Part shown: positions 1-64,000 of the stretch, one piece after another | How positions within the stretch are numbered: position 1 is the first letter of the stretch | How the letters are laid out: the number at the start of each line of letters is the position of its first letter | From: Lactobacillus sp. | GTDB lineage: Bacteria; Bacillota; Bacilli; Lactobacillales; Lactobacillaceae | Reading direction: 5' to 3' | NCBI GenBank assembly: GCA_030530865.1 | Contig: JAUMUC010000002.1 | Location: 124,001 to 188,000, forward strand | Length of the DNA: 64,000 nt | Program-made: the position numbers and the translations under genes | Notes under the pieces: generated by a model | Database searches by the model: none | Told to the model about the DNA's origin: nothing | What the model saw: only the letters and a program-made list of their open reading frames with translations

Positions 1-323
1 CCGACCATTAAAATAATCGTTGGAATCTTTGGTGATTTAACTAAGGTAGCAGTTTCTTCACCCATCATTTTGGTCAATTCGTCATTAACAATTTTAATAA
101 CTTGTTGACCTGGTGTAAGTGAACCTTGAACTTCTTGTCCAAGAGCTCTTTCTTTAATCTTTTTGATGAAATCTTTTACTACACGGAAATTAACGTCAGC
201 TTCTAGGAGAGCTAATCGAATTTCCCGGCTGGCAGTATTGATATCATCTTCGGAAATCTTACCTTTACCGGTTAGATTCTTTAATGCTTTTTGAATTCTT
301 TCGCTTAAACTTTCGAAAGCCAT
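1..323 (-). CDS. ffh: Signal recognition particle protein Ffh, N-terminal part (cut by window edge)
   Basis: Ffh is the GTPase of the signal recognition particle. It binds signal sequences and 4.5S RNA and docks nascent chains to the receptor FtsY. About 107 codons are visible, starting with MAFESLSERIQKAL, which is the N-terminal helical bundle of SRP54-type GTPases. The sequence leaves the window at IPTIILMVG, the strand that leads into the P-loop, so the G and M domains lie outside. An AGGAG-like ribosome site precedes the ATG, and the gene starts 2 bases after ylxM. Seen: N domain. Inferred: the rest of the gene is intact. Confidence 0.95.
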   Translation of the reverse strand, partial: MAFESLSERIQKALKNLTGKGKISEDDINTASREIRLALLEADVNFRVVKDFIKKIKERALGQEVQGSLTPGQQVIKIVNDELTKMMGEETATLVKSPKIPTIILMV

Positions 324-325
324 AC

Positions 326-655
326 TTAGTCTCCTCTTACTATTTTTTGAATCTTAGCTAATTGCACTTTAATAGCGTCTAAATCATCACTTTTTTCAGC
401 TTCTTCAGCTAATTGATCAATTTTGGTTAAGTCGGAATAAAAATGAAGTTTCGCTTCAAATTTTTCAAGTAACTTAGCCGTTTTCTTAATATTATCATAC
501 ACTGCTTGCCGAGAAACTTGAAAATTATCAGCAATTTCAGTCAAACCAAGATCATCATAATAATAACTTTCACAATATTTTTGTTGTGATTTTGTCAATA
601 ATGATCCGTAATATGAATACAGATTAGCCAAGCGTTCAGTTTTGGTTAATTCCAT
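326..655 (-). CDS. ylxM: YlxM family SRP-associated DNA-binding protein
   Basis: The 109-residue protein has the features of the YlxM/p13 (UPF0122) family. These are small helix-turn-helix proteins encoded just before ffh and reported to associate with the SRP pathway. The segment LTEIADNFQVSRQAVYDNIK (residues about 38-57) reads as a sigma-region-4-like helix-turn-helix. Residues 60-100 are charged and helical. The gene sits between a C69 dipeptidase gene and ffh, and co-transcription is likely because gaps are only 2-11 bases. Family identity is firm from sequence and context; the molecular role is not settled by the sequence. Confidence 0.9.
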   Translation of the reverse strand: MELTKTERLANLYSYYGSLLTKSQQKYCESYYYDDLGLTEIADNFQVSRQAVYDNIKKTAKLLEKFEAKLHFYSDLTKIDQLAEEAEKSDDLDAIKVQLAKIQKIVRGD

Positions 656-666
656 AATTGCCTCTT

Positions 667-2091
667 TTATAAGTTAGCATCCATGTTGAAAGTCAACTTA
701 CTCATCTTAATTGATTCGGTCAACATTTGACCCCAGAGTTCTTCAGCAGCTTTTCTAGTTGCATCGACTGTCTTATCGTTTTCTTTAGTCAAAAAGTCGG
801 TCAATTCTGCACCAGATAAGTTGGCAGAAGCCTTGGTGATTTCAGCCACCCGACTTCTGTGATAACGACGCATTTCAATTAAGAAATCTGTATCAAGTTG
901 CACAAATTGAGGATAGTGACTTTCAACTAATGCAGCTAGTGACTTGTAGAACCACCAAGCATCACTTTGACGGAATGACAATTGAGTATCCTTAAAGCTA
1001 GCTGGCGTATCGTTCATATTTGCAAAGAATGGAATGAATGGTGTGAAAGTTGGTCCACCAATACATAGCCAGAAAATTGCTGCTCGATCTTCTGGGACAT
1101 CGTTTCTAATTTGCAAAATGTGAGAATTTTGGGTTCTGTTCAAACCAATTGGACGATAACGATGCTTTTCTTCTTCAGTACCTTTTCCGTATGGATCAAA
1201 AGGTGTTTCGTTGTAATGACTGCCCAAAACATATTCCAAATCATCTGGGGTCAATAAACGGTTAGCTTTGCGAATAAATGGTACTTCACCATCTTCAGGA
1301 TCTTGTTCAATTTCTGGATTGAAGAATTTTTGAGCAAACCAAACCCGTGGAGTGTTATAGTGACGGTCTTTTTCATTGCAAGTACCAAAAATGTGACGGA
1401 AGTTGAAACCTTCAGGGTTCATGTTCAAATGATGTTCGGCAACGAATTCTTGAATGCCTTCACTATACATGAAGTTGTCATGATCATTAAAGTCTACTTC
1501 TTGAATTGACACACGGTTAGCAGCAACTGCATAGCAATCATCAGGGATTCGTTGAGCAACCCAGTGGTGACCAGTCACAATTTCCATGTACCAAACTTCA
1601 TCTTTATCAGAGAAAAGCACACTGTTACCGGCTGCAGAACCATATTTTTTAATCAAACTACCAAGACGGCGAATTCCATCTCGAGCACTATCAATGTAAG
1701 GTGCAACCGCATTTTGCATACAGTCTTCATCTAAACCATCTTTAACTAATGGATCAAATGCTAAAGTACGTTCATTACCATAAGTTGATTCGGTACATGA
1801 CATGGCCACATTCTTTTCGTTAATGCCACTTTCTTCATAGTAACCAAATTTCTTGTAATCAACGTTTGGTACAGCTTGAGTGCGGTAACCATTAGCAGGC
1901 AATTCCATTTCGAACTTGTTGAGCCAACTCTTGAGCATCTTGCCAGGTTCGTTTTGATATGCTTCCTTGATAACGAATTTTTGCGGATTAATTGGCAAAA
2001 AAGTATCGTCATTTCTGGCAATCATGGTTGAACCATCAATTGAAGCTTTCTTTCCGACTAAAATTGTTGTACATGCACTTAATTTCTTCAT
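667..2091 (-). CDS. pepD: C69 family dipeptidase (PepD type)
   Basis: A 474-residue peptidase of family C69 (PF03577), the usual length for lactobacillar PepD/PepDA. These enzymes cleave dipeptides in the cytosol and so finish the breakdown of imported peptides. The N-terminus MKKLSACTTILVGKKASIDG carries the candidate nucleophile Cys7, followed by the conserved DGST and ARNDD stretches of N-terminal-nucleophile dipeptidases. No signal peptide is visible. It lies 9 bases after ftsY and 11 bases before ylxM, an unusual position inside the SRP operon. Lactobacilli carry several C69 paralogues, so the exact paralogue letter is not assigned. Confidence 0.92.
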   Translation of the reverse strand: MKKLSACTTILVGKKASIDGSTMIARNDDTFLPINPQKFVIKEAYQNEPGKMLKSWLNKFEMELPANGYRTQAVPNVDYKKFGYYEESGINEKNVAMSCTESTYGNERTLAFDPLVKDGLDEDCMQNAVAPYIDSARDGIRRLGSLIKKYGSAAGNSVLFSDKDEVWYMEIVTGHHWVAQRIPDDCYAVAANRVSIQEVDFNDHDNFMYSEGIQEFVAEHHLNMNPEGFNFRHIFGTCNEKDRHYNTPRVWFAQKFFNPEIEQDPEDGEVPFIRKANRLLTPDDLEYVLGSHYNETPFDPYGKGTEEEKHRYRPIGLNRTQNSHILQIRNDVPEDRAAIFWLCIGGPTFTPFIPFFANMNDTPASFKDTQLSFRQSDAWWFYKSLAALVESHYPQFVQLDTDFLIEMRRYHRSRVAEITKASANLSGAELTDFLTKENDKTVDATRKAAEELWGQMLTESIKMSKLTFNMDANL

Positions 2092-2100
2092 GATCTTCTC

Positions 2101-3177
2101 CTAAAGTGTTTGCAATAAACCAATGAGATATTTTTCAGCATCAAAGTCGGCTAAATCAGTCGCCTTTTCACCTAAACCAACTAACTTAACAGGTAACTTC
2201 ATTTCGTTTCTGATCGAAAGGACAACCCCACCTTTAGCAGAGCCATCTAATTTAGTCAGAACAAGACCAGTCAATTTGGTAGTTTTATCAAAGTCTTTAG
2301 CTTGCATTAGAGCATTTTGTCCAGTCGAGCCATCCAAAACTAACAAAGTTTCTGAAGGTTCTTCAGGCAAAATCTTTTTGATTGTTCTTTGAATCTTTTC
2401 TAGCTCATTCATTAAGTTGACTTTGTTTTGAAGACGGCCAGCCGTATCAACTAAGACATAATCAAAGTTTTCCTTTTGACCACGATCAACACCATCATAA
2501 ACAACGCTGGCAGGGTCAGCCTCAATTTCACCAGCTACAACCGGTACATTATCACGCTTACCCCATTCTTTAAGTTGTTCAACCGCACCTGCTCTAAATG
2601 TATCAGCAGCAACAAGCAGAACTTTGTTACCTTCGTCAGATAAACGCTTAGCCAACTTACCAATGGTAGTTGTCTTACCAGCACCGTTAACTCCGACAAA
2701 GAGATAGACGTTGGTCCCAGCATGCTTAGCCAACTTTTCATGACTAGCATCAGCATGTGAATCATAAATTTCAACGAGCTTTTCAATGATCACTTGCTTT
2801 AATTCTTCGTGAGTCTTGGCATTTTGCAACTTGGCTTCATCACGCAAAGCTTCGTTTAACTCTTCAGCCGTGTTGACACCCACATCAGATTCAATCATTA
2901 ATTCTTCAAGCTCTTCGAAAAAGTCTTCATCAACTGAACGGAAATTAGCTAAAAAGCGGTTGAGTTTTGCTCCAAAACCTTCAGAAGTTTTCTTTAAACC
3001 TTGACGATATTGTTCTTCAGTATCAGTTTCTTCAACTTCTTCAGTATTTTCTTCTACATCTGTAGCTTCTTGCTCAGCTTCTTCAACTTTTTCTTGAGCT
3101 TCTGCTTGTTCTTCTTTTTTTACTTCTTCTTCGGGTTCATTAAAGAGTGATTTTTTAATTCTATCAAATAATCCCAT
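2101..3177 (-). CDS. ftsY: Signal recognition particle receptor FtsY
   Basis: FtsY is the membrane-associated GTPase that receives Ffh-ribosome complexes. The 358-residue protein starts with an acidic, low-complexity A domain (residues about 14-56, rich in Glu). The NG domain follows: P-loop GVNGAGKTT at 162-170, then DTFRAGA, DTAGR and TKLDGSAKGG motifs. The start codon overlaps the smc stop by one base, so translational coupling is likely. It ends 9 bases before the dipeptidase gene. All expected GTPase motifs are present and length is normal. Confidence 0.98.
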   Translation of the reverse strand: MGLFDRIKKSLFNEPEEEVKKEEQAEAQEKVEEAEQEATDVEENTEEVEETDTEEQYRQGLKKTSEGFGAKLNRFLANFRSVDEDFFEELEELMIESDVGVNTAEELNEALRDEAKLQNAKTHEELKQVIIEKLVEIYDSHADASHEKLAKHAGTNVYLFVGVNGAGKTTTIGKLAKRLSDEGNKVLLVAADTFRAGAVEQLKEWGKRDNVPVVAGEIEADPASVVYDGVDRGQKENFDYVLVDTAGRLQNKVNLMNELEKIQRTIKKILPEEPSETLLVLDGSTGQNALMQAKDFDKTTKLTGLVLTKLDGSAKGGVVLSIRNEMKLPVKLVGLGEKATDLADFDAEKYLIGLLQTL

Positions 3178-6100
3178 TAACTAATCTCCTCTTTTAAATC
3201 ATTCAGTGACACTGAGAGAACCTGACTTACACCAGATTCTTGCATTACAACCCCAAATAATTGGTCAGCTTGTTGCATCATGCCCCGACGGTGGGTAATG
3301 ACGATAAACTGAGTTTGGAAATCATATTTTTGCATAAAGTGAGCAAAACGAGTGACGTTAGTTTCATCCAAAGCGGCTTCTACTTCATCTAGAATACAGA
3401 AAGGCACTGGATTAACTTGCAACATACTAAACAGCAAAGTAATAGCTGTTAAAGCTCTTTCTCCCCCTGATAACAAGCTCAATCTTTGCAACTTCTTGCC
3501 AGGCGGTTGAGCAATAATTTCCACCCCAGTCGTCAACAGATTTTCTGGATCGGTCAAAACTAGTTTAGCGTTACCACCGCCAAAGACCCGTGGGAAAATC
3601 TTTTCAAAGTTTTCCGCAACTTGCTTAAAGGTCTTCTTAAAGCGGTCACTAACTTCTTGATCTAATTCAGACAAACTTGCTTCCAAATTATTTTTGGCGT
3701 TAACTAGGTCATCTTGTTGTCCATGCAAAAAGTCATAACGACTCTTTACTTCTTCATATTCTTGGATTGAATCCAAGTTAACTGGACCAATTTCAGCTAA
3801 ACTCATTTGATGTAACTTAACAGCTTTACGCAATTCAGCCTGAGTTTCTTCAGTATTTTCAATTGTAGCTTGTGACAAAGCATTTTCGTAAGTCAAATGA
3901 TATTCTTCATTCAAAGTATTCAACTTTTGACTTAACTTGCTGTCAATTTTAGCTAATTCAACAGAAAAATGTTCTTGTTCACTAGCAGCATTTTTCCGTA
4001 AATCATAATTCCGACTGCTAATCTCATCAAGATTATTAATCTTAGCTGACATTTGACCCATTGTTTGGTTTAGTTTACCAAGATTTTCATCTAAAGTAAG
4101 CTTTTCTGCACTTAATTTGGCTTTAAGGTCTTCTAATTCAGCTACTTTTGACTTAGATAAATCAGCATTTTCATCCAATAACTTCAATTTTGTTTGGATT
4201 GCCTTCAAATTATTAGAATTTGAATCAAGTGTAGCTTGTTTTTCAAGTTGCTTAGATTTTTCATTATCTAAACGAACCTTCATTGCAGCAAAACTGCTTT
4301 CTAATTGGCTAAGTTCAGCTTGCTTAGCTTGATTCGATTTTGCAAAGTCTTGAATTCCAGTTTCCAAATCAGCAATTTTTTGCTTAAGTTGCTGTTCATC
4401 TTCACCATATTTTTCCTTTAATTTGGTCTTTTCGGTGATTTCTGCTTGAATACGCTTAAATTCTGCTTGATCCTTCTCAGATTCAGCGGCAACAAGCTTT
4501 TCAGCATCAGATAAACGTTTAACTTCCTTTTCTTGCGTTTGATATTTGAAAGCTAATTCACGTAATTCTTCAGTTAAGTGTTGCTTTTCACTAGTCTTTT
4601 CAGCTAATTGACTTTCTAAACTTTTAACAGTTTCTGCCAATTCTTGACACTTACTGCTTAATTTATTTTCTTTGCTCTTGCCAATCTCAATTTGCTTTTG
4701 CAACTTGTTCAATTCAGCTGTTGTCTGCAAAGGTGAATTATTTTTAAGATTTCTGGCACCACCGGTCATTGAACCACCTGGCGTGATGATATCACCATCA
4801 AGGGTAATGATCCGGTAATAACTCACTCGTTGGTGCAACTTAGTAGCTGTTTCAATGTTGTCGACAATAATTACGGTGCCGAGCAAGTATTGAATCGCAT
4901 TAGAAATGTCAGTATCGGCTTTACTTTCAACTAATTCACTGGCAATTCCTTCAAAACCTGGCACATTGTTTAAGACATTTCTGGTTGAAGCCGGAATTTC
5001 ATTATGCTTCAAGCCGTCTAATGGCAAGAAAGTTGCTCGTCCACTGCCAGCTCGCTTCAAAGTTTGGATCGCAGCTTGAGCATTTTTGCGACTATCGGTA
5101 ATCAGATTTTGAACACTACCACCTAAGGCAGTCGTCATAGCTTGACTTAAGCGTTCATCAAAACTAATCAATTCACCAACTACCCCAATCACACCAGGAT
5201 ATTGGTCAAGCCTGTTCAAGATGTTCTTAACGCCGTTATAGTAGCCATCATGACGCTTTTGCATATTATTCAAAACATCAAAACGCGTCACAATCTTGCT
5301 TAATTTTGCACTAACTTCCTGTAACTGACTATTTTCAGTTTGATAACTAGCCTTAGCTTTAGCCAATTGTTGATTTAAATCATTGACGGCTGCTTCTACT
5401 TTGGCAAAAACTTCCTTTTGCTTTTCACCAGCTGCCTTCAAGTTGGCTAATTCACTCTCAGCTTGATGCAATTCTGCTTGATCGCTAGTCAATGGAGATT
5501 TGTCTTGCAACTTTTGTAACTCAGTTTGTAAATAATCAAGTGAGTTGCTAGTAGCTGTTTGATCCCGCAATAACTGCATGTAGTCGTTTCTAGTCGCAGT
5601 CAATTGCTCTTCTAAACTGTCTGGATCACTAGCCAAAGTTGCCTTTAAGTCAGCAATTTGCTTTTTCACTGAGTTAAATTCAGCTTCATCATCAGCTAAT
5701 TTTTGAGAAATTGCCTTCAACTCTGCTTCATCATTAGCGATTCCTTCAGTCAAAGTGGCAATTTGTGATAAATATTCCTTTTTCGTAGCTGAATCGAATT
5801 GATCAGATTGAGCAGCCATTTGCAGTTTCGTGTTGATTTCAGAGAGTTTTTGACCCTTGTCATACAATTCTTGTTGCAAATTATCTCGCTTAGCAGTCAA
5901 TTCTTCATATTTGGCTTTTTCTTGACTAGCTTTTTCTTGAGATTCTTTAAATTCATGGTCAAGTCGATCTAATAATTTCTGACTTTCAGCACTTTTAGCT
6001 GACTTTTCGGCTTTTTCAGCACTTAAATCATGGATTTCAAAAGCTAAAAGCGTCTTTAGTTTTTGATCAAGCCCTTCTTTTTGGAACTTGTATTCTTTGG

Positions 6101-6734
6101 CCAAGCTGCTTTGTTCATGCAAAGGCTCAATTCTTGTTTCTAATTCTTTAACTAAGTCATTAATCCGAATCAGATTTTCCTTAGTCTTTTGCATTTCTAA
6201 CTCAGCTTCGTGCTTTTGTTCTTTAAAACGTAAGACCCCAGCTGCTTCTTCAAAAATTCCGCGACGTTGCTCAGGTTGAGAATTTAAAATTTGGTCAACT
6301 CTACCTTGTGAAATGATCGCTAATGAATTTTGAGAAATTCCCGCATCTAAAAAGAGTGCACGAATATCCTTCAGGCGGACATTCTTTTTGTTGATTAAGT
6401 ACTCTGAATCCCCTGAAGCAATAATTCTTCTAGCAATGCTAACTTGATCCGTATCGATAAATAATTGACGATCACGGTTATCAAAAACTAGCGTTACCAT
6501 AGCCCGATTAAGTGGCTTTCTGCTATCACTTCCGGCAAAAATGACATCCTTCATGCTTGATCCACGAAGGCTCTTGGCACTACCTTCACCCATAACCCAG
6601 CGAATGGCCTCAGTGATATTACTTTTACCAGAACCATTAGGTCCAACGATTCCCGTAATTCCTTCACTGAAACTAATCTTGGTTTCATCAGCGAAAGATT
6701 TAAATCCGGAAATGATTAATTCGCTTAATGGCAA
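3177..6734 (-). CDS. smc: Chromosome segregation ATPase SMC
   Basis: SMC is the large ATPase of the bacterial condensin complex (with ScpA and ScpB) that organises and segregates the chromosome. The 1185-residue protein has the full architecture. Walker A GPNGSGKSN lies at 31-39, followed by a long coiled coil. The hinge is around residues 510-640 and contains the glycine-rich GGSMTGG region. A second coiled coil leads to the C-terminal signature LLSGGERALTAI and Walker B CILDEVEAALD. It lies 3 bases after rnc and overlaps ftsY by one base, the classic rnc-smc-ftsY operon of Firmicutes. Confidence 0.98.
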   Translation of the reverse strand: MPLSELIISGFKSFADETKISFSEGITGIVGPNGSGKSNITEAIRWVMGEGSAKSLRGSSMKDVIFAGSDSRKPLNRAMVTLVFDNRDRQLFIDTDQVSIARRIIASGDSEYLINKKNVRLKDIRALFLDAGISQNSLAIISQGRVDQILNSQPEQRRGIFEEAAGVLRFKEQKHEAELEMQKTKENLIRINDLVKELETRIEPLHEQSSLAKEYKFQKEGLDQKLKTLLAFEIHDLSAEKAEKSAKSAESQKLLDRLDHEFKESQEKASQEKAKYEELTAKRDNLQQELYDKGQKLSEINTKLQMAAQSDQFDSATKKEYLSQIATLTEGIANDEAELKAISQKLADDEAEFNSVKKQIADLKATLASDPDSLEEQLTATRNDYMQLLRDQTATSNSLDYLQTELQKLQDKSPLTSDQAELHQAESELANLKAAGEKQKEVFAKVEAAVNDLNQQLAKAKASYQTENSQLQEVSAKLSKIVTRFDVLNNMQKRHDGYYNGVKNILNRLDQYPGVIGVVGELISFDERLSQAMTTALGGSVQNLITDSRKNAQAAIQTLKRAGSGRATFLPLDGLKHNEIPASTRNVLNNVPGFEGIASELVESKADTDISNAIQYLLGTVIIVDNIETATKLHQRVSYYRIITLDGDIITPGGSMTGGARNLKNNSPLQTTAELNKLQKQIEIGKSKENKLSSKCQELAETVKSLESQLAEKTSEKQHLTEELRELAFKYQTQEKEVKRLSDAEKLVAAESEKDQAEFKRIQAEITEKTKLKEKYGEDEQQLKQKIADLETGIQDFAKSNQAKQAELSQLESSFAAMKVRLDNEKSKQLEKQATLDSNSNNLKAIQTKLKLLDENADLSKSKVAELEDLKAKLSAEKLTLDENLGKLNQTMGQMSAKINNLDEISSRNYDLRKNAASEQEHFSVELAKIDSKLSQKLNTLNEEYHLTYENALSQATIENTEETQAELRKAVKLHQMSLAEIGPVNLDSIQEYEEVKSRYDFLHGQQDDLVNAKNNLEASLSELDQEVSDRFKKTFKQVAENFEKIFPRVFGGGNAKLVLTDPENLLTTGVEIIAQPPGKKLQRLSLLSGGERALTAITLLFSMLQVNPVPFCILDEVEAALDETNVTRFAHFMQKYDFQTQFIVITHRRGMMQQADQLFGVVMQESGVSQVLSVSLNDLKEEIS

Positions 6735-6737
6735 AAT

Positions 6738-7424
6738 CTAGTCCTCCTGCTGTTCTAAGTATTTTTTAGCAGCTTCTTGTGATGCTTTCTTCTTGCTGCT
6801 ACCGGTCCCTTTCGTGAATTTTTGACCGTTAATCACGAGTTGCACTTCAAAAAATGGTGGCACTTCAACACTATTAGTGACTTCATATGAAATTTCAACT
6901 GATCCATTGACTTGCAATTGTTCTTGCAATTCAGATTTATAGTCCCGCGCACTGTTGAATTCACCTTGTTGAATGTGCGGAAATACGGCAATTTTTAAGA
7001 AATCAACTACCTTATCCATACCTTGATCGAGATAAAGAGCACCATTGAACGCTTCAAAAACGTCTTCTAATAGAGCTTTGCGGTTACGAGAACCGTTATT
7101 TTCTTCACCTTTACCTAAAAAGATTTGATCTTTTAAACCCAGTTCTTCGGCAAACTTTGAAAAGCCTTCAGTTCTAACAATATTAGAGCGAAAACGAGTT
7201 AATTCCCCTTCATGCAAATCACGGAAATTGCGATATAAATAGTCAGAAATCGCTAATTCCAATACTGCATCACCTAAGAATTCGAGTTTTTCATAATTTC
7301 CAACCCAATGTGGATGCTCATTAGCGTAAGATGAATGCGTTAAAGCCTGCTTTAATAGGTCTAAGTTTTTAAATTCAATGTGATAATCTTTTTTCAATCG
7401 ATCAAGAAAGGTTTGATTTAACAT
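6738..7424 (-). CDS. rnc: Ribonuclease III
   Basis: RNase III cuts double-stranded RNA and matures rRNA precursors. The 228-residue protein has the catalytic signature YEKLEFLGDAVLEL at residues 44-57, the second acidic cluster around KALLEDVFEAFNGALYLD, and a C-terminal double-stranded RNA-binding domain ending in SSKKKASQEAAKKYLE. An AGGAGG ribosome site lies before the ATG. It is the first gene of the rnc-smc-ftsY group. A TATAAT hexamer sits at 7447-7452 directly after the oppA2 terminator, but its -35 region is poor. Confidence 0.97.
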   Translation of the reverse strand: MLNQTFLDRLKKDYHIEFKNLDLLKQALTHSSYANEHPHWVGNYEKLEFLGDAVLELAISDYLYRNFRDLHEGELTRFRSNIVRTEGFSKFAEELGLKDQIFLGKGEENNGSRNRKALLEDVFEAFNGALYLDQGMDKVVDFLKIAVFPHIQQGEFNSARDYKSELQEQLQVNGSVEISYEVTNSVEVPPFFEVQLVINGQKFTKGTGSSKKKASQEAAKKYLEQQED

Positions 7425-7446
7425 TATTGCCTCCTAATACTTACCT

Positions 7447-7452
7447 ATTATA
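7447..7452 (-). promoter_or_regulatory. Candidate -10 element for rnc operon
   Basis: A perfect TATAAT on the minus strand lies 23 bases upstream of the rnc start. The matching -35 position falls inside the oppA2 terminator stem and is a weak match (CTATTG at 17 bp). Promoter use is inferred; read-through from the opp region is the alternative. Confidence 0.35.
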
Positions 7453-7460
7453 CCAAAGAA

Positions 7461-7485
7461 AAAAGCAGACAATAGGTCTGCTTTT
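7461..7485 (-). terminator. Rho-independent terminator after oppA2
   Basis: A 10-bp perfect stem (AAAAGCAGAC / GTCTGCTTTT) with a 5-base loop is followed on the minus strand by TTTTTTCTTT. It ends the transcript of the broken second oppA copy. Its stem is nearly the same as the one after the intact oppA at 9409-9433, as expected if gene and terminator were duplicated together. Confidence 0.9.
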
Positions 7486-7516
7486 GGAAAAAGGGGAAAA
7501 ATAATGAGTAGTTTAA

Positions 7517-9282
7517 TTATTTGGCGTATCCAACTGGGAACCAAGGGTCGTTCTTAAGAGTTGGTTTGTTAGCATAAACGCCAGTCAATGCTTTATGAAC
7601 TGCAGTAATGCTGTAGCTGTTAGTTACAGGAACAACGTATGCAGTGTCGTACATGTACTTTTGCCATTCTTTGAATTTGGCAATTCTGTAGCTAGAGTTG
7701 AAAGCTTTATCTGAGTCAATTTCTTTCAAAAGCTTAGTGTTTTCAGCGGTAACAAAACGATCGAAGTTAAATGGAGCATCTTCACTATATAGGTCATATG
7801 GTGAAGGTTCAGTAGATAAGCTCCAACCACCGAAGAACATGTCAATTGATGGATCGTCTTTTTCAATCTTGTCATAGAATGAGTTAAATTCCATCAAACG
7901 GCCACCTGTCAAGACAACGTGCAAGCCAATTTTCTTCCATTGTTGGATGTAGTTTTGAATAATTGCTTCTTGGTTGGCATCACCAGTCATGGCAGCCAAG
8001 TGAATAACGAGTTTCTTACCATTAGGTTGAACACGGTATGTGCCCTTCTTCTTGTAACCTGCTTCATCTAACAACTTGTTAGCTTTCTTCAAGTCGTAGT
8101 TGTAGCCAGGAATTGATGAATTGTAGAAACTCTTGAATTGACTTGGGATTAAAGTATTAATTCTGAAAGTCAAACCTTGGGTGTAGTGTTGTTGAACTTC
8201 ATCAATGTTCATGGCATAAGCAATGGCTTTACGCAAGTTAGTGTTATTCATCTTAGAATTCTTGTCCATGACAGAAATGTTCTTGCTACTGTTGAACTTA
8301 CCTACCTTAAAGCTAGGTAACGGTAAGACAATGGAACGGCAGCAATGAAGTTATAATTCTTGCTATTTTTAACTTGATTCCATTGTGAGTTAACAACAGA
8401 AACTTCATTAAACTTCTTACTCTTAATAGCTTGAGCTGATGAATTAGGTGTTAAAACGGTGTAAGTAATCTTATCTAGGTGAGGTTTACCACGCCAGTAA
8501 TACTTGTTAGGCACCCAAGTGACTGATTGACCACGGACCAGTTTACTAATCTTGTAAGGGCCAAAGAACATTGGAGTTTTCCGAATCTTATCAGAACTCA
8601 TCAATTTAGAAAATGGCACATCTTTCAAATAGTGATATGGAGCAGCATTTTCAAGGAAGTAGCCGTTTCCTGATTGATACATACCAGGCTTCATTTGCTT
8701 AAAGTGAATTACCACCTTCAAGCCGTTTTCACCATCAGGCATGTCAATTCCTGAAATGGTGTTTGTTTTACCTGAGTGATATTCTGCTAAACCTACAATA
8801 TTGGCTAATGAACCAGTATAGTTTTGTGAAGCAGTACCTTTATTAGCAACGATTTCATAAGCGTATTCAATGTCTTTAGCATTAACTTGCTTACCATCTG
8901 ACCATTTAACACCCTTCTTAATTTGAATAGTGATTGTCTTGGCTTTTTTATCTAATTTGAAAGTTGCAGGACCTTTATTGTTGATCTTGTAAGATTCATT
9001 TGTGTCAAACAAACCTTCAGAAGCAGGACTCATCAAATCAGCATCAATAGCAGAGGTGTTCAATTCTTCATTAAAAATTCCTGTGAAAGGTGTATCAGTT
9101 AATTCAGCAACTGTCACCGTTCCACCATCTTTAATGGCTTTAACTGGAACTTGCGAAGCTAATTTTTTAGCTTCCTTAGAACCAGATGAACTTGTTGATT
9201 TTCCTGACTGTCCGCAAGCAGCCAATGCCAACGCTGACATTGAAACCACTCCGGTTGTACCTATGTTTTTGAATAGTTTCAT
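7517..9282 (-). pseudogene. oppA2: Second oligopeptide-binding protein OppA, frameshifted
   Basis: This is a second copy of the peptide-binding lipoprotein, split into two reading frames (9282 down to 8302, and 8269 down to 7517). The first frame has a signal peptide with lipobox LAAC (Cys23). It stays parallel to the intact neighbour up to FIAAVPLSYRYLA, then hits TAG. Adding one T to the T-run at 8309-8311 (AAA on the plus strand) restores the frame: GCT TTT AAG GTA GGT AAG, reading AFKVGK as in the intact copy. So a one-base deletion broke the gene. The start is ATG 9282, after GGAGGG; an upstream in-frame ATG at 9348 lacks a ribosome site. A truncated secreted N-terminal half could still be made. 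Confidence 0.9.
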
Positions 9283-9408
9283 ATAATCCCTCCTCTGGGT
9301 GATTAATAATATGTTTTTTATCATAAAACTTTCATTTTCAATCAACAAGGGACTTTCAACTATCTTTAGGATATTTAACTTATCGTAATAATTTTAAGAT
9401 AAAAAGAA

Positions 9409-9433
9409 AAAAGCAGACAATTCGCCTGCTTTT
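9409..9433 (-). terminator. Rho-independent terminator after intact oppA
   Basis: The stem AAAAGCAGGC / GTCTGCTTTT (one G-T pair) with a GAATT loop is followed by TTTTCTTTTT on the minus strand, 59 bases after the oppA stop. It separates the intact oppA from the pseudogene copy. Confidence 0.88.
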
Positions 9434-9491
9434 AATTAATGAGATTTATTGTAGATAATATATTGGAATTAAGAAAGATAATTTTTATGTT

Positions 9492-11258
9492 TTATTTTGC
9501 GTAACCTACTAGGTACCATGCTTGGTTACCAAGTGATGGCTTGCTTGCGTAAACGCCAGTCAACTTGCTGTTAACAGCATCGATGCTGTAACCGTTAGTA
9601 GTTGGGATTACGTAAGCTTGTTCATACATGTATTGTTGCCATTCCTTGAACTTTTCAGCACGGTATGATTCGTTGAAGGCCTTGTCTGAGTCAATTTCAT
9701 TCAACAACTTAGTGTTTTCTGCAGTAACGAAACGTGAGAAGTTGAATGGAGCTTCCTTGCTGTAAAGGTCTTTTGGTGATGGTTCACTTGAAAGGCTCCA
9801 ACCACCGAAGAACATATCGATTGATGGGTCATCCTTTTCAACCTTGTCGTAGAATGAGTTAAATTCGATCAAACGACCACCAGTCAAGACTACGTGCAAA
9901 CCAATCTTCTTCCATTGTTGGATGTAGTTTTGGATGATAGCTTCTTGGTTTGAGGTACCAGTCATAGCTGCCAAGTGGATAGTCAATGGCTTACCGTTAG
10001 GTTGTACACGGTAAGTACCCTTCTTCTTGTAACCAGCGTCATCAAGTAACTTGTTAGCCTTCTTCAAGTCGTAGTAGTAACCCTTGATCTTTGAGTTGTA
10101 GAAGTTCTTGAATCTGTCAGGAATCAAAGTCTTCAAACGGAATGACAAACCTTGAGTGTAGTGTTGTGAAACTTCGTCAATGTTCATAGCGTAACCAATG
10201 GCTTGACGTAATGCTTGATTGTTCATCTTAGCATTCTTGTCCATTACACTGACACCCTTCTTAGTGTCGTACTTACCAACCTTAAATGCAAGGTAGCTGT
10301 ATGACAAAGGCTTAGCAGCGATGAAGTTGTAGCCCTTAGTACCCTTAACTTGCTTCCATTGTGAGTTAACAACACTAATTTCGTCAAACTTGTGGCTCTT
10401 GATAGCTTGAGCTGATGAGTTTGGTGACAATACTGAGTAAGTAATCTTGTCTAAGTGTGGTTTACCACGCCAGTAGTACTTGTTTGGTACCCAAGTTACA
10501 GATTGACCACGAACGATCTTGCTCAACTTGTAAGGACCAAAGAATAATGGGCTCTTACGGATCTTGTCTGAACTCATTAACTTACTAAAGGCAACGTCCT
10601 TTAAGTAGTGGTATGGTGAAGCAAATTCCAAGAAGTAACCGTTACCTGATTGGTACATACCTGGCTTCATTTGCTTAAAGTGGATAACTACCTTACGGCC
10701 GTTGTCACCATCAGGTAAATCGATACCAGAAATGGTCTTGCTCTTACCTGCGTGGTATTCTGCTAAACCTACAACGTTAGCTAAAGAACCAGTGTAACGT
10801 TGTGAGCCAGAGTCCTTGTTAGCAACGATTTCGTAAGAATATTCAACATCCTTAGCAGTTACTTGCTTACCATCTGACCACTTAACACCCTTTTTAACTT
10901 CAATAGTAATAGTCTTAGCAGATTTATCTAATTTGAAAGTTGCTGGACCATTGTCAGTAATCTTGTAGTTGTCATCTGTGTCGAACAATGATTCTGCACC
11001 AGGACTCATCAAGTCACTGTCAGTTGCAGAAGTTGATAAACCTTCGTTAAAAATACCAGTAAATGGTGTATCAGTTAATTCGGCAACTGTAACAGTACCA
11101 CCATCTTTAATTGCTTTCTTAGGAACAGCAGTAGCTAACTTCTTAGCATCCTTTGAACCTGAATCTTTGCTGTTATCTCCAGACTTACCACAAGCAACTA
11201 AAGCTACAGCTGCTGCAGATACAACTCCAATTGTACTTAATGTCTTATATACTTTCAT
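9492..11258 (-). CDS. oppA: Oligopeptide ABC transporter substrate-binding lipoprotein OppA
   Basis: OppA captures peptides outside the cell and delivers them to OppBCDF. The mature lipoprotein follows a signal peptide with lipobox LVAC (Cys23). The body is a family-5 solute-binding protein (SBP_bac_5) with typical segments KGVKWSDGKQVTAKDVEYSY, GPYKLSK and YYWRGKPHLDKITY. The start is taken at ATG 11258, preceded by GGAGGG; a longer frame to 11327 lacks a ribosome site and would bury the signal peptide. Length is 588 residues, normal for lactobacillar OppA. It follows oppC after a terminator and has its own promoter (11296-11323), which allows higher expression than the membrane parts. Confidence 0.95.
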   Translation of the reverse strand: MKVYKTLSTIGVVSAAAVALVACGKSGDNSKDSGSKDAKKLATAVPKKAIKDGGTVTVAELTDTPFTGIFNEGLSTSATDSDLMSPGAESLFDTDDNYKITDNGPATFKLDKSAKTITIEVKKGVKWSDGKQVTAKDVEYSYEIVANKDSGSQRYTGSLANVVGLAEYHAGKSKTISGIDLPDGDNGRKVVIHFKQMKPGMYQSGNGYFLEFASPYHYLKDVAFSKLMSSDKIRKSPLFFGPYKLSKIVRGQSVTWVPNKYYWRGKPHLDKITYSVLSPNSSAQAIKSHKFDEISVVNSQWKQVKGTKGYNFIAAKPLSYSYLAFKVGKYDTKKGVSVMDKNAKMNNQALRQAIGYAMNIDEVSQHYTQGLSFRLKTLIPDRFKNFYNSKIKGYYYDLKKANKLLDDAGYKKKGTYRVQPNGKPLTIHLAAMTGTSNQEAIIQNYIQQWKKIGLHVVLTGGRLIEFNSFYDKVEKDDPSIDMFFGGWSLSSEPSPKDLYSKEAPFNFSRFVTAENTKLLNEIDSDKAFNESYRAEKFKEWQQYMYEQAYVIPTTNGYSIDAVNSKLTGVYASKPSLGNQAWYLVGYAK

Positions 11259-11295
11259 ATTTTTCCCTCCATCTCTGGATATATCTAATAAGTAT

Positions 11296-11323
11296 ATATT
11301 AACATGTGCTTTCATAATTGCAA
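11296..11323 (-). promoter_or_regulatory. Promoter of intact oppA
   Basis: On the minus strand TTGCAA (11318-11323) and TAATAT (11296-11301) are 16 bases apart, and a TG precedes the -10 by one base (extended -10). It lies between the oppC terminator and the oppA start. Assigned by sequence match only. Confidence 0.55.
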
Positions 11324-11369
11324 GCATTTTTTCATTTTTTTGTTAGAAAAAAGTTTGAACATATTAAAA

Positions 11370-11395
11370 GAACCTATCGAAACGGCGACAGGTTC
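11370..11395 (-). terminator. Terminator after oppC
   Basis: The stem GAACCTGTCG / CGATAGGTTC (one G-T pair) is followed by CTTTT on the minus strand, 26 bases after the oppC stop. The U-run is short, so partial read-through into oppA is plausible. Confidence 0.8.
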
Positions 11396-11420
11396 AGTAA
11401 TAAATCGAGTTTAAATATTT

Positions 11421-12329
11421 TTAATTTTCACGTTGTCTTGCATCGGCAGCTCTTTGAATTGCTCTACCAATGTAGTTAATACTCAATGAAATGATCAACA
11501 ACAAGATTGTAGCTGGCAACCATAACCATGGACGGTTAATAACGTTAACTGGGTCACTAGCGAATCCAATCAAAGTACCAAGTGATGGTGTTGAAATTGG
11601 CAAACCATATCCAATGAATGAAAGTGCAGTTTCAATACCAATGTTTCCGGCAATTCCTAAAACTACGTCGATGATAATCATTGAAGTAATGTTAGGTAAA
11701 ACTTCTCTAAACATGATCCGTAAATTAGAAGATCCTGAAGTCTTAGATGCTAAAACATATTCACGTTCTCTTTGAGTCAAAATGAATGATCTAAAGTATC
11801 TGGCAGTTGTTGTCCAACCAAACAAAGTGATCAATAAGATTAAAGTTACGCTGTTGTAGCTCTTTAATGTAGTGATCAAAACAATGATAATTGGAGTACT
11901 TGGCAAAACTTGCCAGAAGTCAACAACTCTCATGATAACGTTGTCGGCTATACCACCGTAGTAACCAGCGATCAAACCAACTAACAAACCGATGACTTCA
12001 GTTAAGAAAGTAACACCCAAACCAATCATGATTGAGTTACGTCCACCGACGATCATCATTGTTAAAACGTCACGACCACCATCATCAGTACCGAAGATGT
12101 GACCATTTGTAAACCAACCAACATATGAATCCAAAATGTTGATTTCTGCTACCTTTGATTGATTAAAGAATAATGAACCAACAAAAGTAATTAATAAAAT
12201 TGCGACGATAATGATAAACGCAATTCTTGAAGCCCAGTTACCCCACACTTCTTTCCACACAACACTAAAACCAGAAGGTGGAAGTGATGGCTTCTTGTTT
12301 TGATCTTTTTTAGTATTCTTTTCAGCCAT
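11421..12329 (-). CDS. oppC: Oligopeptide ABC transporter permease OppC
   Basis: One of the two membrane subunits of the Opp peptide importer. The 302-residue protein has an N-terminal cytoplasmic tail with a first membrane segment (about residues 33-52). A five-helix binding-protein-dependent permease core follows. The EAA loop is recognisable around ASKTSGSSNLRIMFREVLPN, the contact point with OppD/OppF. Sequence such as FGTDDGGRDVLTMMIVGGR is typical of OppC/DppC. It lies 12 bases after oppB with AGGAGG before the ATG. Co-transcribed with oppDFB; ends at a terminator before oppA. Confidence 0.96.
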   Translation of the reverse strand: MAEKNTKKDQNKKPSLPPSGFSVVWKEVWGNWASRIAFIIIVAILLITFVGSLFFNQSKVAEINILDSYVGWFTNGHIFGTDDGGRDVLTMMIVGGRNSIMIGLGVTFLTEVIGLLVGLIAGYYGGIADNVIMRVVDFWQVLPSTPIIIVLITTLKSYNSVTLILLITLFGWTTTARYFRSFILTQREREYVLASKTSGSSNLRIMFREVLPNITSMIIIDVVLGIAGNIGIETALSFIGYGLPISTPSLGTLIGFASDPVNVINRPWLWLPATILLLIISLSINYIGRAIQRAADARQREN

Positions 12330-12341
12330 GTTCTATCCTCC

Positions 12342-13301
12342 TTACTGAATTCTAATTCTTGGGTCGACAATACTCATGATGATATCTGAAAGTAAGTTAC
12401 CAACAAGAGTTAAGATACCGAACAAAAGAATTAATGAAGTTAATGTTGGGTAGTCACGTTGTGAAATTGAATCAAGGAACAACTTACCCATTCCTGGGAA
12501 TGAGAAAACTGTTTCAATGATCATTGAACCACCAAGCAAACCTGTAATAGTGTTACCTAAGAAAGCTGCAATTGGTAAAAGAGAGTTTCTCAAAATGTGC
12601 TTGTTGAAGACAACCTTTTCTGGAACACCCTTACTTCTTGCTGTTCTAACGTAATCTTCAACCTTGTTATCAACAATACCGGTACGCAAGTATTGAACGA
12701 TACCTGTAGTAGCGATACTTGCATAAAGGATTGCTGGCAAAATCATGTGGTAAATCATACTCATGGTTGTTCCAAAGAAACCAGATGCACTGTTTGAAAC
12801 AGAACCACTGATTGGGAACCAACCAAGAATGAAACCAAATAGCCAAATACCAAGGATGTAGAATACGAATCCTGGAATTGCAAAAGTAATGTAGTTAAAG
12901 ATTTGAATAGTAGTATCTTGCCATTCATCTTGGTGACGACCTGCGGTAATACCTAAAGGAAGTGCAATACCGTAAGTTAATAAAGTAGTTAAAAGTGATA
13001 ACCAGAAAGTGTTTTGAGCACGATCGGCAATCAATGAAAGAACTGGTACGTTTTGAATGTAACTAGTTCCGAGGTTACCGTGGAATAAGTTACCAATCCA
13101 ACGACCATATTGAATGTACCATGGATCATATAATCCCATTTTCATCTTCAAGTGTTCAATCGTCTTAGGGTCCATGTTAGGGTTAATGCTTCCTGAGAAT
13201 GGATCCCCTGGCATCATCTTGGCTAACATAAACACAAGAATACTTAGCAAAATCAATTGCGGAATCATGATCAAGACTCTTCGTAAAACCGTTTTCCACA
13301 T
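12342..13301 (-). CDS. oppB: Oligopeptide ABC transporter permease OppB
   Basis: The second membrane subunit of the peptide importer, 319 residues. It opens with the OppB-type first helix (VLRRVLIMIPQLILLSILVF), has a periplasm-side loop with PGDPF, then the permease core. The EAA motif appears around ARSKGVPEKVVFNKHILRN. The C-terminus DPRIRIQ is the usual OppB end. It follows oppF by 2 bases and precedes oppC by 12. Length and motifs are normal. Confidence 0.96.
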   Translation of the reverse strand: MWKTVLRRVLIMIPQLILLSILVFMLAKMMPGDPFSGSINPNMDPKTIEHLKMKMGLYDPWYIQYGRWIGNLFHGNLGTSYIQNVPVLSLIADRAQNTFWLSLLTTLLTYGIALPLGITAGRHQDEWQDTTIQIFNYITFAIPGFVFYILGIWLFGFILGWFPISGSVSNSASGFFGTTMSMIYHMILPAILYASIATTGIVQYLRTGIVDNKVEDYVRTARSKGVPEKVVFNKHILRNSLLPIAAFLGNTITGLLGGSMIIETVFSFPGMGKLFLDSISQRDYPTLTSLILLFGILTLVGNLLSDIIMSIVDPRIRIQ

Positions 13302-13303
13302 CT

Positions 13304-14269
13304 TTAATCACGCTCCTTTTCTTCAGCTGCCCCTTCAGGTGGTAAAGCAGCATAATGACTGTCTGAAATTTGTCTTAAAGGATAAACGAGGCCATCTTTG
13401 TCATACCACTTAGATTGACTTTCTAAGAATTCGTGTTCAACTTCCAAACGATGTTTCTTATGTTCTTCACGGTGAGAAACATCTACGTCAGGAATAGCTG
13501 ACAACAAACGCTTAGTGTAGATGTGAACTGGGTGATTGTAAATATCATCACTCTTACCAAGTTCTACCAAACGACCTCTGTGCATGATTGCTAAATTCTT
13601 AGACATGTGGCGAACAACACCCAAGTCGTGAGAAATGAACAAGTAAGCAATGCCGTACATTTGTTGAATGTTCTTCATGAAGTTCAAAACTTGAGCTTGA
13701 ACTGACAAGTCCAAAGCACTAGTTGGTTCGTCGGCAACAATCAATTTAGGGTTAGTTGCTACAGCACGAGCAACCCCAATTCTTTGTCTTTGACCACCAG
13801 AGAATTCATGTGGGAACTTGTAAATTGCATCACTTGGCATCCCAACAATGTCTAACAATTCTTGAACGCGGTCACGTTCTTGATCTGTTGTTAAGTTTTC
13901 AAAGTTACGGATAGGTTCAGCAATGATGTCTTCGATACGCTTTCTAGGATTCAAACTTGACATTGAATCTTGAAAAATCATTTGAACATCTTTGTTGTAG
14001 TTTAACTTGCGACGAACTGAAGCTTTAGTAATGTCTTCTCCCTTGTAAAGAATTTGACCACTAGTTGCTTTTTCGACACCTACAATTACCTTACCAGTTG
14101 TAGATTTACCTGAACCAGATTCACCAATTAATCCGTAAGTTTCACCTTCATGGATAGTAAAGTTGACACCATCGACAGCTCTAACATAATCAGTGATTCT
14201 GTTCCAGAAACCACTTCTGATAGGGTAATGAACTTTTAAATCTTTTATTTGAATGATTTCTTTAGCCAT
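13304..14269 (-). CDS. oppF: Oligopeptide ABC transporter ATPase OppF
   Basis: One of two cytoplasmic ATPases that energise peptide import. The 321-residue protein has Walker A GESGSGKST, signature FSGGQRQRIG, Walker B LIVADEPTSALD and switch His in ISHDLGVV. The C-terminal oligopeptide/dipeptide extension (HPVHIYTKRLLSAIPDVD) is the family hallmark. It starts 13 bases after oppD with a GAGGGG ribosome site. Assignment as OppF rather than OppD rests on gene order and on the core RQRIGVARAVATNPKL. Confidence 0.95.
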   Translation of the reverse strand: MAKEIIQIKDLKVHYPIRSGFWNRITDYVRAVDGVNFTIHEGETYGLIGESGSGKSTTGKVIVGVEKATSGQILYKGEDITKASVRRKLNYNKDVQMIFQDSMSSLNPRKRIEDIIAEPIRNFENLTTDQERDRVQELLDIVGMPSDAIYKFPHEFSGGQRQRIGVARAVATNPKLIVADEPTSALDLSVQAQVLNFMKNIQQMYGIAYLFISHDLGVVRHMSKNLAIMHRGRLVELGKSDDIYNHPVHIYTKRLLSAIPDVDVSHREEHKKHRLEVEHEFLESQSKWYDKDGLVYPLRQISDSHYAALPPEGAAEEKERD

Positions 14270-14282
14270 ATTTTCCCCTCAA

Positions 14283-15299
14283 CTATTCTGCTTCATCTTG
14301 GAAATGGAATGTCTTCCAGCAAGTACATCTGACAAAGTGTCCTGGTTCAACTTCGTGCATCTTAGGATCAGCTTCGTGAGCACTTTCTGGGATCCAAGGA
14401 ATTCTTTCTGCGAATCGGTCACCCGTTCTAGGCATGTTCTTCAATGAAGGAACAGTACCTTGAATAACGTGTAAGTCTTCATCATCGTCAAGACCTTCAA
14501 GTTGAGGCATTGAGTTCAACAATGAACGAGTGTATGGATGTAATGGATGTTCAAAAATAGTCTTAACATCCGCCTTTTCAACCACTTGACCAGCATACAT
14601 AACTGCAACTTCATCAGCAGTTTCTGCCACAACACCCAAGTCGTGAGTGATCAAGATAATTCCTGAGTGAGACTTCTTTTGAATGTCCTTCAACAAATCA
14701 AGAATTTGTGCTTGAATCGTTACGTCCAGAGCAGTTGTTGGTTCGTCAGCAATGATAATTTCTGGTTCACAGGCAATTGCCATGGCGATAACTACACGTT
14801 GACGAAGACCACCAGATAATTCGTGAGGATAATTTTGATATAACTTAATTGGGTTTGGAATACCAACTTGAGAAAATAGCTGAATGACTTTTTCTTTACG
14901 TTCCTTTTCATTAAGGTTTGTATGATAAAGCAATGTTTCAGCTACTTGGTCACCCACACGCATTAATGGATTTAAACTGGATAATGGATCTTGGAAAATC
15001 ATTCCAATCTTGTCACCACGAATTTTGTTGAATAAGTCGACATTAAGTCCAACTAGATTCAAATCATCATACATGATGTCTCCAGTTACACGCGTATTCT
15101 TTTTATCATATAAACCGATAATGCTAGAAGCAATTGTACTCTTACCAGAACCGGATTCACCAACAATGGCAAGTACTTCGTCACGCTTTAATGTTAGATT
15201 AACATCATCAGCAGCATCGTAGAACTTACCTTGCAAACGATAACCTGTGTGCAGGTGTTGGATGTCTAATAATAGGTCACTCTGCTTTTCCACGGTCAT
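14283..15299 (-). CDS. oppD: Oligopeptide ABC transporter ATPase OppD
   Basis: First gene of the opp operon and the partner ATPase of OppF. The 338-residue protein has Walker A GESGSGKST, signature LSGGLRQRVVIAMAIA, Walker B IIADEPTTALD, switch His in ITHDLGVV, and a C-terminal segment with Cys in GHFVRCTCW. The ATG at 15299 has GGAGG only one base upstream, so the GTG at 15293 (MEKQSDLLLD) is a good alternative start with 7-base spacing. It follows the acpP terminator by about 60 bases of A/T-rich sequence, which should hold the operon promoter, but no clear one is seen. Confidence 0.95.
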   Translation of the reverse strand: MTVEKQSDLLLDIQHLHTGYRLQGKFYDAADDVNLTLKRDEVLAIVGESGSGKSTIASSIIGLYDKKNTRVTGDIMYDDLNLVGLNVDLFNKIRGDKIGMIFQDPLSSLNPLMRVGDQVAETLLYHTNLNEKERKEKVIQLFSQVGIPNPIKLYQNYPHELSGGLRQRVVIAMAIACEPEIIIADEPTTALDVTIQAQILDLLKDIQKKSHSGIILITHDLGVVAETADEVAVMYAGQVVEKADVKTIFEHPLHPYTRSLLNSMPQLEGLDDDEDLHVIQGTVPSLKNMPRTGDRFAERIPWIPESAHEADPKMHEVEPGHFVRCTCWKTFHFQDEAE

Positions 15300-15361
15300 T
15301 CCTCCATCCTTCTTCTTATCTTTTTAAGAAATAATTTATTTTTTAATTATTGTAATCAAAA

Positions 15362-15391
15362 AAAGACGTATTTGCAACTAAATACGCCTTT
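15362..15391 (-). terminator. Terminator after acpP
   Basis: A 12-bp stem (AAAGGCGTATTT / AAATACGTCTTT, one G-T pair) with a 6-base loop is followed by a run of eight or more T on the minus strand. It starts 5 bases after the acpP stop and ends the lipid operon. Confidence 0.92.
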
Positions 15392-15395
15392 AAAT

Positions 15396-15638
15396 TTATT
15401 TAATATGTTCGCTAATGTACGCCACAGCGTCTTTAACGGTGTGTAATTTTTCTGCATCTTCATCCGCAATTTCATTTCCAAATTCATCTTCCATGTTCAT
15501 GATGAACTCAACTAAGTCAATGGAATCAGCGTTTAGATCATTCTTAAAATTAGTGTCCATGGTAATTTCATCAGCCTTAACATCAAAGTTTTCAGCTAAT
15601 AGCTTTTTAATTTTTTCAAAAATTTCAGTTTCAGTCAT
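15396..15638 (-). CDS. acpP: Acyl carrier protein
   Basis: Acyl carrier protein holds growing acyl chains on a phosphopantetheine arm. The phosphopantetheine site is the serine in NADSIDLVEFIM (around residue 37), in place of the more common DSLD. The start chosen is ATG 15638 (MTETEIFEKI, 80 residues), which has AAGGAG at 6 bases; an upstream ATG at 15653 has no ribosome site. Its start overlaps the end of plsX, a classic plsX-acpP pair, and a strong terminator follows. The protein is small, acidic and helical as expected. Confidence 0.95.
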   Translation of the reverse strand: MTETEIFEKIKKLLAENFDVKADEITMDTNFKNDLNADSIDLVEFIMNMEDEFGNEIADEDAEKLHTVKDAVAYISEHIK

Positions 15639-16644
15639 GATTTTCTCCTTCACCTAGGGCAATTTTAAAGTTAGCGATTAAATCCTTATCCAAGATATCG
15701 GAAACTTGCTTAATCGTGTAGTAAATTGTCCGTTTCTTTGAATTTCCGTGGCCTTTAACTACTGGATGTTCAAGTCCAAGTAAAACAGCACCACCGTAGA
15801 CGTCAACGTCAAATTTGCTCCGCATGTCTTGCAAAGCATTTTTAATCATTAACGCACCTAACTTCGCAATTATACCATTTTCTAATAAAGAAGACTTCAA
15901 TAATGATAAAAGTGTCCGCGTTGTACCTTCAAGCGTCTTCAGTGATGCATTTCCAGTGAAGCCGTCTGTGACAACAATATCTGCTTTACCTTGCAACAAT
16001 TCATTACCTTCGATATTACCGATAAAGTTCAAATCAGTTTCTTTTAATAATTGGTAACTTTCTTTGTGCAAGTCGTCACCCTTATCATATTCCGCCCCAT
16101 TATTAAGTAAAGCAACTCTTGGATGATCAATGCCCTTAATTTTTTCAACGTAAGCATTCGCCATTTGAGCCCATTTAACGAGGTATTCTGGCTTACTTTG
16201 AGCGTTGGCACCAACATCAAGCATATTGAAGCCAGTACTACTATTTAAAGCAGGCAAAGTTGGCATTAAACCTGGACGAGCAACGCCTTTCATCCGGCCA
16301 ATGATAAAAATACCACAAGAAAGCAATGCTCCGGTATTACCAAGGCTCAATAAAGCATCAGCCTTGCCTTCTTTAACATATCTAGCAGCCACAACCATTG
16401 AGGCATCTTTCTTTGTTCGGATTGCCTTCACAGGTTCATCTTCATCTAAAATGACTTCTGTGGTTGGAATAATTTCAATGCCATTTCCTAATTTGTCACT
16501 TGGGACAAGAGCCTTTAATTGTTTTTCATCACCAAAAAGTAAAAGTTCCTTATCTCCTAGCTCAGGCAAAGCTTGTAAAGCTGCTTCAACAATTGCTTGT
16601 GGAGCGTTTTCTCCGCCCATTGCATCAATGGCAATTTTTTTCAT
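15631..16644 (-). CDS. plsX: Phosphate acyltransferase PlsX
   Basis: PlsX interconverts acyl-ACP and acyl-phosphate, feeding the first acylation of glycerol-3-phosphate. The protein begins MKKIAIDAMGGENAP, the conserved PlsX start with the DAMGG motif. It contains GNTGALLSCG and DVGANAQSKPEYL. Start chosen is ATG 16644, with AGGTG overlapping the recG stop at 5 bases; an in-frame GTG at 16653 is less likely. Length is 337 residues, normal. The fakA-recG-plsX-acpP context links it to fatty acid kinase, which makes the same acyl-phosphate from free fatty acids. Confidence 0.96.
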   Translation of the reverse strand: MKKIAIDAMGGENAPQAIVEAALQALPELGDKELLLFGDEKQLKALVPSDKLGNGIEIIPTTEVILDEDEPVKAIRTKKDASMVVAARYVKEGKADALLSLGNTGALLSCGIFIIGRMKGVARPGLMPTLPALNSSTGFNMLDVGANAQSKPEYLVKWAQMANAYVEKIKGIDHPRVALLNNGAEYDKGDDLHKESYQLLKETDLNFIGNIEGNELLQGKADIVVTDGFTGNASLKTLEGTTRTLLSLLKSSLLENGIIAKLGALMIKNALQDMRSKFDVDVYGGAVLLGLEHPVVKGHGNSKKRTIYYTIKQVSDILDKDLIANFKIALGEGENHD

Positions 16645-16653
16645 AAATTTCAC

Positions 16654-18681
16654 CTATTCTTGACTTTGGTTTATTGCTTTATATTTTAACACAGATTTTA
16701 GAGGCTGATTTTCAGCTAGCTTTAATTCGGGATCAGCCTTAATAATTTCTTGAGCCACTTCTTTGGCAGCAGCAAGGGTGCGATAATTTTTAACAATATT
16801 ACCGACCTTAAATTCAGGAAGACCCGATTGAGCCTTGCCGAACAAATCACCCTCACCGCGAAGCTTCAAGTCTTCTTGAGCTAGTAAAAAGCCGTCATGA
16901 CTCTTGGTAATTATCTCAAGTCGTGCTTTAGCAGCATCTGTTTTTGCGTTAGCGATCAAAATACATTGGCTGGCAAACTCGCCCCGTCCAATTCGTCCAC
17001 GTAACTGATGCAATTGACTTAAGCCAAAATGATCTGCATCAAAAATGACCATCAAACTGGCATTAGGAACATCCACCCCAACTTCAATGACGCTAGTTGC
17101 CACTAAAATTGGTATTTCACCATTTGTAAAAGCATCCATGATAGTTGCTTTTTCCTTGGCAGGCATTTGTCCATGAAGTAAGGCAACTTCTTGCACCGAA
17201 AATTCATTTTTGAATAAATCGTAAGCCATTTCAGCACTAGTTAAATCTAACTCTGAATCGCTAATTAATGGTGCGACAACGTAAACTTGCTGACCTTGAT
17301 CAATTGTTTGTCGAACTTGCTTAAAAACGTAGGACAATTGATCGGGTGAAACGTAAGTCGTGGTGACAGGCTTTCTACCACTAGGCAATTCGTGGATTTC
17401 ACTCACGTCTAAATTTCCATAAACCGACAAAGCCAAAGTCCGAGGAATTGGCGTGGCTGTCATCACCAAAATATCGGGATTATTACCCTTATTAATTAGT
17501 TTTTGCCGTTGTTCTACTCCAAAACGGTGTTGTTCATCGATAATCACTAGCCCTAATTGACGAAAAATCACATTATCTTCTAGTAAGGCATGAGTTCCAA
17601 TGATTAAATTCAACATGCCTGATTCAAGCTCATTGAGAATTTCTTTTTTCTCATTAGGCTTAGTACTACCCGTTAATAAAGCTGCATGCACGCCAAATTG
17701 AGCCAAAATCTTTTGTAATTTCTGAGCATGCTGGCTAGCCAAAATTTCGGTTGGCACAAGTAATGCCACTTGATAGCCAGCAGTAATTGCAGCATAAATG
17801 GCAAATAAAGCAACGACTGTTTTCCCCGAACCAACGTCACCTTCTAATAAACGGTGCATCACTTTCTCACTAGCTAAATCTTCCAGAATATCTTTGATCG
17901 CCTTTTTTTGATCAGTTGACAAAGTAAATGGCAAAATAGCTTGTAACTGTTTTAATTCAGCTTTGTCATAAGCTTTGCCAATCCCTTGCTCATTGTAATT
18001 AGCCTGACTAAGCATAGCTAATTGCATTTGAAAAATGAAAAATTCGCGAAAAATGGCACTTCGTTCCGCCAATTTCAATTGATTCAAATCTGCTGGATAA
18101 TGCATGCCAAAAACGATTTCCTGTTCAGAAAGCAATTTGAATTTTTCACGTAACCAATCTGGAACTACCTCTGGCAAGGCATCTTCATACTCATTGACCG
18201 CTTGTTCAATTAGACGAGCAAGCGTTTTTTGGCGAAAATGCCGATTTACAGAATAAATGGGACTTAACTTATCTGAACTAGCCTTTGCCACAATTTTGAA
18301 GGCAGTCATACTTTGCCGACCTGCATCATATTTACCATAGATGGCAATTTCTTGACCAACTTCAACTTGTTGCTTAATCCAAGGTTGATTAAAAAAATTG
18401 ATCATGATTATCTCACGATCAATTTGCAATTTAAAGTTAAGTCGAGTTTTTTTATAGCCAAAACGACTGACAACGGGATCAGTAGCCACTAAACCCTTGA
18501 AGACGACTTTTTCACCATCTGCGACCTCACTAGGCAACATCATGACTAGTTGGTCATAACGATAAGGAAAGTCGTAAATCAAATCATAGACGCTATGTAA
18601 ATCGAGCGTTGCTAGATTATCAGCCGTCTTTTTACCGACACCTTTGAGGTTTGTAATTGGTTCAAAAACTGACTTTGACAT
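16654..18681 (-). CDS. recG: ATP-dependent DNA helicase RecG
   Basis: RecG unwinds branched DNA and regresses stalled forks. The 675-residue protein has an N-terminal wedge/OB domain (residues about 1-160) and the two helicase lobes: Walker A GDVGSGKT at 281-288, DEQH box in IDEQHRFGVEQR, TATPIPRTL, and the C-terminal RGRIGRGEFAS motif VI. Length is typical. It lies 9 bases after fakA and its stop codon overlaps the plsX ribosome site. The insertion of a repair helicase in a lipid operon is common in Firmicutes. Confidence 0.97.
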   Translation of the reverse strand: MSKSVFEPITNLKGVGKKTADNLATLDLHSVYDLIYDFPYRYDQLVMMLPSEVADGEKVVFKGLVATDPVVSRFGYKKTRLNFKLQIDREIIMINFFNQPWIKQQVEVGQEIAIYGKYDAGRQSMTAFKIVAKASSDKLSPIYSVNRHFRQKTLARLIEQAVNEYEDALPEVVPDWLREKFKLLSEQEIVFGMHYPADLNQLKLAERSAIFREFFIFQMQLAMLSQANYNEQGIGKAYDKAELKQLQAILPFTLSTDQKKAIKDILEDLASEKVMHRLLEGDVGSGKTVVALFAIYAAITAGYQVALLVPTEILASQHAQKLQKILAQFGVHAALLTGSTKPNEKKEILNELESGMLNLIIGTHALLEDNVIFRQLGLVIIDEQHRFGVEQRQKLINKGNNPDILVMTATPIPRTLALSVYGNLDVSEIHELPSGRKPVTTTYVSPDQLSYVFKQVRQTIDQGQQVYVVAPLISDSELDLTSAEMAYDLFKNEFSVQEVALLHGQMPAKEKATIMDAFTNGEIPILVATSVIEVGVDVPNASLMVIFDADHFGLSQLHQLRGRIGRGEFASQCILIANAKTDAAKARLEIITKSHDGFLLAQEDLKLRGEGDLFGKAQSGLPEFKVGNIVKNYRTLAAAKEVAQEIIKADPELKLAENQPLKSVLKYKAINQSQE

Positions 18682-18690
18682 ATTTATTTC

Positions 18691-20337
18691 CTATTCAACT
18701 GAAACTAAGAAATCGTAAACTGGTTGACCACCATCATGAATTTCAAATTCAAGGTCATCATGCTTTTCTTCAAGCTTAGCAACAACTTCCTTAGCTTGTT
18801 CTTCTGAGCTATTAGCACCAAAGATCAAAGTAACGATTTCTGAGTCTTCATCAAGCATTTCTTCAATCATCCAGCTAGTAGCATTGATTAAATCAGGATC
18901 ATCAACCTTAAGGTCACCGTCAATCATACCAATGTAGTCATCTTTGTGAACTTCAACATCGTTAATTTCAGTATCACGGTTAGCCTTGGTAATTTCACCA
19001 GAAACAACGTTAGCCAATTCTTCAGTCATAGCTGCCACATTGTCTGATAATTCTGCATCTTCATCGAAGGCAAGCATAGCTGTTAAACCTTGACTAATAG
19101 TCTTACTTGGAACGATGCCAACAGGGATATCACTAACTTCAGCAGCTTGCTTGGCAGCCATGATGATATTACCGTTGTTTGGCAAAATAATTGCCTTCTT
19201 AGCACCAGAATTCTTAATGGTTTCCAAAATATCGGCAGTTGATGGGTTCATAGTTTGACCACCAGAAATAATTCTGTTAACACCGATACTTTCGAATAAT
19301 TGACGAACACCATTACCTGAAGCAACAGCAATTACAGCGAAGTCAACAGCTTCTTGGTTAGCTTCATCATGGTCAACGATGGTTTCGTGTTGAATCCGCA
19401 TGTTGTCGATCTTGATCTTACCAAGTTCACCGAATTTTTGACCGTATGAGAAAACTAATCCTGGGTGTTCGGTGTGAACGTGAACCTTAGCGACTTCACC
19501 ATCAGAAACAGCTAATAATGAATCACCTAATTCTGATAAGTAAGCTCTAAAGTTATCAAGGTCGAAGTTTTCTTTAGAGCCGTCAAGCTTAACCATCATT
19601 TCAGTACAGTAACCATTAGCAATATCTTGTGTAGCTAATTGGCTAGCAGCTGAAGATTGGGTGTGAGCACTGCTCAACATTTGATCCATTTCGATTTCAT
19701 CAGGTTGGTAGACATCAGTGAACTTATCACCCATAAGTCCTTCTAAGAAACCTTCGTAAATGAATAAAAGACCTTGACCACCAGAGTCAACTACCCCAAC
19801 TTGCTTTAAGACAGGCAATTGTTCAGGAGTCTTCTTCAATGAAACTTTTGCTCCGTTAACAATAGCGGTCATAACTTCAGAAACATCATCTGTTTCACTA
19901 GCTGCATCATTACCGTATTCACTAGCCACGCGAGCAACAGTCAAAATAGTACCTTCAACCGGCTTCATCACAGCCTTATAAGCAGTAGCTACCCCGTTAG
20001 CAAAAGCATTTGCTAATTCTTGAGCATTAAGAGTCTTTTTACCTTCAGTAGCCTTGTAAAAACCTCTAAATAATTGAGAAGTAATAACACCTGAGTTACC
20101 ACGGGCACCCAAAAGCATACCCTTTGATAAAGCAGTAGTTAAGTCACCAATTGCTTCGCTATCGTTTTCATTAACGGCTTTAGCACCACTTTCCATGGTG
20201 AGGTTCATGTTGGTACCAGTATCACCATCAGGAACTGGAAAGACGTTTAATGAATTAACATATTCAGCATTTTTTTGCATCCGATTTGCAGCAAGTCGGA
20301 CCATGTTTCTAAATTGTTGACTATCGATTTGTTTCAA
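18691..20337 (-). CDS. fakA: Fatty acid kinase catalytic subunit FakA (YloV)
   Basis: FakA phosphorylates exogenous fatty acids carried by FakB proteins, giving acyl-phosphate for PlsX/PlsY. The 548-residue protein has an N-terminal DhaL-type ATP-binding domain with FPVPDGDTGTNM at residues 32-43 and GARGNSGVI, a middle domain, and a C-terminal DegV-like part. The start is a TTG at 20337 preceded by AAGGGG; no ATG is better placed. It follows the Asp23-family gene by 24 bases. Family identity is firm; kinase activity is inferred from characterised homologues. Confidence 0.94.
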   Translation of the reverse strand: MKQIDSQQFRNMVRLAANRMQKNAEYVNSLNVFPVPDGDTGTNMNLTMESGAKAVNENDSEAIGDLTTALSKGMLLGARGNSGVITSQLFRGFYKATEGKKTLNAQELANAFANGVATAYKAVMKPVEGTILTVARVASEYGNDAASETDDVSEVMTAIVNGAKVSLKKTPEQLPVLKQVGVVDSGGQGLLFIYEGFLEGLMGDKFTDVYQPDEIEMDQMLSSAHTQSSAASQLATQDIANGYCTEMMVKLDGSKENFDLDNFRAYLSELGDSLLAVSDGEVAKVHVHTEHPGLVFSYGQKFGELGKIKIDNMRIQHETIVDHDEANQEAVDFAVIAVASGNGVRQLFESIGVNRIISGGQTMNPSTADILETIKNSGAKKAIILPNNGNIIMAAKQAAEVSDIPVGIVPSKTISQGLTAMLAFDEDAELSDNVAAMTEELANVVSGEITKANRDTEINDVEVHKDDYIGMIDGDLKVDDPDLINATSWMIEEMLDEDSEIVTLIFGANSSEEQAKEVVAKLEEKHDDLEFEIHDGGQPVYDFLVSVE

Positions 20338-20361
20338 AATATAAACCCCTTTTGCGTGTGA

Positions 20362-20724
20362 TTATTCATCAAGTAATTTGACGCCTTGGACAATAACGTT
20401 AACCGCCTTAGTTTGAATACCTAATTGGCTCTTCAAGTTATATTTAACACTGTCTTGGACATTGCGACTTACTTCTGAGATCTTCAAGCCGTAGCCGACA
20501 ATAATATTAACATCAACGGTTACATCGTCTGCATCAGATTTTACCACAACACCTTTTTTATAATTAGCTTTATTTAAAATACCATCAAAGCCGTCTCTAA
20601 TAGCATTCTTAGAAGCCATACCTACTACACCGTAATTTGATGTCGCAGCACTACCTACTACAGTAGCAACAACGTTATTAGAAACGTCAATCAAACCATA
20701 TTTCGTTTTGATCTTAACAGCCAT
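20362..20724 (-). CDS. yloU: Asp23/Gls24 family envelope stress protein (YloU)
   Basis: A 120-residue Asp23/Gls24 (DUF322) family protein, orthologous in position to YloU, which sits next to fakA in many Firmicutes. It carries the typical GVVGMASKNAIRDG and VDVNIIVGYGLKISEVSRNV segments. The family is linked to envelope stress and fatty acid metabolism, but the biochemical role is unclear. It is the first gene of the lipid operon, with a promoter at 20762-20791. A second family member (YqhY) is at 44362-44790. Confidence 0.9.
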   Translation of the reverse strand: MAVKIKTKYGLIDVSNNVVATVVGSAATSNYGVVGMASKNAIRDGFDGILNKANYKKGVVVKSDADDVTVDVNIIVGYGLKISEVSRNVQDSVKYNLKSQLGIQTKAVNVIVQGVKLLDE

Positions 20725-20761
20725 GATATACCTCCATATGTTGCGATTTCTATATAAAAAT

Positions 20762-20791
20762 ATTTTAACATAGTCCGTAAAAGACTAACAA
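20762..20791 (-). promoter_or_regulatory. Promoter of yloU-fakA-recG-plsX-acpP
   Basis: On the minus strand TTGTTA (20786-20791) and TAAAAT (20762-20767) are 18 bases apart, with TG one base before the -10 (extended -10). It diverges from the rpmB promoter at 20826-20854. Assigned by sequence match. Confidence 0.5.
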
Positions 20792-20825
20792 ATAAATTCC
20801 AATTTCTAAAAATTCTTGTTTAGTG

Positions 20826-20854
20826 TTGAATATTCATTAAGTCCATGGTAAAGT
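20826..20854 (+). promoter_or_regulatory. Promoter of rpmB
   Basis: TTGAAT (20826-20831) and TAAAGT (20849-20854) are 17 bases apart, with an extended TG one base before the -10. An AAAGGAGG ribosome site and the rpmB ATG follow. Confidence 0.55.
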
Positions 20855-20890
20855 AATTAAGTATGTAACTCAACAAAGGAGGTTTAGCAA

Positions 20891-21076
20891 ATGGCAAAAG
20901 ATTTTCTTACAGGTAAAAAGACAACCTTTGGTAACAAGCGTTCACACGCTATGAATTCCAGTCGTCGTGCTTGGAAGCCAAACCTTCAAAAAGTGCGCAT
21001 TCTTGTTAACGGCAAGCCAAAGCGTGTTTGGGTTTCAACTAAGACATTAAAGTCTGGAAAAGTTACTCGTGTCTAA
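20891..21076 (+). CDS. rpmB: 50S ribosomal protein L28
   Basis: L28 is a small protein of the large ribosomal subunit. The 61-residue sequence is basic and contains the conserved [20 protein letters not shown] core. It lacks the zinc-binding cysteine pairs seen in some L28 forms, so it is the zinc-free type. It has its own promoter and terminator and is a monocistronic plus-strand gene between two minus-strand operons. AAAGGAGG lies 8 bases before the ATG. Confidence 0.97.
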
Positions 21077-21118
21077 TTCAGCTAATATTAATTAGCAGAA
21101 ATTACCTAAATCTCAACT

Positions 21119-21149
21119 AAAAAGAGCAGATCTAAGATCTGCTCTTTTT
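21119..21149. terminator. Bidirectional terminator between rpmB and thiN
   Basis: A near-perfect inverted repeat (AAAGAGCAGATCT, one base, AGATCTGCTCTTT) has A-runs on one side and T-runs on the other. It can end rpmB on the plus strand and the thiN operon on the minus strand. Confidence 0.9.
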
Positions 21150-21157
21150 GTTTTTGT

Positions 21158-21784
21158 CTAATCATGTGAATAAATGACGGCGACTCTCCCCTCACTGAAA
21201 CTTAAAGAAAAGCTATCACCGACAAATTCATTGGAAGAAAATGTCATTGCTTTTTCAATATCAGTTGCTGCTAATTCATATTTACTACCAGCAAGCTCAA
21301 GCTGCTTTACTTTAGTCAGACAGGAAATCCCAAAATATTTAAAGCCTGCTTCAAGTTTAACTTGATGTTTTCCTGGCAAATAATAATGAATCAAATTATT
21401 TTTATCCAATAAACTGATTTTTTCGGCATATTCAGGGAATCGACATGGCAAGTGGAAATTAACCTGAGTATGGTCAAAACGAGCCCCAGACCAGCCAATA
21501 ATGGTCAAATAGTCTACCCCATAATCAATAAAAGCCGCCTTAATCAATTCTTCTGAATCAGTTAAATCCTTAACTGGATTATAAATTCGCACATCAGGAA
21601 CCTGATTAGTTAAATCTTTAAATTCCTGTTTGGATAAAGAATCAAAGTCACCAATCGCTAAGTCAGCAATAATTCCCTTTTCTTTCAAAAAGAGGGCACC
21701 ACGATCGGCACCCATCATCAAATCATATTTAGTTAATTGTGGCCATAAATTAACTGGACCACCTAAAACTGCTAATGCTTTCAT
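21158..21784 (-). CDS. thiN: Thiamine pyrophosphokinase
   Basis: Makes thiamine pyrophosphate from thiamine and ATP. The 208-residue protein has the family motifs MMGADRGALFL (about 23-33), AIGDFDSL (42-49), and KDLTDSEELIKAA (72-84), followed by GWSGARFDH. Its ATG overlaps the rpe stop by 4 bases. Last gene of the stp-prkC-rsgA-rpe-thiN operon, the usual order in Firmicutes. No TPP riboswitch is seen before it, so regulation is through the operon. Confidence 0.93.
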   Translation of the reverse strand: MKALAVLGGPVNLWPQLTKYDLMMGADRGALFLKEKGIIADLAIGDFDSLSKQEFKDLTNQVPDVRIYNPVKDLTDSEELIKAAFIDYGVDYLTIIGWSGARFDHTQVNFHLPCRFPEYAEKISLLDKNNLIHYYLPGKHQVKLEAGFKYFGISCLTKVKQLELAGSKYELAATDIEKAMTFSSNEFVGDSFSLSFSEGRVAVIYSHD

Positions 21785-22416
21785 GCTAGTTGTTGCTCCA
21801 ACTTTTTCACTTGCTTGGCTAATTCATCTTTAAACAAAAATGAACCAACGACCGCAATACTTGCTCCATGATCAAAACATGCTCGAATGTTATTATCCTT
21901 AACTCCCCCATCAACTTCGATTGGTAAATCAGGATATTTAGAATGAAGACTAGCAATTTTATCTAGCGTAGCTTCAATGAAAGCTTGGCCACCAAAGCCT
22001 GGTACTACTGACATCAATAAGACTTGATCCAAAGCTGGAAAATCGTCAACAACACTAATTGGCGTTGCTGGATTTAAGACTAAACCAGCTTTCTTGCCAG
22101 CATCATGACAAGCCTTTATGGCTTTTTTTACTTCACTTTCACTGCCAGCTTCGTAATGAATCAATACCAAATCAGCTCCAGCGTCAAGAAAAGCAGGCAC
22201 CATGCTCTCTAAAGCAGTACTCATTAAATGAATTTCAATTTCAAAATCAAATTGCTTAACCATATTTGCTACCAATTCAGGTCCAAAGGACAAGTTTGGC
22301 ACAAAATGACCATCCATGATGTCGACATGAATTCGTTTAATCCCAGCAGCTTTCATCTCAGATAAACTCTGACCTAAAGTTAAACTAGGAGCATTTAAAA
22401 TTGAAGGAGCAATCAT
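21781..22416 (-). CDS. rpe: Ribulose-phosphate 3-epimerase
   Basis: Interconverts ribulose-5-phosphate and xylulose-5-phosphate. The 211-residue TIM barrel has HVDIMDGHFVPNLSFGP (metal-binding His and catalytic Asp, around 31-47), a conserved VLLMSVVPGFGGQAF, and EVDGGVKDNN with the second catalytic Asp. Length is normal. It lies 3 bases after rsgA and overlaps thiN. Confidence 0.96.
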   Translation of the reverse strand: MIAPSILNAPSLTLGQSLSEMKAAGIKRIHVDIMDGHFVPNLSFGPELVANMVKQFDFEIEIHLMSTALESMVPAFLDAGADLVLIHYEAGSESEVKKAIKACHDAGKKAGLVLNPATPISVVDDFPALDQVLLMSVVPGFGGQAFIEATLDKIASLHSKYPDLPIEVDGGVKDNNIRACFDHGASIAVVGSFLFKDELAKQVKKLEQQLA

Positions 22417-22419
22417 TTC

Positions 22420-23313
22420 TTACCCTCTTTTCTTATATTCAGGTATACGACCATTTTCAATCTCACTACGCAAAGCCAAATAATTATCATAGCGACTTTG
22501 CAAAATTTGACCAGCAGCAACAGCATCTTTGACTACGCATTTTGGTTCCTTTAGATGCTGGCACCCACGGAACTTGCAGTCCCCAAATTGCTTGAATTCA
22601 AGGAAACAATTAGCAAGATCATTAATTTTCATGCTTGAAAAATCGATTGATGAAAAACCTGGAGTGTCAGCAATTAAGCCATCTCCATAATTGAACAATT
22701 CGACTTTTCTTGTCGTGTGCTTACCACGATTCAAGACTGTTGAGATTTCACCAGTCTCTTGTTGAATGTCAGCTTTTAAACTATTCAACAGTGTTGACTT
22801 ACCAGCACCAGATTGTCCAGCCAAAGTCCAGATTTCATCGGGCTTTAAATTAGCTAACATCCATTTTTCTAACTCAGTTTTATCAATAAAGACTTGATAG
22901 CCAATTCTTTGATAATAAGCTAATTCAGCTTGTACTTTGGCCAATTGTTCTTCATTTACCAAGTCAGTTTTAGAAAGGTAAAGGGTCACTTTCACCCCTT
23001 GCCAGGCAAAGTAAGTCAAAAAGCGGTCAAGTAAAGTCACTGAGAAGTCTGGTTCAACAATCGACATGACAAGTAATACATGGTCGACATTATTAACACT
23101 AGGTCGTCCGAGTGAATTTTTTCGAGGTAACACATCTAGCAAATAGCCGATTCCTTGTTCATTGACTTGAATGACGACATTATCACCAACGCTAGGCTTG
23201 GTCTTCAGCTTTCGCAAACTGCCTCTAGCACGAGTCCGAATCACCTTTTGATCAACCTTCACGTCGTAATAGCCAGCAATTAAGCCAATCACAATTCCTT
23301 TAACTTCTGCCAT
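22420..23313 (-). CDS. rsgA: Ribosome small subunit-dependent GTPase RsgA
   Basis: RsgA checks and matures the 30S subunit. The 297-residue protein shows the circularly permuted GTPase order: SKTDLV (G4-like) before the P-loop [14 protein letters not shown] and then DTPGFSS. An N-terminal OB fold and a C-terminal zinc finger with Cys/His in [16 protein letters not shown] are present. The ATG overlaps the prkC stop region by one base. Confidence 0.96.
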
Positions 23314-25253
23314 TACTTAGTAACCTTTTCATCTAAAATTGTCTGACCATCTTGTTCAATGCGGATATAACCTGATCCCTTTGCCAAAGTGAATGGAATT
23401 GAGAAATCAGTATCTTTCTTAATATAAGTATCACGGTATACATCATCAATGCTGTGATTATCATCTTTGATGTAAATCTTAATGTGATTACCCTTTGATG
23501 AGTTAGTATCTTGATCATCATCATTGTCGGCTGAATCATCATAGCTGACTGAGAATTCCTTAGTAACAGTATTATCAGCATTTGATCCCTTTGAAACAAC
23601 GATAGTTAAATCGTCGCCTCGGTGAACTTTGCTGCCAGCATCCAATGATTGAGAAATAATGTCACCAGAATCTACAGATTCTGAGGTTTCGTACTTAATC
23701 TTTAAGTTCAAACCTTTTTCATTAGCATAATCTCTTGCTTCAGATAGTTTCTTACCAGTTAAATCAGCCATCTTAAATTCATTAGGATCAACTGGCTTAC
23801 CCTTAGAAATCATTAATTTAACAGCAGTCTTCTTAGGGTTAACCCGTGTACCAGCCATAATACTTTGATCAACGATGGAGTTCTTAGAAATAGTCGTTGA
23901 AACGACATAGGTCCGTTTAACGGTGAAGCCCATCGCTTCCAAAGTTTCAACAGCGTCATTCACATTTTGCCCAATCACATTCGGCATCGTCACCATTTGA
24001 GCTCTGGCAATGACGATATCGACGCTCTTGCCTCGAGCAATTTTACTACCGGCAGATGGCAATGAGCTCAACACCTTACCAGCACTATACTTAGAACTGG
24101 TCTTATAGGAAACTTCACCCATTCGAAGGCCAACGGACTTCAAGCGTGAACGAGCTTCTGCCTTAGTTTGATTAGTTAAATCAGGCACGGTCACCATTTG
24201 CTTACTATTCCATGAAGCAAAGACGAAAAGTGCCACGATTAAAAGACCAGCTAAGCCCATGAAAGCCCACCAATACTTATGCTTTTTCACACTAGTACTG
24301 AGTTGTTCAGGCTTTTTACTATTAACTACCGCTTCTTGAGCCAAATCTTCCTTCTTTAAGGCAGGAATAATCATGGTCTCTTCGTTGTTTGGTGAAGGTT
24401 CAACAAATGGTGCTTCACCAATACGCTTAGGATCCAAACTAGTATCTAAGTCACGACGCATTTCATCAATTGTGGCATAGCGATTTGCTGGATTCTTACT
24501 CATAGCCTTTAAAACAACATTTTCAAGAGCTTGAGTAATTTCAGGGTGATTCTTGCGAATTGTTGGCACCTTTTCTTGAGCATGCTTCAAAGCAACTGCC
24601 ATGGCAGATTCACCTGAAAATGGCACTTGCCCCGTCAACAATTCATAAAGGATGACACCTAATGAATAAATATCTGATTGTTTAGTAGCCATGCCACCTC
24701 TAGTTTGTTCAGGTGACATATAGTGAACAGAACCAATAATTGAATTAGTTTGTGTTACTGAGCTTTGATTTAATGCAACAGCAATCCCAAAGTCCGCGAT
24801 TTTAATCTTGCCACGATTATCCATCAAGATATTTTGTGGCTTCAAATCACGGTGGATCACTCCACGGCGGTGAGCTAATGACATCGCACTGAGGATTTGA
24901 TCCATGATTTCAATTGTTTCAGTCAAAGGAATTGGATTATGCGTCATAATGTAGGTCTTCAAATCTGGACCAGACACATATTCCATGACCATATAAGGTT
25001 GTCCATCGGTTTCAACATTAACGTCTAAAACAGAAACAATGTTGGGATGACTTAATTCACTAGTGGCTAAAGCTTCACGTTTAAAACGTTCAACAGTATG
25101 AATATCACGAGCTAAGTCCAGGCGTAACATCTTAACAGCAACTTTTTGCTTCAAAATGATGTCTTCGGCTAAATAAACATTAGCCATGCCACCTTCACCT
25201 AGGGTCTCGAGAATCCGATACCGTTCTCCAAGCAAGTAACCCTTAGTTATCAT
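23313..25253 (-). CDS. prkC: PASTA-domain Ser/Thr protein kinase PrkC/StkP
   Basis: Membrane kinase that senses cell-wall fragments and controls growth and envelope. The start is ATG 25253 ([12 protein letters not shown]), with AAGGAGG upstream inside the end of stp; a longer frame to 25307 has no ribosome site. The 646-residue protein has a kinase domain with [16 protein letters not shown] and DFG. Near residue 325 lies a single membrane segment ([18 protein letters not shown]). Three extracellular PASTA repeats and an extra Ser/Asp-rich C-terminal region follow. The 11-base overlap with the phosphatase gene suggests coupled translation of kinase and phosphatase. Confidence 0.95.
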
Positions 25254-25998
25254 CAGAGCTTCCCTCCTTAACTTCGACCAAGCAAACGGTGATATTATCC
25301 CCGCCACCTAATCGGTTAGCTTCAGAGATTAACTTTTGACAACGATCACGTAAAGGTAACTCACGAGTAGCCAAAATTTGCTGAATTTGTGGCTTAGTCA
25401 AGTAATTAGACAAACCATCAGTACATAGCAAAATCACGGTACCTGGTGTCAAAGCTACTTCATCGTAACTTGGGTCAATTGTGCTAGAAACACCTAACGC
25501 TTGTGTGATGATGTTCTTTTGGGGATGATTCTTAGCTTGTTCAGGGGTAATTTCACCTGCTTTAACTAATTCATTCACCAAAGAATGGTCTTCAGTCACT
25601 TGCTTAAGCTCTTGATTAGAATAGCTATAAGCACGAGAATCTCCTAGGTGTGCGATTAAAACGGTGTTTTCTAAAACTAAAGCTAAAACCACTGTAGTTC
25701 CCATACCATTTAGGTCAGAAAAGCGATCAGCAGCATTCAGGATAGTTCCATTTTCAACACGCAATTCAACATCAAGCCATTTCTTAGCCGCACTAAGAGA
25801 GCGAAAATCTGTCGTCAAAAACTTGTGGCCCAAATGACTCACAGCCATTGTTGACGCAACATCCCCACCTTGATGTCCACCCATACCATCGCAAACGATA
25901 GCAAGAGTTGCACCTATTCTATTTTTAAATATTTTCACGAAGTCTTGGTTGCTCTTACGAATACGACCAATACTCGATGCATAAGCTGTTTCTATCAC
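25243..25998 (-). CDS. stp: PP2C-family Ser/Thr phosphatase Stp
   Basis: Removes phosphates placed by the neighbouring PASTA kinase. The protein has the PPM metal-binding motifs CDGMGGHQGGDVAS, HLGDSRAY, LLCTDGLSNYL and GGGDNITV. The start chosen is GTG 25998 (MIETAYASSIGR), with GAGG 6 bases upstream, which aligns with characterised PrpC-like starts; a TTG at 26013 is possible but has no ribosome site. Length is 251 residues. It is the first gene of the operon; a promoter is expected in 26014-26080 but none is convincing. Confidence 0.93.
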   Translation of the reverse strand: MIETAYASSIGRIRKSNQDFVKIFKNRIGATLAIVCDGMGGHQGGDVASTMAVSHLGHKFLTTDFRSLSAAKKWLDVELRVENGTILNAADRFSDLNGMGTTVVLALVLENTVLIAHLGDSRAYSYSNQELKQVTEDHSLVNELVKAGEITPEQAKNHPQKNIITQALGVSSTIDPSYDEVALTPGTVILLCTDGLSNYLTKPQIQQILATRELPLRDRCQKLISEANRLGGGDNITVCLVEVKEGSSDDN

Positions 25999-26086
25999 GT
26001 TAAACCTCGTCAATAATATAGAATCTCTTTATATCTATCTATTGTACCAACCTAGCCGTGTTTTGTATAGAATCACTAGCAAACGA

Positions 26087-26114
26087 AAAAGATCTGAAAT
26101 AATTCAGATCTTTT
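26087..26114 (-). terminator. Terminator after small cationic lipoprotein gene
   Basis: The stem AAAAGATCTGAA / TTCAGATCTTTT with a 4-base loop is followed by T-rich sequence on the minus strand. It overlaps the stop codon of the 62-residue gene. Confidence 0.85.
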
Positions 26115-26301
26115 ATCTAAAAATACTTCTACCAGGTTTTCTGATACGACGCATTTTATATTTAGTAATTTTCTTGTGTTTTTTGTGCTTACGAATTTTG
26201 TAGATGATGGAAGTTTTGCGTCCATGATTTGCTGAAACGGAAGAACTGCATCCCCCTATAAACAACAATGTTACTGCGGTAAATAATGCAATCTTTTTCA
26301 A
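26113..26301 (-). CDS. Small, highly cationic putative lipoprotein
   Basis: Not a family I recognise. The best start is TTG 26301, with GGAGG at 26308-26312 (6-base spacing). This gives a 62-residue protein beginning MKKIALFTAVTLLFIGGCSS, a signal peptide with an acceptable lipobox ending in Cys19. The in-frame ATG at 26334 has no ribosome site and would add a non-signal N-terminus. After the Cys the sequence becomes strongly basic, with KHKKHKKITKYKMRRIRK, and no acidic residue follows the signal region. An extended -10 at 26339-26347 suggests its own promoter. It lies just after a SLAP-like surface protein gene. Possible roles include binding to teichoic acid or DNA; this is speculation. 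Confidence 0.6.
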   Translation of the reverse strand: MKKIALFTAVTLLFIGGCSSSVSANHGRKTSIIYKIRKHKKHKKITKYKMRRIRKPGRSIFR

Positions 26302-26338
26302 TCTCGGCCTCCAAAAATCGTAATATACATTCATATCT

Positions 26339-26347
26339 AATATACCA
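26339..26347 (-). promoter_or_regulatory. Extended -10 promoter for the cationic lipoprotein gene
   Basis: The minus strand reads TGG TATATT, an extended -10, about 38 bases before the TTG start. No good -35 is seen. It lies in the 54-base gap after the SLAP protein gene. Confidence 0.35.
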
Positions 26348-26355
26348 CTTTTGGC

Positions 26356-27189
26356 CTAATTATTGCGACTTTCATCTAAGTAAATTGGGTATACTTTATC
26401 AAAATGTTCAGAATGAATTGATTGTACATCTACGTGAATAGCATGCTTTTTACCTTGAACAGTTTCTGCAATACCAACACCAGTGATTAATTGATAGTTA
26501 TCGCTATTAAAGTCTAGGAACTTATTATCTAAAATTGTTTTACCTAATTCTGCTGGTGTCAACTTCTTAGTTAATTTGATAGTAGCTTGTGAATCATCTG
26601 CATCATAAGAATTGTACATCTTTTCAATGTTGTATTCAGTCACATGACTAGATACAATGCTTGGATTTAATAAATCAGGGGTCTTTTCTAAACCTAAAGT
26701 AGCAGCATATTCAGCTTGCTTTTGAGCAGCTTCCATCAAACCTTTATCTGTTAAACGAGGACTACCATATCCATCCCAGCTACTTGCTAAGTAATTGATA
26801 ATGTAATTTCTTGTTTGTTGAATTTCATAATCTGAGTAGTACAAAGTACCTGATGGAGTACTATCTTCTACACTCTTAACAGTTGAAGTACTCTTGATTG
26901 GACCCTTGGCTTTCTTTGTAGCCTTAACTGCTTTTTTAAAGCTACTTAATTTCACATAGGTCTTAGTTCCGGCAATACGGTAAAGTACACCACGTTTTTT
27001 AATTTTCTTCTTGCCAGCTAAAGAAACCTTCTTACCCTTTTTGAGAGTTTTAACTTTCTTACCCTTGGCATTATAAACAACAACCTTATTCTTTGCTACG
27101 TAACTAGCAGCATTAACTTGACCTGCACTTAAAAGTGACAATGAAGCAAGAACTAATGCTGTAGCTTTAGCAACACTAACTTTTTTCAT
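26356..27189 (-). CDS. Secreted protein with SLAP-like domain and CAP-like C-terminal region
   Basis: A 277-residue exported protein. A signal peptide with an AxA-type end (GQVNAASY) is followed by residues 29-87 rich in Lys and aromatic/hydrophobic residues (KVVVYNAKGKKVKTLKKG, RIAGTKTYVKL). This resembles the lactobacillar S-layer attachment (SLAP) domain that binds cell-wall polymers non-covalently. The C-terminal region (about 120-270) has a pattern reminiscent of CAP/SCP-like extracellular domains (AAQKQAEYAATLGL, GVGIAETVQGKKHAIHVDVQ), but the match is weak. It has its own promoter at 27224-27251. A surface location is likely; the function is unknown. Confidence 0.7.
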   Translation of the reverse strand: MKKVSVAKATALVLASLSLLSAGQVNAASYVAKNKVVVYNAKGKKVKTLKKGKKVSLAGKKKIKKRGVLYRIAGTKTYVKLSSFKKAVKATKKAKGPIKSTSTVKSVEDSTPSGTLYYSDYEIQQTRNYIINYLASSWDGYGSPRLTDKGLMEAAQKQAEYAATLGLEKTPDLLNPSIVSSHVTEYNIEKMYNSYDADDSQATIKLTKKLTPAELGKTILDNKFLDFNSDNYQLITGVGIAETVQGKKHAIHVDVQSIHSEHFDKVYPIYLDESRNN

Positions 27190-27223
27190 ATATATTCATC
27201 TTCCTCACAAAATAACTTTAAAA

Positions 27224-27251
27224 ATTATAACAAACTATTTCGTATATTCAA
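27224..27251 (-). promoter_or_regulatory. Promoter of the SLAP-like protein gene
   Basis: On the minus strand TTGAAT (27246-27251) and TATAAT (27224-27229) are 16 bases apart. The 5' untranslated region is about 28 bases. Confidence 0.6.
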
Positions 27252-27268
27252 GTTATTGCACAAAATAA

Positions 27269-27288
27269 AAAGCACCATTTGGTGCTTT
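27269..27288 (-). terminator. Terminator after ABC permease pseudogene
   Basis: The stem AAAGCACCA / TGGTGCTTT with a 2-base loop is followed by TTATTTTG on the minus strand. It is one of four terminators in this region with the same AAAAGCACC/GGTGCTTTT core. Confidence 0.85.
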
Positions 27289-28419
27289 ATTCTTCAACCT
27301 TATAGAATTTAATCAACGATAATAATTCTTTCTTGGCATAATGTCTAATTCTCATGTACAAAATCAAGAAAATGATCACACATAATAAAATGCTTATACA
27401 TTCAAAGATTCCTAATTGGCTCAAACTATGGATCAAGCCAAACTTGTATAAAGCTAAATTGCAAAGAACAATGATACATAGTGAGATTAAAATTCTATCC
27501 CGCATTGGCAACAAGTAAATCTTAGTAATAGATTTTTGATCAAAGCCAAGATGTTTCAAGACTGCAATGTCACCGACTGCATTCCGCAACATTAATTCGA
27601 ATAGTCCTGCTAAAAAGCAAATTGCTAATAACAGTAAAATTGCCAAGACTACTAAACTAAAGTTAACGATCTTACCAACATTTGTATCTAAGTCATCATA
27701 GTACTTAAATGCATTAGTCGTATTATATCCTTTGTCTGTCAAATATTTATCTATCGTTTTAATATGCTTAATCGAATCGACGGTCACAAAAATCTTATCG
27801 ATCCCGACTACATCTTTTCTGCCAGTAAACATTAGCGAAACAATTTGGTCATATAGTTTCTTTGGAGCAACTAATTCTCCATTCTTAAAGTAACTATCTA
27901 AGTCACTATTCTTTGCCACTTTCTTAACTTTGAATGTCTTAGTAATCAGCTTCTTTGATTCAAAGCCACCTGATTCTTCTTTGATAATTGGCACCTCCAA
28001 TGCCAACTTACCTTGCACATTCTTTGAAATTAAGGCAGTCTCATTTTTTGGTAAAAATAATCATTTGAAAAAGCCTTAATAAAATAAGTTTGACCATTCT
28101 TGGCAGAAATACCAAAGTTCACAAAATATTCAGCAAATACATGTGTCGTTACTTTAGAATCACTTAACAGCTGTTTAACCCGTGTCAAATCACTTTCATT
28201 CAAATTGCGAGCTCTATTGCCTGAAACATTTGCGGTCGAAATCTCAATATTCTTAACTCGTCTATTATCTATGAAATTCCTTTTTGTCATCTCATATTGA
28301 TACATTGCAAACGAGCCTACCACGGGAATTGTCAGTGAAATTAAAGTAAATACCGCCATAATGATATGAAATATATATTTCTTCTTATTAGCGATTAACT
28401 TTGAAATCTTATATTCCAT
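27287..28419 (-). pseudogene. ABC transporter permease (FtsX-like), frameshifted
   Basis: Two adjacent frames (28419-28030 and 28018-27287) together make one permease of about 377 residues. The first has one N-terminal membrane segment and an extracellular part ending at FSNDYFYQKMRLP; the second has the rest of that part and three C-terminal membrane segments. One extra T in the T-run at 28053-28057 joins them as SNDYFLPKNETALISKN, so a one-base deletion split the gene. The 4-helix layout with a large external domain after helix 1 is that of FtsX/MacB-type permeases. It overlaps the ATPase gene by 11 bases. A fragment starting at GTG 28018 lacks a good ribosome site. Confidence 0.85.
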
Positions 28420-29017
28420 AGTTCATCCTCCCATCTTTAATTTCAAGTTTGACAACAGCTTCATCATCCAGATTGATTTTGTCATGGGAAGCAATGATTA
28501 AAATGTTATCTTTAAACTCACGATAAACTAATTCCATGAGTTCTTGAGCATATTCTTTTTGAATGCTTGAAGTTGGCTCATCGAGCAAAATAACATCAGC
28601 ATTCGTCAAAATGATTTGCCCCAAAGCTACTTTTTTCTTCTCTCCACCTGAAAGCTCAGCCACCTTATGATTTAGCAAGTTTCCCAGGCCCAGTTTATCA
28701 GCTACATCATCAACTGCACTAAGATCAGTCCGCTTCAAGGCGTGCAATTGCAGCAATAAATCTTCTCTAACGGATAGATTTCTAAAAAGCAAATCATCTT
28801 GCAACAAATAAGCTACCTTCAACTTATTTGTCTCACAAACACCAACATAATCATGATCATAACCAGCGATAATATTTAGCAAGGTACTCTTCCCGCAACC
28901 ATTAGTTCCAGAAATAATATAAGTATGATCATTATCAAATTCGAAATCTAGATGATCAAGAATAATTCTCGAACCATATTTCTTCGTGATATCCTTCAAA
29001 TTCAATTTATAACTCAT
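28409..29017 (-). CDS. ABC transporter ATP-binding protein
   Basis: A 202-residue single-domain ABC ATPase. Walker A GTNGCGKST lies near residue 38, the Q-loop is LLQDD, the signature is LSGGEKKKVALGQ, Walker B is VILLDEPTSS, and the switch His is in IIASHDK. It overlaps the lipoprotein gene upstream and the permease gene downstream by 11 bases each, so the three form one unit. Lipoprotein-ATPase-FtsX cassettes in lactobacilli often handle envelope stress or antimicrobial peptides. With the permease broken, the cassette is probably not functional in this strain. Confidence 0.88.
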   Translation of the reverse strand: MSYKLNLKDITKKYGSRIILDHLDFEFDNDHTYIISGTNGCGKSTLLNIIAGYDHDYVGVCETNKLKVAYLLQDDLLFRNLSVREDLLLQLHALKRTDLSAVDDVADKLGLGNLLNHKVAELSGGEKKKVALGQIILTNADVILLDEPTSSIQKEYAQELMELVYREFKDNILIIASHDKINLDDEAVVKLEIKDGRMNYGI

Positions 29018-29891
29018 GATTGATCACCTTACCTGGAAGACATATTTTCATCATATTGCCTTTAATCCGTGCACCAATAAAGTCATTCACTACTAAAGTA
29101 CGATTAGTTTTCAAATTAGTGATTTTCATACTCAATTCATTGTCATCATTAATGTACAACTGAATCAAAGAATTATGATAGAAGAAGTTATCATCTTTTT
29201 TAGTAAAGCTTCGATTATCAGAAACTAATTTCTTGCCTTCTGCATAAAAGACATGGTCTTGATAAACTAAAACATTATCGTCCTTCAAGCCTGACTTAAC
29301 TAACACGGGGACACTTGCTAAATTATTTCTATCAACCTCGAACAATGAAAAATCTCGCGTCTTATTGTGGTAAACAGTATAGTAAACATTTTCACTACTA
29401 ATTGCCCCGGCTACGCTCAAGCCCTTAGTATTCTTAAAATCACTAATTTTCTTGCTCTTCATATCATAAACAGCAATCCGTCTCTTACTTTCAATTTCGT
29501 TATTATCTGCTTCGTAGTATGAATGAATCACATAAATCTTATTAGCTTTTTTCCCAAAAGGAATCAGGCTTTCATTCTTAGGAAAAGTAGCTAACTTTTT
29601 CACTTTATTATTTTCAAGAGTAATCAAACTAAAATTGTTAGTTAAGGAATTACCATCGATAAACAAGTTTTTGAAATCAACGCTATATTGGAATTGATTA
29701 TTGTTCTTTGACAAAAATGAACCGCTTTGTTCAGTTTTGTTGTATCTCACTAATTTTCGAGTGTGAAAATCGTAGTAAAGAGTTTTGCTATAGCGAGCAG
29801 GCTCTGTTTTATTCTGGAAATGACACGCTGATAGTAGCAACATCAGTGGAAAAATAATAATTAGATAGAAAAGTCGATGTTTATTGGTCAT
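29007..29891 (-). CDS. Lipoprotein of unknown function in ABC cassette
   Basis: A 294-residue lipoprotein. The signal peptide RLFYLIIIFPLMLLLSAC ends in a clear lipobox (LSAC). The body has repeated short beta-strand patterns (LYYDFHTRKLVRY, IYVIHSYYEADN, RIAVYDMKSKKI, NVYYTVYHNKTRDFSLFEVD), suggesting a beta-propeller-like fold, though no named family is recognised. The start is ATG 29891 with AAGGAG 8 bases upstream; a GTG at 29900 overlaps that site and is rejected. It is the first gene of the cassette, behind a promoter with a poly-C spacer and a cre-like site. It may be the sensor or substrate partner of the ABC transporter. Confidence 0.75.
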   Translation of the reverse strand: MTNKHRLFYLIIIFPLMLLLSACHFQNKTEPARYSKTLYYDFHTRKLVRYNKTEQSGSFLSKNNNQFQYSVDFKNLFIDGNSLTNNFSLITLENNKVKKLATFPKNESLIPFGKKANKIYVIHSYYEADNNEIESKRRIAVYDMKSKKISDFKNTKGLSVAGAISSENVYYTVYHNKTRDFSLFEVDRNNLASVPVLVKSGLKDDNVLVYQDHVFYAEGKKLVSDNRSFTKKDDNFFYHNSLIQLYINDDNELSMKITNLKTNRTLVVNDFIGARIKGNMMKICLPGKVINHEL

Positions 29892-29920
29892 AAGCACCAC
29901 TCCTTTTAATGAAAATTAAA

Positions 29921-29934
29921 TGGTAACGCTTTCC
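29921..29934. promoter_or_regulatory. cre-like site (possible CcpA operator)
   Basis: The plus strand reads TGGTAACGCTTTCC. It matches the cre consensus TGWNANCGNTNWCA at all but two positions and sits just downstream of the promoter at 29945-29973. CcpA binding here would block transcription. Assigned by pattern only. Confidence 0.4.
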
Positions 29935-29944
29935 TTATAGTTTA

Positions 29945-29973
29945 ATTATATTATATTTATTGGGGGGGACAAA
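29945..29973 (-). promoter_or_regulatory. Promoter with poly-C spacer for lipoprotein/ABC cassette
   Basis: On the minus strand TTTGTC (29968-29973) and TATAAT (29945-29950) are 17 bases apart. A run of seven C (29962-29968) overlaps the last base of the -35 and fills the start of the spacer. A second TATAAT overlaps at 29950-29955. Length changes in the C-run would alter spacing. Confidence 0.55.
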
Positions 29974-29991
29974 CTATTTGCATACAACAAA

Positions 29992-30013
29992 AAAAGCACC
30001 CGCAGGTGCTTTT
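29992..30013 (-). terminator. Terminator after YczE-type gene
   Basis: The stem AAAAGCACC / GGTGCTTTT with a 4-base loop is followed by TTTTGTTG on the minus strand, starting just after the stop of the gene at 30015. Confidence 0.88.
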
Positions 30014-30014
30014 G

Positions 30015-30917
30015 CTAATTTTCTTGTTTTCTTCGATCTAATTCTTCTTTTAACATCCGATAACGACGAAGTGAACTTTCATATGAAGCTTGAGCAATCT
30101 TCATATTCTTTTGCGTGATCTTCATTTGATCTTCAATGTCTTGAGGTGAATACTCAGAGATTCGTTGTTGCATAAGCTTGGTTAAATCGTATGACTCTCT
30201 TACTAGCTTATAAGAACTCTTACCAAAGTTTGTCATCAAATAGCCAATCTTGGCACTGCCTTTTTGTACTTGGTCAAGTCCGTTGATAGTATCCTTCATC
30301 GGTGCACTGACATGTTGATCCCAAAAAGTAATTAATGGTCCAGTGAAAAAGGCTACAATCACGGTACCTAATCCTACTGGGCCTGCTGCAAAGTAGCCGG
30401 CAAGCATGAAGAGGATATCTTGAACGATCCGCACTACCCGATATGGTAAGTGCAAACGGTGTGAAATAATTGGTGCAATTGCATCATAAGGTGCTACCCC
30501 TAATTCAGCACCCATATACATCGATGAGCCTAAAGTGAATAGCAATAAGCCGATGATCAAGTTTGAGACAATGATAATCGCATTTAATCTTGTGCCAAAG
30601 ATGTGAGTGTAGATGTCAGTAAACCATTGAATTTCAAAGCCGACTAACACCATATTCAATACTGTCCCGATTCCGATCTTTTTCCGATCTAAAAAAACAA
30701 TGAAGACAAAAATTACCAAGTTTACCGCTAATTGATAAATACCTAAACTTAGATGTAATTTAGTCGACATCCCCGTGTTGACTGCAGTAAATGGGTCCAA
30801 GCCAATATTACCGCCACGCAAGAATGCTGTTCCCAATGACAATAAAGTAATCCCAACGAAGGACATTAAGGCACTGGTGAAAATATTTCCAATAGATCGA
30901 TGAGCAGGTTGTTCCAT
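30015..30917 (-). CDS. YczE/YyaS/YitT-type membrane protein with C-terminal helical tail
   Basis: A 300-residue membrane protein. The first 205 residues form about five to six membrane segments with the family sequences GGNIGLDPFTAVNTGM and MGAELGVAPYDAIAPIIS, typical of YczE-like integral membrane proteins. Residues 210-300 are a charged cytoplasmic tail (KLMQQRISEYSPQDIEDQMK, RRYRMLKEELDRRKQEN) predicted as coiled helix, which seems longer than in the short family members. It is monocistronic, with a nested palindrome before it and a terminator behind. Substrate and role are unknown. Confidence 0.8.
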   Translation of the reverse strand: MEQPAHRSIGNIFTSALMSFVGITLLSLGTAFLRGGNIGLDPFTAVNTGMSTKLHLSLGIYQLAVNLVIFVFIVFLDRKKIGIGTVLNMVLVGFEIQWFTDIYTHIFGTRLNAIIIVSNLIIGLLLFTLGSSMYMGAELGVAPYDAIAPIISHRLHLPYRVVRIVQDILFMLAGYFAAGPVGLGTVIVAFFTGPLITFWDQHVSAPMKDTINGLDQVQKGSAKIGYLMTNFGKSSYKLVRESYDLTKLMQQRISEYSPQDIEDQMKITQKNMKIAQASYESSLRRYRMLKEELDRRKQEN

Positions 30918-30953
30918 AAATAACTTCCTTTTCTAGTGAACTATATTTCAATT

Positions 30954-30990
30954 AGAATATATAGTATAGCTTTGCAAAGTATTCTATACT
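30954..30990. promoter_or_regulatory. Nested palindrome, candidate operator before YczE-type gene
   Basis: AGTATAG (30963-30969) and CTATACT (30984-30990) flank a perfect palindrome CTTTGCAAAG (30970-30979). A further AGAATA/TATTCT pair (30954-30959, 30980-30985) is nested in the same stretch. It lies 37-73 bases before the start codon and overlaps TATACT/TATATT -10 candidates. This is the size and position of a repressor operator; no regulator is named. Confidence 0.4.
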
Positions 30991-31047
30991 TTTAAGAAAT
31001 TAAAAGCAAGATTTGTGCTTGAAACTTAAAGGTATTTTACAAAACAA

Positions 31048-31069
31048 AAAAGCACCTGTTGGTGCTTTT
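31048..31069 (-). terminator. Terminator after secreted protein gene at 31074
   Basis: The stem AAAAGCACC / GGTGCTTTT with loop TGTT (as read on the plus strand) is followed by TTTTGTTTTG on the minus strand, directly after the stop of the 192-residue gene. Confidence 0.87.
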
Positions 31070-31073
31070 AGTT

Positions 31074-31652
31074 TTACCATTTGCGGAAACCCTTTATGTG
31101 AATATGAGAGTATTTTAGGGCTAATTTCTTAGACTTAAACATGATTGTACTATAATTCTTAGTGCTTGGATCTTGGTCTATACCCACAACCAACATCTTG
31201 ATCTTTTTATGATTGATTGTTTTAGTTCTGTAGAAATAGGTGTCTCCAAAACCTGAATTTCTGTACCACCACAAGAAGTTAACATAATCTGTTTTTTTAT
31301 AGTAGTATGCTCTTAACCAAGTTTTAGTTTCTTTAATATGTTTTTCACTAACCTTAAATCCAAAATCTTTTGGATATTTGACTCTCTTTAATAAAATGTG
31401 AGATTCCGACTTATCTTTGCTTGAAAAGACCTTGTAAGTGGACTTGCCAATAATTATTTTCCCAGTTTTGTCATACCAAGTTCCTCTGAACTTCTTAGGA
31501 ACAATAAATTTACCCCCGTTTCCTAAACGACCTTTTTTAGGAAACTTTAAAGTGGTTTTGGCTTCAACATTACTATTGTTTTGAAATGAAGTATAAAAGC
31601 CAAAAGAAACAACTGCAATTGTCGTTAACTTAATCAATTTTTTTAATTTCAT
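31074..31652 (-). CDS. Secreted protein of unknown function, paralogue of 31756-32316
   Basis: A 192-residue exported protein with a signal peptide (KKLIKLTTIAVVSFGFYTSF, ending near NVEAKT). The mature part shares with its neighbour the blocks FPKKG-LGN-GK, PKKFRGTWYDKTGKI, a middle W-R-YY segment, and GFGDTYFYRT. Rich in Lys and aromatic residues, without Cys. No lipobox or LPXTG is seen, so the protein is released or held by charge. The single RGTWY-type start resembles small lipocalin-like folds, but this is weak. Family not recognised; the two copies point to a lineage-specific duplication. Confidence 0.7.
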   Translation of the reverse strand: MKLKKLIKLTTIAVVSFGFYTSFQNNSNVEAKTTLKFPKKGRLGNGGKFIVPKKFRGTWYDKTGKIIIGKSTYKVFSSKDKSESHILLKRVKYPKDFGFKVSEKHIKETKTWLRAYYYKKTDYVNFLWWYRNSGFGDTYFYRTKTINHKKIKMLVVGIDQDPSTKNYSTIMFKSKKLALKYSHIHIKGFRKW

Positions 31653-31729
31653 TTATTAGTAGCCTCCAAATCTTTCAACTTTTTAATTATAGCAATTTGA
31701 TTAGCTTATTTAAATATTTTACAAAACAA

Positions 31730-31751
31730 AAAAGCACCTTTTAGTGCTTTT
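31730..31751 (-). terminator. Terminator after secreted protein gene at 31756
   Basis: The stem AAAAGCAC / GTGCTTTT with a 6-base loop is followed by TTTTGTTTTG on the minus strand. Same core as the terminators at 27269, 29992 and 31048. Confidence 0.85.
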
Positions 31752-31755
31752 TTTA

Positions 31756-32316
31756 CTAGGGTCTTTGCATCCCCTTCACACTAATATTTTGGTACTTTTT
31801 CGCATCCCCAGGTGTTCTAAAGTACACATTGTAATATACCTTAGCATAAGGATCGCCACCTGGTGTTTCCAGCAATACATGTAGCTTCCGCTTCTTTATC
31901 GTCACTGTGCGGTAATAATAAGTTTCACCAAAACCGGAGATTTGATACCAACCAAGGAAATTGACCGCATTTAATTGTGAATCATAATAGCTTCTAATCC
32001 AATTTCTGGCTAACTTCAAATGTTTCTTGCTAGGATTATGAAAATCACTTGGTAGCTTCTTCATCTTTAACAAAAAGCTAGTTTCTGGCTTTGACTTTTT
32101 ATTATAGGGAAAACTTTGATAAATTGATTTGTTCAAGACAATCTTGCCGTACTTACCGTACCAGACACCTTGAAACTTTCTGGGTATACTTGCCTTACCA
32201 GCATTGCCAAGCGTTCCCTTTTTCGGAAAACTGGCACTAGCACTAACAACGCTCGTGGTCATTGAAACCGATGCTAGTAGCACAAGAGCTAGCTGAAGGA
32301 ACCTAAATTTTTTCAT
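31756..32316 (-). CDS. Secreted protein of unknown function, paralogue of 31074-31652
   Basis: A 186-residue exported protein. The start is ATG 32316 (MKKFRFLQLALVLLASVSM), with AAGGAG 8 bases upstream; longer frames run into the rsmB 3' end and lack a ribosome site. The signal peptide ends near VVSASA. The mature part parallels its neighbour: FPKKGTLGNAGKASIPRKFQ, GVWYGKYGKI, NWIRSYY, LGWYQISGFGETYYYRT. The gene starts 17 bases after rsmB with no terminator between, so it can be read from the rsmB transcript. Function unknown. Confidence 0.72.
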   Translation of the reverse strand: MKKFRFLQLALVLLASVSMTTSVVSASASFPKKGTLGNAGKASIPRKFQGVWYGKYGKIVLNKSIYQSFPYNKKSKPETSFLLKMKKLPSDFHNPSKKHLKLARNWIRSYYDSQLNAVNFLGWYQISGFGETYYYRTVTIKKRKLHVLLETPGGDPYAKVYYNVYFRTPGDAKKYQNISVKGMQRP

Positions 32317-32332
32317 CCCCATCTCTCCTTTT

Positions 32333-33634
32333 CTATTTTTTCTGCATCTTAGCAATAAAGAAACCGTCTGATCCATATTGTTGTGGCAAAATCTTCAACA
32401 TTCCTTTTTCTGCTACTAATTTACCACATTGAAACTTCACTAATTCCATCTCAGGGTGAGCTTTAACAAATTCTTTGATAACTTGTTCATTTTCTTCAAC
32501 ACTAATTGAACAAGTTGAATAAACAAGTTCACCACCAGCTTTGAGATATGTGACTACTTTTTCTAAAATTGCTGCTTGAATCTTCGCTAAATTTTGGATA
32601 TCTTCATATGTTTTTTCGTAGCGGATTTCTGGCTTACGCCGTAATAGGCCTAATCCTGAACAAGGGGCATCGACCAAGATCTTATCAAAACTTGTGCTTA
32701 TCGCATCGTTATCTTTTCGTGCATCCCCTTGGATAGTCTTAACTTTCTCAGCTACGCCAAGTCTTTTGGCATTTTCTTTGATTAAATTCAACTTCTTGCC
32801 ATGTAAGTCCATCGCTGATACTTGACCACTAGTTAGACTTTCCGCAATTTGCATTGTTTTACCGCCAGGGGCAGCACAAGCATCAAGCACCTGTTCATCG
32901 CCTTTGAAGTCAAAAGCTTTGACCACCATGGCACTAGCTTCATCTTGAATAGTCACATCACCATTTTTAAAAGCATCGGTGTTGACTACCCCGCCATGCT
33001 TGACTAAAACAACATCCCTTAGTAAGGCACTTTCTTCAGGTTCAAAGCCAGCTTTGGCCAATTCTGCAAAGCCATTTTTTCGCACAATCCTGACACTATT
33101 TTTAGCGACTTCGTTGTAACTCGCTAACATCTTTTCTGCTGACTTATCCCCGAAGTTTTTGATGAAATATTGAACTAGCCATTCAGGAAAAGAATACTTT
33201 ACTGACAAAAACGCAACTTGATTTTCTGGATCTGGTAAAACTGCTCCTGTTCGCAAGTAGTTTCTTAAGACACCATTGACTAAGCGGAAAGCTTGCGATT
33301 TTTTGCCAAATTGCTTGGATAATTTGTTGGCTTCATCTAGGACTGCTCTTTCGGGAATCTTATCCATGAATTCCAATTGATAAATTGACATCCATAATAG
33401 TGGCACTAAGTAGTCATCTTTTACCTTGCTTTTCAGCAAATGTTTGACTTGATAGTCCAAAAAAAGTTTATGTTGGATAGTGCCATATACAATACGGGTG
33501 GCTAAGTGCTTATCTTTTTCAGATAATTTTTCTTTTTGAAAAGCTTGATTCAAAGTTAAATTTGAATAAGCTTTATTTTTTAAAACCTTGATCAAGCTTG
33601 ATAGAGCAATTTGTCTGGCACTTTTATTCATCAA
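32333..33634 (-). CDS. rsmB: 16S rRNA m5C967 methyltransferase RsmB
   Basis: Methylates a cytosine of 16S rRNA. The 433-residue protein has an N-terminal NusB-like RNA-binding domain (residues about 5-130) and a Rossmann methyltransferase with SAM motif DACAAPGGKTMQIAE, the catalytic cysteine pair in VDAPCSGLGLL and VYSTCSISVEEN. It overlaps the fmt stop by 11 bases, the common fmt-rsmB pair. Length is normal. Confidence 0.96.
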   Translation of the reverse strand: MMNKSARQIALSSLIKVLKNKAYSNLTLNQAFQKEKLSEKDKHLATRIVYGTIQHKLFLDYQVKHLLKSKVKDDYLVPLLWMSIYQLEFMDKIPERAVLDEANKLSKQFGKKSQAFRLVNGVLRNYLRTGAVLPDPENQVAFLSVKYSFPEWLVQYFIKNFGDKSAEKMLASYNEVAKNSVRIVRKNGFAELAKAGFEPEESALLRDVVLVKHGGVVNTDAFKNGDVTIQDEASAMVVKAFDFKGDEQVLDACAAPGGKTMQIAESLTSGQVSAMDLHGKKLNLIKENAKRLGVAEKVKTIQGDARKDNDAISTSFDKILVDAPCSGLGLLRRKPEIRYEKTYEDIQNLAKIQAAILEKVVTYLKAGGELVYSTCSISVEENEQVIKEFVKAHPEMELVKFQCGKLVAEKGMLKILPQQYGSDGFFIAKMQKK

Positions 33635-34568
33635 TTAATTTTTCTCCAATTGCAAACTTCTTGCCATAGCCATTAACAAAAGCTTTGACTGGCATCGGCT
33701 TTTTACCATTAGGTTGAATGTTCTTTAAGGCAAGTACTGTACCTTGAGCCATTGCGACATAGAAGACACCGTCATTTTTGACTAATGAGCCCGGCTGCAA
33801 ATCCGTTGTTTCATCAATTGCTTGAGCTTCCCAAACCTTCATCCGGCTTCCTTCAACCATAAAGTAAGCACCTGGATTTGGATTTAAAGCTCGGACGTGA
33901 TTTTCAGCTTCTTTGGCTGTTAAATCGAGTGTCAATTTTTCTTGTTCCTTTGAGATATTTGGTGAAAAGACAACCTTTGTTGTATCTTGGGGAACTTTGT
34001 GGACGCTGCCATCTAAGATTTTAGGAAGCGTCTCTAATAGTAAGTCTCGGCCTAAATAAGACATTTTTTCAAAAATTGTACCTGCATTATCTGTTGCTTC
34101 AATTGGAAGCTTAGCTTGAGCGAACATGTCACCAGCGTCCATTTCCTTCACCATTTCCATGATGGTCACGCCAGTTTCTTTGTCACCATTCCATAAGGCA
34201 TATTGAATTGGAGCCCCACCACGATACTTAGGAAGTAGAGATCCGTGGACATTAACGGCTGCCACTTTCGCACTCTTTAAAAAGCTTGTTGGTAAAAATT
34301 GACCATAGGCTGCAGTTATTAAGAAATCAGCTTCCATTGCCTTTAGTTCTGCTAATTCGTCTGAGCCAGATAATTTTGCTGGTTGATAAACGGGTAAGTC
34401 ATGCTTAAGGGCACATTCTTTAACTGGACTAGCAGTTAAAACCCGCTTTCTACCCACAGCTTTATCTGGTTGTGTCACCACAGCTTTGACTTCATAATTT
34501 TTCGCTAATAAGCCTTCTAGTACGGGTACGGCAAATTGAGGTGTACCTAGAAAAATCACTGATGTCAT
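33624..34568 (-). CDS. fmt: Methionyl-tRNA formyltransferase
   Basis: Formylates initiator Met-tRNA. The 314-residue protein has the N-terminal formyltransferase fold with VNVHGSLLPKYRGGAPIQ (catalytic Asn/His region, around 106-123) and GVTIMEMVKEMDAGD, and the C-terminal OB-like domain. It starts 11 bases after priA and overlaps rsmB. Length is normal. Confidence 0.97.
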   Translation of the reverse strand: MTSVIFLGTPQFAVPVLEGLLAKNYEVKAVVTQPDKAVGRKRVLTASPVKECALKHDLPVYQPAKLSGSDELAELKAMEADFLITAAYGQFLPTSFLKSAKVAAVNVHGSLLPKYRGGAPIQYALWNGDKETGVTIMEMVKEMDAGDMFAQAKLPIEATDNAGTIFEKMSYLGRDLLLETLPKILDGSVHKVPQDTTKVVFSPNISKEQEKLTLDLTAKEAENHVRALNPNPGAYFMVEGSRMKVWEAQAIDETTDLQPGSLVKNDGVFYVAMAQGTVLALKNIQPNGKKPMPVKAFVNGYGKKFAIGEKLIDE

Positions 34569-34579
34569 CTAATCGCTCC

Positions 34580-36922
34580 TTACATGATTCGTTCAGGTTC
34601 ATTGTCGATTGCAACAAAGATACCTGCTTTTTGTAATTTTTGACTGTCATCTTGAATCTGATGAAGTAAGTCAAATAGTTTCGGTTCTTTTTTATATTTT
34701 ACCAGGATTTGGTAATAATATTGGTTTTTAATACGTGAAATTGCACTTGGCGTAGGTCCTAAAATGATCGTTTGGCTATCTTTTAAAATACTCAAGCGTC
34801 TTCTGACTTGAAAAGCGGTCTTGGCTGCTTGAGTCCGATCTTTAGAAGAAACTGTCACCAAGGTCGTGAAATAAAATGGCTGATACTTACCGACATATCG
34901 CATCTTCATTTCATTTTGATAAAAGTTTTCGTAATCCTGCTTTTGGGCCAGACTAATTGCATAATGATCTGGATTATAGGTTTGAATAATTACTTGTCCA
35001 GTCTTTTCTGCTCGGCCAGCTCGACCAGCAACTTGCGTTAATAATTGGAAAGTCCGCTCTGATGCGTTGAAGTTTGGAATCCAGAGGCTAGTATCAGCAT
35101 TAATAACTCCTACGAGCGTAACATTAGGGAAGTCTAACCCTTTGGCAATCATTTGGGTGCCTAATAGCAAGTCAGCTTCATGATTGGCAAAAGCATCCAG
35201 TATTCTTTGATAACTACCTTTTCTTCTTGTCGTATCAACATCCATCCGCAAAATTCGCAATTCAGGAACTAATTCAGTTAATTCTTCGGCAACTTTTTCA
35301 GTACCTGAACCCATAAAGCGTAATTTCTGGCTCTGACACTTTGGGCAACGTTTAGGAATACTCTCCTTGTGGCCACAATAGTGACATTCCATCGCATTCG
35401 TTGCCCGGTGCATCGTCAAGGATAAATCACAATTGGGACAAGTTAAGACGTAGCCGCATTCCCGGCATAGTAAAAAGTTAGCAAACCCCCGCCGGTTAAA
35501 GAGCAAAATAGTTTGTTCTTTTTTAGCCAAGCGATCCTTAATTAAATCGAGCAGTTCAAGCGATAAATCAAATTGTCCGCCAGCGAACATCGTTCTTTTC
35601 AAATCGATAATTTTCGCCTCAGGTAGAGCCTTTTGATTAGCCCTTTTAGTTAGTTTAATTAATTCATATACACCTTTTTGGGCTCTAGCACGACTATTTA
35701 ATGATGGTGTGGCACTTCCTAAGACAACTGGGCAATGATGGAAATGAGCCCGCCATTTAGCTACATCTCTGGCATGATAACGCGGATTTTCTTCTTGCTT
35801 ATAACTAGATTCATGTTCTTCATCAATGATGATGACCCCTAAATTATCTAGCGGTGCAAAAATCGCACTTCTGGCACCAATGACGACCTTAACTTCGCCA
35901 CGGCGAATTCTCCGCCATTCATCATAACGTTCACCCACTGACAAGCCTGAGTGCAAAACCGCGGTTTGTTCACCAAAGCGTCCTTTAACTTGGCTGACCA
36001 TTTGGGGCGTTAAGGAAATTTCTGGAACAAGCATCAAAGCATTTTTGCCAGACTTTAAAACTTTTTCCATGACATTGAGGTAGACCTCAGTCTTCCCGCT
36101 ACCCGTCACGCCTTCCAGCAAAAATTCTTGGTCAGACTTAGCTAAACTAGCCTGAGTAATTTTTTCAATTGCGTTAGCTTGTTCATCATTAGGTACAATA
36201 GATTTTTTAACTTCAACTGGTAAATCGGGCTTACGATAAACTTCTTGGTTCGTCGCCTTCAGCCAGCCCTTTTTCACAAAAGTCTTCAAAGTCGGTGTCG
36301 GAATCATCGCCAGAGCTGAAGCAATCTTAGGATAATGTTCAAAATCGGCTAAGATATCGGCCAAAAGCTGCTTTTGTTGCAGAGCATTTTTTCGAATCGG
36401 TAATTTTTCATACTCACTTTTAGAGAGCGTCAAAGCATATTCAATTGTCTGCTTTGTTTTCACTTGGTCTTCAATTACATATTCAATCTTCGCCAAGCCT
36501 TGTTTTAGTAGCTTTTGATAATGTTTGAGATCTTCACTATTTGTCTTTGTGGTAATTTCAATTGGCTCCTGATTTTCCTGAATTAGTAGCTTTTTATAAT
36601 TAGCCCGCATAGCCCGAGGCAACATTGCTAGCAGAATATTAATCCGGTAGGAAAAATTTCGATAAGCAATATCTTGCGATAAACTGACTAATTCTGGCGT
36701 CAGTGGTGCTTGTTCATCAACGACGATTTCAATGTCCTTCAACTTTCCAGTAAAAGAACTCTTATCGGTAATCCCCACCACGAAGCCTTGCAGTTTTCTC
36801 CGACCAAAAGGTACATAAACCCGAGAGCCTACCGTAACATCGCTCAATTCTTCTGGAATATGATATTCAAAAATTCGATCAGTCGCTTGGGTTGCTAAAT
36901 CAACAATTACTTGTGCTATCAT
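34580..36922 (-). CDS. priA: Primosomal protein N' (replication restart helicase PriA)
   Basis: PriA recognises stalled forks and reloads the replisome. The 780-residue protein has the N-terminal DNA-binding domain, Walker A GVTGSGKTEV at 271-280, DEEHESSYKQ box, and a zinc-binding insert with eight cysteines in CRECGYVLTCPNCDLSL, ECHYCGHK and RCPKCQ. The C-terminal lobe has TQMIAKGLDFPNV and VAGRAGR. A rho-independent terminator sits 5 bases before its ribosome site (GGAGGG), leaving no space for a separate promoter. Confidence 0.97.
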   Translation of the reverse strand: MIAQVIVDLATQATDRIFEYHIPEELSDVTVGSRVYVPFGRRKLQGFVVGITDKSSFTGKLKDIEIVVDEQAPLTPELVSLSQDIAYRNFSYRINILLAMLPRAMRANYKKLLIQENQEPIEITTKTNSEDLKHYQKLLKQGLAKIEYVIEDQVKTKQTIEYALTLSKSEYEKLPIRKNALQQKQLLADILADFEHYPKIASALAMIPTPTLKTFVKKGWLKATNQEVYRKPDLPVEVKKSIVPNDEQANAIEKITQASLAKSDQEFLLEGVTGSGKTEVYLNVMEKVLKSGKNALMLVPEISLTPQMVSQVKGRFGEQTAVLHSGLSVGERYDEWRRIRRGEVKVVIGARSAIFAPLDNLGVIIIDEEHESSYKQEENPRYHARDVAKWRAHFHHCPVVLGSATPSLNSRARAQKGVYELIKLTKRANQKALPEAKIIDLKRTMFAGGQFDLSLELLDLIKDRLAKKEQTILLFNRRGFANFLLCRECGYVLTCPNCDLSLTMHRATNAMECHYCGHKESIPKRCPKCQSQKLRFMGSGTEKVAEELTELVPELRILRMDVDTTRRKGSYQRILDAFANHEADLLLGTQMIAKGLDFPNVTLVGVINADTSLWIPNFNASERTFQLLTQVAGRAGRAEKTGQVIIQTYNPDHYAISLAQKQDYENFYQNEMKMRYVGKYQPFYFTTLVTVSSKDRTQAAKTAFQVRRRLSILKDSQTIILGPTPSAISRIKNQYYYQILVKYKKEPKLFDLLHQIQDDSQKLQKAGIFVAIDNEPERIM

Positions 36923-36945
36923 GTACCCTCCAACTATAAAAAAAG

Positions 36946-36960
36946 CCCATCTAAGATGGG
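36946..36960 (-). terminator. Terminator between rpoZ and priA
   Basis: The short stem CCCAT / ATGGG (extendable to seven pairs with a tight loop) is followed by CTTTTTTTATAG on the minus strand. It lies between rpoZ and the priA ribosome site, so priA expression probably depends on read-through. Confidence 0.75.
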
Positions 36961-36966
36961 ACTCAA

Positions 36967-37173
36967 CTAAGCTTTAGGTGAAATACCTTTTACTTTTCCA
37001 GCAGCAATTTCTTCCAAAGCCTTACCAACAGCCTTATGACTCTTGTACTTGTCAAGTGCTAATGGCTCACCTGCTTCAATTTCGTGAGCTCTCTTAGCTG
37101 ATAAAACAGATAAAGAATATCTTGAGTCAACATTGTCTAATAATTTATCAATTGATGGATATGTAATTCTCAT
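36967..37173 (-). CDS. rpoZ: RNA polymerase omega subunit
   Basis: Small subunit that stabilises RNA polymerase. The start is ATG 37173 ([20 protein letters not shown]) with AGGAGG 6 bases upstream, giving 68 residues. It contains the family core [17 protein letters not shown] and ends in GISPKA. The ribosome site overlaps the gmk stop, and gmk-rpoZ-priA is the usual order in Firmicutes. Confidence 0.94.
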
Positions 37174-37174
37174 G

Positions 37175-37789
37175 TTAATCCTCCTGAACCATTTTCCGAT
37201 ATGAATCAATCACACGCTTAACGCTCACGTGTTCGGCATCGACAATTGCCTTAATATGGCTAACTGCATTGGCCACTGTATCATTAACTACGGCATAGTC
37301 ATAATCTTCCATGACCAAAATCTCTTTGCGAGCTTGAGCAATTCTACCTAAAATTACTTCTTCACTTTCAGTGCCGCGATTTTCCAAACGAGATCTTAAA
37401 GTATGAATATCTGGTGGTGTTAAAAAGATGAACACCCCATCAGGCATCTTTTCACGGACTTTTCTTGCACCATTAACGTCAATTTCTAGTAGAACATCGT
37501 TGCCTTTAGCAAGTTGCTCTTCAACTGGCTTAATCGGTGTGCCATAAAAATTACCTACATATTCGTTATATTCTAGCAATTCATCATTATCAATTGCTTC
37601 TTGAAATCTTTCCTTTGTTACAAAGAAATAATCTACACCGTCAACTTCCCCAGGTCGAGGCTTTCTGGTTGTCATCGAAACAGAGTATTGAAAGGGAAAT
37701 ACCTTTTTTTCAACAATGGCTGATTTAACAGTACCTTTTCCTACTCCAGATGGGCCAGATAAAACTAATAAAAGACCACTCTTCACCAT
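37175..37789 (-). CDS. gmk: Guanylate kinase
   Basis: Phosphorylates GMP to GDP. P-loop GPSGVGKGT lies at residues 12-20, with [13 protein letters not shown] and [11 protein letters not shown] for GMP binding. Start chosen is ATG 37789 ([12 protein letters not shown]), with GGAG 6 bases upstream; the in-frame ATG at 37801 has no ribosome site. Length is 204 residues, normal. First gene of gmk-rpoZ. It diverges from the LexA-box gene at 37927. Confidence 0.96.
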
Positions 37790-37863
37790 AACACGCTCCA
37801 TATTATCTAATATCTCTATATTGCACTATCCGTTAGCTTTTTTCAAGCATTTTCAATTTTCTC

Positions 37864-37892
37864 TTGCATTCTTGAACATTTGTTCGTATAAT
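37864..37892 (+). promoter_or_regulatory. SOS-type promoter with LexA box in the spacer
   Basis: TTGCAT (37864-37869) and TATAAT (37887-37892) are exactly 17 bases apart. The spacer contains GAACATTTGTTC (37874-37885), a perfect match to the Gram-positive LexA/DinR half-site pattern GAAC-N4-GTTC, with T before and G after. A repressor bound here would cover the promoter. Confidence 0.75.
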
Positions 37893-37900
37893 CATATTTG

Positions 37901-37912
37901 AAACACATGTTC
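37901..37912 (+). promoter_or_regulatory. Second LexA-like box near the transcription start
   Basis: AAACACATGTTC differs from GAAC-N4-GTTC at one position. Its centre is 27 bases from that of the first box. It covers the expected +1 region and lies just before the ribosome site GGAGG of the gene at 37927. Confidence 0.5.
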
Positions 37913-37926
37913 TGATGGAGGAAGCA

Positions 37927-38205
37927 ATGCATTTACAAAAAATCATTAAATTTTATAACTACTTATTTAGCTACAATAAAAAAGCCCTAACCGTGTATGG
38001 ACAACAAAAGCGTCTCATCAGTATGGCACTGACTACCGCCTTTTTAAAGCGTGGCTACATCATGTTAACAATGCAAAATGGTGATATCTGGATCGGCCAA
38101 ATCATCAAGCGAATTAGCCCACAAGAATTTGCTTTCCGCGTTGATGAACAAAATCGTATTAACTTAATCAAAGTGAAAGATGTCTGCCGAGTAGATTTTC
38201 CATAA
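37927..38205 (+). CDS. Small SOS-controlled protein of unknown function
   Basis: A 92-residue protein. The start is ATG 37927 (MHLQKIIKFYNYLFS), with GGAGG 5 bases upstream; the in-frame ATG at 37915 lies before that site. The N-terminal half is helical and basic. The C-terminal half (IMLTMQNGDIWIGQIIKRIS, FAFRVDE, INLIKVKDVCRVDF) has a five-strand barrel-like pattern. That pattern recalls YolD-like proteins, which are often LexA-controlled and linked to Y-family polymerases; the similarity is loose. It is the only gene between gmk and recN, on the opposite strand, and is converging with recN. Function is unknown; a role in the DNA damage response is inferred from the promoter. Confidence 0.75.
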   Translation: MHLQKIIKFYNYLFSYNKKALTVYGQQKRLISMALTTAFLKRGYIMLTMQNGDIWIGQIIKRISPQEFAFRVDEQNRINLIKVKDVCRVDFP

Positions 38206-38233
38206 AAAAAGCAAGGAATTACCTTGCTTTTTT
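38205..38233. terminator. Bidirectional terminator inside the recN stop region
   Basis: The stem AAAAAAGCAAGG / CCTTGCTTTTTT has a 5-base loop that contains the recN stop codon (TTA at 38219-38221). The last codons of recN form one arm. It ends both the plus-strand LexA-box gene and recN. Confidence 0.92.
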
Positions 38234-39901
38234 AGTTTGTGCTAATAATTCAGCAGCGTTCTTCATAGCTGAATCGGTTAATTCTTTACCAGCTAACATT
38301 CTGGCAACAGCTTCAACTGATTCTGTGTCATCTAAAGCTCTCACACTAGTCTTGGTGTCATGATCAGCTTGCGTCTTTTCGATTAAGTAACGTTGATCAG
38401 CACTTGCTGCGACTTGTGGAGCATGCGTAATCGCGATCACTTGCTTAGTTTTCGCAATTTCTCGCATCTTTTGTCCAATGGCTTCAGAGACGCGACCTGA
38501 CACACCCGTGTCAATTTCGTCAAAAATCATGGTTCCAACAGGTTCTACTGTCGCAAATACCGCCTTTAAAGCTAGCATTAAACGAGATTGTTCCCCACCT
38601 GAAGCGACCTTGGCTAAATCTTCAAGTTGACTACCTTCATTAGCTGCGATCAAGAATTGCACTTCATCTAAACCACTTTTGGCAAAATCAGCTAAGTCAG
38701 TTAGAGCAATTTCAAACTTGGCATGTTCCATATACAAATCAGACAATTCAGCACTAACTCGCTTTTCCAATTCTTTAGCCGCCTTTTGTCTAGTGGCAGT
38801 TAAGTTTTCAGCTTTGTTAGTCAATTCTGCAGTGATCTTAGCCAATTCTTTTTCTAGCTTAGCTTGATCAAAGCCCCCTGCATCTAAATCAGATAATTCA
38901 CCAGCAACCTTTGTTTGAAAAGCAATGACATCACTTAAAGTTGGACCATACTTTTTCTTTAAGCTAGTCAACAAGTCTAACCTTGAGACAACTTGCTTAT
39001 AACGATCTTCGTCAAAGTCCATCTCATCAAAAATTAATTCTAATTCTTGGCGAGCTTCACTAAAAGCGGTACTACCTTCTTGAACCATTTGTTGGAAATT
39101 TTCAAAGCGGTCGCTATCATCAGCTAATTGATTTGCTGTATCACTAGCCTTAGCACTCAAAGCTTGTAAGCCATTTTCATCATCATCAAAAAGTTGTTCA
39201 AAAAATGCGACATTATCTGCAATTTGTTGGAAATTATCTAAATCCTTGAATTCTGCTTCTAATTGGTTATCTTCATCTGGATCAGATAAGTTAGCTTTTT
39301 GTAATTCATCCAACTGATATTCTAAAATATCAACCTTTTGTGCTAATTCTTGCGAATGTTCTTTAAGTCGAGTGACTTTATTAGATAACTCTTTCCAACT
39401 TTGATACGTTTCTTGGTAGTCAGCCAATTGCCTAGTCAACTTTTTCCCTGCAAAAGCGTCTAACATTTGTAATTGAGCTGCTTTTTGTAAAAGAAGTTGA
39501 TGATCGCTTTGCCCATGCAGGTCTACCAAATATTGACCCACTTCTTCCAACACATTGATCGTTGTCAATTGACCATTGATCCGCAACAAATTTCGACCAT
39601 GACTACTTAGTTGACGATTGATGATAATTTCACCATCAGCTTCGGGAATGCCATATTCGTCCAAAATTTTAGTTAATTCAGACTTTTCATCATAGCTAAA
39701 AACCCCAGTGATAGAGGCTTTTTCTTGACCGTGGCGGATCATTTCTTTTTGCCCGCGGCTACCTAAAAGCAAGGATACAGCATCAATTAAGATGGACTTC
39801 CCTGCACCAGTTTCCCCCATCAAGACAGTCATTTTGGGATAAAAGCTAATTGCAACATGTTCAATAATAGCAAAATTTTCGATTTCTAATTGAATAAGCA
39901 T
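38219..39901 (-). CDS. recN: DNA repair protein RecN
   Basis: SMC-like ATPase for double-strand break repair. The 560-residue protein has Walker A GETGAGKSILIDA at about 29-41, a central coiled coil, and C-terminal signature ASGGEQSRLMLALKAVF with Walker B TMIFDEIDTGVSG. Length is normal. It starts 1 base before the tlyA-type gene ends. No LexA box is seen directly before it, because it lies inside the operon; the SOS box at 37874 controls the convergent gene instead. Confidence 0.97.
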   Translation of the reverse strand: MLIQLEIENFAIIEHVAISFYPKMTVLMGETGAGKSILIDAVSLLLGSRGQKEMIRHGQEKASITGVFSYDEKSELTKILDEYGIPEADGEIIINRQLSSHGRNLLRINGQLTTINVLEEVGQYLVDLHGQSDHQLLLQKAAQLQMLDAFAGKKLTRQLADYQETYQSWKELSNKVTRLKEHSQELAQKVDILEYQLDELQKANLSDPDEDNQLEAEFKDLDNFQQIADNVAFFEQLFDDDENGLQALSAKASDTANQLADDSDRFENFQQMVQEGSTAFSEARQELELIFDEMDFDEDRYKQVVSRLDLLTSLKKKYGPTLSDVIAFQTKVAGELSDLDAGGFDQAKLEKELAKITAELTNKAENLTATRQKAAKELEKRVSAELSDLYMEHAKFEIALTDLADFAKSGLDEVQFLIAANEGSQLEDLAKVASGGEQSRLMLALKAVFATVEPVGTMIFDEIDTGVSGRVSEAIGQKMREIAKTKQVIAITHAPQVAASADQRYLIEKTQADHDTKTSVRALDDTESVEAVARMLAGKELTDSAMKNAAELLAQTKKAR

Positions 39902-39902
39902 T

Positions 39903-40715
39903 TTACAATCCTTCTACTGCATTGTTGACAACTTCTTGAGCATTGGTATCTAGTTCAACTAGTCCGGGATTATCTAGATCCTTTTTTAAATGGATCAAAA
40001 ATTCGATATTTCCCTTACCTCCCTTGATCGGAGAATAATCAAGGCCAATTACTTGAAAACCTATTTCTTTCGCTTTAGCAATCGTATGATTAATCACATC
40101 AACGTGCACTGTATGGTCAGTGACAATTCCGTGCTTACCGACATTTTCAGGTCCAGCTTCAAATTGCGGTTTAATCAAGCAAACTGCATCCCCTTGATCC
40201 TTCAAAATGTCGTACATTGGTGGCAAGATCAAATCCAATGAGATAAATGACACATCAGTCATCGCAAAATCGGGAATTCCGTCCAAGAAATCTTGTGGCT
40301 TGCTGTAACGGAAGTTTTGCTTTTCCATCACAACTACCCGCGGATCATCCCGCAATTGCCAAGCTAATTGGTTATAGCCAACATCTAAGGCATAAACCAA
40401 TTTCGCACCATTTTGCAAAGCAACATCAGTAAAGCCACCAGTTGACGCACCGATATCTAAGCAAGTTAAACCTGTTAAATCAATGTCAAAACTCTTCAGA
40501 GCTTTTTCTAATTTGAAACCCCCACGAGAAACATACTTTTTGCCATCTTCTTTAACATAAAAAGTTTCATCTTCAGGAAATTTAGTACCGCTTTTATCAA
40601 TGCGTTGGTGATTATGATCCTGCACTAAGCCTGCCATAATCGCTCTTTGTGCTTGCGATCGTGAATTAAAATAGCCTTTGTTGGTTAACAAGACATCTGC
40701 TCGTTCTTTTGCCAT
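39903..40715 (-). CDS. tlyA: TlyA family rRNA (cytidine-2'-O)-methyltransferase
   Basis: The 270-residue protein joins an N-terminal S4 RNA-binding domain (RADVLLTNKGYFNSRSQAQR, residues 5-24) to an FtsJ-like methyltransferase with SAM motif LDIGASTGGFTD around 86-97. This matches the TlyA/YqxC family, whose tested members methylate ribosomal RNA. It shares a base with the ispA stop and lies next to recN, the usual ispA-tlyA-recN order. The exact RNA target is not known from sequence. Confidence 0.9.
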   Translation of the reverse strand: MAKERADVLLTNKGYFNSRSQAQRAIMAGLVQDHNHQRIDKSGTKFPEDETFYVKEDGKKYVSRGGFKLEKALKSFDIDLTGLTCLDIGASTGGFTDVALQNGAKLVYALDVGYNQLAWQLRDDPRVVVMEKQNFRYSKPQDFLDGIPDFAMTDVSFISLDLILPPMYDILKDQGDAVCLIKPQFEAGPENVGKHGIVTDHTVHVDVINHTIAKAKEIGFQVIGLDYSPIKGGKGNIEFLIHLKKDLDNPGLVELDTNAQEVVNNAVEGL

Positions 40716-41572
40716 TACAATACCTTTGTCAATAAATCTAACATGCCGACAAGAACTGGATATTCATTAACTGCACTTTGCCCTTGATCGATCAGTTCTT
40801 TCAAAATGGTTTGACTCTTGCTTTTACCTAAAACGGTCAAAACATTATTCTTACCTTGAGCTTCATCTTTATGAGTACCCTTACCAGCTTCAGCAGTACT
40901 TTCACTGATATCAACTAGGTCATCATAGATTTGAAATGCTTGTCCAAAGTTTTTAGCAAAAGTCATCAGCTTTTGATCTTGAACGTCACTAGCATCCCCA
41001 TAAAGGCTACCTAACTTCACACTTGCTTCAATTAAGCAACCCGTTTTCAAAGCTTCCATTTGCTTGGCGACTGCTTGATCATGTTCATACTTGGGATTGT
41101 TAGTCGTCATAATATCAAGATATTGACCACCAGCCATTCCATTAGGACCAATTGCGTCTGCCATCACTTGAACCATTTGCCAATTTTGACTAGCACTAAT
41201 CCAGCTAAGTCCCATCGGTAATAATGCATCCCCAGCCAAAATAGCACTAGCCTCATCAAACTTTTTATGACTTGTTAATCGTCCCCGACGATAATCATCA
41301 TTGTCCATTGCTGGCAAATCATCGTGAATTAAACTATAGGTATGAATTAATTCAATCCCACAGGCGATTCGCAGTTCTGTTTGTCCGATTGGCAAGCCTA
41401 AGCTGTCAATGGTCGCTAAAAATAAGAGTGGACGTAATCTTTTTCCACCAGCCATCACTGAATAAGCCATCACTTCATTGAAGTTGGCTACAGTGACTTC
41501 ACTATTAACATGCTGATTTAAATAGGCTTCAATTTCAGGAGTCCATTTTTCTCTAAAAGCTTGAAAATCCAT
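40715..41572 (-). CDS. ispA: Polyprenyl (farnesyl) diphosphate synthase
   Basis: Chain-elongating prenyl transferase that makes farnesyl diphosphate for lipid carriers. The 285-residue protein has the first aspartate motif DDLPAMDNDDYRRG (around 85-98) and the second motif in IYDDLVD. The residues before the first motif (IHTYSLIHDD) fit a short-chain (C15) product. The ATG shares a base with the xseB stop. Length is normal. Confidence 0.94.
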   Translation of the reverse strand: MDFQAFREKWTPEIEAYLNQHVNSEVTVANFNEVMAYSVMAGGKRLRPLLFLATIDSLGLPIGQTELRIACGIELIHTYSLIHDDLPAMDNDDYRRGRLTSHKKFDEASAILAGDALLPMGLSWISASQNWQMVQVMADAIGPNGMAGGQYLDIMTTNNPKYEHDQAVAKQMEALKTGCLIEASVKLGSLYGDASDVQDQKLMTFAKNFGQAFQIYDDLVDISESTAEAGKGTHKDEAQGKNNVLTVLGKSKSQTILKELIDQGQSAVNEYPVLVGMLDLLTKVL

Positions 41573-41814
41573 TATTTTTCCTCTGGAGCGTTACGATCTA
41601 AGGCATCCATGGGTGAACTTTGACCTTGTTCATTAATTAAATGAGCCACGGTTTCTTGTGCTTTGGTCAATTCTTTATCAAGCTTGCGAGATAATTCGAT
41701 TCCAGCCTTAAATTGGTCCAAAGCTTCATCTAGCGGAATTTTCCCTTTTTCAAGATTATTTACAATTTCTTGCAAGTTCTTTAATTCTGCTTCAAAGTTA
41801 TTCTTTTCTGCCAT
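41572..41814 (-). CDS. xseB: Exodeoxyribonuclease VII small subunit
   Basis: The 80-residue helical protein has the family core FEAELKNLQEIVNNLEKG and LDEALDQFKAGIELSRK. It pairs with XseA to form the single-strand DNA exonuclease VII. It overlaps the xseA end by 17 bases, and the small subunit is needed in excess over the large one. Length is normal. Confidence 0.95.
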   Translation of the reverse strand: MAEKNNFEAELKNLQEIVNNLEKGKIPLDEALDQFKAGIELSRKLDKELTKAQETVAHLINEQGQSSPMDALDRNAPEEK

Positions 41815-43090
41815 GTTCTTGTCTCCTAATCTTCTTTACTTCGACTTCACTTTCTCCGTCTTGCATGTAAAGTCTCAAATGCATTTGGGGTTTTAATTGA
41901 TCGACACTTGTGAGCGTATTGCCGTCTAAGTCAGTCGTGTATGCATAACCACGATCTAGCATTTTCAGTGGATTATATGCAATCATCTGCTTATTTAATT
42001 GAGAAAATTCTGCTCGCTTTCTTTCTAATTCTTGCTTCATATTTGAAACCAAGCTCTTAGTCAAAAAGTCATGATTACTCCGCAATTGCTCTAACAACTT
42101 TTGCGGACCACTGGCTACTAGTCTTTCTTTCAAACTATCTAACAGTTGCGCTTTTTGATCATATAAACGCATTGGTTCAGTCAAGATATAAGATGATTGT
42201 AATTGAGCTAATTCTTTTTTCTTAGCATCCATCAAGTGTTTCATCGCTACATAAAGACTTGAACAAGTTTGATTTAAAAAGTTCAAAACGTCAGTCAGCT
42301 TTGGCGTTGCTAATTCAGCAGCTGCGGTTGGAGTTGCGGCTCTGACATCAGCTACCATATCAGACAAAGTTACATCAGTTTCGTGTCCAACTGAAGAAAT
42401 GACAGGCATCTCCATTTTGACAATTTGCCGGACAACAATTTCTTCGTTAAAAGCCCACAAATCTTCTAGTGATCCACCACCACGACCAATGATTAATGCA
42501 TCATAATGAATGGGACTATTTTCAATCTGCTCCATCGCTCTAACGATAGACTCTTTGGCACCGTCTCCTTGAACATCGGCTGGATATAAATCAACTACAC
42601 ATAGTGGATAGCGACGGTTACAAGTTACCAGAATATCGTGAATAACAACTGCGTTTCGGCTAGTTACCACTGCAATTCTATCAGGAAACTTAACTAAAGG
42701 CTTTTTAGGTAATGAAAAAACTCCTTCAGCTTCCAATTTATTACGTAACTTGACGAATTGAGCATGCAATTCACCGATCCCAACTTGCTCCATGGATTCA
42801 ACGTAAAATTGAATTCGGCCAGTTGGTTCATACGTACTGACATGGCCTTTGGCATAAACCTTGGTACCATCTTTCGGTTTAAAACTGAGCTTATTAAAAT
42901 TTAATTCAAACATCATTACATCGATCTGGGCTTGATCATCTTTGATCGCAAAGTATTGATTGCCTACACGAGTACGCCAGTTAGTAATTTCACCAACCAA
43001 GAAAACCGTTCGCATGTATGGGTCGTTAGTAAATTTTCGTTTTAAATACTTATTAAGTTGACTAGGACTTAAGTATTTTTCACTATCCAT
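41798..43090 (-). CDS. xseA: Exodeoxyribonuclease VII large subunit
   Basis: Catalytic subunit of exonuclease VII. The 430-residue protein has an N-terminal OB fold (residues about 10-105) and a catalytic region with RIAVVTSRNAVVIHDIL, GRGGGSLEDLWAFNEE and SSVGHETDVTLSDMVAD. A coiled-coil C-terminal part that binds XseB follows. It overlaps the folD end by 8 bases. Length is normal. Confidence 0.96.
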   Translation of the reverse strand: MDSEKYLSPSQLNKYLKRKFTNDPYMRTVFLVGEITNWRTRVGNQYFAIKDDQAQIDVMMFELNFNKLSFKPKDGTKVYAKGHVSTYEPTGRIQFYVESMEQVGIGELHAQFVKLRNKLEAEGVFSLPKKPLVKFPDRIAVVTSRNAVVIHDILVTCNRRYPLCVVDLYPADVQGDGAKESIVRAMEQIENSPIHYDALIIGRGGGSLEDLWAFNEEIVVRQIVKMEMPVISSVGHETDVTLSDMVADVRAATPTAAAELATPKLTDVLNFLNQTCSSLYVAMKHLMDAKKKELAQLQSSYILTEPMRLYDQKAQLLDSLKERLVASGPQKLLEQLRSNHDFLTKSLVSNMKQELERKRAEFSQLNKQMIAYNPLKMLDRGYAYTTDLDGNTLTSVDQLKPQMHLRLYMQDGESEVEVKKIRRQEHGRKE

Positions 43091-43925
43091 CTTGTCTCCT
43101 TGTTAATTTAACAACAGCTTCCATTAAAAATTCGACCGTGATTGGGCCAACACCACCAGGCACTGGAGTAATATAGCTAGCTTTAGGCGATACACTCTCA
43201 AAGTCAACATCGCCGTAAAGCTTTTTACCAACACGATTAATGCCAACGTCAATGACAACTGCACCTTCTTTAACCATATCAGCAGTAACGAAGTTAGCTT
43301 GACCTAAAGCCGCAACCAAAATGTCTGCTTGCTTAGTTAATTCAGGTAAGTTCTTAGTATGTGAATGCAAAATTGTCACAGTCGCATTTTCTTCCAACAT
43401 CAAAGCTGCAAGTGGCTTACCAACAATGTTTGACCGTCCAATGATGACACAATGCTTACCGTCGATTTCGATTTGCTTATCTCGCAATAAATTAACGATT
43501 CCATTGGCAGTCGCAGGTTCTACAAAATGATCACCTTGCCAAAGACTACCAATATTTTCAAGCGTTAAGCCATCGGCATCCTTGTTAGGATCAATTTCAG
43601 CCAAAACTTTCTTTTCATCAATACCGTCTGGTAATGGCAACTGTACCAAATAGGCAGTTACTTTAGGATCATCATTTAGTTGATGAATTAAGTCAATGAT
43701 TTCTGTTTCAGAAGCACTGCCAGGTAAATGATACATCTGATGATCAATTCCCAACTTTTCAGCTTTTCTTGCCTTTGTTCTGACATAAATTTCACTAGCG
43801 GGATCATCCCCAACATTAATTACGCAGAAAAAAGGATTTTTTCCTGACTTTTTTAAATCTGCAACTTGCTGAGCTAATTTTTCATCATATTGCGCAGCAT
43901 ATTCCTTACCGCTTAGAATCGTCAT
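43083..43925 (-). CDS. folD: Bifunctional methylenetetrahydrofolate dehydrogenase/cyclohydrolase
   Basis: Interconverts methylene-, methenyl- and formyl-tetrahydrofolate. The 280-residue protein has the substrate lysine in IYVRTKARKAEKLG (residues about 46-59), VQLPLPDGID, and the NADP-binding VIIGRSNIVGKP. The C-terminus has PVPGGVGPIT. It starts 22 bases after the nusB terminator, with AAGGAG directly after the T-run. A partner enzyme, formate-THF ligase, is at 49832-51487. Confidence 0.96.
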   Translation of the reverse strand: MTILSGKEYAAQYDEKLAQQVADLKKSGKNPFFCVINVGDDPASEIYVRTKARKAEKLGIDHQMYHLPGSASETEIIDLIHQLNDDPKVTAYLVQLPLPDGIDEKKVLAEIDPNKDADGLTLENIGSLWQGDHFVEPATANGIVNLLRDKQIEIDGKHCVIIGRSNIVGKPLAALMLEENATVTILHSHTKNLPELTKQADILVAALGQANFVTADMVKEGAVVIDVGINRVGKKLYGDVDFESVSPKASYITPVPGGVGPITVEFLMEAVVKLTRRQDG

Positions 43926-43946
43926 CTAAATCTCCTTAACAAAAAA

Positions 43947-43963
43947 AGCCGGCAAAGCCGACT
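43947..43963 (-). terminator. Terminator between nusB and folD
   Basis: The stem AGTCGGC / GCCGGCT (one G-T pair) with a TTT loop is followed by TTTTTTTG on the minus strand. The folD ribosome site comes 3 bases after the T-run. Confidence 0.85.
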
Positions 43964-43966
43964 TTC

Positions 43967-44362
43967 TTACTCAACAAAATTTGCTAAAACACCATTAATA
44001 AAAGGCTTTTCCTTAGGATCTGCAAATTCATCACATAAATTCAAGGCTTCATTAATTGCTACCTTGGGATCGATTTCTGAACTGTACTTCATTTCGTACA
44101 AAGCAAGTTCCAAAATGGCAATAGTAATCTTATTTAATCGATTCAAGTTCCAGCCAGCTTTTAATTTTGAAGCTAGATCAGCTTCTAAAGTAGCACGCTT
44201 TTCGATCACACCTGCGATCAATTGATCTGAATATGCGGGAACTTCTTTCAATTCAAGAGCTTTAACTGCAGTTTCTTCAACTTCTTTAACAGTTAACTCT
44301 GGATTTTGATTAGCAATAAAAATTGCTTGTAACGCCATCATACGACTAGCATGTTGATTCAT
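43967..44362 (-). CDS. nusB: Transcription antitermination factor NusB
   Basis: The 131-residue all-helical protein has NusB sequences: the N-terminal MALQAIFIANQNPE, KAGWNLNRLNKITIAILELA and PKVAINEALNLCDEFADP. NusB binds boxA RNA with NusE for rRNA antitermination. It shares a base with the Asp23-family gene and ends at a terminator. Length is normal. Confidence 0.95.
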   Translation of the reverse strand: MNQHASRMMALQAIFIANQNPELTVKEVEETAVKALELKEVPAYSDQLIAGVIEKRATLEADLASKLKAGWNLNRLNKITIAILELALYEMKYSSEIDPKVAINEALNLCDEFADPKEKPFINGVLANFVE

Positions 44363-44790
44363 TAATCTTGTTGATCCTCCGGAAACAATTTATCATCGGC
44401 TTCTTCAATTGGTAATTCGTCAGGGAAAATTAATCCAACAACGTGAATGTTAATTCTACCCATGTCCAAATCAGTCATTTGAGCCATTTGATCCTTTAAT
44501 CTCTTTTGTAATTTGGTTGCTACTTCAGGCACATTTACTCCGCTGTTAAGGTACACGTAAACATCACCAGTCAAAATGCCATCTTCATCCATATGAACAA
44601 CAACACCCTTACCGCGGTCTTCTTGACCTAAAACGCGCTTCAAACCAGACTTCAAATTGCCACGCATACCAGCAACACCTTCAGTTTTACCTGCAGCAAT
44701 GCCTAAAATGACCTCTAATACATGAGGATCAACTGAAATTTGTTCACTAGCATCGTTTTTAGTTAATAAAATTTTTGAATTATCTGCCAT
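44362..44790 (-). CDS. yqhY: Asp23/Gls24 family protein YqhY
   Basis: A 142-residue DUF322 protein, orthologous in position to YqhY (next to nusB). It has VLEVILGIAAGKTEGVAGMR and GVNVPEVATKLQKRLKDQM. In B. subtilis YqhY is tied to acetyl-CoA carboxylase control; here the acc genes are not adjacent, only efp and nusB. The second of two ATG codons is chosen (44790), with GGAGG 6 bases upstream; 44793 is also possible. Confidence 0.9.
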   Translation of the reverse strand: MADNSKILLTKNDASEQISVDPHVLEVILGIAAGKTEGVAGMRGNLKSGLKRVLGQEDRGKGVVVHMDEDGILTGDVYVYLNSGVNVPEVATKLQKRLKDQMAQMTDLDMGRINIHVVGLIFPDELPIEEADDKLFPEDQQD

Positions 44791-44807
44791 CATGTGCCTC
44801 CTTAGGC

Positions 44808-45377
44808 TTAATCTTTAGCCCGAGATACGTAAGTTCCATCACTAGTGTTAATAGTTAAAACGTCACCTTCCTTGATGAAGAATGGAACGTTAACTACTAA
44901 ACCAGTTTCCATAGTTGCTGGCTTACCACCACCACTTGATGTGTCACCCTTGATACCAGGTTCAGTTTCAGCAACAACTAAGTCAACAGTATTAGGAACT
45001 TCAATACCAATAGTTGTACCTTCGTGAGTAATTACTGATACAACCATGTTTTCCTTAAGATATTTACTTTCAGCTTCACAAAGAGCTTCAGGAACTTCAA
45101 GTTGTTCATAAGTTTCAGTATCCATGAAGACGAAGTTTGCACCATCGTTGTACAAGTATTGCATCTTCTTGGTTCTGATATCTGCGGTTTCAACCTTTGC
45201 AGTTGAGCGGAAAGTTACTTCTTGAACGGCACCGGTGTTCAAACTCTTAAGCTTTGAACGAACGAATGCACTACCCTTTCCTGGCTTAACGTGTTGGAAT
45301 TCAATAATGCGCCATAAATCATTATTGTATTGAATGGTTAAACCATTACTAAATTCATTAACTGAAATCATTGACAT
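44808..45377 (-). CDS. efp: Translation elongation factor P
   Basis: Helps the ribosome through proline runs. The 189-residue three-domain protein has the loop [19 protein letters not shown], with Lys in PGKG as the position modified in many species. No EpmA/EpmB genes are seen in the window. It begins the efp-yqhY-nusB group. The ATG at 45377 has GAGG 10 bases upstream. A TATCTT-ACC-AAGATA inverted repeat at 45401-45415 lies before the gene. Confidence 0.96.
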
Positions 45378-45455
45378 AATTTTCTACCTCTTTCTTATAA
45401 TATCTTACCAAGATAAGCTATTTTTTTCTAGAAAAATTATTAACATAGAAATAAA

Positions 45456-45482
45456 AAGAAGTTATCGAATTGATAACTTCTT
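45456..45482 (-). terminator. Terminator after rpmA
   Basis: The stem AAGAAGTTATC / GATAACTTCTT with a 5-base loop is followed by TTTATTTC on the minus strand, 9 bases after the rpmA stop. Confidence 0.88.
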
Positions 45483-45490
45483 AATCGGCA

Positions 45491-45781
45491 TTATTTTTCG
45501 TCAACTGGGTAAACAGAAACTTGCTTCTTGAATTTACCTAAACGTTCAAACTTAACAACACCGTTAGTCAATGCGAATAAAGTGTCGTCACCACCGATAC
45601 CAACATTCTTACCTGGGTGGATCTTAGTACCACGTTGACGGTAAATAATTGAACCAGCGTGAATAGTTTGACCATCAGCTGCCTTAGCGCCTAAACGACG
45701 ACCAGCTGAGTCACGACCGTTAGCAGTTGAACCGCCCCCCTTGTGGTGAGCGAATAAAGTAAGACCTAAAATGTTCATCAT
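45491..45781 (-). CDS. rpmA: 50S ribosomal protein L27
   Basis: The 96-residue protein contains the L27 core [20 protein letters not shown] and [13 protein letters not shown]. It starts with [17 protein letters not shown], an extension with LFA before HHK, which resembles the Firmicutes form cut by the Prp protease. Start chosen is ATG 45781, after AGAGG at 8 bases; a GTG at 45790 is less likely. It lies 15 bases after rplU; the gene for Prp that usually sits between them is absent here. Confidence 0.96.
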
Positions 45782-45796
45782 GTTTTTCACCTCTAA

Positions 45797-46108
45797 CTAT
45801 GCTTCAATCTTTTCAACGATAACCTTAGTGTAAGGTTGACGGTGACCGTACTTAGAGTGTGAGTGCTTCTTAGGCTTGTACTTGAAAGTTACAACTTTCT
45901 TTTCCTTACCTTGCTTTTCCACCTTAGCAGTAACCTTTGCACCACTAACTAATGGAGTACCAACCTTAACGTCTGAACCGTCAGCAACAAGAACTACTTC
46001 GTCAAAAGTTACTGTAGCACCAGCTTCGACATCAAGCTTTTCAACAAATAAACTTTCACCTTCGGTAACCTTGTATTGCTTACCACCGGTTTTAATAACT
46101 GCGTACAT
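45797..46108 (-). CDS. rplU: 50S ribosomal protein L21
   Basis: The 103-residue protein starts [20 protein letters not shown], the standard L21 start, and has [24 protein letters not shown] lies 8 bases before the ATG. It follows a structured leader (46109-46216) and a promoter at 46223-46251. rplU-rpmA form one transcript. Confidence 0.98.
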
Positions 46109-46216
46109 CTGTACACCTCCGAATAAAACTTAGACTCGCCAATTAAGGTGGATGGTATCCATCACTTCTGACCTTAACCGTGCGGTTGCAGTGTGAGGTT
46201 TCACACAAATTACAAC
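46109..46216 (-). ncRNA. L21 leader RNA upstream of rplU
   Basis: The transcribed leader can form three hairpins. GTGTGA/TCACAC with an AACC loop is at 46191-46206. AACCG/CGGTT is at 46176-46187. The third is TTAAGGT/ACCTTAA enclosing GATGG/CCATC at 46143-46177, just before the ribosome site. This fits the L21 leader family of Firmicutes, thought to give feedback control by ribosomal protein L21. Structure is seen; the regulatory role is from the family. Confidence 0.75.
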
Positions 46217-46222
46217 TTCTTT

Positions 46223-46251
46223 ATAATACTACACCTAATTTTAGAAAACAA
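46223..46251 (-). promoter_or_regulatory. Promoter of rplU-rpmA
   Basis: On the minus strand TTGTTT (46246-46251) and TATTAT (46223-46228) are 17 bases apart. The start of transcription is expected near 46216, giving an untranslated leader of about 108 bases. Confidence 0.6.
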
Positions 46252-46265
46252 GCTTTTATCAAGCA

Positions 46266-46293
46266 AAAAAGACAACCAAATGGTTGCCTTTTT
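46266..46293 (-). terminator. Terminator after tRNA-Arg
   Basis: The stem AAAGGCAACCA / TGGTTGTCTTT (one G-T pair) with a 2-base loop is followed by TTTGC on the minus strand, 9 bases after the tRNA. Confidence 0.85.
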
Positions 46294-46301
46294 AAGTGTT
46301 A

Positions 46302-46375
46302 TGATCCGGGTGAGATTCGAACCCACGACCCACAGTTTAGAAGACTGTTGCTCTATCCAGCTGAGCTACCGGACC
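46302..46375 (-). tRNA. tRNA-Arg, anticodon UCU
   Basis: The minus strand folds as a tRNA. Acceptor GGTCCGG pairs with CCGGATC (one G-T pair); the D arm is GCTC...GAGC. The anticodon stem ACAGT/ACTGT surrounds loop CTTCTAA with anticodon TCT, and the T arm is GTGGG-TTCGAAT-CTCAC. Discriminator base is A and CCA is not encoded. It reads AGA codons. It has a consensus promoter at 46390-46418 and its own terminator. Confidence 0.96.
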
Positions 46376-46389
46376 AAATAACAGTAATT

Positions 46390-46418
46390 ATTATAGAGAT
46401 AATGTTTGGTACTGTCAA
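46390..46418 (-). promoter_or_regulatory. Consensus promoter of tRNA-Arg
   Basis: On the minus strand TTGACA (46413-46418) and TATAAT (46390-46395) are exactly 17 bases apart. Both hexamers match the sigma-A consensus perfectly. Confidence 0.85.
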
Positions 46419-46461
46419 CAAAATTCTCGCTTTACTTTTCTCACTTTGTTTTAAGAAAACA

Positions 46462-46470
46462 TGATATAAT
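46462..46470 (+). promoter_or_regulatory. Extended -10 promoter of pepX
   Basis: TGATATAAT is an extended -10, about 27 bases before the pepX start. The -35 region is weak. AGGAGG lies at 46485-46490. Confidence 0.5.
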
Positions 46471-46496
46471 TTAACTTATTATTTAGGAGGTCTTTT

Positions 46497-48827
46497 ATGC
46501 GTTACAATCAATTTGCCTATATTAATACAGCCCTTCCCCAAGCTATCAAGGAATTATCTACAATTAATTTCCTACCTGATAACTATGAAGAATTAACATT
46601 TTCTGAATTATTAAAAGAATTTGTTTTGAAAACTTTTCCAGAAAATCCTGTTAATAGTAAACTTGCTGAATTAGCCGTCGGTGACGTTGACTTGTTGACT
46701 TTTCTAGACCAAAAGCCTGAAAAGATGACTGGCTTAGCTTTCAAGACCATGGCCTTAAACTTATTAGGTTATGAATTATTGAATGATTACAAGTTAGATG
46801 ATGTCACTAGTTTTTGGAAAAAGCATGCCCTTCCAGAATTTACCGACTTATCTACCAAAGATGAATTAATTATGGCCTTCTATCGTCTCTTAAATACTAG
46901 AGCCAAAAACGGTCAACTATTGATTGATGGCTTAGCTGCTAAAGGATATTTCAAATCCTTCTTCGGTGGTAATAGCCATGTCTTTTTCAACGGAAAATCA
47001 TTACCTGTATTTGATACCAGCAGAATTATCCGTGAAATGGTTTATGTTGAAACAGATTTGGATACCGATGGCGATGGAAAGAGCGATCTCATTCAAGTTG
47101 CTGTCTATCGTCCTAGTGAATCTGAATTATTCAAAATTCCAGCAATTTACACAGCTAATCCTTACTTTACTGGCATCGTTGAAAATGCAAAAACGAACCA
47201 TAATGTCGACGAAGATTTAGTTGATGCGACAACTTGGACTAATCCGCAATATGAAGCCAAAGCTGAAGTTCCTGCTAAAAAGCCAAGTGGCGAAGATTTT
47301 GGTGCTACTGAAGAAGCTTTTGGACAATCATCATACACTTTGAATGAATACATGCTTGCTCGCGGTTTTGCTAGCGTAACTGCTGCAGCAATCGGAACTC
47401 GCCATAGTGATGGTTTGAGAATTACTGGGGCTCCTGAAGAAACTATTGCTGCAAAGGCAGTTATCGAATGGCTTCATGGTGATCGCATCGCTTATACTGA
47501 CCGTGAACGAACTCATGAAGTTAAAGCTTCATGGTGTACTGGAAATGTCGGTATGAGTGGCCGTTCATATTTAGGTACTTTACAAATTAGTTTGGCAACC
47601 ACTGGCGTTCCCGGTTTAAAGACTGTTGTCAGTGAAGCAGCTATTTCATCTTGGTATGACTATTACCGTGAACATGGTTTAGTAGTTGCTCCTGAAGCTT
47701 GCCAAGGTGAAGATTTAGATAAGTTAGCTGAATTTTGCCAATCTAACCTCTTAGATGCTGGTGACTATTTAAAGAAAAAAGCTGCCTTTGAAGCTGAACA
47801 AAAAGAATTAAATGAAAAGCAAGATCGGGCAACTGGTCAATATAGTGATTTCTGGGAAGCTAGAAATTATCGTCATCATACTGATGGAATTAAATGTTCA
47901 TTTATCAGTGTCCACGGTTTGAACGATTGGAACGTTAAGCCTAAGAATGTTTACAAGCTTTGGCAAAAGATTAAGCATTTACCTATTAGACATCACCTTT
48001 TCTTGCACCAAGGTCCACACCACGATATGAACAATTTAGTTTCAATCGATTTTACCGATATCCTAAATATGTGGTACTGCCAAGAATTATTGGATTTAAA
48101 TAATGGTTTTGAAAAACAAATTTCACCAGTTATGATCCAAGATAACTTGCAAGCTGATGAATGGCATCTTGAAGATGATTGGTCAAATCATTTAGGTAGC
48201 GAAGTGAAATATTACGCTGAAGATCAACACACTTTATCGAAAAATGGTAACTTCCAAGAAACAGTTGAATTTGTCGATCAAGGTGGACAAAAGATTAGTG
48301 ATAAAGACTGGGAATTGAAACTCTTTAAAGCTGAAATCCCTTCTGTCTTTTTAAAGACGGATGAATTTGCTCATCCAATCACTTTAACTGGACGTCCAGA
48401 AATCAAAGTCCGCGTTGCCAGTTCAAAAAATGTTGGCCAACTATCAGTTGCTTTAGTTGAATTAGGAAAACGTCAACACTTGACGCCACTTCCTAAAAAG
48501 TTCATGCGACAAAATCTTGGTTATCGGTTTGGCTATGACGCATTGCAAGAATTTGTCAATGACAATCCAACTATTGGTAAATTAATTTCAGTCGCACATA
48601 TGAATTTACAAAACTATCAAGATATGAAAAAACCAAGCAAGATCACTGCTGGTGAATTCTATGATTTAACTTTCCAATTACAACCTACTTATTATCAAGT
48701 TCCAGCTGGCAGTCAATTAGCACTTGTCATCTACTCAACTGATCAAAAGATGACTAAACGTCCAATATCCGAAACAACTTACCAAATTGACCTATCAGCT
48801 ACTGAACTAACTCTTTACGAAAAATAA
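46497..48827 (+). CDS. pepX: Xaa-Pro dipeptidyl-peptidase PepX
   Basis: Removes X-Pro dipeptides from the N-terminus of peptides, a key step in the use of casein-like peptides. The 776-residue protein has the lactobacillar PepX layout. An N-terminal helical domain is followed by an alpha/beta hydrolase with catalytic Ser in [13 protein letters not shown] (around 355). A C-terminal jelly-roll region follows. The catalytic Asp/His part appears in [13 protein letters not shown] and [10 protein letters not shown]. Length is normal. It is monocistronic, diverging from tRNA-Arg, with a bidirectional terminator behind. Together with Opp and the C69 dipeptidase it forms the peptide-use theme of the window. 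Confidence 0.97.
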
Positions 48828-48840
48828 ACAACAAAAATAA

Positions 48841-48869
48841 AAAAGGCAGAACAATTTGTTCTGTCTTTT
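48841..48869. terminator. Bidirectional terminator between pepX and GRP transporter
   Basis: The stem AAAAGGCAGAACA / TGTTCTGTCTTTT (one G-T pair) has A- and T-runs on both sides, ending pepX and the convergent gene at 48874. Confidence 0.88.
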
Positions 48870-48873
48870 TTTC

Positions 48874-49731
48874 TTAGAATAATGTAGTCAAGACTGCACC
48901 AGCGATAACTAATGCCAAACCAATGAAAGTGTAAATCAAGCCTTGCTTGGTCTTAGTTTCCTTCAAGATCACAATACCTGAAACTGTTGAAACAACTACG
49001 CAAAGTTGAGCAATGACGAATGCCATGTTAACACCAACGTGTTGCATTGATAAAGTGTATCCTAAGGTACCTAAAGCCCAGCAAATACCAGCTGGCAAAA
49101 TCTTGTATGATGCTTTTTGGAGCATTGCTTTAGCTTGTCCCTTGTAAATGACATAAGCGATTGATCCAACGAAGACACCAACTGCTTGTCCAAACAAAAT
49201 GGCAATTCCGCTAGCAACAATTGACTTAGGAATAACTGAGCTGGCTACGTAACCCAATTGAGTCAAAATCAAAATTGGGATAACTTTCTTACTTGCACTA
49301 GCACCAGGAGTTCCTTCTTCAGTCTTTGAAGTGAACAAAACTCCGATAATCAAAGCAATGATACCAATGGCACCCATGATCTTTGACATTGGGCTGTGCC
49401 ATTCACCGAAAAGTAATACACCACAGATTGGCACACCGATCAATTGGGTTGCAGTTGAAATTGGCATGGTAGTTGACACACCGATTTCATTGAAACTGAA
49501 GAATTGACCAACTTGTCCAATCACCCAGCAAAGACCTGCTAAAAATGAAACTCCAAAAATTACTGGATTAATTTCTGGACGGTAACAAGCATAGATGATT
49601 GCTGAAGTTACTAAAATACCGACTGCGGTTCCGACTACTTGGTTAAAAATTGTCTTCTCTTTCACAATAGTTGCGAAGATAGACATAGCTCCCCATCCAA
49701 AAACTGGGAGGAACAATAAAATAATTTCCAT
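48874..49731 (-). CDS. GRP-family sugar uptake protein (GlcU/RbsU type)
   Basis: A 285-residue membrane protein with about ten segments, of the glucose/ribose porter (GRP, RhaT-like) family of the drug/metabolite superfamily. Family features are the start LLFLPVFGWGAMSIFATIVK, FFSFNEIGVSTTMPISTATQ and VPICGVLLFGEW. These porters import a sugar with protons. The substrate (glucose or ribose) cannot be told from sequence, and no kinase or metabolic gene is next to it. It lies 100 bases after fhs and is probably transcribed alone. Confidence 0.88.
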   Translation of the reverse strand: MEIILLFLPVFGWGAMSIFATIVKEKTIFNQVVGTAVGILVTSAIIYACYRPEINPVIFGVSFLAGLCWVIGQVGQFFSFNEIGVSTTMPISTATQLIGVPICGVLLFGEWHSPMSKIMGAIGIIALIIGVLFTSKTEEGTPGASASKKVIPILILTQLGYVASSVIPKSIVASGIAILFGQAVGVFVGSIAYVIYKGQAKAMLQKASYKILPAGICWALGTLGYTLSMQHVGVNMAFVIAQLCVVVSTVSGIVILKETKTKQGLIYTFIGLALVIAGAVLTTLF

Positions 49732-49802
49732 CTAATTGTTTCCCTCACTTAAAAAAAGATAACAGAAACTATGATACCACTTTCATTACTACATTTCTAG
49801 TA

Positions 49803-49831
49803 AAAAAGAGATTGCTAAGCAATCTCTTTTT
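49803..49831 (-). terminator. Terminator after fhs
   Basis: The perfect stem AAAAAGAGATTGC / GCAATCTCTTTTT with loop of three bases is followed by T on the minus strand, directly after the fhs stop. Confidence 0.9.
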
Positions 49832-51487
49832 CTATGATAAACCGCTAACTTCACCATCATAAGTGATCTTCATCCGCATAGCAGCAGGTGTTTTTGGTAA
49901 ACCTGGCATCGTCATGATGGTACCAGATAAGCAAACGATAAAGCCTGCTCCTAGTTTTGGAATAAATTCTCTAATGTGAAAGTCAAAGTCAGTTGGTGCT
50001 CCTAATTTTTTAGGATCATCACTAAATGAATATTGCGTTTTAGCAATACATACTGGTAACTTGTCCCAGCCATTTTTGGCAAATAAGGTCAATTGCTTTT
50101 CAGCTTTGTCAGAAAAGATGACATCTTTGGCACCATAAATTTGTTTGGCAATAGTTTCAATCTTAGTTTTGATTGAATCATTGACATCATAAAGTGGCTT
50201 GAAGTCTGCTTTTTCTTCAGCTAATTGCACCACTTTTTCAGCAATTTCCAGTTCGCCATCGCTACCCTTGGCCCATTCATCAGTTAAGAAAGCCTCAACG
50301 CCCCACTTCTTAGCTTCAGCTTTAATCGTTTCATTTTCTTTAGCTGTTGAAGCAAAGTGATTAATAGCTACAACTACCGGTAAGCCGTAAGATTGCATGT
50401 TCTTCACGTGACGAGCTAAGTTGCTGCATCCCTTCACTAGCGCATCTATATTTTCTTCATCAAGATCTTTGACCGGAACGCCTGCATTATACTTCAAAGC
50501 TCTTGCAGTAGCGACAACTACAACAGCATCAGGCGTTTTTCCTAAAACTGGACGCTTAATATCAAGGAATTTTTCAGCACCTAAATCAGCACCAAAACCT
50601 GCTTCTGTCACTGTGTAATCAGATAAAGAAACTGCTAACTTCGTAGCAATCACTGAGTTACAACCGTGGGCAATATTTGCAAAAGGACCGCCGTGCACTA
50701 AGGCAGGAGTTCCTTCTAAAGTTTGAACCAAGTTTGGTTTCAAAGCTTCTTGTAAAATAATTGCGATTGAATCGGTAAAGCCTAATTGACCAACCGTAAT
50801 TGGCTCTTTGTCATAAGAATAGCCGACCACAATTTGACTAATTCGCTTTTTCAAATCAGCCAAATCAGTTGCCAAACATAAGATGGCCATTAATTCAGAC
50901 GCAGCTGTGATATCAAAACCTGCTTCTCGAGGAACACCATGAATTGGGCCACCTAAGCCGGTCACCACTTTTCGCAAAGCCCGGTCATTAACATCGATTG
51001 CTCGCTTCCAAATAATGCGACGTGGATCAAGTCCAAGTGGATTTTCACGCATGACATAGTTGTCAATCAAAGCAGCTAGAGTATTAACTGCACTTGAAAG
51101 TGCATGAATATCGCCGTTAAAGTGAAGGTTGATATCCTCCATTGGGGCAACTTGAGCATAGCCACCACCACAAGCTCCACCCTTCATCCCAAAAACTGGT
51201 CCCATTGAAGGTTCACGCATGGCGATCGTTGTTTGATGGCCTAACTTGTTCATTGCATCAGCCAAACCGATCATGACAGTTGTCTTGCCTTCACCACCTG
51301 GCGTTGGATTAATGGCAGTCACTAAGATTAATTTATGCTTTTTATCCCGACTTGCCACTGGCAAATTGATCTTGGCCTTATAATGACCATAAGGTTCAAT
51401 TTGTTCATTCTTTAATCCTAACTTACCAGCTATCTCTTCAATTGGCTTTAACTCAGCCTGAGTTGCAATTTCAATATCTGTTAACAT
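49832..51487 (-). CDS. fhs: Formate-tetrahydrofolate ligase
   Basis: Makes 10-formyl-THF from formate, THF and ATP for purine synthesis and fMet-tRNA. The protein has [21 protein letters not shown] (P-loop-like motif; quoted in part, residues about 60-75), [20 protein letters not shown] and [13 protein letters not shown]-like segments typical of the family. Start chosen is ATG 51487 ([10 protein letters not shown], 551 residues), with GGAGG 7 bases upstream; the ATG at 51493 is one base from that site. It works with FolD (43083). It diverges from the YitT gene. Confidence 0.96.
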
Positions 51488-51604
51488 TGGCATTCCTCCT
51501 TTTAGTCAACTATGTCTATTTTCTAACACTTAATGAAAAATAACAACTTTTAAGTATTATTTTAAAAATCAATTATCTTTTAACAATACCAATTTTATTT
51601 ACGT

Positions 51605-51610
51605 TATAAT
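51605..51610 (+). promoter_or_regulatory. -10 element before YitT gene
   Basis: A perfect TATAAT lies 26 bases before the start codon at 51637. A TTAACA at 51580-51585 is a possible -35 but the spacing of 19 bases is long. Confidence 0.4.
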
Positions 51611-51636
51611 AAAACAAATTAGAGAAAGGAGCTTTT

Positions 51637-52476
51637 ATGGATAGACAAATTCACAAACATGCATGGTTTCGCTGGGGTGTCTTTGTAATCGCCTTAGAAA
51701 TTATTGCGATTTCAATTAACTACTTTTACGCACCAGCCGGCATCGCAGCAGGAGGTACGACTGGACTTGCCATCCTTCTAGATGCTGCTTTCAAATTTAA
51801 CCGTCCATTAGTCGTTTTCGTGGCTAACACTTTCATGATCGTTTTAGCTTACTTCTTTTTAGATAAAAAGACGGTCAAAAATATTGCACTAGGTAGTTAC
51901 CTTTTGCCACTGTTGATGTACATTACGCCAAGTGCTCAATTAACTAAAAGTATGCTTTTAGCAGTCACTTATGGTGGTGCGTTAATGGGATTAGGTGTGG
52001 CTTTATTGTACCGGGTGAATGCTTCTAGCGGTGGGACAACGGTTCCTCCAATGATTTTGAAAAAGTACTTCTACATTAATCCTTCAGCTAGTTTACTGGC
52101 CATCGATTTATGTATAATTGTCGCCAACATCTTTACTGACAGTGTTGAAGCAATGCTCATGGCTGCTTTTTCACAAGTCGTGACTACCTTAGTGATGCGG
52201 TACACTGAATCGGGTCTTGATCACAAGTATCAAGTCAAGATTATGAGTAATGATCACTTTGACGAAATAAAGCAGATGCTCAAAGAAGACTATGCTGGCT
52301 TAACTATTTTCAATGTTGTTGGAGGTTACTCTAACGACTCTAAGCAACAACTTTTAATCATTGTTGACACGCGTGACTATGGTCACTTAATCTATCGGAT
52401 CCACGAAATTGATCCAGATGCGTTCATCGTTTCATCTAACGTCATGAATGTTCATGGTGGACGTTTAGGTATGTAA
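51637..52476 (+). CDS. YitT family membrane protein (DUF161/DUF2179)
   Basis: A 279-residue membrane protein. About five segments in the first 180 residues include the family signature YAPAGIAAGGTTGLAILLDA and RVNASSGGTTVPP. A cytoplasmic DUF2179 domain at about 205-275 (HYF-type: HFDEIKQMLKEDYAGLTIFN, LIIVDTRDYGHL, IDPDAFIV) follows. The substrate is unknown. It has its own promoter and a bidirectional terminator. Confidence 0.9.
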   Translation: MDRQIHKHAWFRWGVFVIALEIIAISINYFYAPAGIAAGGTTGLAILLDAAFKFNRPLVVFVANTFMIVLAYFFLDKKTVKNIALGSYLLPLLMYITPSAQLTKSMLLAVTYGGALMGLGVALLYRVNASSGGTTVPPMILKKYFYINPSASLLAIDLCIIVANIFTDSVEAMLMAAFSQVVTTLVMRYTESGLDHKYQVKIMSNDHFDEIKQMLKEDYAGLTIFNVVGGYSNDSKQQLLIIVDTRDYGHLIYRIHEIDPDAFIVSSNVMNVHGGRLGM

Positions 52477-52504
52477 AAAGGCTTCGAGTTATCTCGAAGC
52501 CTTT
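52477..52504. terminator. Bidirectional terminator with Gfo/Idh stop codon in the loop
   Basis: The perfect stem AAAGGCTTCGAG / CTCGAAGCCTTT surrounds the 4-base loop that holds the stop codon of the minus-strand gene (TTA at 52489-52491). It ends the plus-strand YitT gene too. Confidence 0.92.
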
Positions 52505-53436
52505 GCTGTTGTTAAGATCTTTAAAGCAGTTAAACTTTCTTGGTAAAGTTCATCAACTGCTTTTTTATTTTGCTCATTCAAAATCGCATCAAAATCATTG
52601 AATTCAGCAACCATCCGGTGGCAGTTTGCTTGCCAATTTATTATTTGATCAGGCAAGACAATTTTAATTTCATCTAATTCATTTAGTGTTCCTGAAATAT
52701 CAATATAGCCATTTTCACCACTGATTACGCTATGATTCTTTGACCGACTAGCCTTACTAATCGCCACATTAACTAATAAGTCGGAATAAGTTAAGGTTAA
52801 TAATCCAGATAAATCAATACCTCGTTCCATATTTGCCTGATATTTAATCTTTTCAGGCATGCCAAATAATGCAGCTAATAAATGAATTGGATAAATGCCT
52901 AAATCATTCAAGCATCCCCCGTTTTTGGCAGGATCAAAGGCGGTTGGAGTATCCCCGGCTTTAAAAGCATCATAACGAGATGAATAATGCAGATAATTCA
53001 TATTAACCAAGTGAATTCTACCTAAGCTTGGCAAGTGCTTTTTAATCAAGTTATAGCCTTCCAAGTGAATATTGGTGATCGCTTCTAACAAGTAGACATC
53101 ATTTTTGTCAGCTAAGGTTTTTAATTCAATTAATTCATCAACCGTATCAACAAATGGCTTTTCACAAATGACGTGTTTTTTAGCTTCCAAGGCTTTTTTC
53201 GCATATTCATAATGCAAATTGTTTGGAATTCCTAGATAAACTACATCAATATTGGGATCTTGTAAAAATTCATCATAGTCAACATAAGTCTGCTTAATGC
53301 CGTATTCATTAGCTAATTCCGTGGCAATTGCCTGACTTCTTTTAGTTGACAAAATCGCTACTGGATCAATGACAGAAATTTTAGCTGAAAGTAAATCTTT
53401 GGCAATCATGCCAGTTCCAACAATTCCTAATTTCAT
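52489..53436 (-). CDS. Gfo/Idh/MocA family oxidoreductase
   Basis: A 315-residue NAD(P)-dependent dehydrogenase-like protein. The Rossmann motif GIVGTGMIA lies at residues 4-12, the EKPF motif is in HVICEKPFVD (around 90-99), and the C-terminal sheet domain contains NGGCLNDLGIYPIHL with Asp/His that can act in catalysis. Length is normal. It overlaps the end of the nitroreductase pseudogene by 4 bases, so it could be translated by coupling. Substrate unknown. Confidence 0.9.
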   Translation of the reverse strand: MKLGIVGTGMIAKDLLSAKISVIDPVAILSTKRSQAIATELANEYGIKQTYVDYDEFLQDPNIDVVYLGIPNNLHYEYAKKALEAKKHVICEKPFVDTVDELIELKTLADKNDVYLLEAITNIHLEGYNLIKKHLPSLGRIHLVNMNYLHYSSRYDAFKAGDTPTAFDPAKNGGCLNDLGIYPIHLLAALFGMPEKIKYQANMERGIDLSGLLTLTYSDLLVNVAISKASRSKNHSVISGENGYIDISGTLNELDEIKIVLPDQIINWQANCHRMVAEFNDFDAILNEQNKKAVDELYQESLTALKILTTAKASR

Positions 53437-54077
53437 TTGAATACCTCTAGCACCTTTTTAAGATCTTCACGTGGTGCTTCATAATCATTAAAATGATGGT
53501 CACTTGCATATCCTAGTCCGATACCAACGGCTAAGGCTTCATTTTCTGGTACTGCAAGAATTGAACGAACCTCTTCGGGAAAACGCACAAATTCGTAAGC
53601 CGGCATCGTATCAATTCCTGCATTTTTAGCCAAAAGCATAATTGTTTGGGCAAAAGCACCTAGGTCAAAAGATGACCAGATTGGGGATTCTTTTGGGATA
53701 GTTAAATACAATACTGCCGGTGCATTATATAATTTTGCTTGCATCTCTTGCCATTTTGAAAAATCGTTGTTCAAAAATTCTTCTTTATGAGCAGTATTTT
53801 TCGCCATATTAGTTCTGGGATAAAAGTCCCAATCGTCACGATGCCAAGTTTTCCAGTCACTATGAGCTTCCACATTTTTGTTATTGGTTAAATGCTCAGC
53901 CTTAATTTTTGCCAAACTGTCACCTACAGCTAAGTAAGCATGCCATGGCTGTGAATCAACCCAACTTGGCGTCTTTTAAGCAATCGCCACAATTTCCTTG
54001 ATCACTTCAAGGTCGACTGGCTTATCTTGAAAAACTCGCACTGAGTGCCGACTATTAACTATCTTTTTTAAATCCAT
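53433..54077 (-). pseudogene. Nitroreductase family protein, broken by an in-frame stop
   Basis: Starting at ATG 54077 the frame reads MDLKKIVNSRHSVRVFQDK, a typical nitroreductase start, up to IVAIA at codon 33. Codon 34 is TAA (53978-53976), then the same frame goes on with KTPSWVDSQPWHAYLAVGD and the rest of the family to 53433. A C-to-T change in CAA (Gln) explains the stop, because AQKTPSW is the family-like reading. A later TTG at 53915 is not a credible start. The FMN protein would be about 214 residues. It lies 11 bases after miaA. A truncated enzyme from an internal start is unlikely to bind FMN. Confidence 0.88.
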
Positions 54078-54088
54078 AGAAGTCCTCA

Positions 54089-55000
54089 CTAATCTTTTTG
54101 CCAATTATAAATAGTTTCCAACATTTTTTCAAAAAATTGATCATCCAAAATAGGATCAAGCCAAACAACTGGTAACTTATTCTGGAAATAGGTCAATTGA
54201 CGTTTAGCAAAATGGCGAGACGCTTGCTTTAATTTATCAAGGCAAGTATCAAGATCGCTTTTACCTTCAAAATATGGGAAAAGTTCTTTATAGCCAATGG
54301 CTTGTCCTAATTGAAAAATTTCACTTCGATGTTCAAAAACGTACTTAGCTTCATCGACCAAACCTGCCTCAACCATTAAGTCCACCCGGTGATTGATGCG
54401 TTCATACATTAATTCTCGGTCAGTTTTCAATCCCAACAATAGATAATCATAACGTGGCTTAATTTCACTTTGTTGCTCAGAAAACTTTTTCCCAGTCCGG
54501 CTAATCACGGTCAATGCCCGCAATGCTCTTCTCGTATTTTGCACCGGGATCTTTTCGCAGGCCTTCGGATCGAGCTCATATAATTTATTCCATAACGCCT
54601 GGCTACCATTTTTATCTAAAAAATCTTGCCACTCATCGTCAACGGGACTTTTAATTTCATTTTCTTCACCCAATTGCATATCATTAATCAAGCAATTGAC
54701 ATAAAGGCCAGTTCCACCTGCCAAGATAGGCATGGTTTGAACTTTTTCGATAGCTGCACTTGCTTCATCAACAAAGTTTTTCACTGAATAAGGTTCGAAA
54801 ATTGAATGTGTGCCAACTAAATAATGTTTAGCAGCAGCTTGTTCTGCATCCGTTGCCTTGGCCGTGCCAATCGAGACTTCCCGGTAAACTTGCATGGAAT
54901 CTCCTGAGATGATTTCACCAGGTAATTTATTAGCTAAATCAATGGCGATCTTTGTTTTACCCATCGCTGTGGGACCAACGATCCCTAATAATTTTTTCAT
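54089..55000 (-). CDS. miaA: tRNA dimethylallyltransferase MiaA
   Basis: Adds the isopentenyl group to A37 of tRNAs reading UNN codons. The 303-residue protein has the P-loop GPTAMGKTKIA (9-19), SGDSMQVYREVSIGTAK, and the family AGGTGLYVN. Length is normal. Its AGGAGG ribosome site comes right after the T-run of the rhodanese-gene terminator. The next gene is the broken nitroreductase, 11 bases on. Confidence 0.95.
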   Translation of the reverse strand: MKKLLGIVGPTAMGKTKIAIDLANKLPGEIISGDSMQVYREVSIGTAKATDAEQAAAKHYLVGTHSIFEPYSVKNFVDEASAAIEKVQTMPILAGGTGLYVNCLINDMQLGEENEIKSPVDDEWQDFLDKNGSQALWNKLYELDPKACEKIPVQNTRRALRALTVISRTGKKFSEQQSEIKPRYDYLLLGLKTDRELMYERINHRVDLMVEAGLVDEAKYVFEHRSEIFQLGQAIGYKELFPYFEGKSDLDTCLDKLKQASRHFAKRQLTYFQNKLPVVWLDPILDDQFFEKMLETIYNWQKD

Positions 55001-55015
55001 AGGTCCTCCTAATAA

Positions 55016-55047
55016 AAAAGTACGTTTAGCAAGCTAAACATACTTTT
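55016..55047 (-). terminator. Terminator between rhodanese-like gene and miaA
   Basis: The stem AAGTATGTTTAG / CTAAACGTACTT (one G-T pair) with loop CTTG is followed by TTTTATT on the minus strand. The miaA ribosome site follows after about 4 bases. Confidence 0.82.
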
Positions 55048-55448
55048 TAATATTTTGAAGATTTTACCCGGCCATCCCAATCGTTAATGCCACCAGTAAG
55101 GTAGTAGATTGAGTTATAACCTTTACGCTTCAACATCCGAGCTGCCTTTAAAGTTACTGTTTTTGAATCTGAATATAGATAAACAGGCATATCTTTACGA
55201 AGTTCTTGATACTTGTATTTAAACATGCTCATTGGAAATGAACGTGCTCCATCAATATGTTTTCTCTTAAAAGGAGCTGCTTCACGCAAGTCCACGATTT
55301 GTGCCTTACGCATACCTTCTTTAAATTCTTCTTTGGTTAATTGTCCACCTAAACGCTTATTAGCAATAAAGTTCATGATACCAACTGCTAAGAAACCGAT
55401 CAGGATGACTAGCAAAATGCCATCTAAAACCAAAATAAATGTTTGCAT
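55047..55448 (-). CDS. Membrane-anchored rhodanese-like protein lacking the catalytic cysteine
   Basis: A 133-residue protein with one N-terminal membrane segment (LVLDGILLVILIGFLAVGIM) and a cytoplasmic rhodanese domain (AQIVDLREAAPFKRKHIDGA). At the usual active-site loop, LYSDSKTVTLKAARML, no Cys is present; Ser takes its place. It is thus unlikely to be a sulphurtransferase and may act as a binding domain. It lies in the rpmG-rhomboid-yqgQ-rhodanese cluster common in Firmicutes. A GGAGGG site precedes the ATG. Confidence 0.88.
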   Translation of the reverse strand: MQTFILVLDGILLVILIGFLAVGIMNFIANKRLGGQLTKEEFKEGMRKAQIVDLREAAPFKRKHIDGARSFPMSMFKYKYQELRKDMPVYLYSDSKTVTLKAARMLKRKGYNSIYYLTGGINDWDGRVKSSKY

Positions 55449-55481
55449 GCTTTTCCCTCCAATTCCTTAGTTTATTCTAAC

Positions 55482-55697
55482 CTACTTTTCGGAAAATAGA
55501 CCACCCTTTTCTTCAATATCATGTTCGTGACGCAGAATTAATTTAGCGGTCATGTAGGTTTTATTGTCAATTAGTCCAGCATGAAAAAGATTATCAAGCT
55601 CTAAAGCCATAAGTTCGATATCCCAAATTCGTTTGCCAACGTGGACTAAAATGCCATACTTCTTTAAAAGCTGACCAACATCATACAGAGTTTTCAT
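55482..55697 (-). CDS. yqgQ: YqgQ family small protein
   Basis: A 71-residue protein of the YqgQ (DUF910) family, with MKTLYDVGQLLKKYGILVHV and the middle segment WDIELMALELDNLFHAGLID. It is a small helical protein of unknown function, usually beside the rhomboid protease gene and glucokinase in Firmicutes. Here it touches the rhomboid stop and lies 33 bases before the rhodanese-like gene. Confidence 0.9.
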   Translation of the reverse strand: MKTLYDVGQLLKKYGILVHVGKRIWDIELMALELDNLFHAGLIDNKTYMTAKLILRHEHDIEEKGGLFSEK

Positions 55698-56372
55698 TTA
55701 ACCGATCACCAGACCTTTTTTAAGGAAGAAAACTAGCAAAGCCATCAAAACACCAAATGCTAAAGCACGGTACCAACGATCATAACGTTTCAAGACGCGG
55801 CTTCCTAAAACCATGGCGATTAAAACACCGCCGATAAAGCCACCAATGTGTCCCCAAATATCAATATCTGGCATAAAAAGATTGAAGACAATATTAACGA
55901 CTGCTAATGAAAAAGCTTGTCGTCCTAATAAAAGACCAGCTTGATTATCACGATTCCGATAGCCAATGATGGACATCGCACCGAGCAATCCAAAAACAGC
56001 GGTTGAAGCACCGGCTGAGATTGAATAATCATTAGCAAAAGCCAGGCTCATCACATTTCCAAAAATACCAGTCAATAAGTAAAGTGCCAAGAAACGCCAA
56101 TGACCCATGATTCTTTCTAAATATGGTCCAAGATAGGCAATCATCACCATATTGCAGGCAAGATGCAAGATGCCGATATGTAAAAATTGGGCTGTAACTA
56201 AACGATACCATTGTCCATAATTGACAATCAGCACATTATTTTGGGCACCAAGGCGAATTAAGGTTGTTGTATTACTTGATCCGCCAGAAAGAGCTTCGAA
56301 AACAAAGATGGCAACTAGGAAAATTAAAATTAGCGAGGTAACAGTATTTTCTTTTAAGTCACTTAAATTCAT
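55698..56372 (-). CDS. Rhomboid family intramembrane serine protease
   Basis: A 224-residue membrane protease. The catalytic Ser lies in SAGASTAVFGLLGAMS (GASTAVFG motif, about residue 130) and the partner His in IWGHIGGFIGGVL. The HIGILHLACNMVMI segment is the family's helix 2 motif. Six membrane segments are visible. A terminator for rpmG lies directly before the ribosome site, so expression from the rpmG side may need read-through. Substrate unknown. Confidence 0.93.
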   Translation of the reverse strand: MNLSDLKENTVTSLILIFLVAIFVFEALSGGSSNTTTLIRLGAQNNVLIVNYGQWYRLVTAQFLHIGILHLACNMVMIAYLGPYLERIMGHWRFLALYLLTGIFGNVMSLAFANDYSISAGASTAVFGLLGAMSIIGYRNRDNQAGLLLGRQAFSLAVVNIVFNLFMPDIDIWGHIGGFIGGVLIAMVLGSRVLKRYDRWYRALAFGVLMALLVFFLKKGLVIG

Positions 56373-56392
56373 ATAAATTCCTTTAAAAAAAG

Positions 56393-56413
56393 AGCAGGCG
56401 AAAGATGCCTGCT
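56393..56413 (-). terminator. Terminator after rpmG
   Basis: The stem AGCAGGC / GCCTGCT with a 7-base loop is followed by CTTTTTTT on the minus strand, 13 bases after the rpmG stop and 3-4 bases before the rhomboid ribosome site. Confidence 0.83.
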
Positions 56414-56425
56414 TCTTCGTTTTTA

Positions 56426-56575
56426 TTACTTAGTTTCACGGTGAAGTGTTGCGTGTCTTTCAACTGGACAATACTTCTTTAATTCTAAACGTTCTGGGTG
56501 CTTACGCTTGTTCTTCTTTGATAAGTAACTACGGTCACCGCATTCAGTACATTCTAAAAGGATATTATCTGCCAT
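56426..56575 (-). CDS. rpmG: 50S ribosomal protein L33
   Basis: Read directly from the sequence: [18 protein letters not shown] and onward for 49 residues. It contains [18 protein letters not shown], the L33 core. CTEC and YCP give three of the four cysteines of the zinc-binding form. The fourth is absent, because VERHATLH follows the CP. The gene lies 69 bases after the PBP gene and is followed by a terminator. A GGTGG site precedes the ATG. Confidence 0.95.
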
Positions 56576-56644
56576 TGTTTTCACCACCTGCAATTTAATT
56601 TGACTAAATCATTTTAACATTCTTAATTCTAATTTTCCAGTATT

Positions 56645-58744
56645 TTATTTGTTACTGTGAAGTTTAAAGTAATTTTGCACCATACTCTTAGCTACACTCA
56701 AGGTGTAGTGACCTTCTAGATCAGGATCTAATCCTGGGAAGACAATCGCTACTGCCAATTGAGGATTCTTAGTTGGAGCAAAGCCGATGAAGGTGGCATT
56801 GATCAATTCAATGTTGTAACTCTTGTTTGGCTTCTTTGGATTGTAGTAGAAGGTTTGAGCAGTACCAGTTTTGGCTGAAATAGCTGGCTTAACACTCTTC
56901 AATGTATGAGCTGTACCCCATGAATTTGAACCATGAACTACTTGCCACATACCTTGTTTAATCACAGCTAACTCTGATTGAGTCCAAGGAATTCTAAATT
57001 GAACGTTCGGTTGCTTGTTATAAGTAATCTTCAAGCGATTATTTGAACTAGTTTTACCAATTCCTTGTACGATATATGGTTGCATCCGGTATCCACCATT
57101 AGCAATGGTTGAAACATATTGAGCTAATTGAATTGGTGTATAAGCATCATAGTTACCATATGATTCGTCCAATACAGAACCGGATAAAATCTGACCGTTG
57201 TCATCATATGAGCTACCTTCAATTCCTTTGGCTTCACCTGGTAAGTCAACCCCAGTCTTTTGTCCTAAACCAAACATATTGAAGTTATTTCTTAAAATGC
57301 TAAAAGCATTTTGTGGAATATGGATATAGGTCTTAGGTACATATTTTGCCTTAAGCCAACGCATAGCTAAGTGCATCATGTAAATGTTTGAAGAAACTTC
57401 CAAGGCACTAGCTGCATTCAATGAAGAGAAAGTGCCAATTGGGTAAACTGATTTCTTAACTGGCGTACTTGGCAAATAAATTGGCGTATCAGCCAACGTG
57501 TTGTCGGTTGGCGTAATTGCCCCATTCATCAATCCCCCAGCAACCATCGCTGGCTTAACTACAGACCCCATAACGAAAGTTTGGTTGATAACACCTAAAG
57601 CATTATCAGTCATTTTTCCTGTTGTGGTATCTCTAGAAATTCCTGTCATAGCCAAAATGGCACCAGTTTGAGGATTCATAGCAATGGCATAAGCACCATT
57701 AGAATATTTAGCCGCACCAGCGGAAATCGCTGCCTTATATTGTGACTTCAAGGCATTTTGCACAATCTTTTGATACTTAGCATCGATCGTTAATTGCAAA
57801 CTTGCCCCTGATTCACCCTTGTAAACAGTCTTAGTTTGGTCAACTTTACCATTTGAATCAACTTCACTCGTTGATTTAGTACCCTTAAGTAGAGCTTCAT
57901 ATTCTTTTTCTAGATATGAGGTACCTACTCGGTCGTTTCTTGAGTAACCTTCCATCAAGTAGTACTTCAAGTTGTCACTTGGCAAACCGGCTTTTTCAGT
58001 TGAAACAGAACCGATAATACTTTGAATTGAAGCCCCATTTGGATAACTTCTTTCCCAGTCAGTTCCGATCCCAACCCCTGGCAATTCAGAGAGGTGTTCA
58101 CCAACTAAAGCAACTTCAGTACTAGTTAAGTCCTTATTTTTAACATAGATGGTTGAAAGCATAGAAGCTCCACTAACCTTGTTAAAAATCAAAGCTGCAG
58201 TTTCTTCCCGTTTAGTTAATTCGGGATTTTCTTTCATGACCTGATTTATTAAGTTTTTATAAATTGTTGAAGAATCAAGGGCATTACCGGAACTGTCGAC
58301 TTTTTCACTCTTAGGCAAATTCTTGGTCTCGCGAGCCAAATTCTGATTATTAGCTAAGTAATAAGCTGCTTTAATCTGCTTAGTCAAATCGCTACTATCA
58401 AGGGTGATATATGCACTTAATTTATTAGAAATATCATACAAATCACTCGTGCTAGCTGAAGCACTTCTCGTATATGTGACAGCATTATTAGCCTTATTAC
58501 CGACTAAAATTCGACCTTGAGAATCATACATGATACCTCGAGGAACTTGACTAGAAATCGTATTAGTATCTGTTTGATTAACTTCAGATTTGAATTGTCC
58601 ACCGTATGCTAGTTGCAAATATGCCAGCTGAGCAATGAGCATCGCAAACAAGACAAAAATAACACCGAGAATGATTTTCATCCGGATTGGCGTTTCAAAC
58701 GCCTTTCTCGATTTATCTACATTATTCTTTTTAAAAAAATTCAT
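56645..58744 (-). CDS. Class B penicillin-binding protein (PBP2B-like transpeptidase)
   Basis: Transpeptidase that cross-links peptidoglycan. The 699-residue protein has one N-terminal membrane segment (ILGVIFVLFAMLIAQLAYL), a dimerisation domain starting with TDTNTISSQVPRGIMYDS, and the transpeptidase domain. The active-site Ser is in GSVVKPAM (SxxK), followed by SSNIYM (SxN) and AKTGTAQ (KTG). This layout fits PBP2b/PbpA of cell division or elongation. It lies upstream of rpmG, diverging from the YfhO-family gene. Confidence 0.92.
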   Translation of the reverse strand: MNFFKKNNVDKSRKAFETPIRMKIILGVIFVLFAMLIAQLAYLQLAYGGQFKSEVNQTDTNTISSQVPRGIMYDSQGRILVGNKANNAVTYTRSASASTSDLYDISNKLSAYITLDSSDLTKQIKAAYYLANNQNLARETKNLPKSEKVDSSGNALDSSTIYKNLINQVMKENPELTKREETAALIFNKVSGASMLSTIYVKNKDLTSTEVALVGEHLSELPGVGIGTDWERSYPNGASIQSIIGSVSTEKAGLPSDNLKYYLMEGYSRNDRVGTSYLEKEYEALLKGTKSTSEVDSNGKVDQTKTVYKGESGASLQLTIDAKYQKIVQNALKSQYKAAISAGAAKYSNGAYAIAMNPQTGAILAMTGISRDTTTGKMTDNALGVINQTFVMGSVVKPAMVAGGLMNGAITPTDNTLADTPIYLPSTPVKKSVYPIGTFSSLNAASALEVSSNIYMMHLAMRWLKAKYVPKTYIHIPQNAFSILRNNFNMFGLGQKTGVDLPGEAKGIEGSSYDDNGQILSGSVLDESYGNYDAYTPIQLAQYVSTIANGGYRMQPYIVQGIGKTSSNNRLKITYNKQPNVQFRIPWTQSELAVIKQGMWQVVHGSNSWGTAHTLKSVKPAISAKTGTAQTFYYNPKKPNKSYNIELINATFIGFAPTKNPQLAVAIVFPGLDPDLEGHYTLSVAKSMVQNYFKLHSNK

Positions 58745-58821
58745 GTTTTGATTTCCTTATTAAAACTGGTATCATTTTAACAGAAAAAGTTTTTAAATTC
58801 TATTCCCGAGGAGACAATAGC

Positions 58822-61383
58822 GTGAAAAATATGAAAAACATTTTTTCTAAAAAGGCTCTACCTTATTGGTTAAGTTTTTTCGTGCCTTTTATTTTATTTG
58901 CTGGATATTTTGCATATCACGGCTCTAACATTTTAACGATTGACCTTGGACAACAATATATCGACTTCTTGGCTTTTGTCAGAAGAAATCTATTTAGCGA
59001 TCCGCTCAATCTAATTTACTCATTCCAAAATGGACATGGTAACTCAATGATCGGTACTGATGCTTACTACTTGCTCAGTCCATTAAACTTGCTTTTGTTC
59101 CTATTTCCATTAAAGATTCTTCCATACGCAATCTATGTTTTAATTTCTGTTAAGATTGCCCTTTCTGGATTAACTGCTTTTCATTACTGGAATAAAAAGT
59201 TCAACAACACTTGGTCAAGTTTACCAGCCAGCTTAGCTTATGCTTTGTCAGGTTATGCAATGGCTTACTTCATCAACTTGATGTGGTTAGATTCTGTGAT
59301 TTTGCTACCTATTTTGGTAATGGAAATCGACAAGTTATTAGCTGGTAAAAAGCACCACTTGGTAGCAGTTACTTGTGCCCTTTGGATCACTAACTTCTAC
59401 AGTGGTTACATGGCTTTATTATTCGGTTTAATCTACTTCATTGCTAGATCAACTAGTGAAGGGATTTTCCTTGAAAAGTTATGGGCTTACATTAAGTCTT
59501 CAGCTATCGCCAGCTTTATGTCAGCTGTACTTTTAATTCCAGCTGCTAGTGACTTATTACTGGGTAAAGCTAAGAACTCAGCTACTTGGAGCATGAACTT
59601 CTTGTTTGAACCATGGCAATTGTTCATGAAGTTATTGACTGGTGCTTACAATTTCCGTGAAATGAGTGCCGGTTTGCCAAACATTTTCTTAACTACTTTA
59701 CTTTTCTACTTGGCAATTCAATACTTCTTTAACAAGAACTTCTCTGCTAAAGAAAAATGGATCAACGGATTTGTGACTCTATTCTTCATTTTGTCATTAA
59801 GTTGGATTCCACTTAACTTAATTTGGCACATGGGTCAATTCCCAATTTGGTACCCTTCAAGATTTAGTTTTGTTGTTATCTTCTGGGTAATTGACTTAGC
59901 TTTGAAGAATTTGAATAATCTTGATTTAAAGATGGGTAAAGTTCAACCTGTCTTGTTGATTATTTTATCAATTGCCTTTGTGCTTGAATGGATCAAGCTA
60001 AAGCCTAGCTTTACTTTCTTAAACATGAGTACTATTTTAATTTCAGGAATTTACTTATTCTTGTCAGTACTCTACTGTTTAGTTGTTTGCCAAGATAAAG
60101 ATATTAAGAAATCCTTCTTTGCAGTCTTTGTCTTTACTGAAGTTTTAGTCAACCTTTACCTCAGTTTGAACAACTTAACTTTCCAAAACAATCGTGATTA
60201 TGAAGTTTACGCAACTAACATGCGTGAAATTTACTCAAAGATTCAAGCAAAAGATCCATCATTCTACAGAACTGCAGCTGTTTTCTCACGTGATGACGAT
60301 GATAGTTTCTCAATTGGTTACAATGGTTTGAGTACATTCAACTCATTAATCAACAACACCACTTCAGACTTTGTTAAGAACTTTGGTTATGCTCAAAGTT
60401 TGAACTCATATAGTATGGCTGGTGGTAACCCAATTTCTGATTCACTCTTTGGTGTGAAGTACATTATTAAGCCAACAACTAATATTTACAGCATTCCTGA
60501 AAGTGAACGTCTACAAATTAGCAATACAGCTCAAGTTCCTACTGATAAGATGATTGCTCATACTCGTCAGTTAATGGCTTACGTTCAACCTGCAGTTCCA
60601 ATGGTATTTAGTTCAAATACCTCATTGAAATTCGACTTGAACGTCTTCAACCCAGTTGACAGTATTAATAACTTTGCTCACAACGTCTTAAACAATCAAA
60701 AGCCTTACTTAATGCAATTCGGCTTAGATAACTTTAAGCTCAAGAACGCTAAGAAAGATAAAAATTCTGCTACTAACTACATTGCCAAAAATGCTAATAA
60801 AGATGCATACATCAAAAAGACAATTAAGTTAAGTGACAACCACAGTTACTACTTACTACTTAGCTCAGATATTATTTCAAACAATAATATTGACGTAACT
60901 GTAAACGATGTGAAATTAACTTTCCCAACTAAGAATGGTCAAAACATTTTGATCTACATGACCCAGCAAAGTAAGGGTGAAAAGCTTCGCATCAAATTCA
61001 AATTTAAGGATAGTCTAGATATCAGTAGTGTTCAATTAGTCAACATGAATGTATCTCAATACAATAAAGATGTCATTAAGTTCAACACTAAGCAACCTAC
61101 TGTAAGTTTGACTAACCCAATGACAGTTGAAACAACCAGCTTCAAGAGTGGTAAATACGTTAAAACAACCATTCCTTGGAGTGAAAACTGGACTGCTTAT
61201 GTTAACGGCAAGAAAGCACAAACAACTCAATACAACAATGCTCTACTAGCTGTTAAGACTAAGCCCGGTCAATCAATCAAAGTTAAATTAGTCTTCGTTC
61301 CAAAGATGCTCTATTTAGGATTACTCATAACTCTAATCGCAACAGCAATTTTCTGGAAATTTAAGAAGCATATTTACAAGTAA
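58822..61383 (+). CDS. YfhO family membrane protein
   Basis: An 853-residue protein with about twelve or more membrane segments in the first 430 residues, an extracellular part from about 450 to 820, and a final segment near the end (LGLLITLIATAIFW). It starts FFVPFILFAGYFAYHGSNIL and has LGQQYIDFLAFVRRN, the pattern of YfhO/GtcA-linked proteins. YfhO-family proteins have been shown in other Firmicutes to help glycosylate teichoic acids. The start is GTG 58822 with GAGGAG 8 bases upstream. Family fit is good; the substrate is inferred. Confidence 0.85.
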   Translation: MKNMKNIFSKKALPYWLSFFVPFILFAGYFAYHGSNILTIDLGQQYIDFLAFVRRNLFSDPLNLIYSFQNGHGNSMIGTDAYYLLSPLNLLLFLFPLKILPYAIYVLISVKIALSGLTAFHYWNKKFNNTWSSLPASLAYALSGYAMAYFINLMWLDSVILLPILVMEIDKLLAGKKHHLVAVTCALWITNFYSGYMALLFGLIYFIARSTSEGIFLEKLWAYIKSSAIASFMSAVLLIPAASDLLLGKAKNSATWSMNFLFEPWQLFMKLLTGAYNFREMSAGLPNIFLTTLLFYLAIQYFFNKNFSAKEKWINGFVTLFFILSLSWIPLNLIWHMGQFPIWYPSRFSFVVIFWVIDLALKNLNNLDLKMGKVQPVLLIILSIAFVLEWIKLKPSFTFLNMSTILISGIYLFLSVLYCLVVCQDKDIKKSFFAVFVFTEVLVNLYLSLNNLTFQNNRDYEVYATNMREIYSKIQAKDPSFYRTAAVFSRDDDDSFSIGYNGLSTFNSLINNTTSDFVKNFGYAQSLNSYSMAGGNPISDSLFGVKYIIKPTTNIYSIPESERLQISNTAQVPTDKMIAHTRQLMAYVQPAVPMVFSSNTSLKFDLNVFNPVDSINNFAHNVLNNQKPYLMQFGLDNFKLKNAKKDKNSATNYIAKNANKDAYIKKTIKLSDNHSYYLLLSSDIISNNNIDVTVNDVKLTFPTKNGQNILIYMTQQSKGEKLRIKFKFKDSLDISSVQLVNMNVSQYNKDVIKFNTKQPTVSLTNPMTVETTSFKSGKYVKTTIPWSENWTAYVNGKKAQTTQYNNALLAVKTKPGQSIKVKLVFVPKMLYLGLLITLIATAIFWKFKKHIYK

Positions 61384-61391
61384 AAACTAGC

Positions 61392-61446
61392 AATAAGATC
61401 TAATTTTCGATACAATTTATACGTTATCAAAAAATTAGATCTTATT
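61392..61446 (+). terminator. Long-stem terminator between YfhO and sugar kinase genes
   Basis: A perfect 16-bp stem (AATAAGATCTAATTTT / AAAATTAGATCTTATT) with a 23-base loop is followed by TTTTTTAG. GATA and TATC in the loop could extend the pairing. The kinase ribosome site comes only a few bases later. Confidence 0.8.
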
Positions 61447-61470
61447 TTTTTAGAAAAGGTGTTTAAATTA

Positions 61471-62394
61471 ATGGCAATTAAATACACAATTGGTGTAGAC
61501 GCCGGTGGTACTCACTCTACTGCTATTGCTTACGATGAACAAGGTAAGGAATTAGCAAGAGCTGAAGCCGGACAAGGTAATATTAACGCTGACTACGAAG
61601 GCGGTATCGATCACATCGCTTCTGCAGTTAACGAAATTTTAGACAAAGTTGATGGAGACTGCCAACGTGTTCTTTGTGGTATCGCTGGTTTGTCAGTTGT
61701 TGGTGGAGCTGCAGAAGTTGCTGCAACTATTTCATCAAAGATTTCTAACTTACCTACTCGTGCCGTAACTGACTCACTTTTAGCCCTTTACAACGGTTTA
61801 GAAGGTGCTGATGGTGCTTTAGTTATCGCAGGTACTGGTTCAGTTGTTAACGGCTTACAAGATGGTCGTTTAATCAGTGTTGGTGGTTACGGTAACTTAC
61901 TTGGTGACGAAGGTTCAGGTTACGCAATTTCAGTTGCTGCAATGAAGGAAGCTCTTCTTAAGTGGGACCGTCGTGAAGAAAGTAGCTTAATTAAGTTATT
62001 TACTGAATTATTCGACGTAGATGAAATGAACGACTGTAACGCTAAGTTCTACAAGATGGCTAACTCAGAAGTTGCTGGTATGGCTGTCAAGGTAGCTAAG
62101 TTAGCAGATGCTGGCGATCAAGAAGCAATCGAAATTATTCGTCAACAAGGTTTGCTTTTAGCTAGAGATATCATCATTTGCTTGGACCGTTACGAAGATC
62201 CTAAGCCAATGCGTGTTGCTTTAACTGGTTCAGTTTTAGCTAACAACGAAATGATGCGTTCAATTATTGAAGACGAAGTTAAGTCATCATACCCTGATGT
62301 TGTCTTCTCAATTTCAAATGGTGAAAACGCTCGTGGTGTACTTTTCGATAAGTCAAACGACTACCGTTACTTCACTAACCATTCACATCATTAA
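61471..62394 (+). CDS. BadF/BcrA-type sugar kinase (N-acetylglucosamine kinase-like)
   Basis: An actin-fold kinase of the BadF/BadG/BcrA ATPase family, as NagK of eukaryotes and MurK/GspK of bacteria. The 307-residue protein has GVDAGGTHSTA (phosphate 1, residues 7-17), CGIAGLS, VIAGTGSVV (phosphate 2), and GGYGNLLGDEGSGY. The likely substrate is N-acetylglucosamine or muramic acid from wall turnover. Start chosen is ATG 61471 (MAIKYTIG), after AAGG; a GTG at 61459 overlaps that site. It follows the long-stem terminator and converges with the solute-binding lipoprotein gene. Confidence 0.88.
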   Translation: MAIKYTIGVDAGGTHSTAIAYDEQGKELARAEAGQGNINADYEGGIDHIASAVNEILDKVDGDCQRVLCGIAGLSVVGGAAEVAATISSKISNLPTRAVTDSLLALYNGLEGADGALVIAGTGSVVNGLQDGRLISVGGYGNLLGDEGSGYAISVAAMKEALLKWDRREESSLIKLFTELFDVDEMNDCNAKFYKMANSEVAGMAVKVAKLADAGDQEAIEIIRQQGLLLARDIIICLDRYEDPKPMRVALTGSVLANNEMMRSIIEDEVKSSYPDVVFSISNGENARGVLFDKSNDYRYFTNHSHH

Positions 62395-62402
62395 TTATAA
62401 AT

Positions 62403-62438
62403 AAAAATAGCTCATATCAATCTATATGAGCTATTTTT
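62403..62438. terminator. Bidirectional terminator between kinase and solute-binding protein genes
   Basis: The stem AAAAATAGCTCATAT / ATATGAGCTATTTTT with a 6-base loop carries T-runs on both strands. Confidence 0.92.
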
Positions 62439-63719
62439 TTATTGCTTCCAATCTGAATCAAACTTAGCTTTACCTGCTTTAATCAAGCTGTCAACATTCT
62501 TTGTTTTAGCTTGAGAAAGAATGTTTTCTAAGATGGCATTAACATCTCTGAAAGTGTATTCTGAGTTCTTTGAACTTGGAATGTTGTATAAGTGCTTCAT
62601 TGAGTATTGAACGATAGCTGGAGACTTGATTTCAGTTGTCTTAGTGTAACTTGGATCAGTCAAGGCATCTTCGTTAACTGGAACATATCCAGTTGCCTTT
62701 GCCCATGAAATTTGGCTCTTCTTTGATGCCAAGAACTTCATGTACTTGAAGGCAGCTGTCTTTTGAGCAGCACTTGCATGCTTAAACATGAACAAGTCAG
62801 CACCACGTGGCATGTTGTAAGTTGAAGGACGGTTAGTTACGCCATAGCTAAATTTGCCTTTTAAGCCTTGCTTAACGAAACTTTCACCCGCACTTGAAGA
62901 AACATACATCGCAACTTGTTGACTAGCGAATGGAGCTGATAAGTACTTTTGTGAGCCAGCGATCATGAAGTAACCAGCTTTAATTCCATCAGCGTAGTAG
63001 TGAATAACTTTCTTTGAAGCTGCACCATTGAAGTCGATCTTTTCATCGAAGTTTTGACCTTCATCCTTCATACCATTTGCATAGTAAGCAGATAAGTTGT
63101 CAAAACCAGCCCCAACGACTTTCTTACCAGATTTCTTGTAAATTTTTTCAGCAGCAGCTTTCATTTGTGCCATGGTCTTAGGAACCTTAACGCCGTACTT
63201 GTTAAATAAAGTCTTGTTGTAGTACAAAACTTCAACTGACTTGTTGAATGGCATACCGTATTGGACACCCTTAACTTGAGCACCCTTCAATAAATCTGGC
63301 AAAATCTTTGAATTCTTAACACTGCCCCAACCGACTGTTGAGTTTTCAATGTATGGCTTAAGGTCAACTAAGTAACCACCAACAGCTGGTGTGTAGAAGT
63401 AGCCAGCGTATCCTTGAGCAATAGTTGGCAAGTTATTTGGTGATTGCAATGTGTTTAAAACCTTTGAACGAATATCTTCATAAGTTCCTTGGTATTGCAA
63501 TTTAACCTTAATCTTTGGATTTTCTTTTTCAAATTGCTTAGTTAAGCTTTCTAGCTTAGTTTGTGATGGTCCAACCATCGCATTCCAAAAAGTAATGGTA
63601 GTTGTCTTTGAAATTTTAGTTTGAACTTTTTCAGCTTTTTGATTGTTGTTTGAGCAACCCGCTAATAATAAGCCAGCAGCAGCTACAGATAAAATGGCTG
63701 TTGTTTTAAATAACTTCAT
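62439..63719 (-). CDS. Extracellular sugar/glycerol-phosphate-type solute-binding lipoprotein (family 1)
   Basis: A 426-residue lipoprotein with lipobox LLAGC (Cys22). It has the family-1 solute-binding fold: ITFWNAMVGPSQTKLESL, NPKIKVKLQYQGTYEDI, MPFNKSVEVLYYNKTLF and ATGYVPVNEDAL. The PFNKS and GYVPV segments resemble UgpB-type glycerol-3-phosphate binders. No permease or ATPase genes lie beside it. It starts 16 bases after an L-lactate dehydrogenase family gene and may share its transcript. The ligand is not settled. Confidence 0.85.
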   Translation of the reverse strand: MKLFKTTAILSVAAAGLLLAGCSNNNQKAEKVQTKISKTTTITFWNAMVGPSQTKLESLTKQFEKENPKIKVKLQYQGTYEDIRSKVLNTLQSPNNLPTIAQGYAGYFYTPAVGGYLVDLKPYIENSTVGWGSVKNSKILPDLLKGAQVKGVQYGMPFNKSVEVLYYNKTLFNKYGVKVPKTMAQMKAAAEKIYKKSGKKVVGAGFDNLSAYYANGMKDEGQNFDEKIDFNGAASKKVIHYYADGIKAGYFMIAGSQKYLSAPFASQQVAMYVSSSAGESFVKQGLKGKFSYGVTNRPSTYNMPRGADLFMFKHASAAQKTAAFKYMKFLASKKSQISWAKATGYVPVNEDALTDPSYTKTTEIKSPAIVQYSMKHLYNIPSSKNSEYTFRDVNAILENILSQAKTKNVDSLIKAGKAKFDSDWKQ

Positions 63720-63735
63720 GATTTTCCCCTAAAAA

Positions 63736-64000
63736 CTATTTCTTAACTTCGTTGTATTTTTCCTTCAACTTGTCAGCACTATCAAACAAGAGTCCACTTT
63801 CTTTTCTAGTTAATGAAAGTGGCTTGACACTAATGGCACCTTGTCTGGTGATCACAGCTGGATAACCGATGTAACATTCACAGTCATCTTGGTAAGTTGA
63901 AACTGGTGCATAAAGGTGTTCATCACTTTCAATGGCTTCAATCAAGCGAACACAAGTTGAAGCAATGGCGTATGAAGTGTAACCCTTACCTTTGGCAATG
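63736..64000 (-). CDS. L-lactate dehydrogenase family protein, C-terminal part (cut by window edge)
   Basis: About 87 C-terminal codons are visible, reading IAKGKGYTSYAIASTCVRLI at the window edge and then YAPVSTYQDDCECYIGYPAV. KGKGYTSYAIAS corresponds to the KGATYYGIA segment of L-lactate dehydrogenases, and the PVS-TY block to their C-terminal active-site region. L-2-hydroxyisocaproate dehydrogenase, a close relative in lactobacilli, is equally possible. The catalytic His and Arg lie outside. The protein ends with KLKEKYNEVKK. A TTG at 63945 is only an internal codon. Confidence 0.85.
   Translation of the reverse strand, partial: IAKGKGYTSYAIASTCVRLIEAIESDEHLYAPVSTYQDDCECYIGYPAVITRQGAISVKPLSLTRKESGLLFDSADKLKEKYNEVKK

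What the first reader, a model, noticed from the sequence alone, without database searches (positions are those of the whole stretch)
37864..38205. Uncharacterised 92-residue gene under a promoter with two LexA-type SOS boxes
TTGCAT and TATAAT (17-base spacing) enclose GAACATTTGTTC, a perfect GAAC-N4-GTTC match, and a one-mismatch copy (AAACACATGTTC) follows with centres 27 bases apart. Tandem LexA boxes over a promoter suggest tight SOS control. The protein has a basic helical half and a barrel-like half and no family I can name; it recalls YolD-like SOS proteins only loosely. It sits between gmk and recN. It could be a small SOS effector, for example a polymerase, division or repair modulator.
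Basis: partly seen in the sequence, partly recalled or inferred. Interest (0 to 1): 0.72.

Follow-up and report, generated by a model that had tools for sequence, protein, structure and literature searches.

The report
Armless YolD-type SOS gene of lactobacilli
This small gene of a Lactobacillus sits behind two LexA-type sites that mark it as a DNA-damage response gene, a set-up kept in many related bacteria, and its protein resembles a proposed DNA-polymerase helper that lacks the arm thought to reach into the polymerase, so its job is still open.

Summary
A 92-residue gene at 37927-38205 lies between gmk and recN behind two LexA-type boxes, 27 bases centre to centre. The operator is conserved: of 54 genus-level homologues found by protein search (the own one included), 53 have upstream sequence and 51 of these carry a box pair; shuffles gave none. 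In the home genome (82% complete) the only three CGAACNNNNGTTY sites lie at recA, at a Y-family polymerase and here. The promoter-gene unit recurs across Lactobacillaceae and in some other Lactobacillales. The L. plantarum counterpart, lp_1611 by position, was reported 32.9-fold up with peroxide, with a LexA motif (PMC2174512, passages).

Pfam, NCBIfam, PHROGs and PADLOC do not name the protein. Profile comparison links its C-terminal half to YolD-type proteins, the proposed UmuD counterparts of Gram-positive Y-family polymerases. It lacks their N-terminal arm (0 of 93 against 30 of 30) and persists in 8 of 41 X-bearing complete genus genomes without the YolD-linked polymerase, so it is not simply that enzyme's subunit. 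Best reading: a LexA-controlled, armless YolD-barrel protein, probably modulating damage tolerance. LexA binding, fold and effector step are inferred. New variant of a known kind.

The parts
37864..37892 (+). promoter: TTGCAT (37864-37869), 17-base spacer, TATAAT (37887-37892)
   Evidence: sequence; TATAAT directly after box 1 recurs in relatives; -35 weak, no promoter listed by the generic scan
37874..37885 (.). LexA-type box 1, GAACATTTGTTC, between -35 and -10
   Evidence: box pair in 51 of 53 genus-level loci
37901..37912 (.). LexA-type box 2, AAACACATGTTC, between -10 and the ribosome-binding site
   Evidence: spacing of the promoter pair 25-35, mostly 28-29, in the genus-level loci
37917..37921 (+). 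GGAGG ribosome-binding site, 5 bases before ATG
   Evidence: sequence
37927..38205 (+). gene X: 92-aa protein; C-terminal half linked to the YolD-type barrel domain; N-terminal segment helix-like by eye; no YolD arm
   Evidence: no secondary-structure or fold prediction was run
38205..38233 (.). hairpin with T-tracts, probable terminator for gene X and for convergent recN
37175..37801 (-). gmk (guanylate kinase), divergent neighbour that marks the locus
38219..39901 (-). recN, convergent neighbour that marks the locus

Best explanation
Gene X is a LexA-controlled gene widespread in Lactobacillales. Two LexA dimers sit on the promoter, one between -35 and -10 and one just after -10, and keep it shut; DNA damage (RecA-driven LexA cleavage) opens it strongly. 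The product is a small protein whose C-terminal half is the SH3/Sm-like barrel of the YolD family and whose N-terminal segment replaces the YolD arm. The most likely action is as a modulator of damage tolerance: the barrel binds a replication or translesion component that YolD-type barrels also bind, without the arm that would make it a stable Y-polymerase subunit. SHOWN: sequence anatomy, operator conservation, locus conservation, profile homology, missing arm, occurrence without the polymerase. PUBLISHED for the L. plantarum counterpart: strong induction by peroxide. INFERRED: LexA binding and repression, fold, binding partner, effect.
For: Operator: pair in 51 of 53, one box in 2 of 53, 0 pairs in shuffles. 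Home genome: three CGAACNNNNGTTY sites (controls 16 and 18), at recA, the Y-family polymerase and gene X. lexA present, with AGAACATTTGTTTT upstream of it. The HMM was built with many of these sequences; 28 of the 93 lie in L147-L186, which were not used, though some are near copies of ones that were. Gene and operator go together: in 20 genomes without the gene no box pair is found at the gmk locus, 1 of them with a decayed copy. Homology: X profile against the YolD-like protein downstream of the polymerase, probability 96.3, E 1.6e-9, 71 columns (reversed control 0.8); best of 42 control profiles 3.4 for X and 9.4 for the partner family. X HMM against 3,364 ORFs: 28 of 30 polymerase partners at E<=0.1; the first ORF that is neither gene X nor YolD-like is at 0.24 (labels mine). 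The partner family is YolD-like: 99.8 against PF08863 hits. Induction: lp_1611 32.9-fold with H2O2, LexA motif, beside opu genes (PMC2174512, passages); L. plantarum locus L154 shows gmk, X, then on the other strand a transporter operon with an OpuAC glycine-betaine binding protein.
Against: The genus-only profile, which holds the window's own protein, does not reach the YolD partners directly (probability 0.7) or the PF08863 hits (2.2); the link runs through orthologues in other genera (genus against these 98.3, E 1e-14). Against the PF08863 hits the full X profile gives 84.7 and the profile of the Lactobacillaceae loci only 51.9. The reverse search is weaker (partner HMM: 2 X at E<=1e-3, 18 at E<=0.1, of 92 labelled). 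No structure could be predicted. Solved-structure matches are weak: Hfq at E 0.07-0.27, behind an unrelated coiled coil at 0.012. Gene absent in 20 genus genomes, so not essential. lp_1611 was matched by position and description, not letter by letter. Peroxide is not a pure DNA-damage signal. Nothing here shows LexA binding or any effect on damage tolerance.
Confidence: 0.68

Rival explanations
1. Gene X is a true small subunit of the UmuC/UvrX-type polymerase, encoded away from it, as a second UmuD counterpart.
For: Homology to the polymerase's YolD-like partner; both promoters carry LexA boxes; among 60 genus genomes at least 90% complete, presence is associated (33 with both, 8 polymerase only, 8 X only, 11 neither; Fisher p 0.006, not corrected for descent).
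Against: Arm motif in 0 of 93 X against 30 of 30 partners; X kept in 8 of these genomes with no match of 40% identity or more to the polymerase (G012, G016, G023, G037, G046, G049, G062, G073; several of the 8 are close kin); in the home genome the polymerase has its own partner overlapping its end. One of the 8 'polymerase only' genomes, G050, holds the polymerase in pieces.
Confidence: 0.14
2. Gene X is the SOS cell-division brake of lactobacilli, doing the job of YneA or SosA.
For: The same tandem promoter drives LysM proteins that look like YneA in Lachnospiraceae MAGs (LysM by Pfam in L099 and L121 of three tested; others by eye); no LysM-like ORF of 70 aa or more was seen by eye in the 3.6 kb around lexA; very fast evolution.
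Against: LysM is not among the 25 families shown of 27 for 64 members and no membrane stretch is evident in the sequence; a 71-aa membrane-type ORF does lie near lexA, so another candidate exists; YneA absence was not tested genome-wide; homology points to YolD. Odds lowered from 0.15 to 0.13 after I corrected the lexA neighbourhood.
Confidence: 0.13
3. Gene X acts on RecN or on recN expression, because it faces recN.
For: Convergent with recN with a hairpin between them; locus widely kept.
Against: In L. plantarum a transporter operon lies between X and recN and X is still kept; recN is seen near gmk in 17 of 20 genomes that lack X (two of the other three stretches are short).
Confidence: 0.04
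4. The boxes or the gene are chance, or the gene is a passing prophage or plasmid gene.
For: One-mismatch boxes alone are common.
Against: Conservation of operator and place; no tblastn match of one member in 50,697 phage records and of another in 72,556 plasmid records; the family is too divergent for these two searches to be exhaustive.
Confidence: 0.01

Closest known systems
YolD/YqjX family (PF08863), proposed UmuD counterpart of YqjW/UvrX-type Y-family polymerases
   Same: C-terminal half linked by profile to YolD-type proteins; small; LexA-type operator
   Different: No N-terminal RGMxKW...LSDH arm; not detected by the Pfam profile; own conserved locus away from the polymerase; kept in genomes where that polymerase is not found
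lp_1611 of Lactiplantibacillus plantarum WCFS1 (PMC2174512, passages read)
   Same: Same place (next to opu genes; gmk on the other side in L154), LexA motif, reported 32.9-fold up with H2O2
   Different: Described there only as unknown and as a possible transcription regulator; no YolD link or family-wide conservation in the passages read; sequence not compared letter by letter
Alternative small subunits of the YqjW-type mutasome (PMC12926913, passages read)
   Same: Variants of YolD that share only part of the protein
   Different: Those keep the arm and change or lose the barrel; gene X keeps the barrel and lacks the arm
YneA/SosA SOS division inhibitors (recalled; LysM examples)
   Same: Small, LexA-type operator
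   Different: No LysM match seen; homology is to YolD

Membership tests
LexA (SOS) regulon | LexA-type operator overlapping the promoter | tested here: met
LexA (SOS) regulon | operator conserved in relatives that keep the gene | tested here: met
   51 of 53 pair, 2 of 53 single; 10 of 10 hits in other genera carry boxes
LexA (SOS) regulon | LexA encoded in the genome | tested here: met
   TIGR00498 208.8 bits, over cut-off
LexA (SOS) regulon | induced by DNA damage and bound by LexA | not testable with these tools
   Published induction of the L. plantarum counterpart by H2O2 (PMC2174512, passages)
YolD family (PF08863) | match to the Pfam profile over its cut-off | tested here: not met
   0 of 75 genus genomes; none for the window protein; PF08863 not among the 25 families shown of 27 for 64 members
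YolD family (PF08863) | N-terminal RGMxKW / LSDH arm | tested here: not met
   0 of 93 X, 30 of 30 polymerase partners
YolD family (PF08863) | C-terminal barrel domain | tested here: met
   By sequence profile only; the genus-only profile alone fails; fold not predicted
YolD family (PF08863) | tied to a YqjW/UvrX-type polymerase | tested here: not met
   Separate locus; 8 of 41 X-bearing genus genomes at least 90% complete lack a match to that polymerase
YneA/SosA-type SOS division inhibitor | LysM domain or membrane anchor | tested here: not met
   LysM not among the 25 families shown of 27 for 64 members; no hydrophobic anchor evident by eye; no membrane predictor run
YneA/SosA-type SOS division inhibitor | blocks division when induced | not testable with these tools
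   needs bench work

The most novel reading that the evidence does not exclude
Lactobacillales carry a dedicated SOS effector made from the YolD/UmuD-like barrel alone. Freed from the polymerase-entering arm, it acts in trans as a brake or decoy on error-prone synthesis, or on RecA or the replisome, and still does so in species that have lost the error-prone polymerase. This would be a damage-response regulator cut out of a mutasome subunit.
Probability: 0.3. Interest if true: 0.72.

Novelty: new variant of a known kind. Interest (0 to 1): 0.52.

Why it matters
The role of YolD-type proteins is disputed: models put the arm inside the polymerase (PMC12926913, passages), while B. subtilis work found little effect of YqjX loss and no detected contact (PMC13335488, passages). 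A natural barrel-only version under its own SOS-type promoter, found with and without the polymerase, separates the roles of arm and barrel and can be tested in food-grade laboratory strains. It also proposes a family for what the one paper found on lp_1611 calls an unknown, strongly induced gene.

Tried and rejected
Single-protein searches of Pfam, NCBIfam and PHROGs: nothing. All 64 members of A2: only scattered weak hits in NCBIfam, Pfam, PHROGs and PADLOC (a cohesin HEAT hit in 4 of 64, best 3e-4, and BrxA in 1 of 64 at 3e-4, were judged spurious, since few members share them). First genome-contig scan with the window protein: 120 pattern stretches, none confirmed. Viral scan with the polymerase partner of L132: 3 stretches, none confirmed. 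Phage and plasmid tblastn, one member each: no match. Solved structures: weak Hfq hits, taken only as consistent with an Sm-like fold. A clamp-binding motif in the N-terminal Y..FF segment was considered by eye and dropped, as the usual glutamine is missing (recalled motif). PMC3616900 (passages) predicts 13 LexA operons in Lactobacillaceae; the full list was not in the passages seen, so prior cataloguing of this operator cannot be excluded. Literature searches on lp_1611, YolD and Lactobacillus SOS; lp_1611 occurs in one paper of the held library.

Full report
What is there. The window holds a 92-residue ORF (37927-38202, stop to 38205) with GGAGG five bases before its ATG, behind TTGCAT-17-TATAAT. 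A perfect GAACATTTGTTC lies inside the spacer and AAACACATGTTC follows, centres 27 bases apart. gmk is divergent, recN convergent, and a hairpin with T-tracts lies between gene and recN.

More than chance. One-mismatch boxes are not enriched in the window (16 against 22.4 expected), so the case rests on the perfect box and on conservation. The home genome (1.06 Mb, 82% complete) has three places with GAACN4GTTC against 32 for the pattern read backwards. The stricter CGAACNNNNGTTY occurs three times against 16 and 18: upstream of recA, of a Y-family polymerase (Pfam IMS), and of this gene. lexA is encoded and has AGAACATTTGTTTT upstream.

Relatives. A protein search of 150 relatives found 54 homologues including the own one, all in the own genus. 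Of the 54, 53 have upstream sequence (the other is a broken copy at a contig end). 51 carry two boxes within one mismatch, 24-36 bases apart, in the 260 bases before the match; 2 carry one; 10,600 mononucleotide shuffles gave no pair. The pair around TATAAT is 25-35 apart, mostly 28-29. These genomes are related, so the 51 are not independent events. A profile of 28 members found 28 of 397 family genomes, 10 of them in four other genera, and all 10 have boxes. The five of these 10 read in full lie next to gmk or recN.

Reach. A scan of one genome per species for the tandem promoter stopped at 120 stretches. In 93 of 120 the next ORF is a homologue by HMM, 87 of these with gmk or recN in the held stretch. 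In 7 more gmk or recN is there but the ORF is cut off or not recognised. In 20 neither holds: two (L160, L172) look like weak homologues, one (L105) has no ORF in the stretch, and others include LysM proteins, a Y-family polymerase, an SSB protein and small hydrophobic proteins. The loci were chosen by promoter, so they say nothing about promoter conservation, but they show which gene uses this architecture. Hosts are mainly Lactobacillaceae; outside it are Eremococcus, Facklamia and Hutsoniella (Aerococcaceae), Granulicatella and Carnobacterium (Carnobacteriaceae) and Bavariicoccus (Enterococcaceae). Of the six such loci in the first 80, gmk is seen in the stretch in three (L069, L100, L102). 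The protein changes fast: median pairwise identity 27.0% against 70.4% for gmk from the same loci, lower in 399 of 400 pairs.

Loss. Of 21 genus genomes put to a gmk search because they had no gene-X match, 20 gave a gmk locus. None has a box pair: 17 have no box, 2 (L251, L255) a stray one-mismatch site, and L248 is a decayed copy with one box. The gene-X HMM finds L248 pieces (best 6.6e-6) and otherwise nothing better than 0.022. Two stretches (L238, L246) are short. recN is seen in 17 of 20.

Family. Pfam, NCBIfam, PHROGs and PADLOC give no credible family. The home genome's Y-family polymerase is followed by a 122-residue protein with a DPGMQKW...LSDHT arm, matched in 165 of 201 family genomes; the alignment of 30 such proteins matches PF08863 hits at 99.8, although two members tried have no Pfam hit themselves. 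The gene-X alignment matches this partner family over its C-terminal 71 columns at probability 96.3, E 1.6e-9 (reversed control 0.8; best of 42 control profiles 3.4). The six sequences from outside Lactobacillaceae alone give 76.0. The genus-only alignment does not match (0.7), but matches the other orthologues at 98.3. With another program, the gene-X HMM run over 3,364 ORFs recovers 28 of 30 partner proteins at E<=0.1 and no unrelated ORF before 0.24; the reverse search is weaker. The arm motif is in 30 of 30 partners and 0 of 93 gene-X proteins. YolD is placed in the SH3/Sm-like WYL superfamily (PMC4012209, one passage; PMC6511836, section 16 read); weak Hfq matches agree but do not prove it.

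Function. YolD is proposed as the UmuD counterpart of YqjW/UvrX-type polymerases (PMC6511836, passages and section 16), with its N-terminal arm modelled inside the polymerase; alternative small subunits share only that arm (PMC12926913, passages). B. subtilis data question the complex (PMC13335488, passages). Gene X is the reciprocal case: barrel without arm. Among 60 genus genomes at least 90% complete, 33 have both gene X and the polymerase (match of 40% identity or more), 8 polymerase only (one of them in pieces), 8 gene X only, 11 neither (p 0.006 without correction for descent). It is therefore associated with, but not dependent on, that polymerase. I favour a trans-acting modulator of damage tolerance; the partner is unknown.

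Published support. In L. plantarum WCFS1 the unknown gene lp_1611 was up 32.9-fold after H2O2, had a LexA/DinR motif and lies beside the opu genes in opposite direction (PMC2174512, passages). In L. plantarum EGD-AQ4 (L154) gene X lies between gmk and a transporter operon with an OpuAC protein, in that orientation. The identification is by place and description.

Verdict. SOS control is very likely, short of binding data. The armless YolD-barrel identity is well supported by sequence but lacks a structure. The effector role is inferred.

Noticed in passing
L075 (3083-3114 +) and L141 (3556-3587 +, ORF 3614-3829): In Enterococcus italicus and E. mundtii the same tandem LexA-type promoter precedes a 69-71 aa protein with strong hydrophobic stretches; in E. 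mundtii a large ABC-transporter-like ORF follows. Possible SOS membrane effector.
   Followed up: partly
L099, L121, L144, L148, L173, L175; L113: Tandem LexA-type promoters before LysM-like, YneA-like proteins in Lachnospiraceae MAGs and one Acidimicrobiales MAG. Pfam LysM confirmed in L099 and L121, not in L144; others by eye.
   Followed up: partly
L036:384-752 (-), home genome C7: YolD-like partner of the Y-family polymerase, matched in 165 of 201 family genomes but with no Pfam hit in the two members tried.
   Followed up: partly
L189, L190, L193, L196, L204, L206 (order-level genomes, genus handle g24): A short YolD-type gene without the RGMxKW arm, which the Pfam profile does detect, lies near an armed YolD-like ORF; arm and barrel may come apart more than once.
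   Followed up: partly
upstream of gene X in L002, L003, L006, L009, L010, L016, L018, L024, L262: A third, weaker palindrome AAACACTTGTTT lies about 16 bases before box 1 (start to start), over the -35 region, in part of the genus; possible third operator.
   Followed up: no
L248 (genome G071): Decayed copy of gene X with one remaining box, which suggests recent loss; described only.
   Followed up: yes
L094 (record titled uncultured Clostridia bacterium): Gene X there is nearly that of Limosilactobacillus oris (L083), so the record's title is probably wrong.
   Followed up: no
home genome C4:89965 (L032): The third perfect GAACN4GTTC of the genome (GAACCACCGTTC); its context was not examined.
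   Followed up: no
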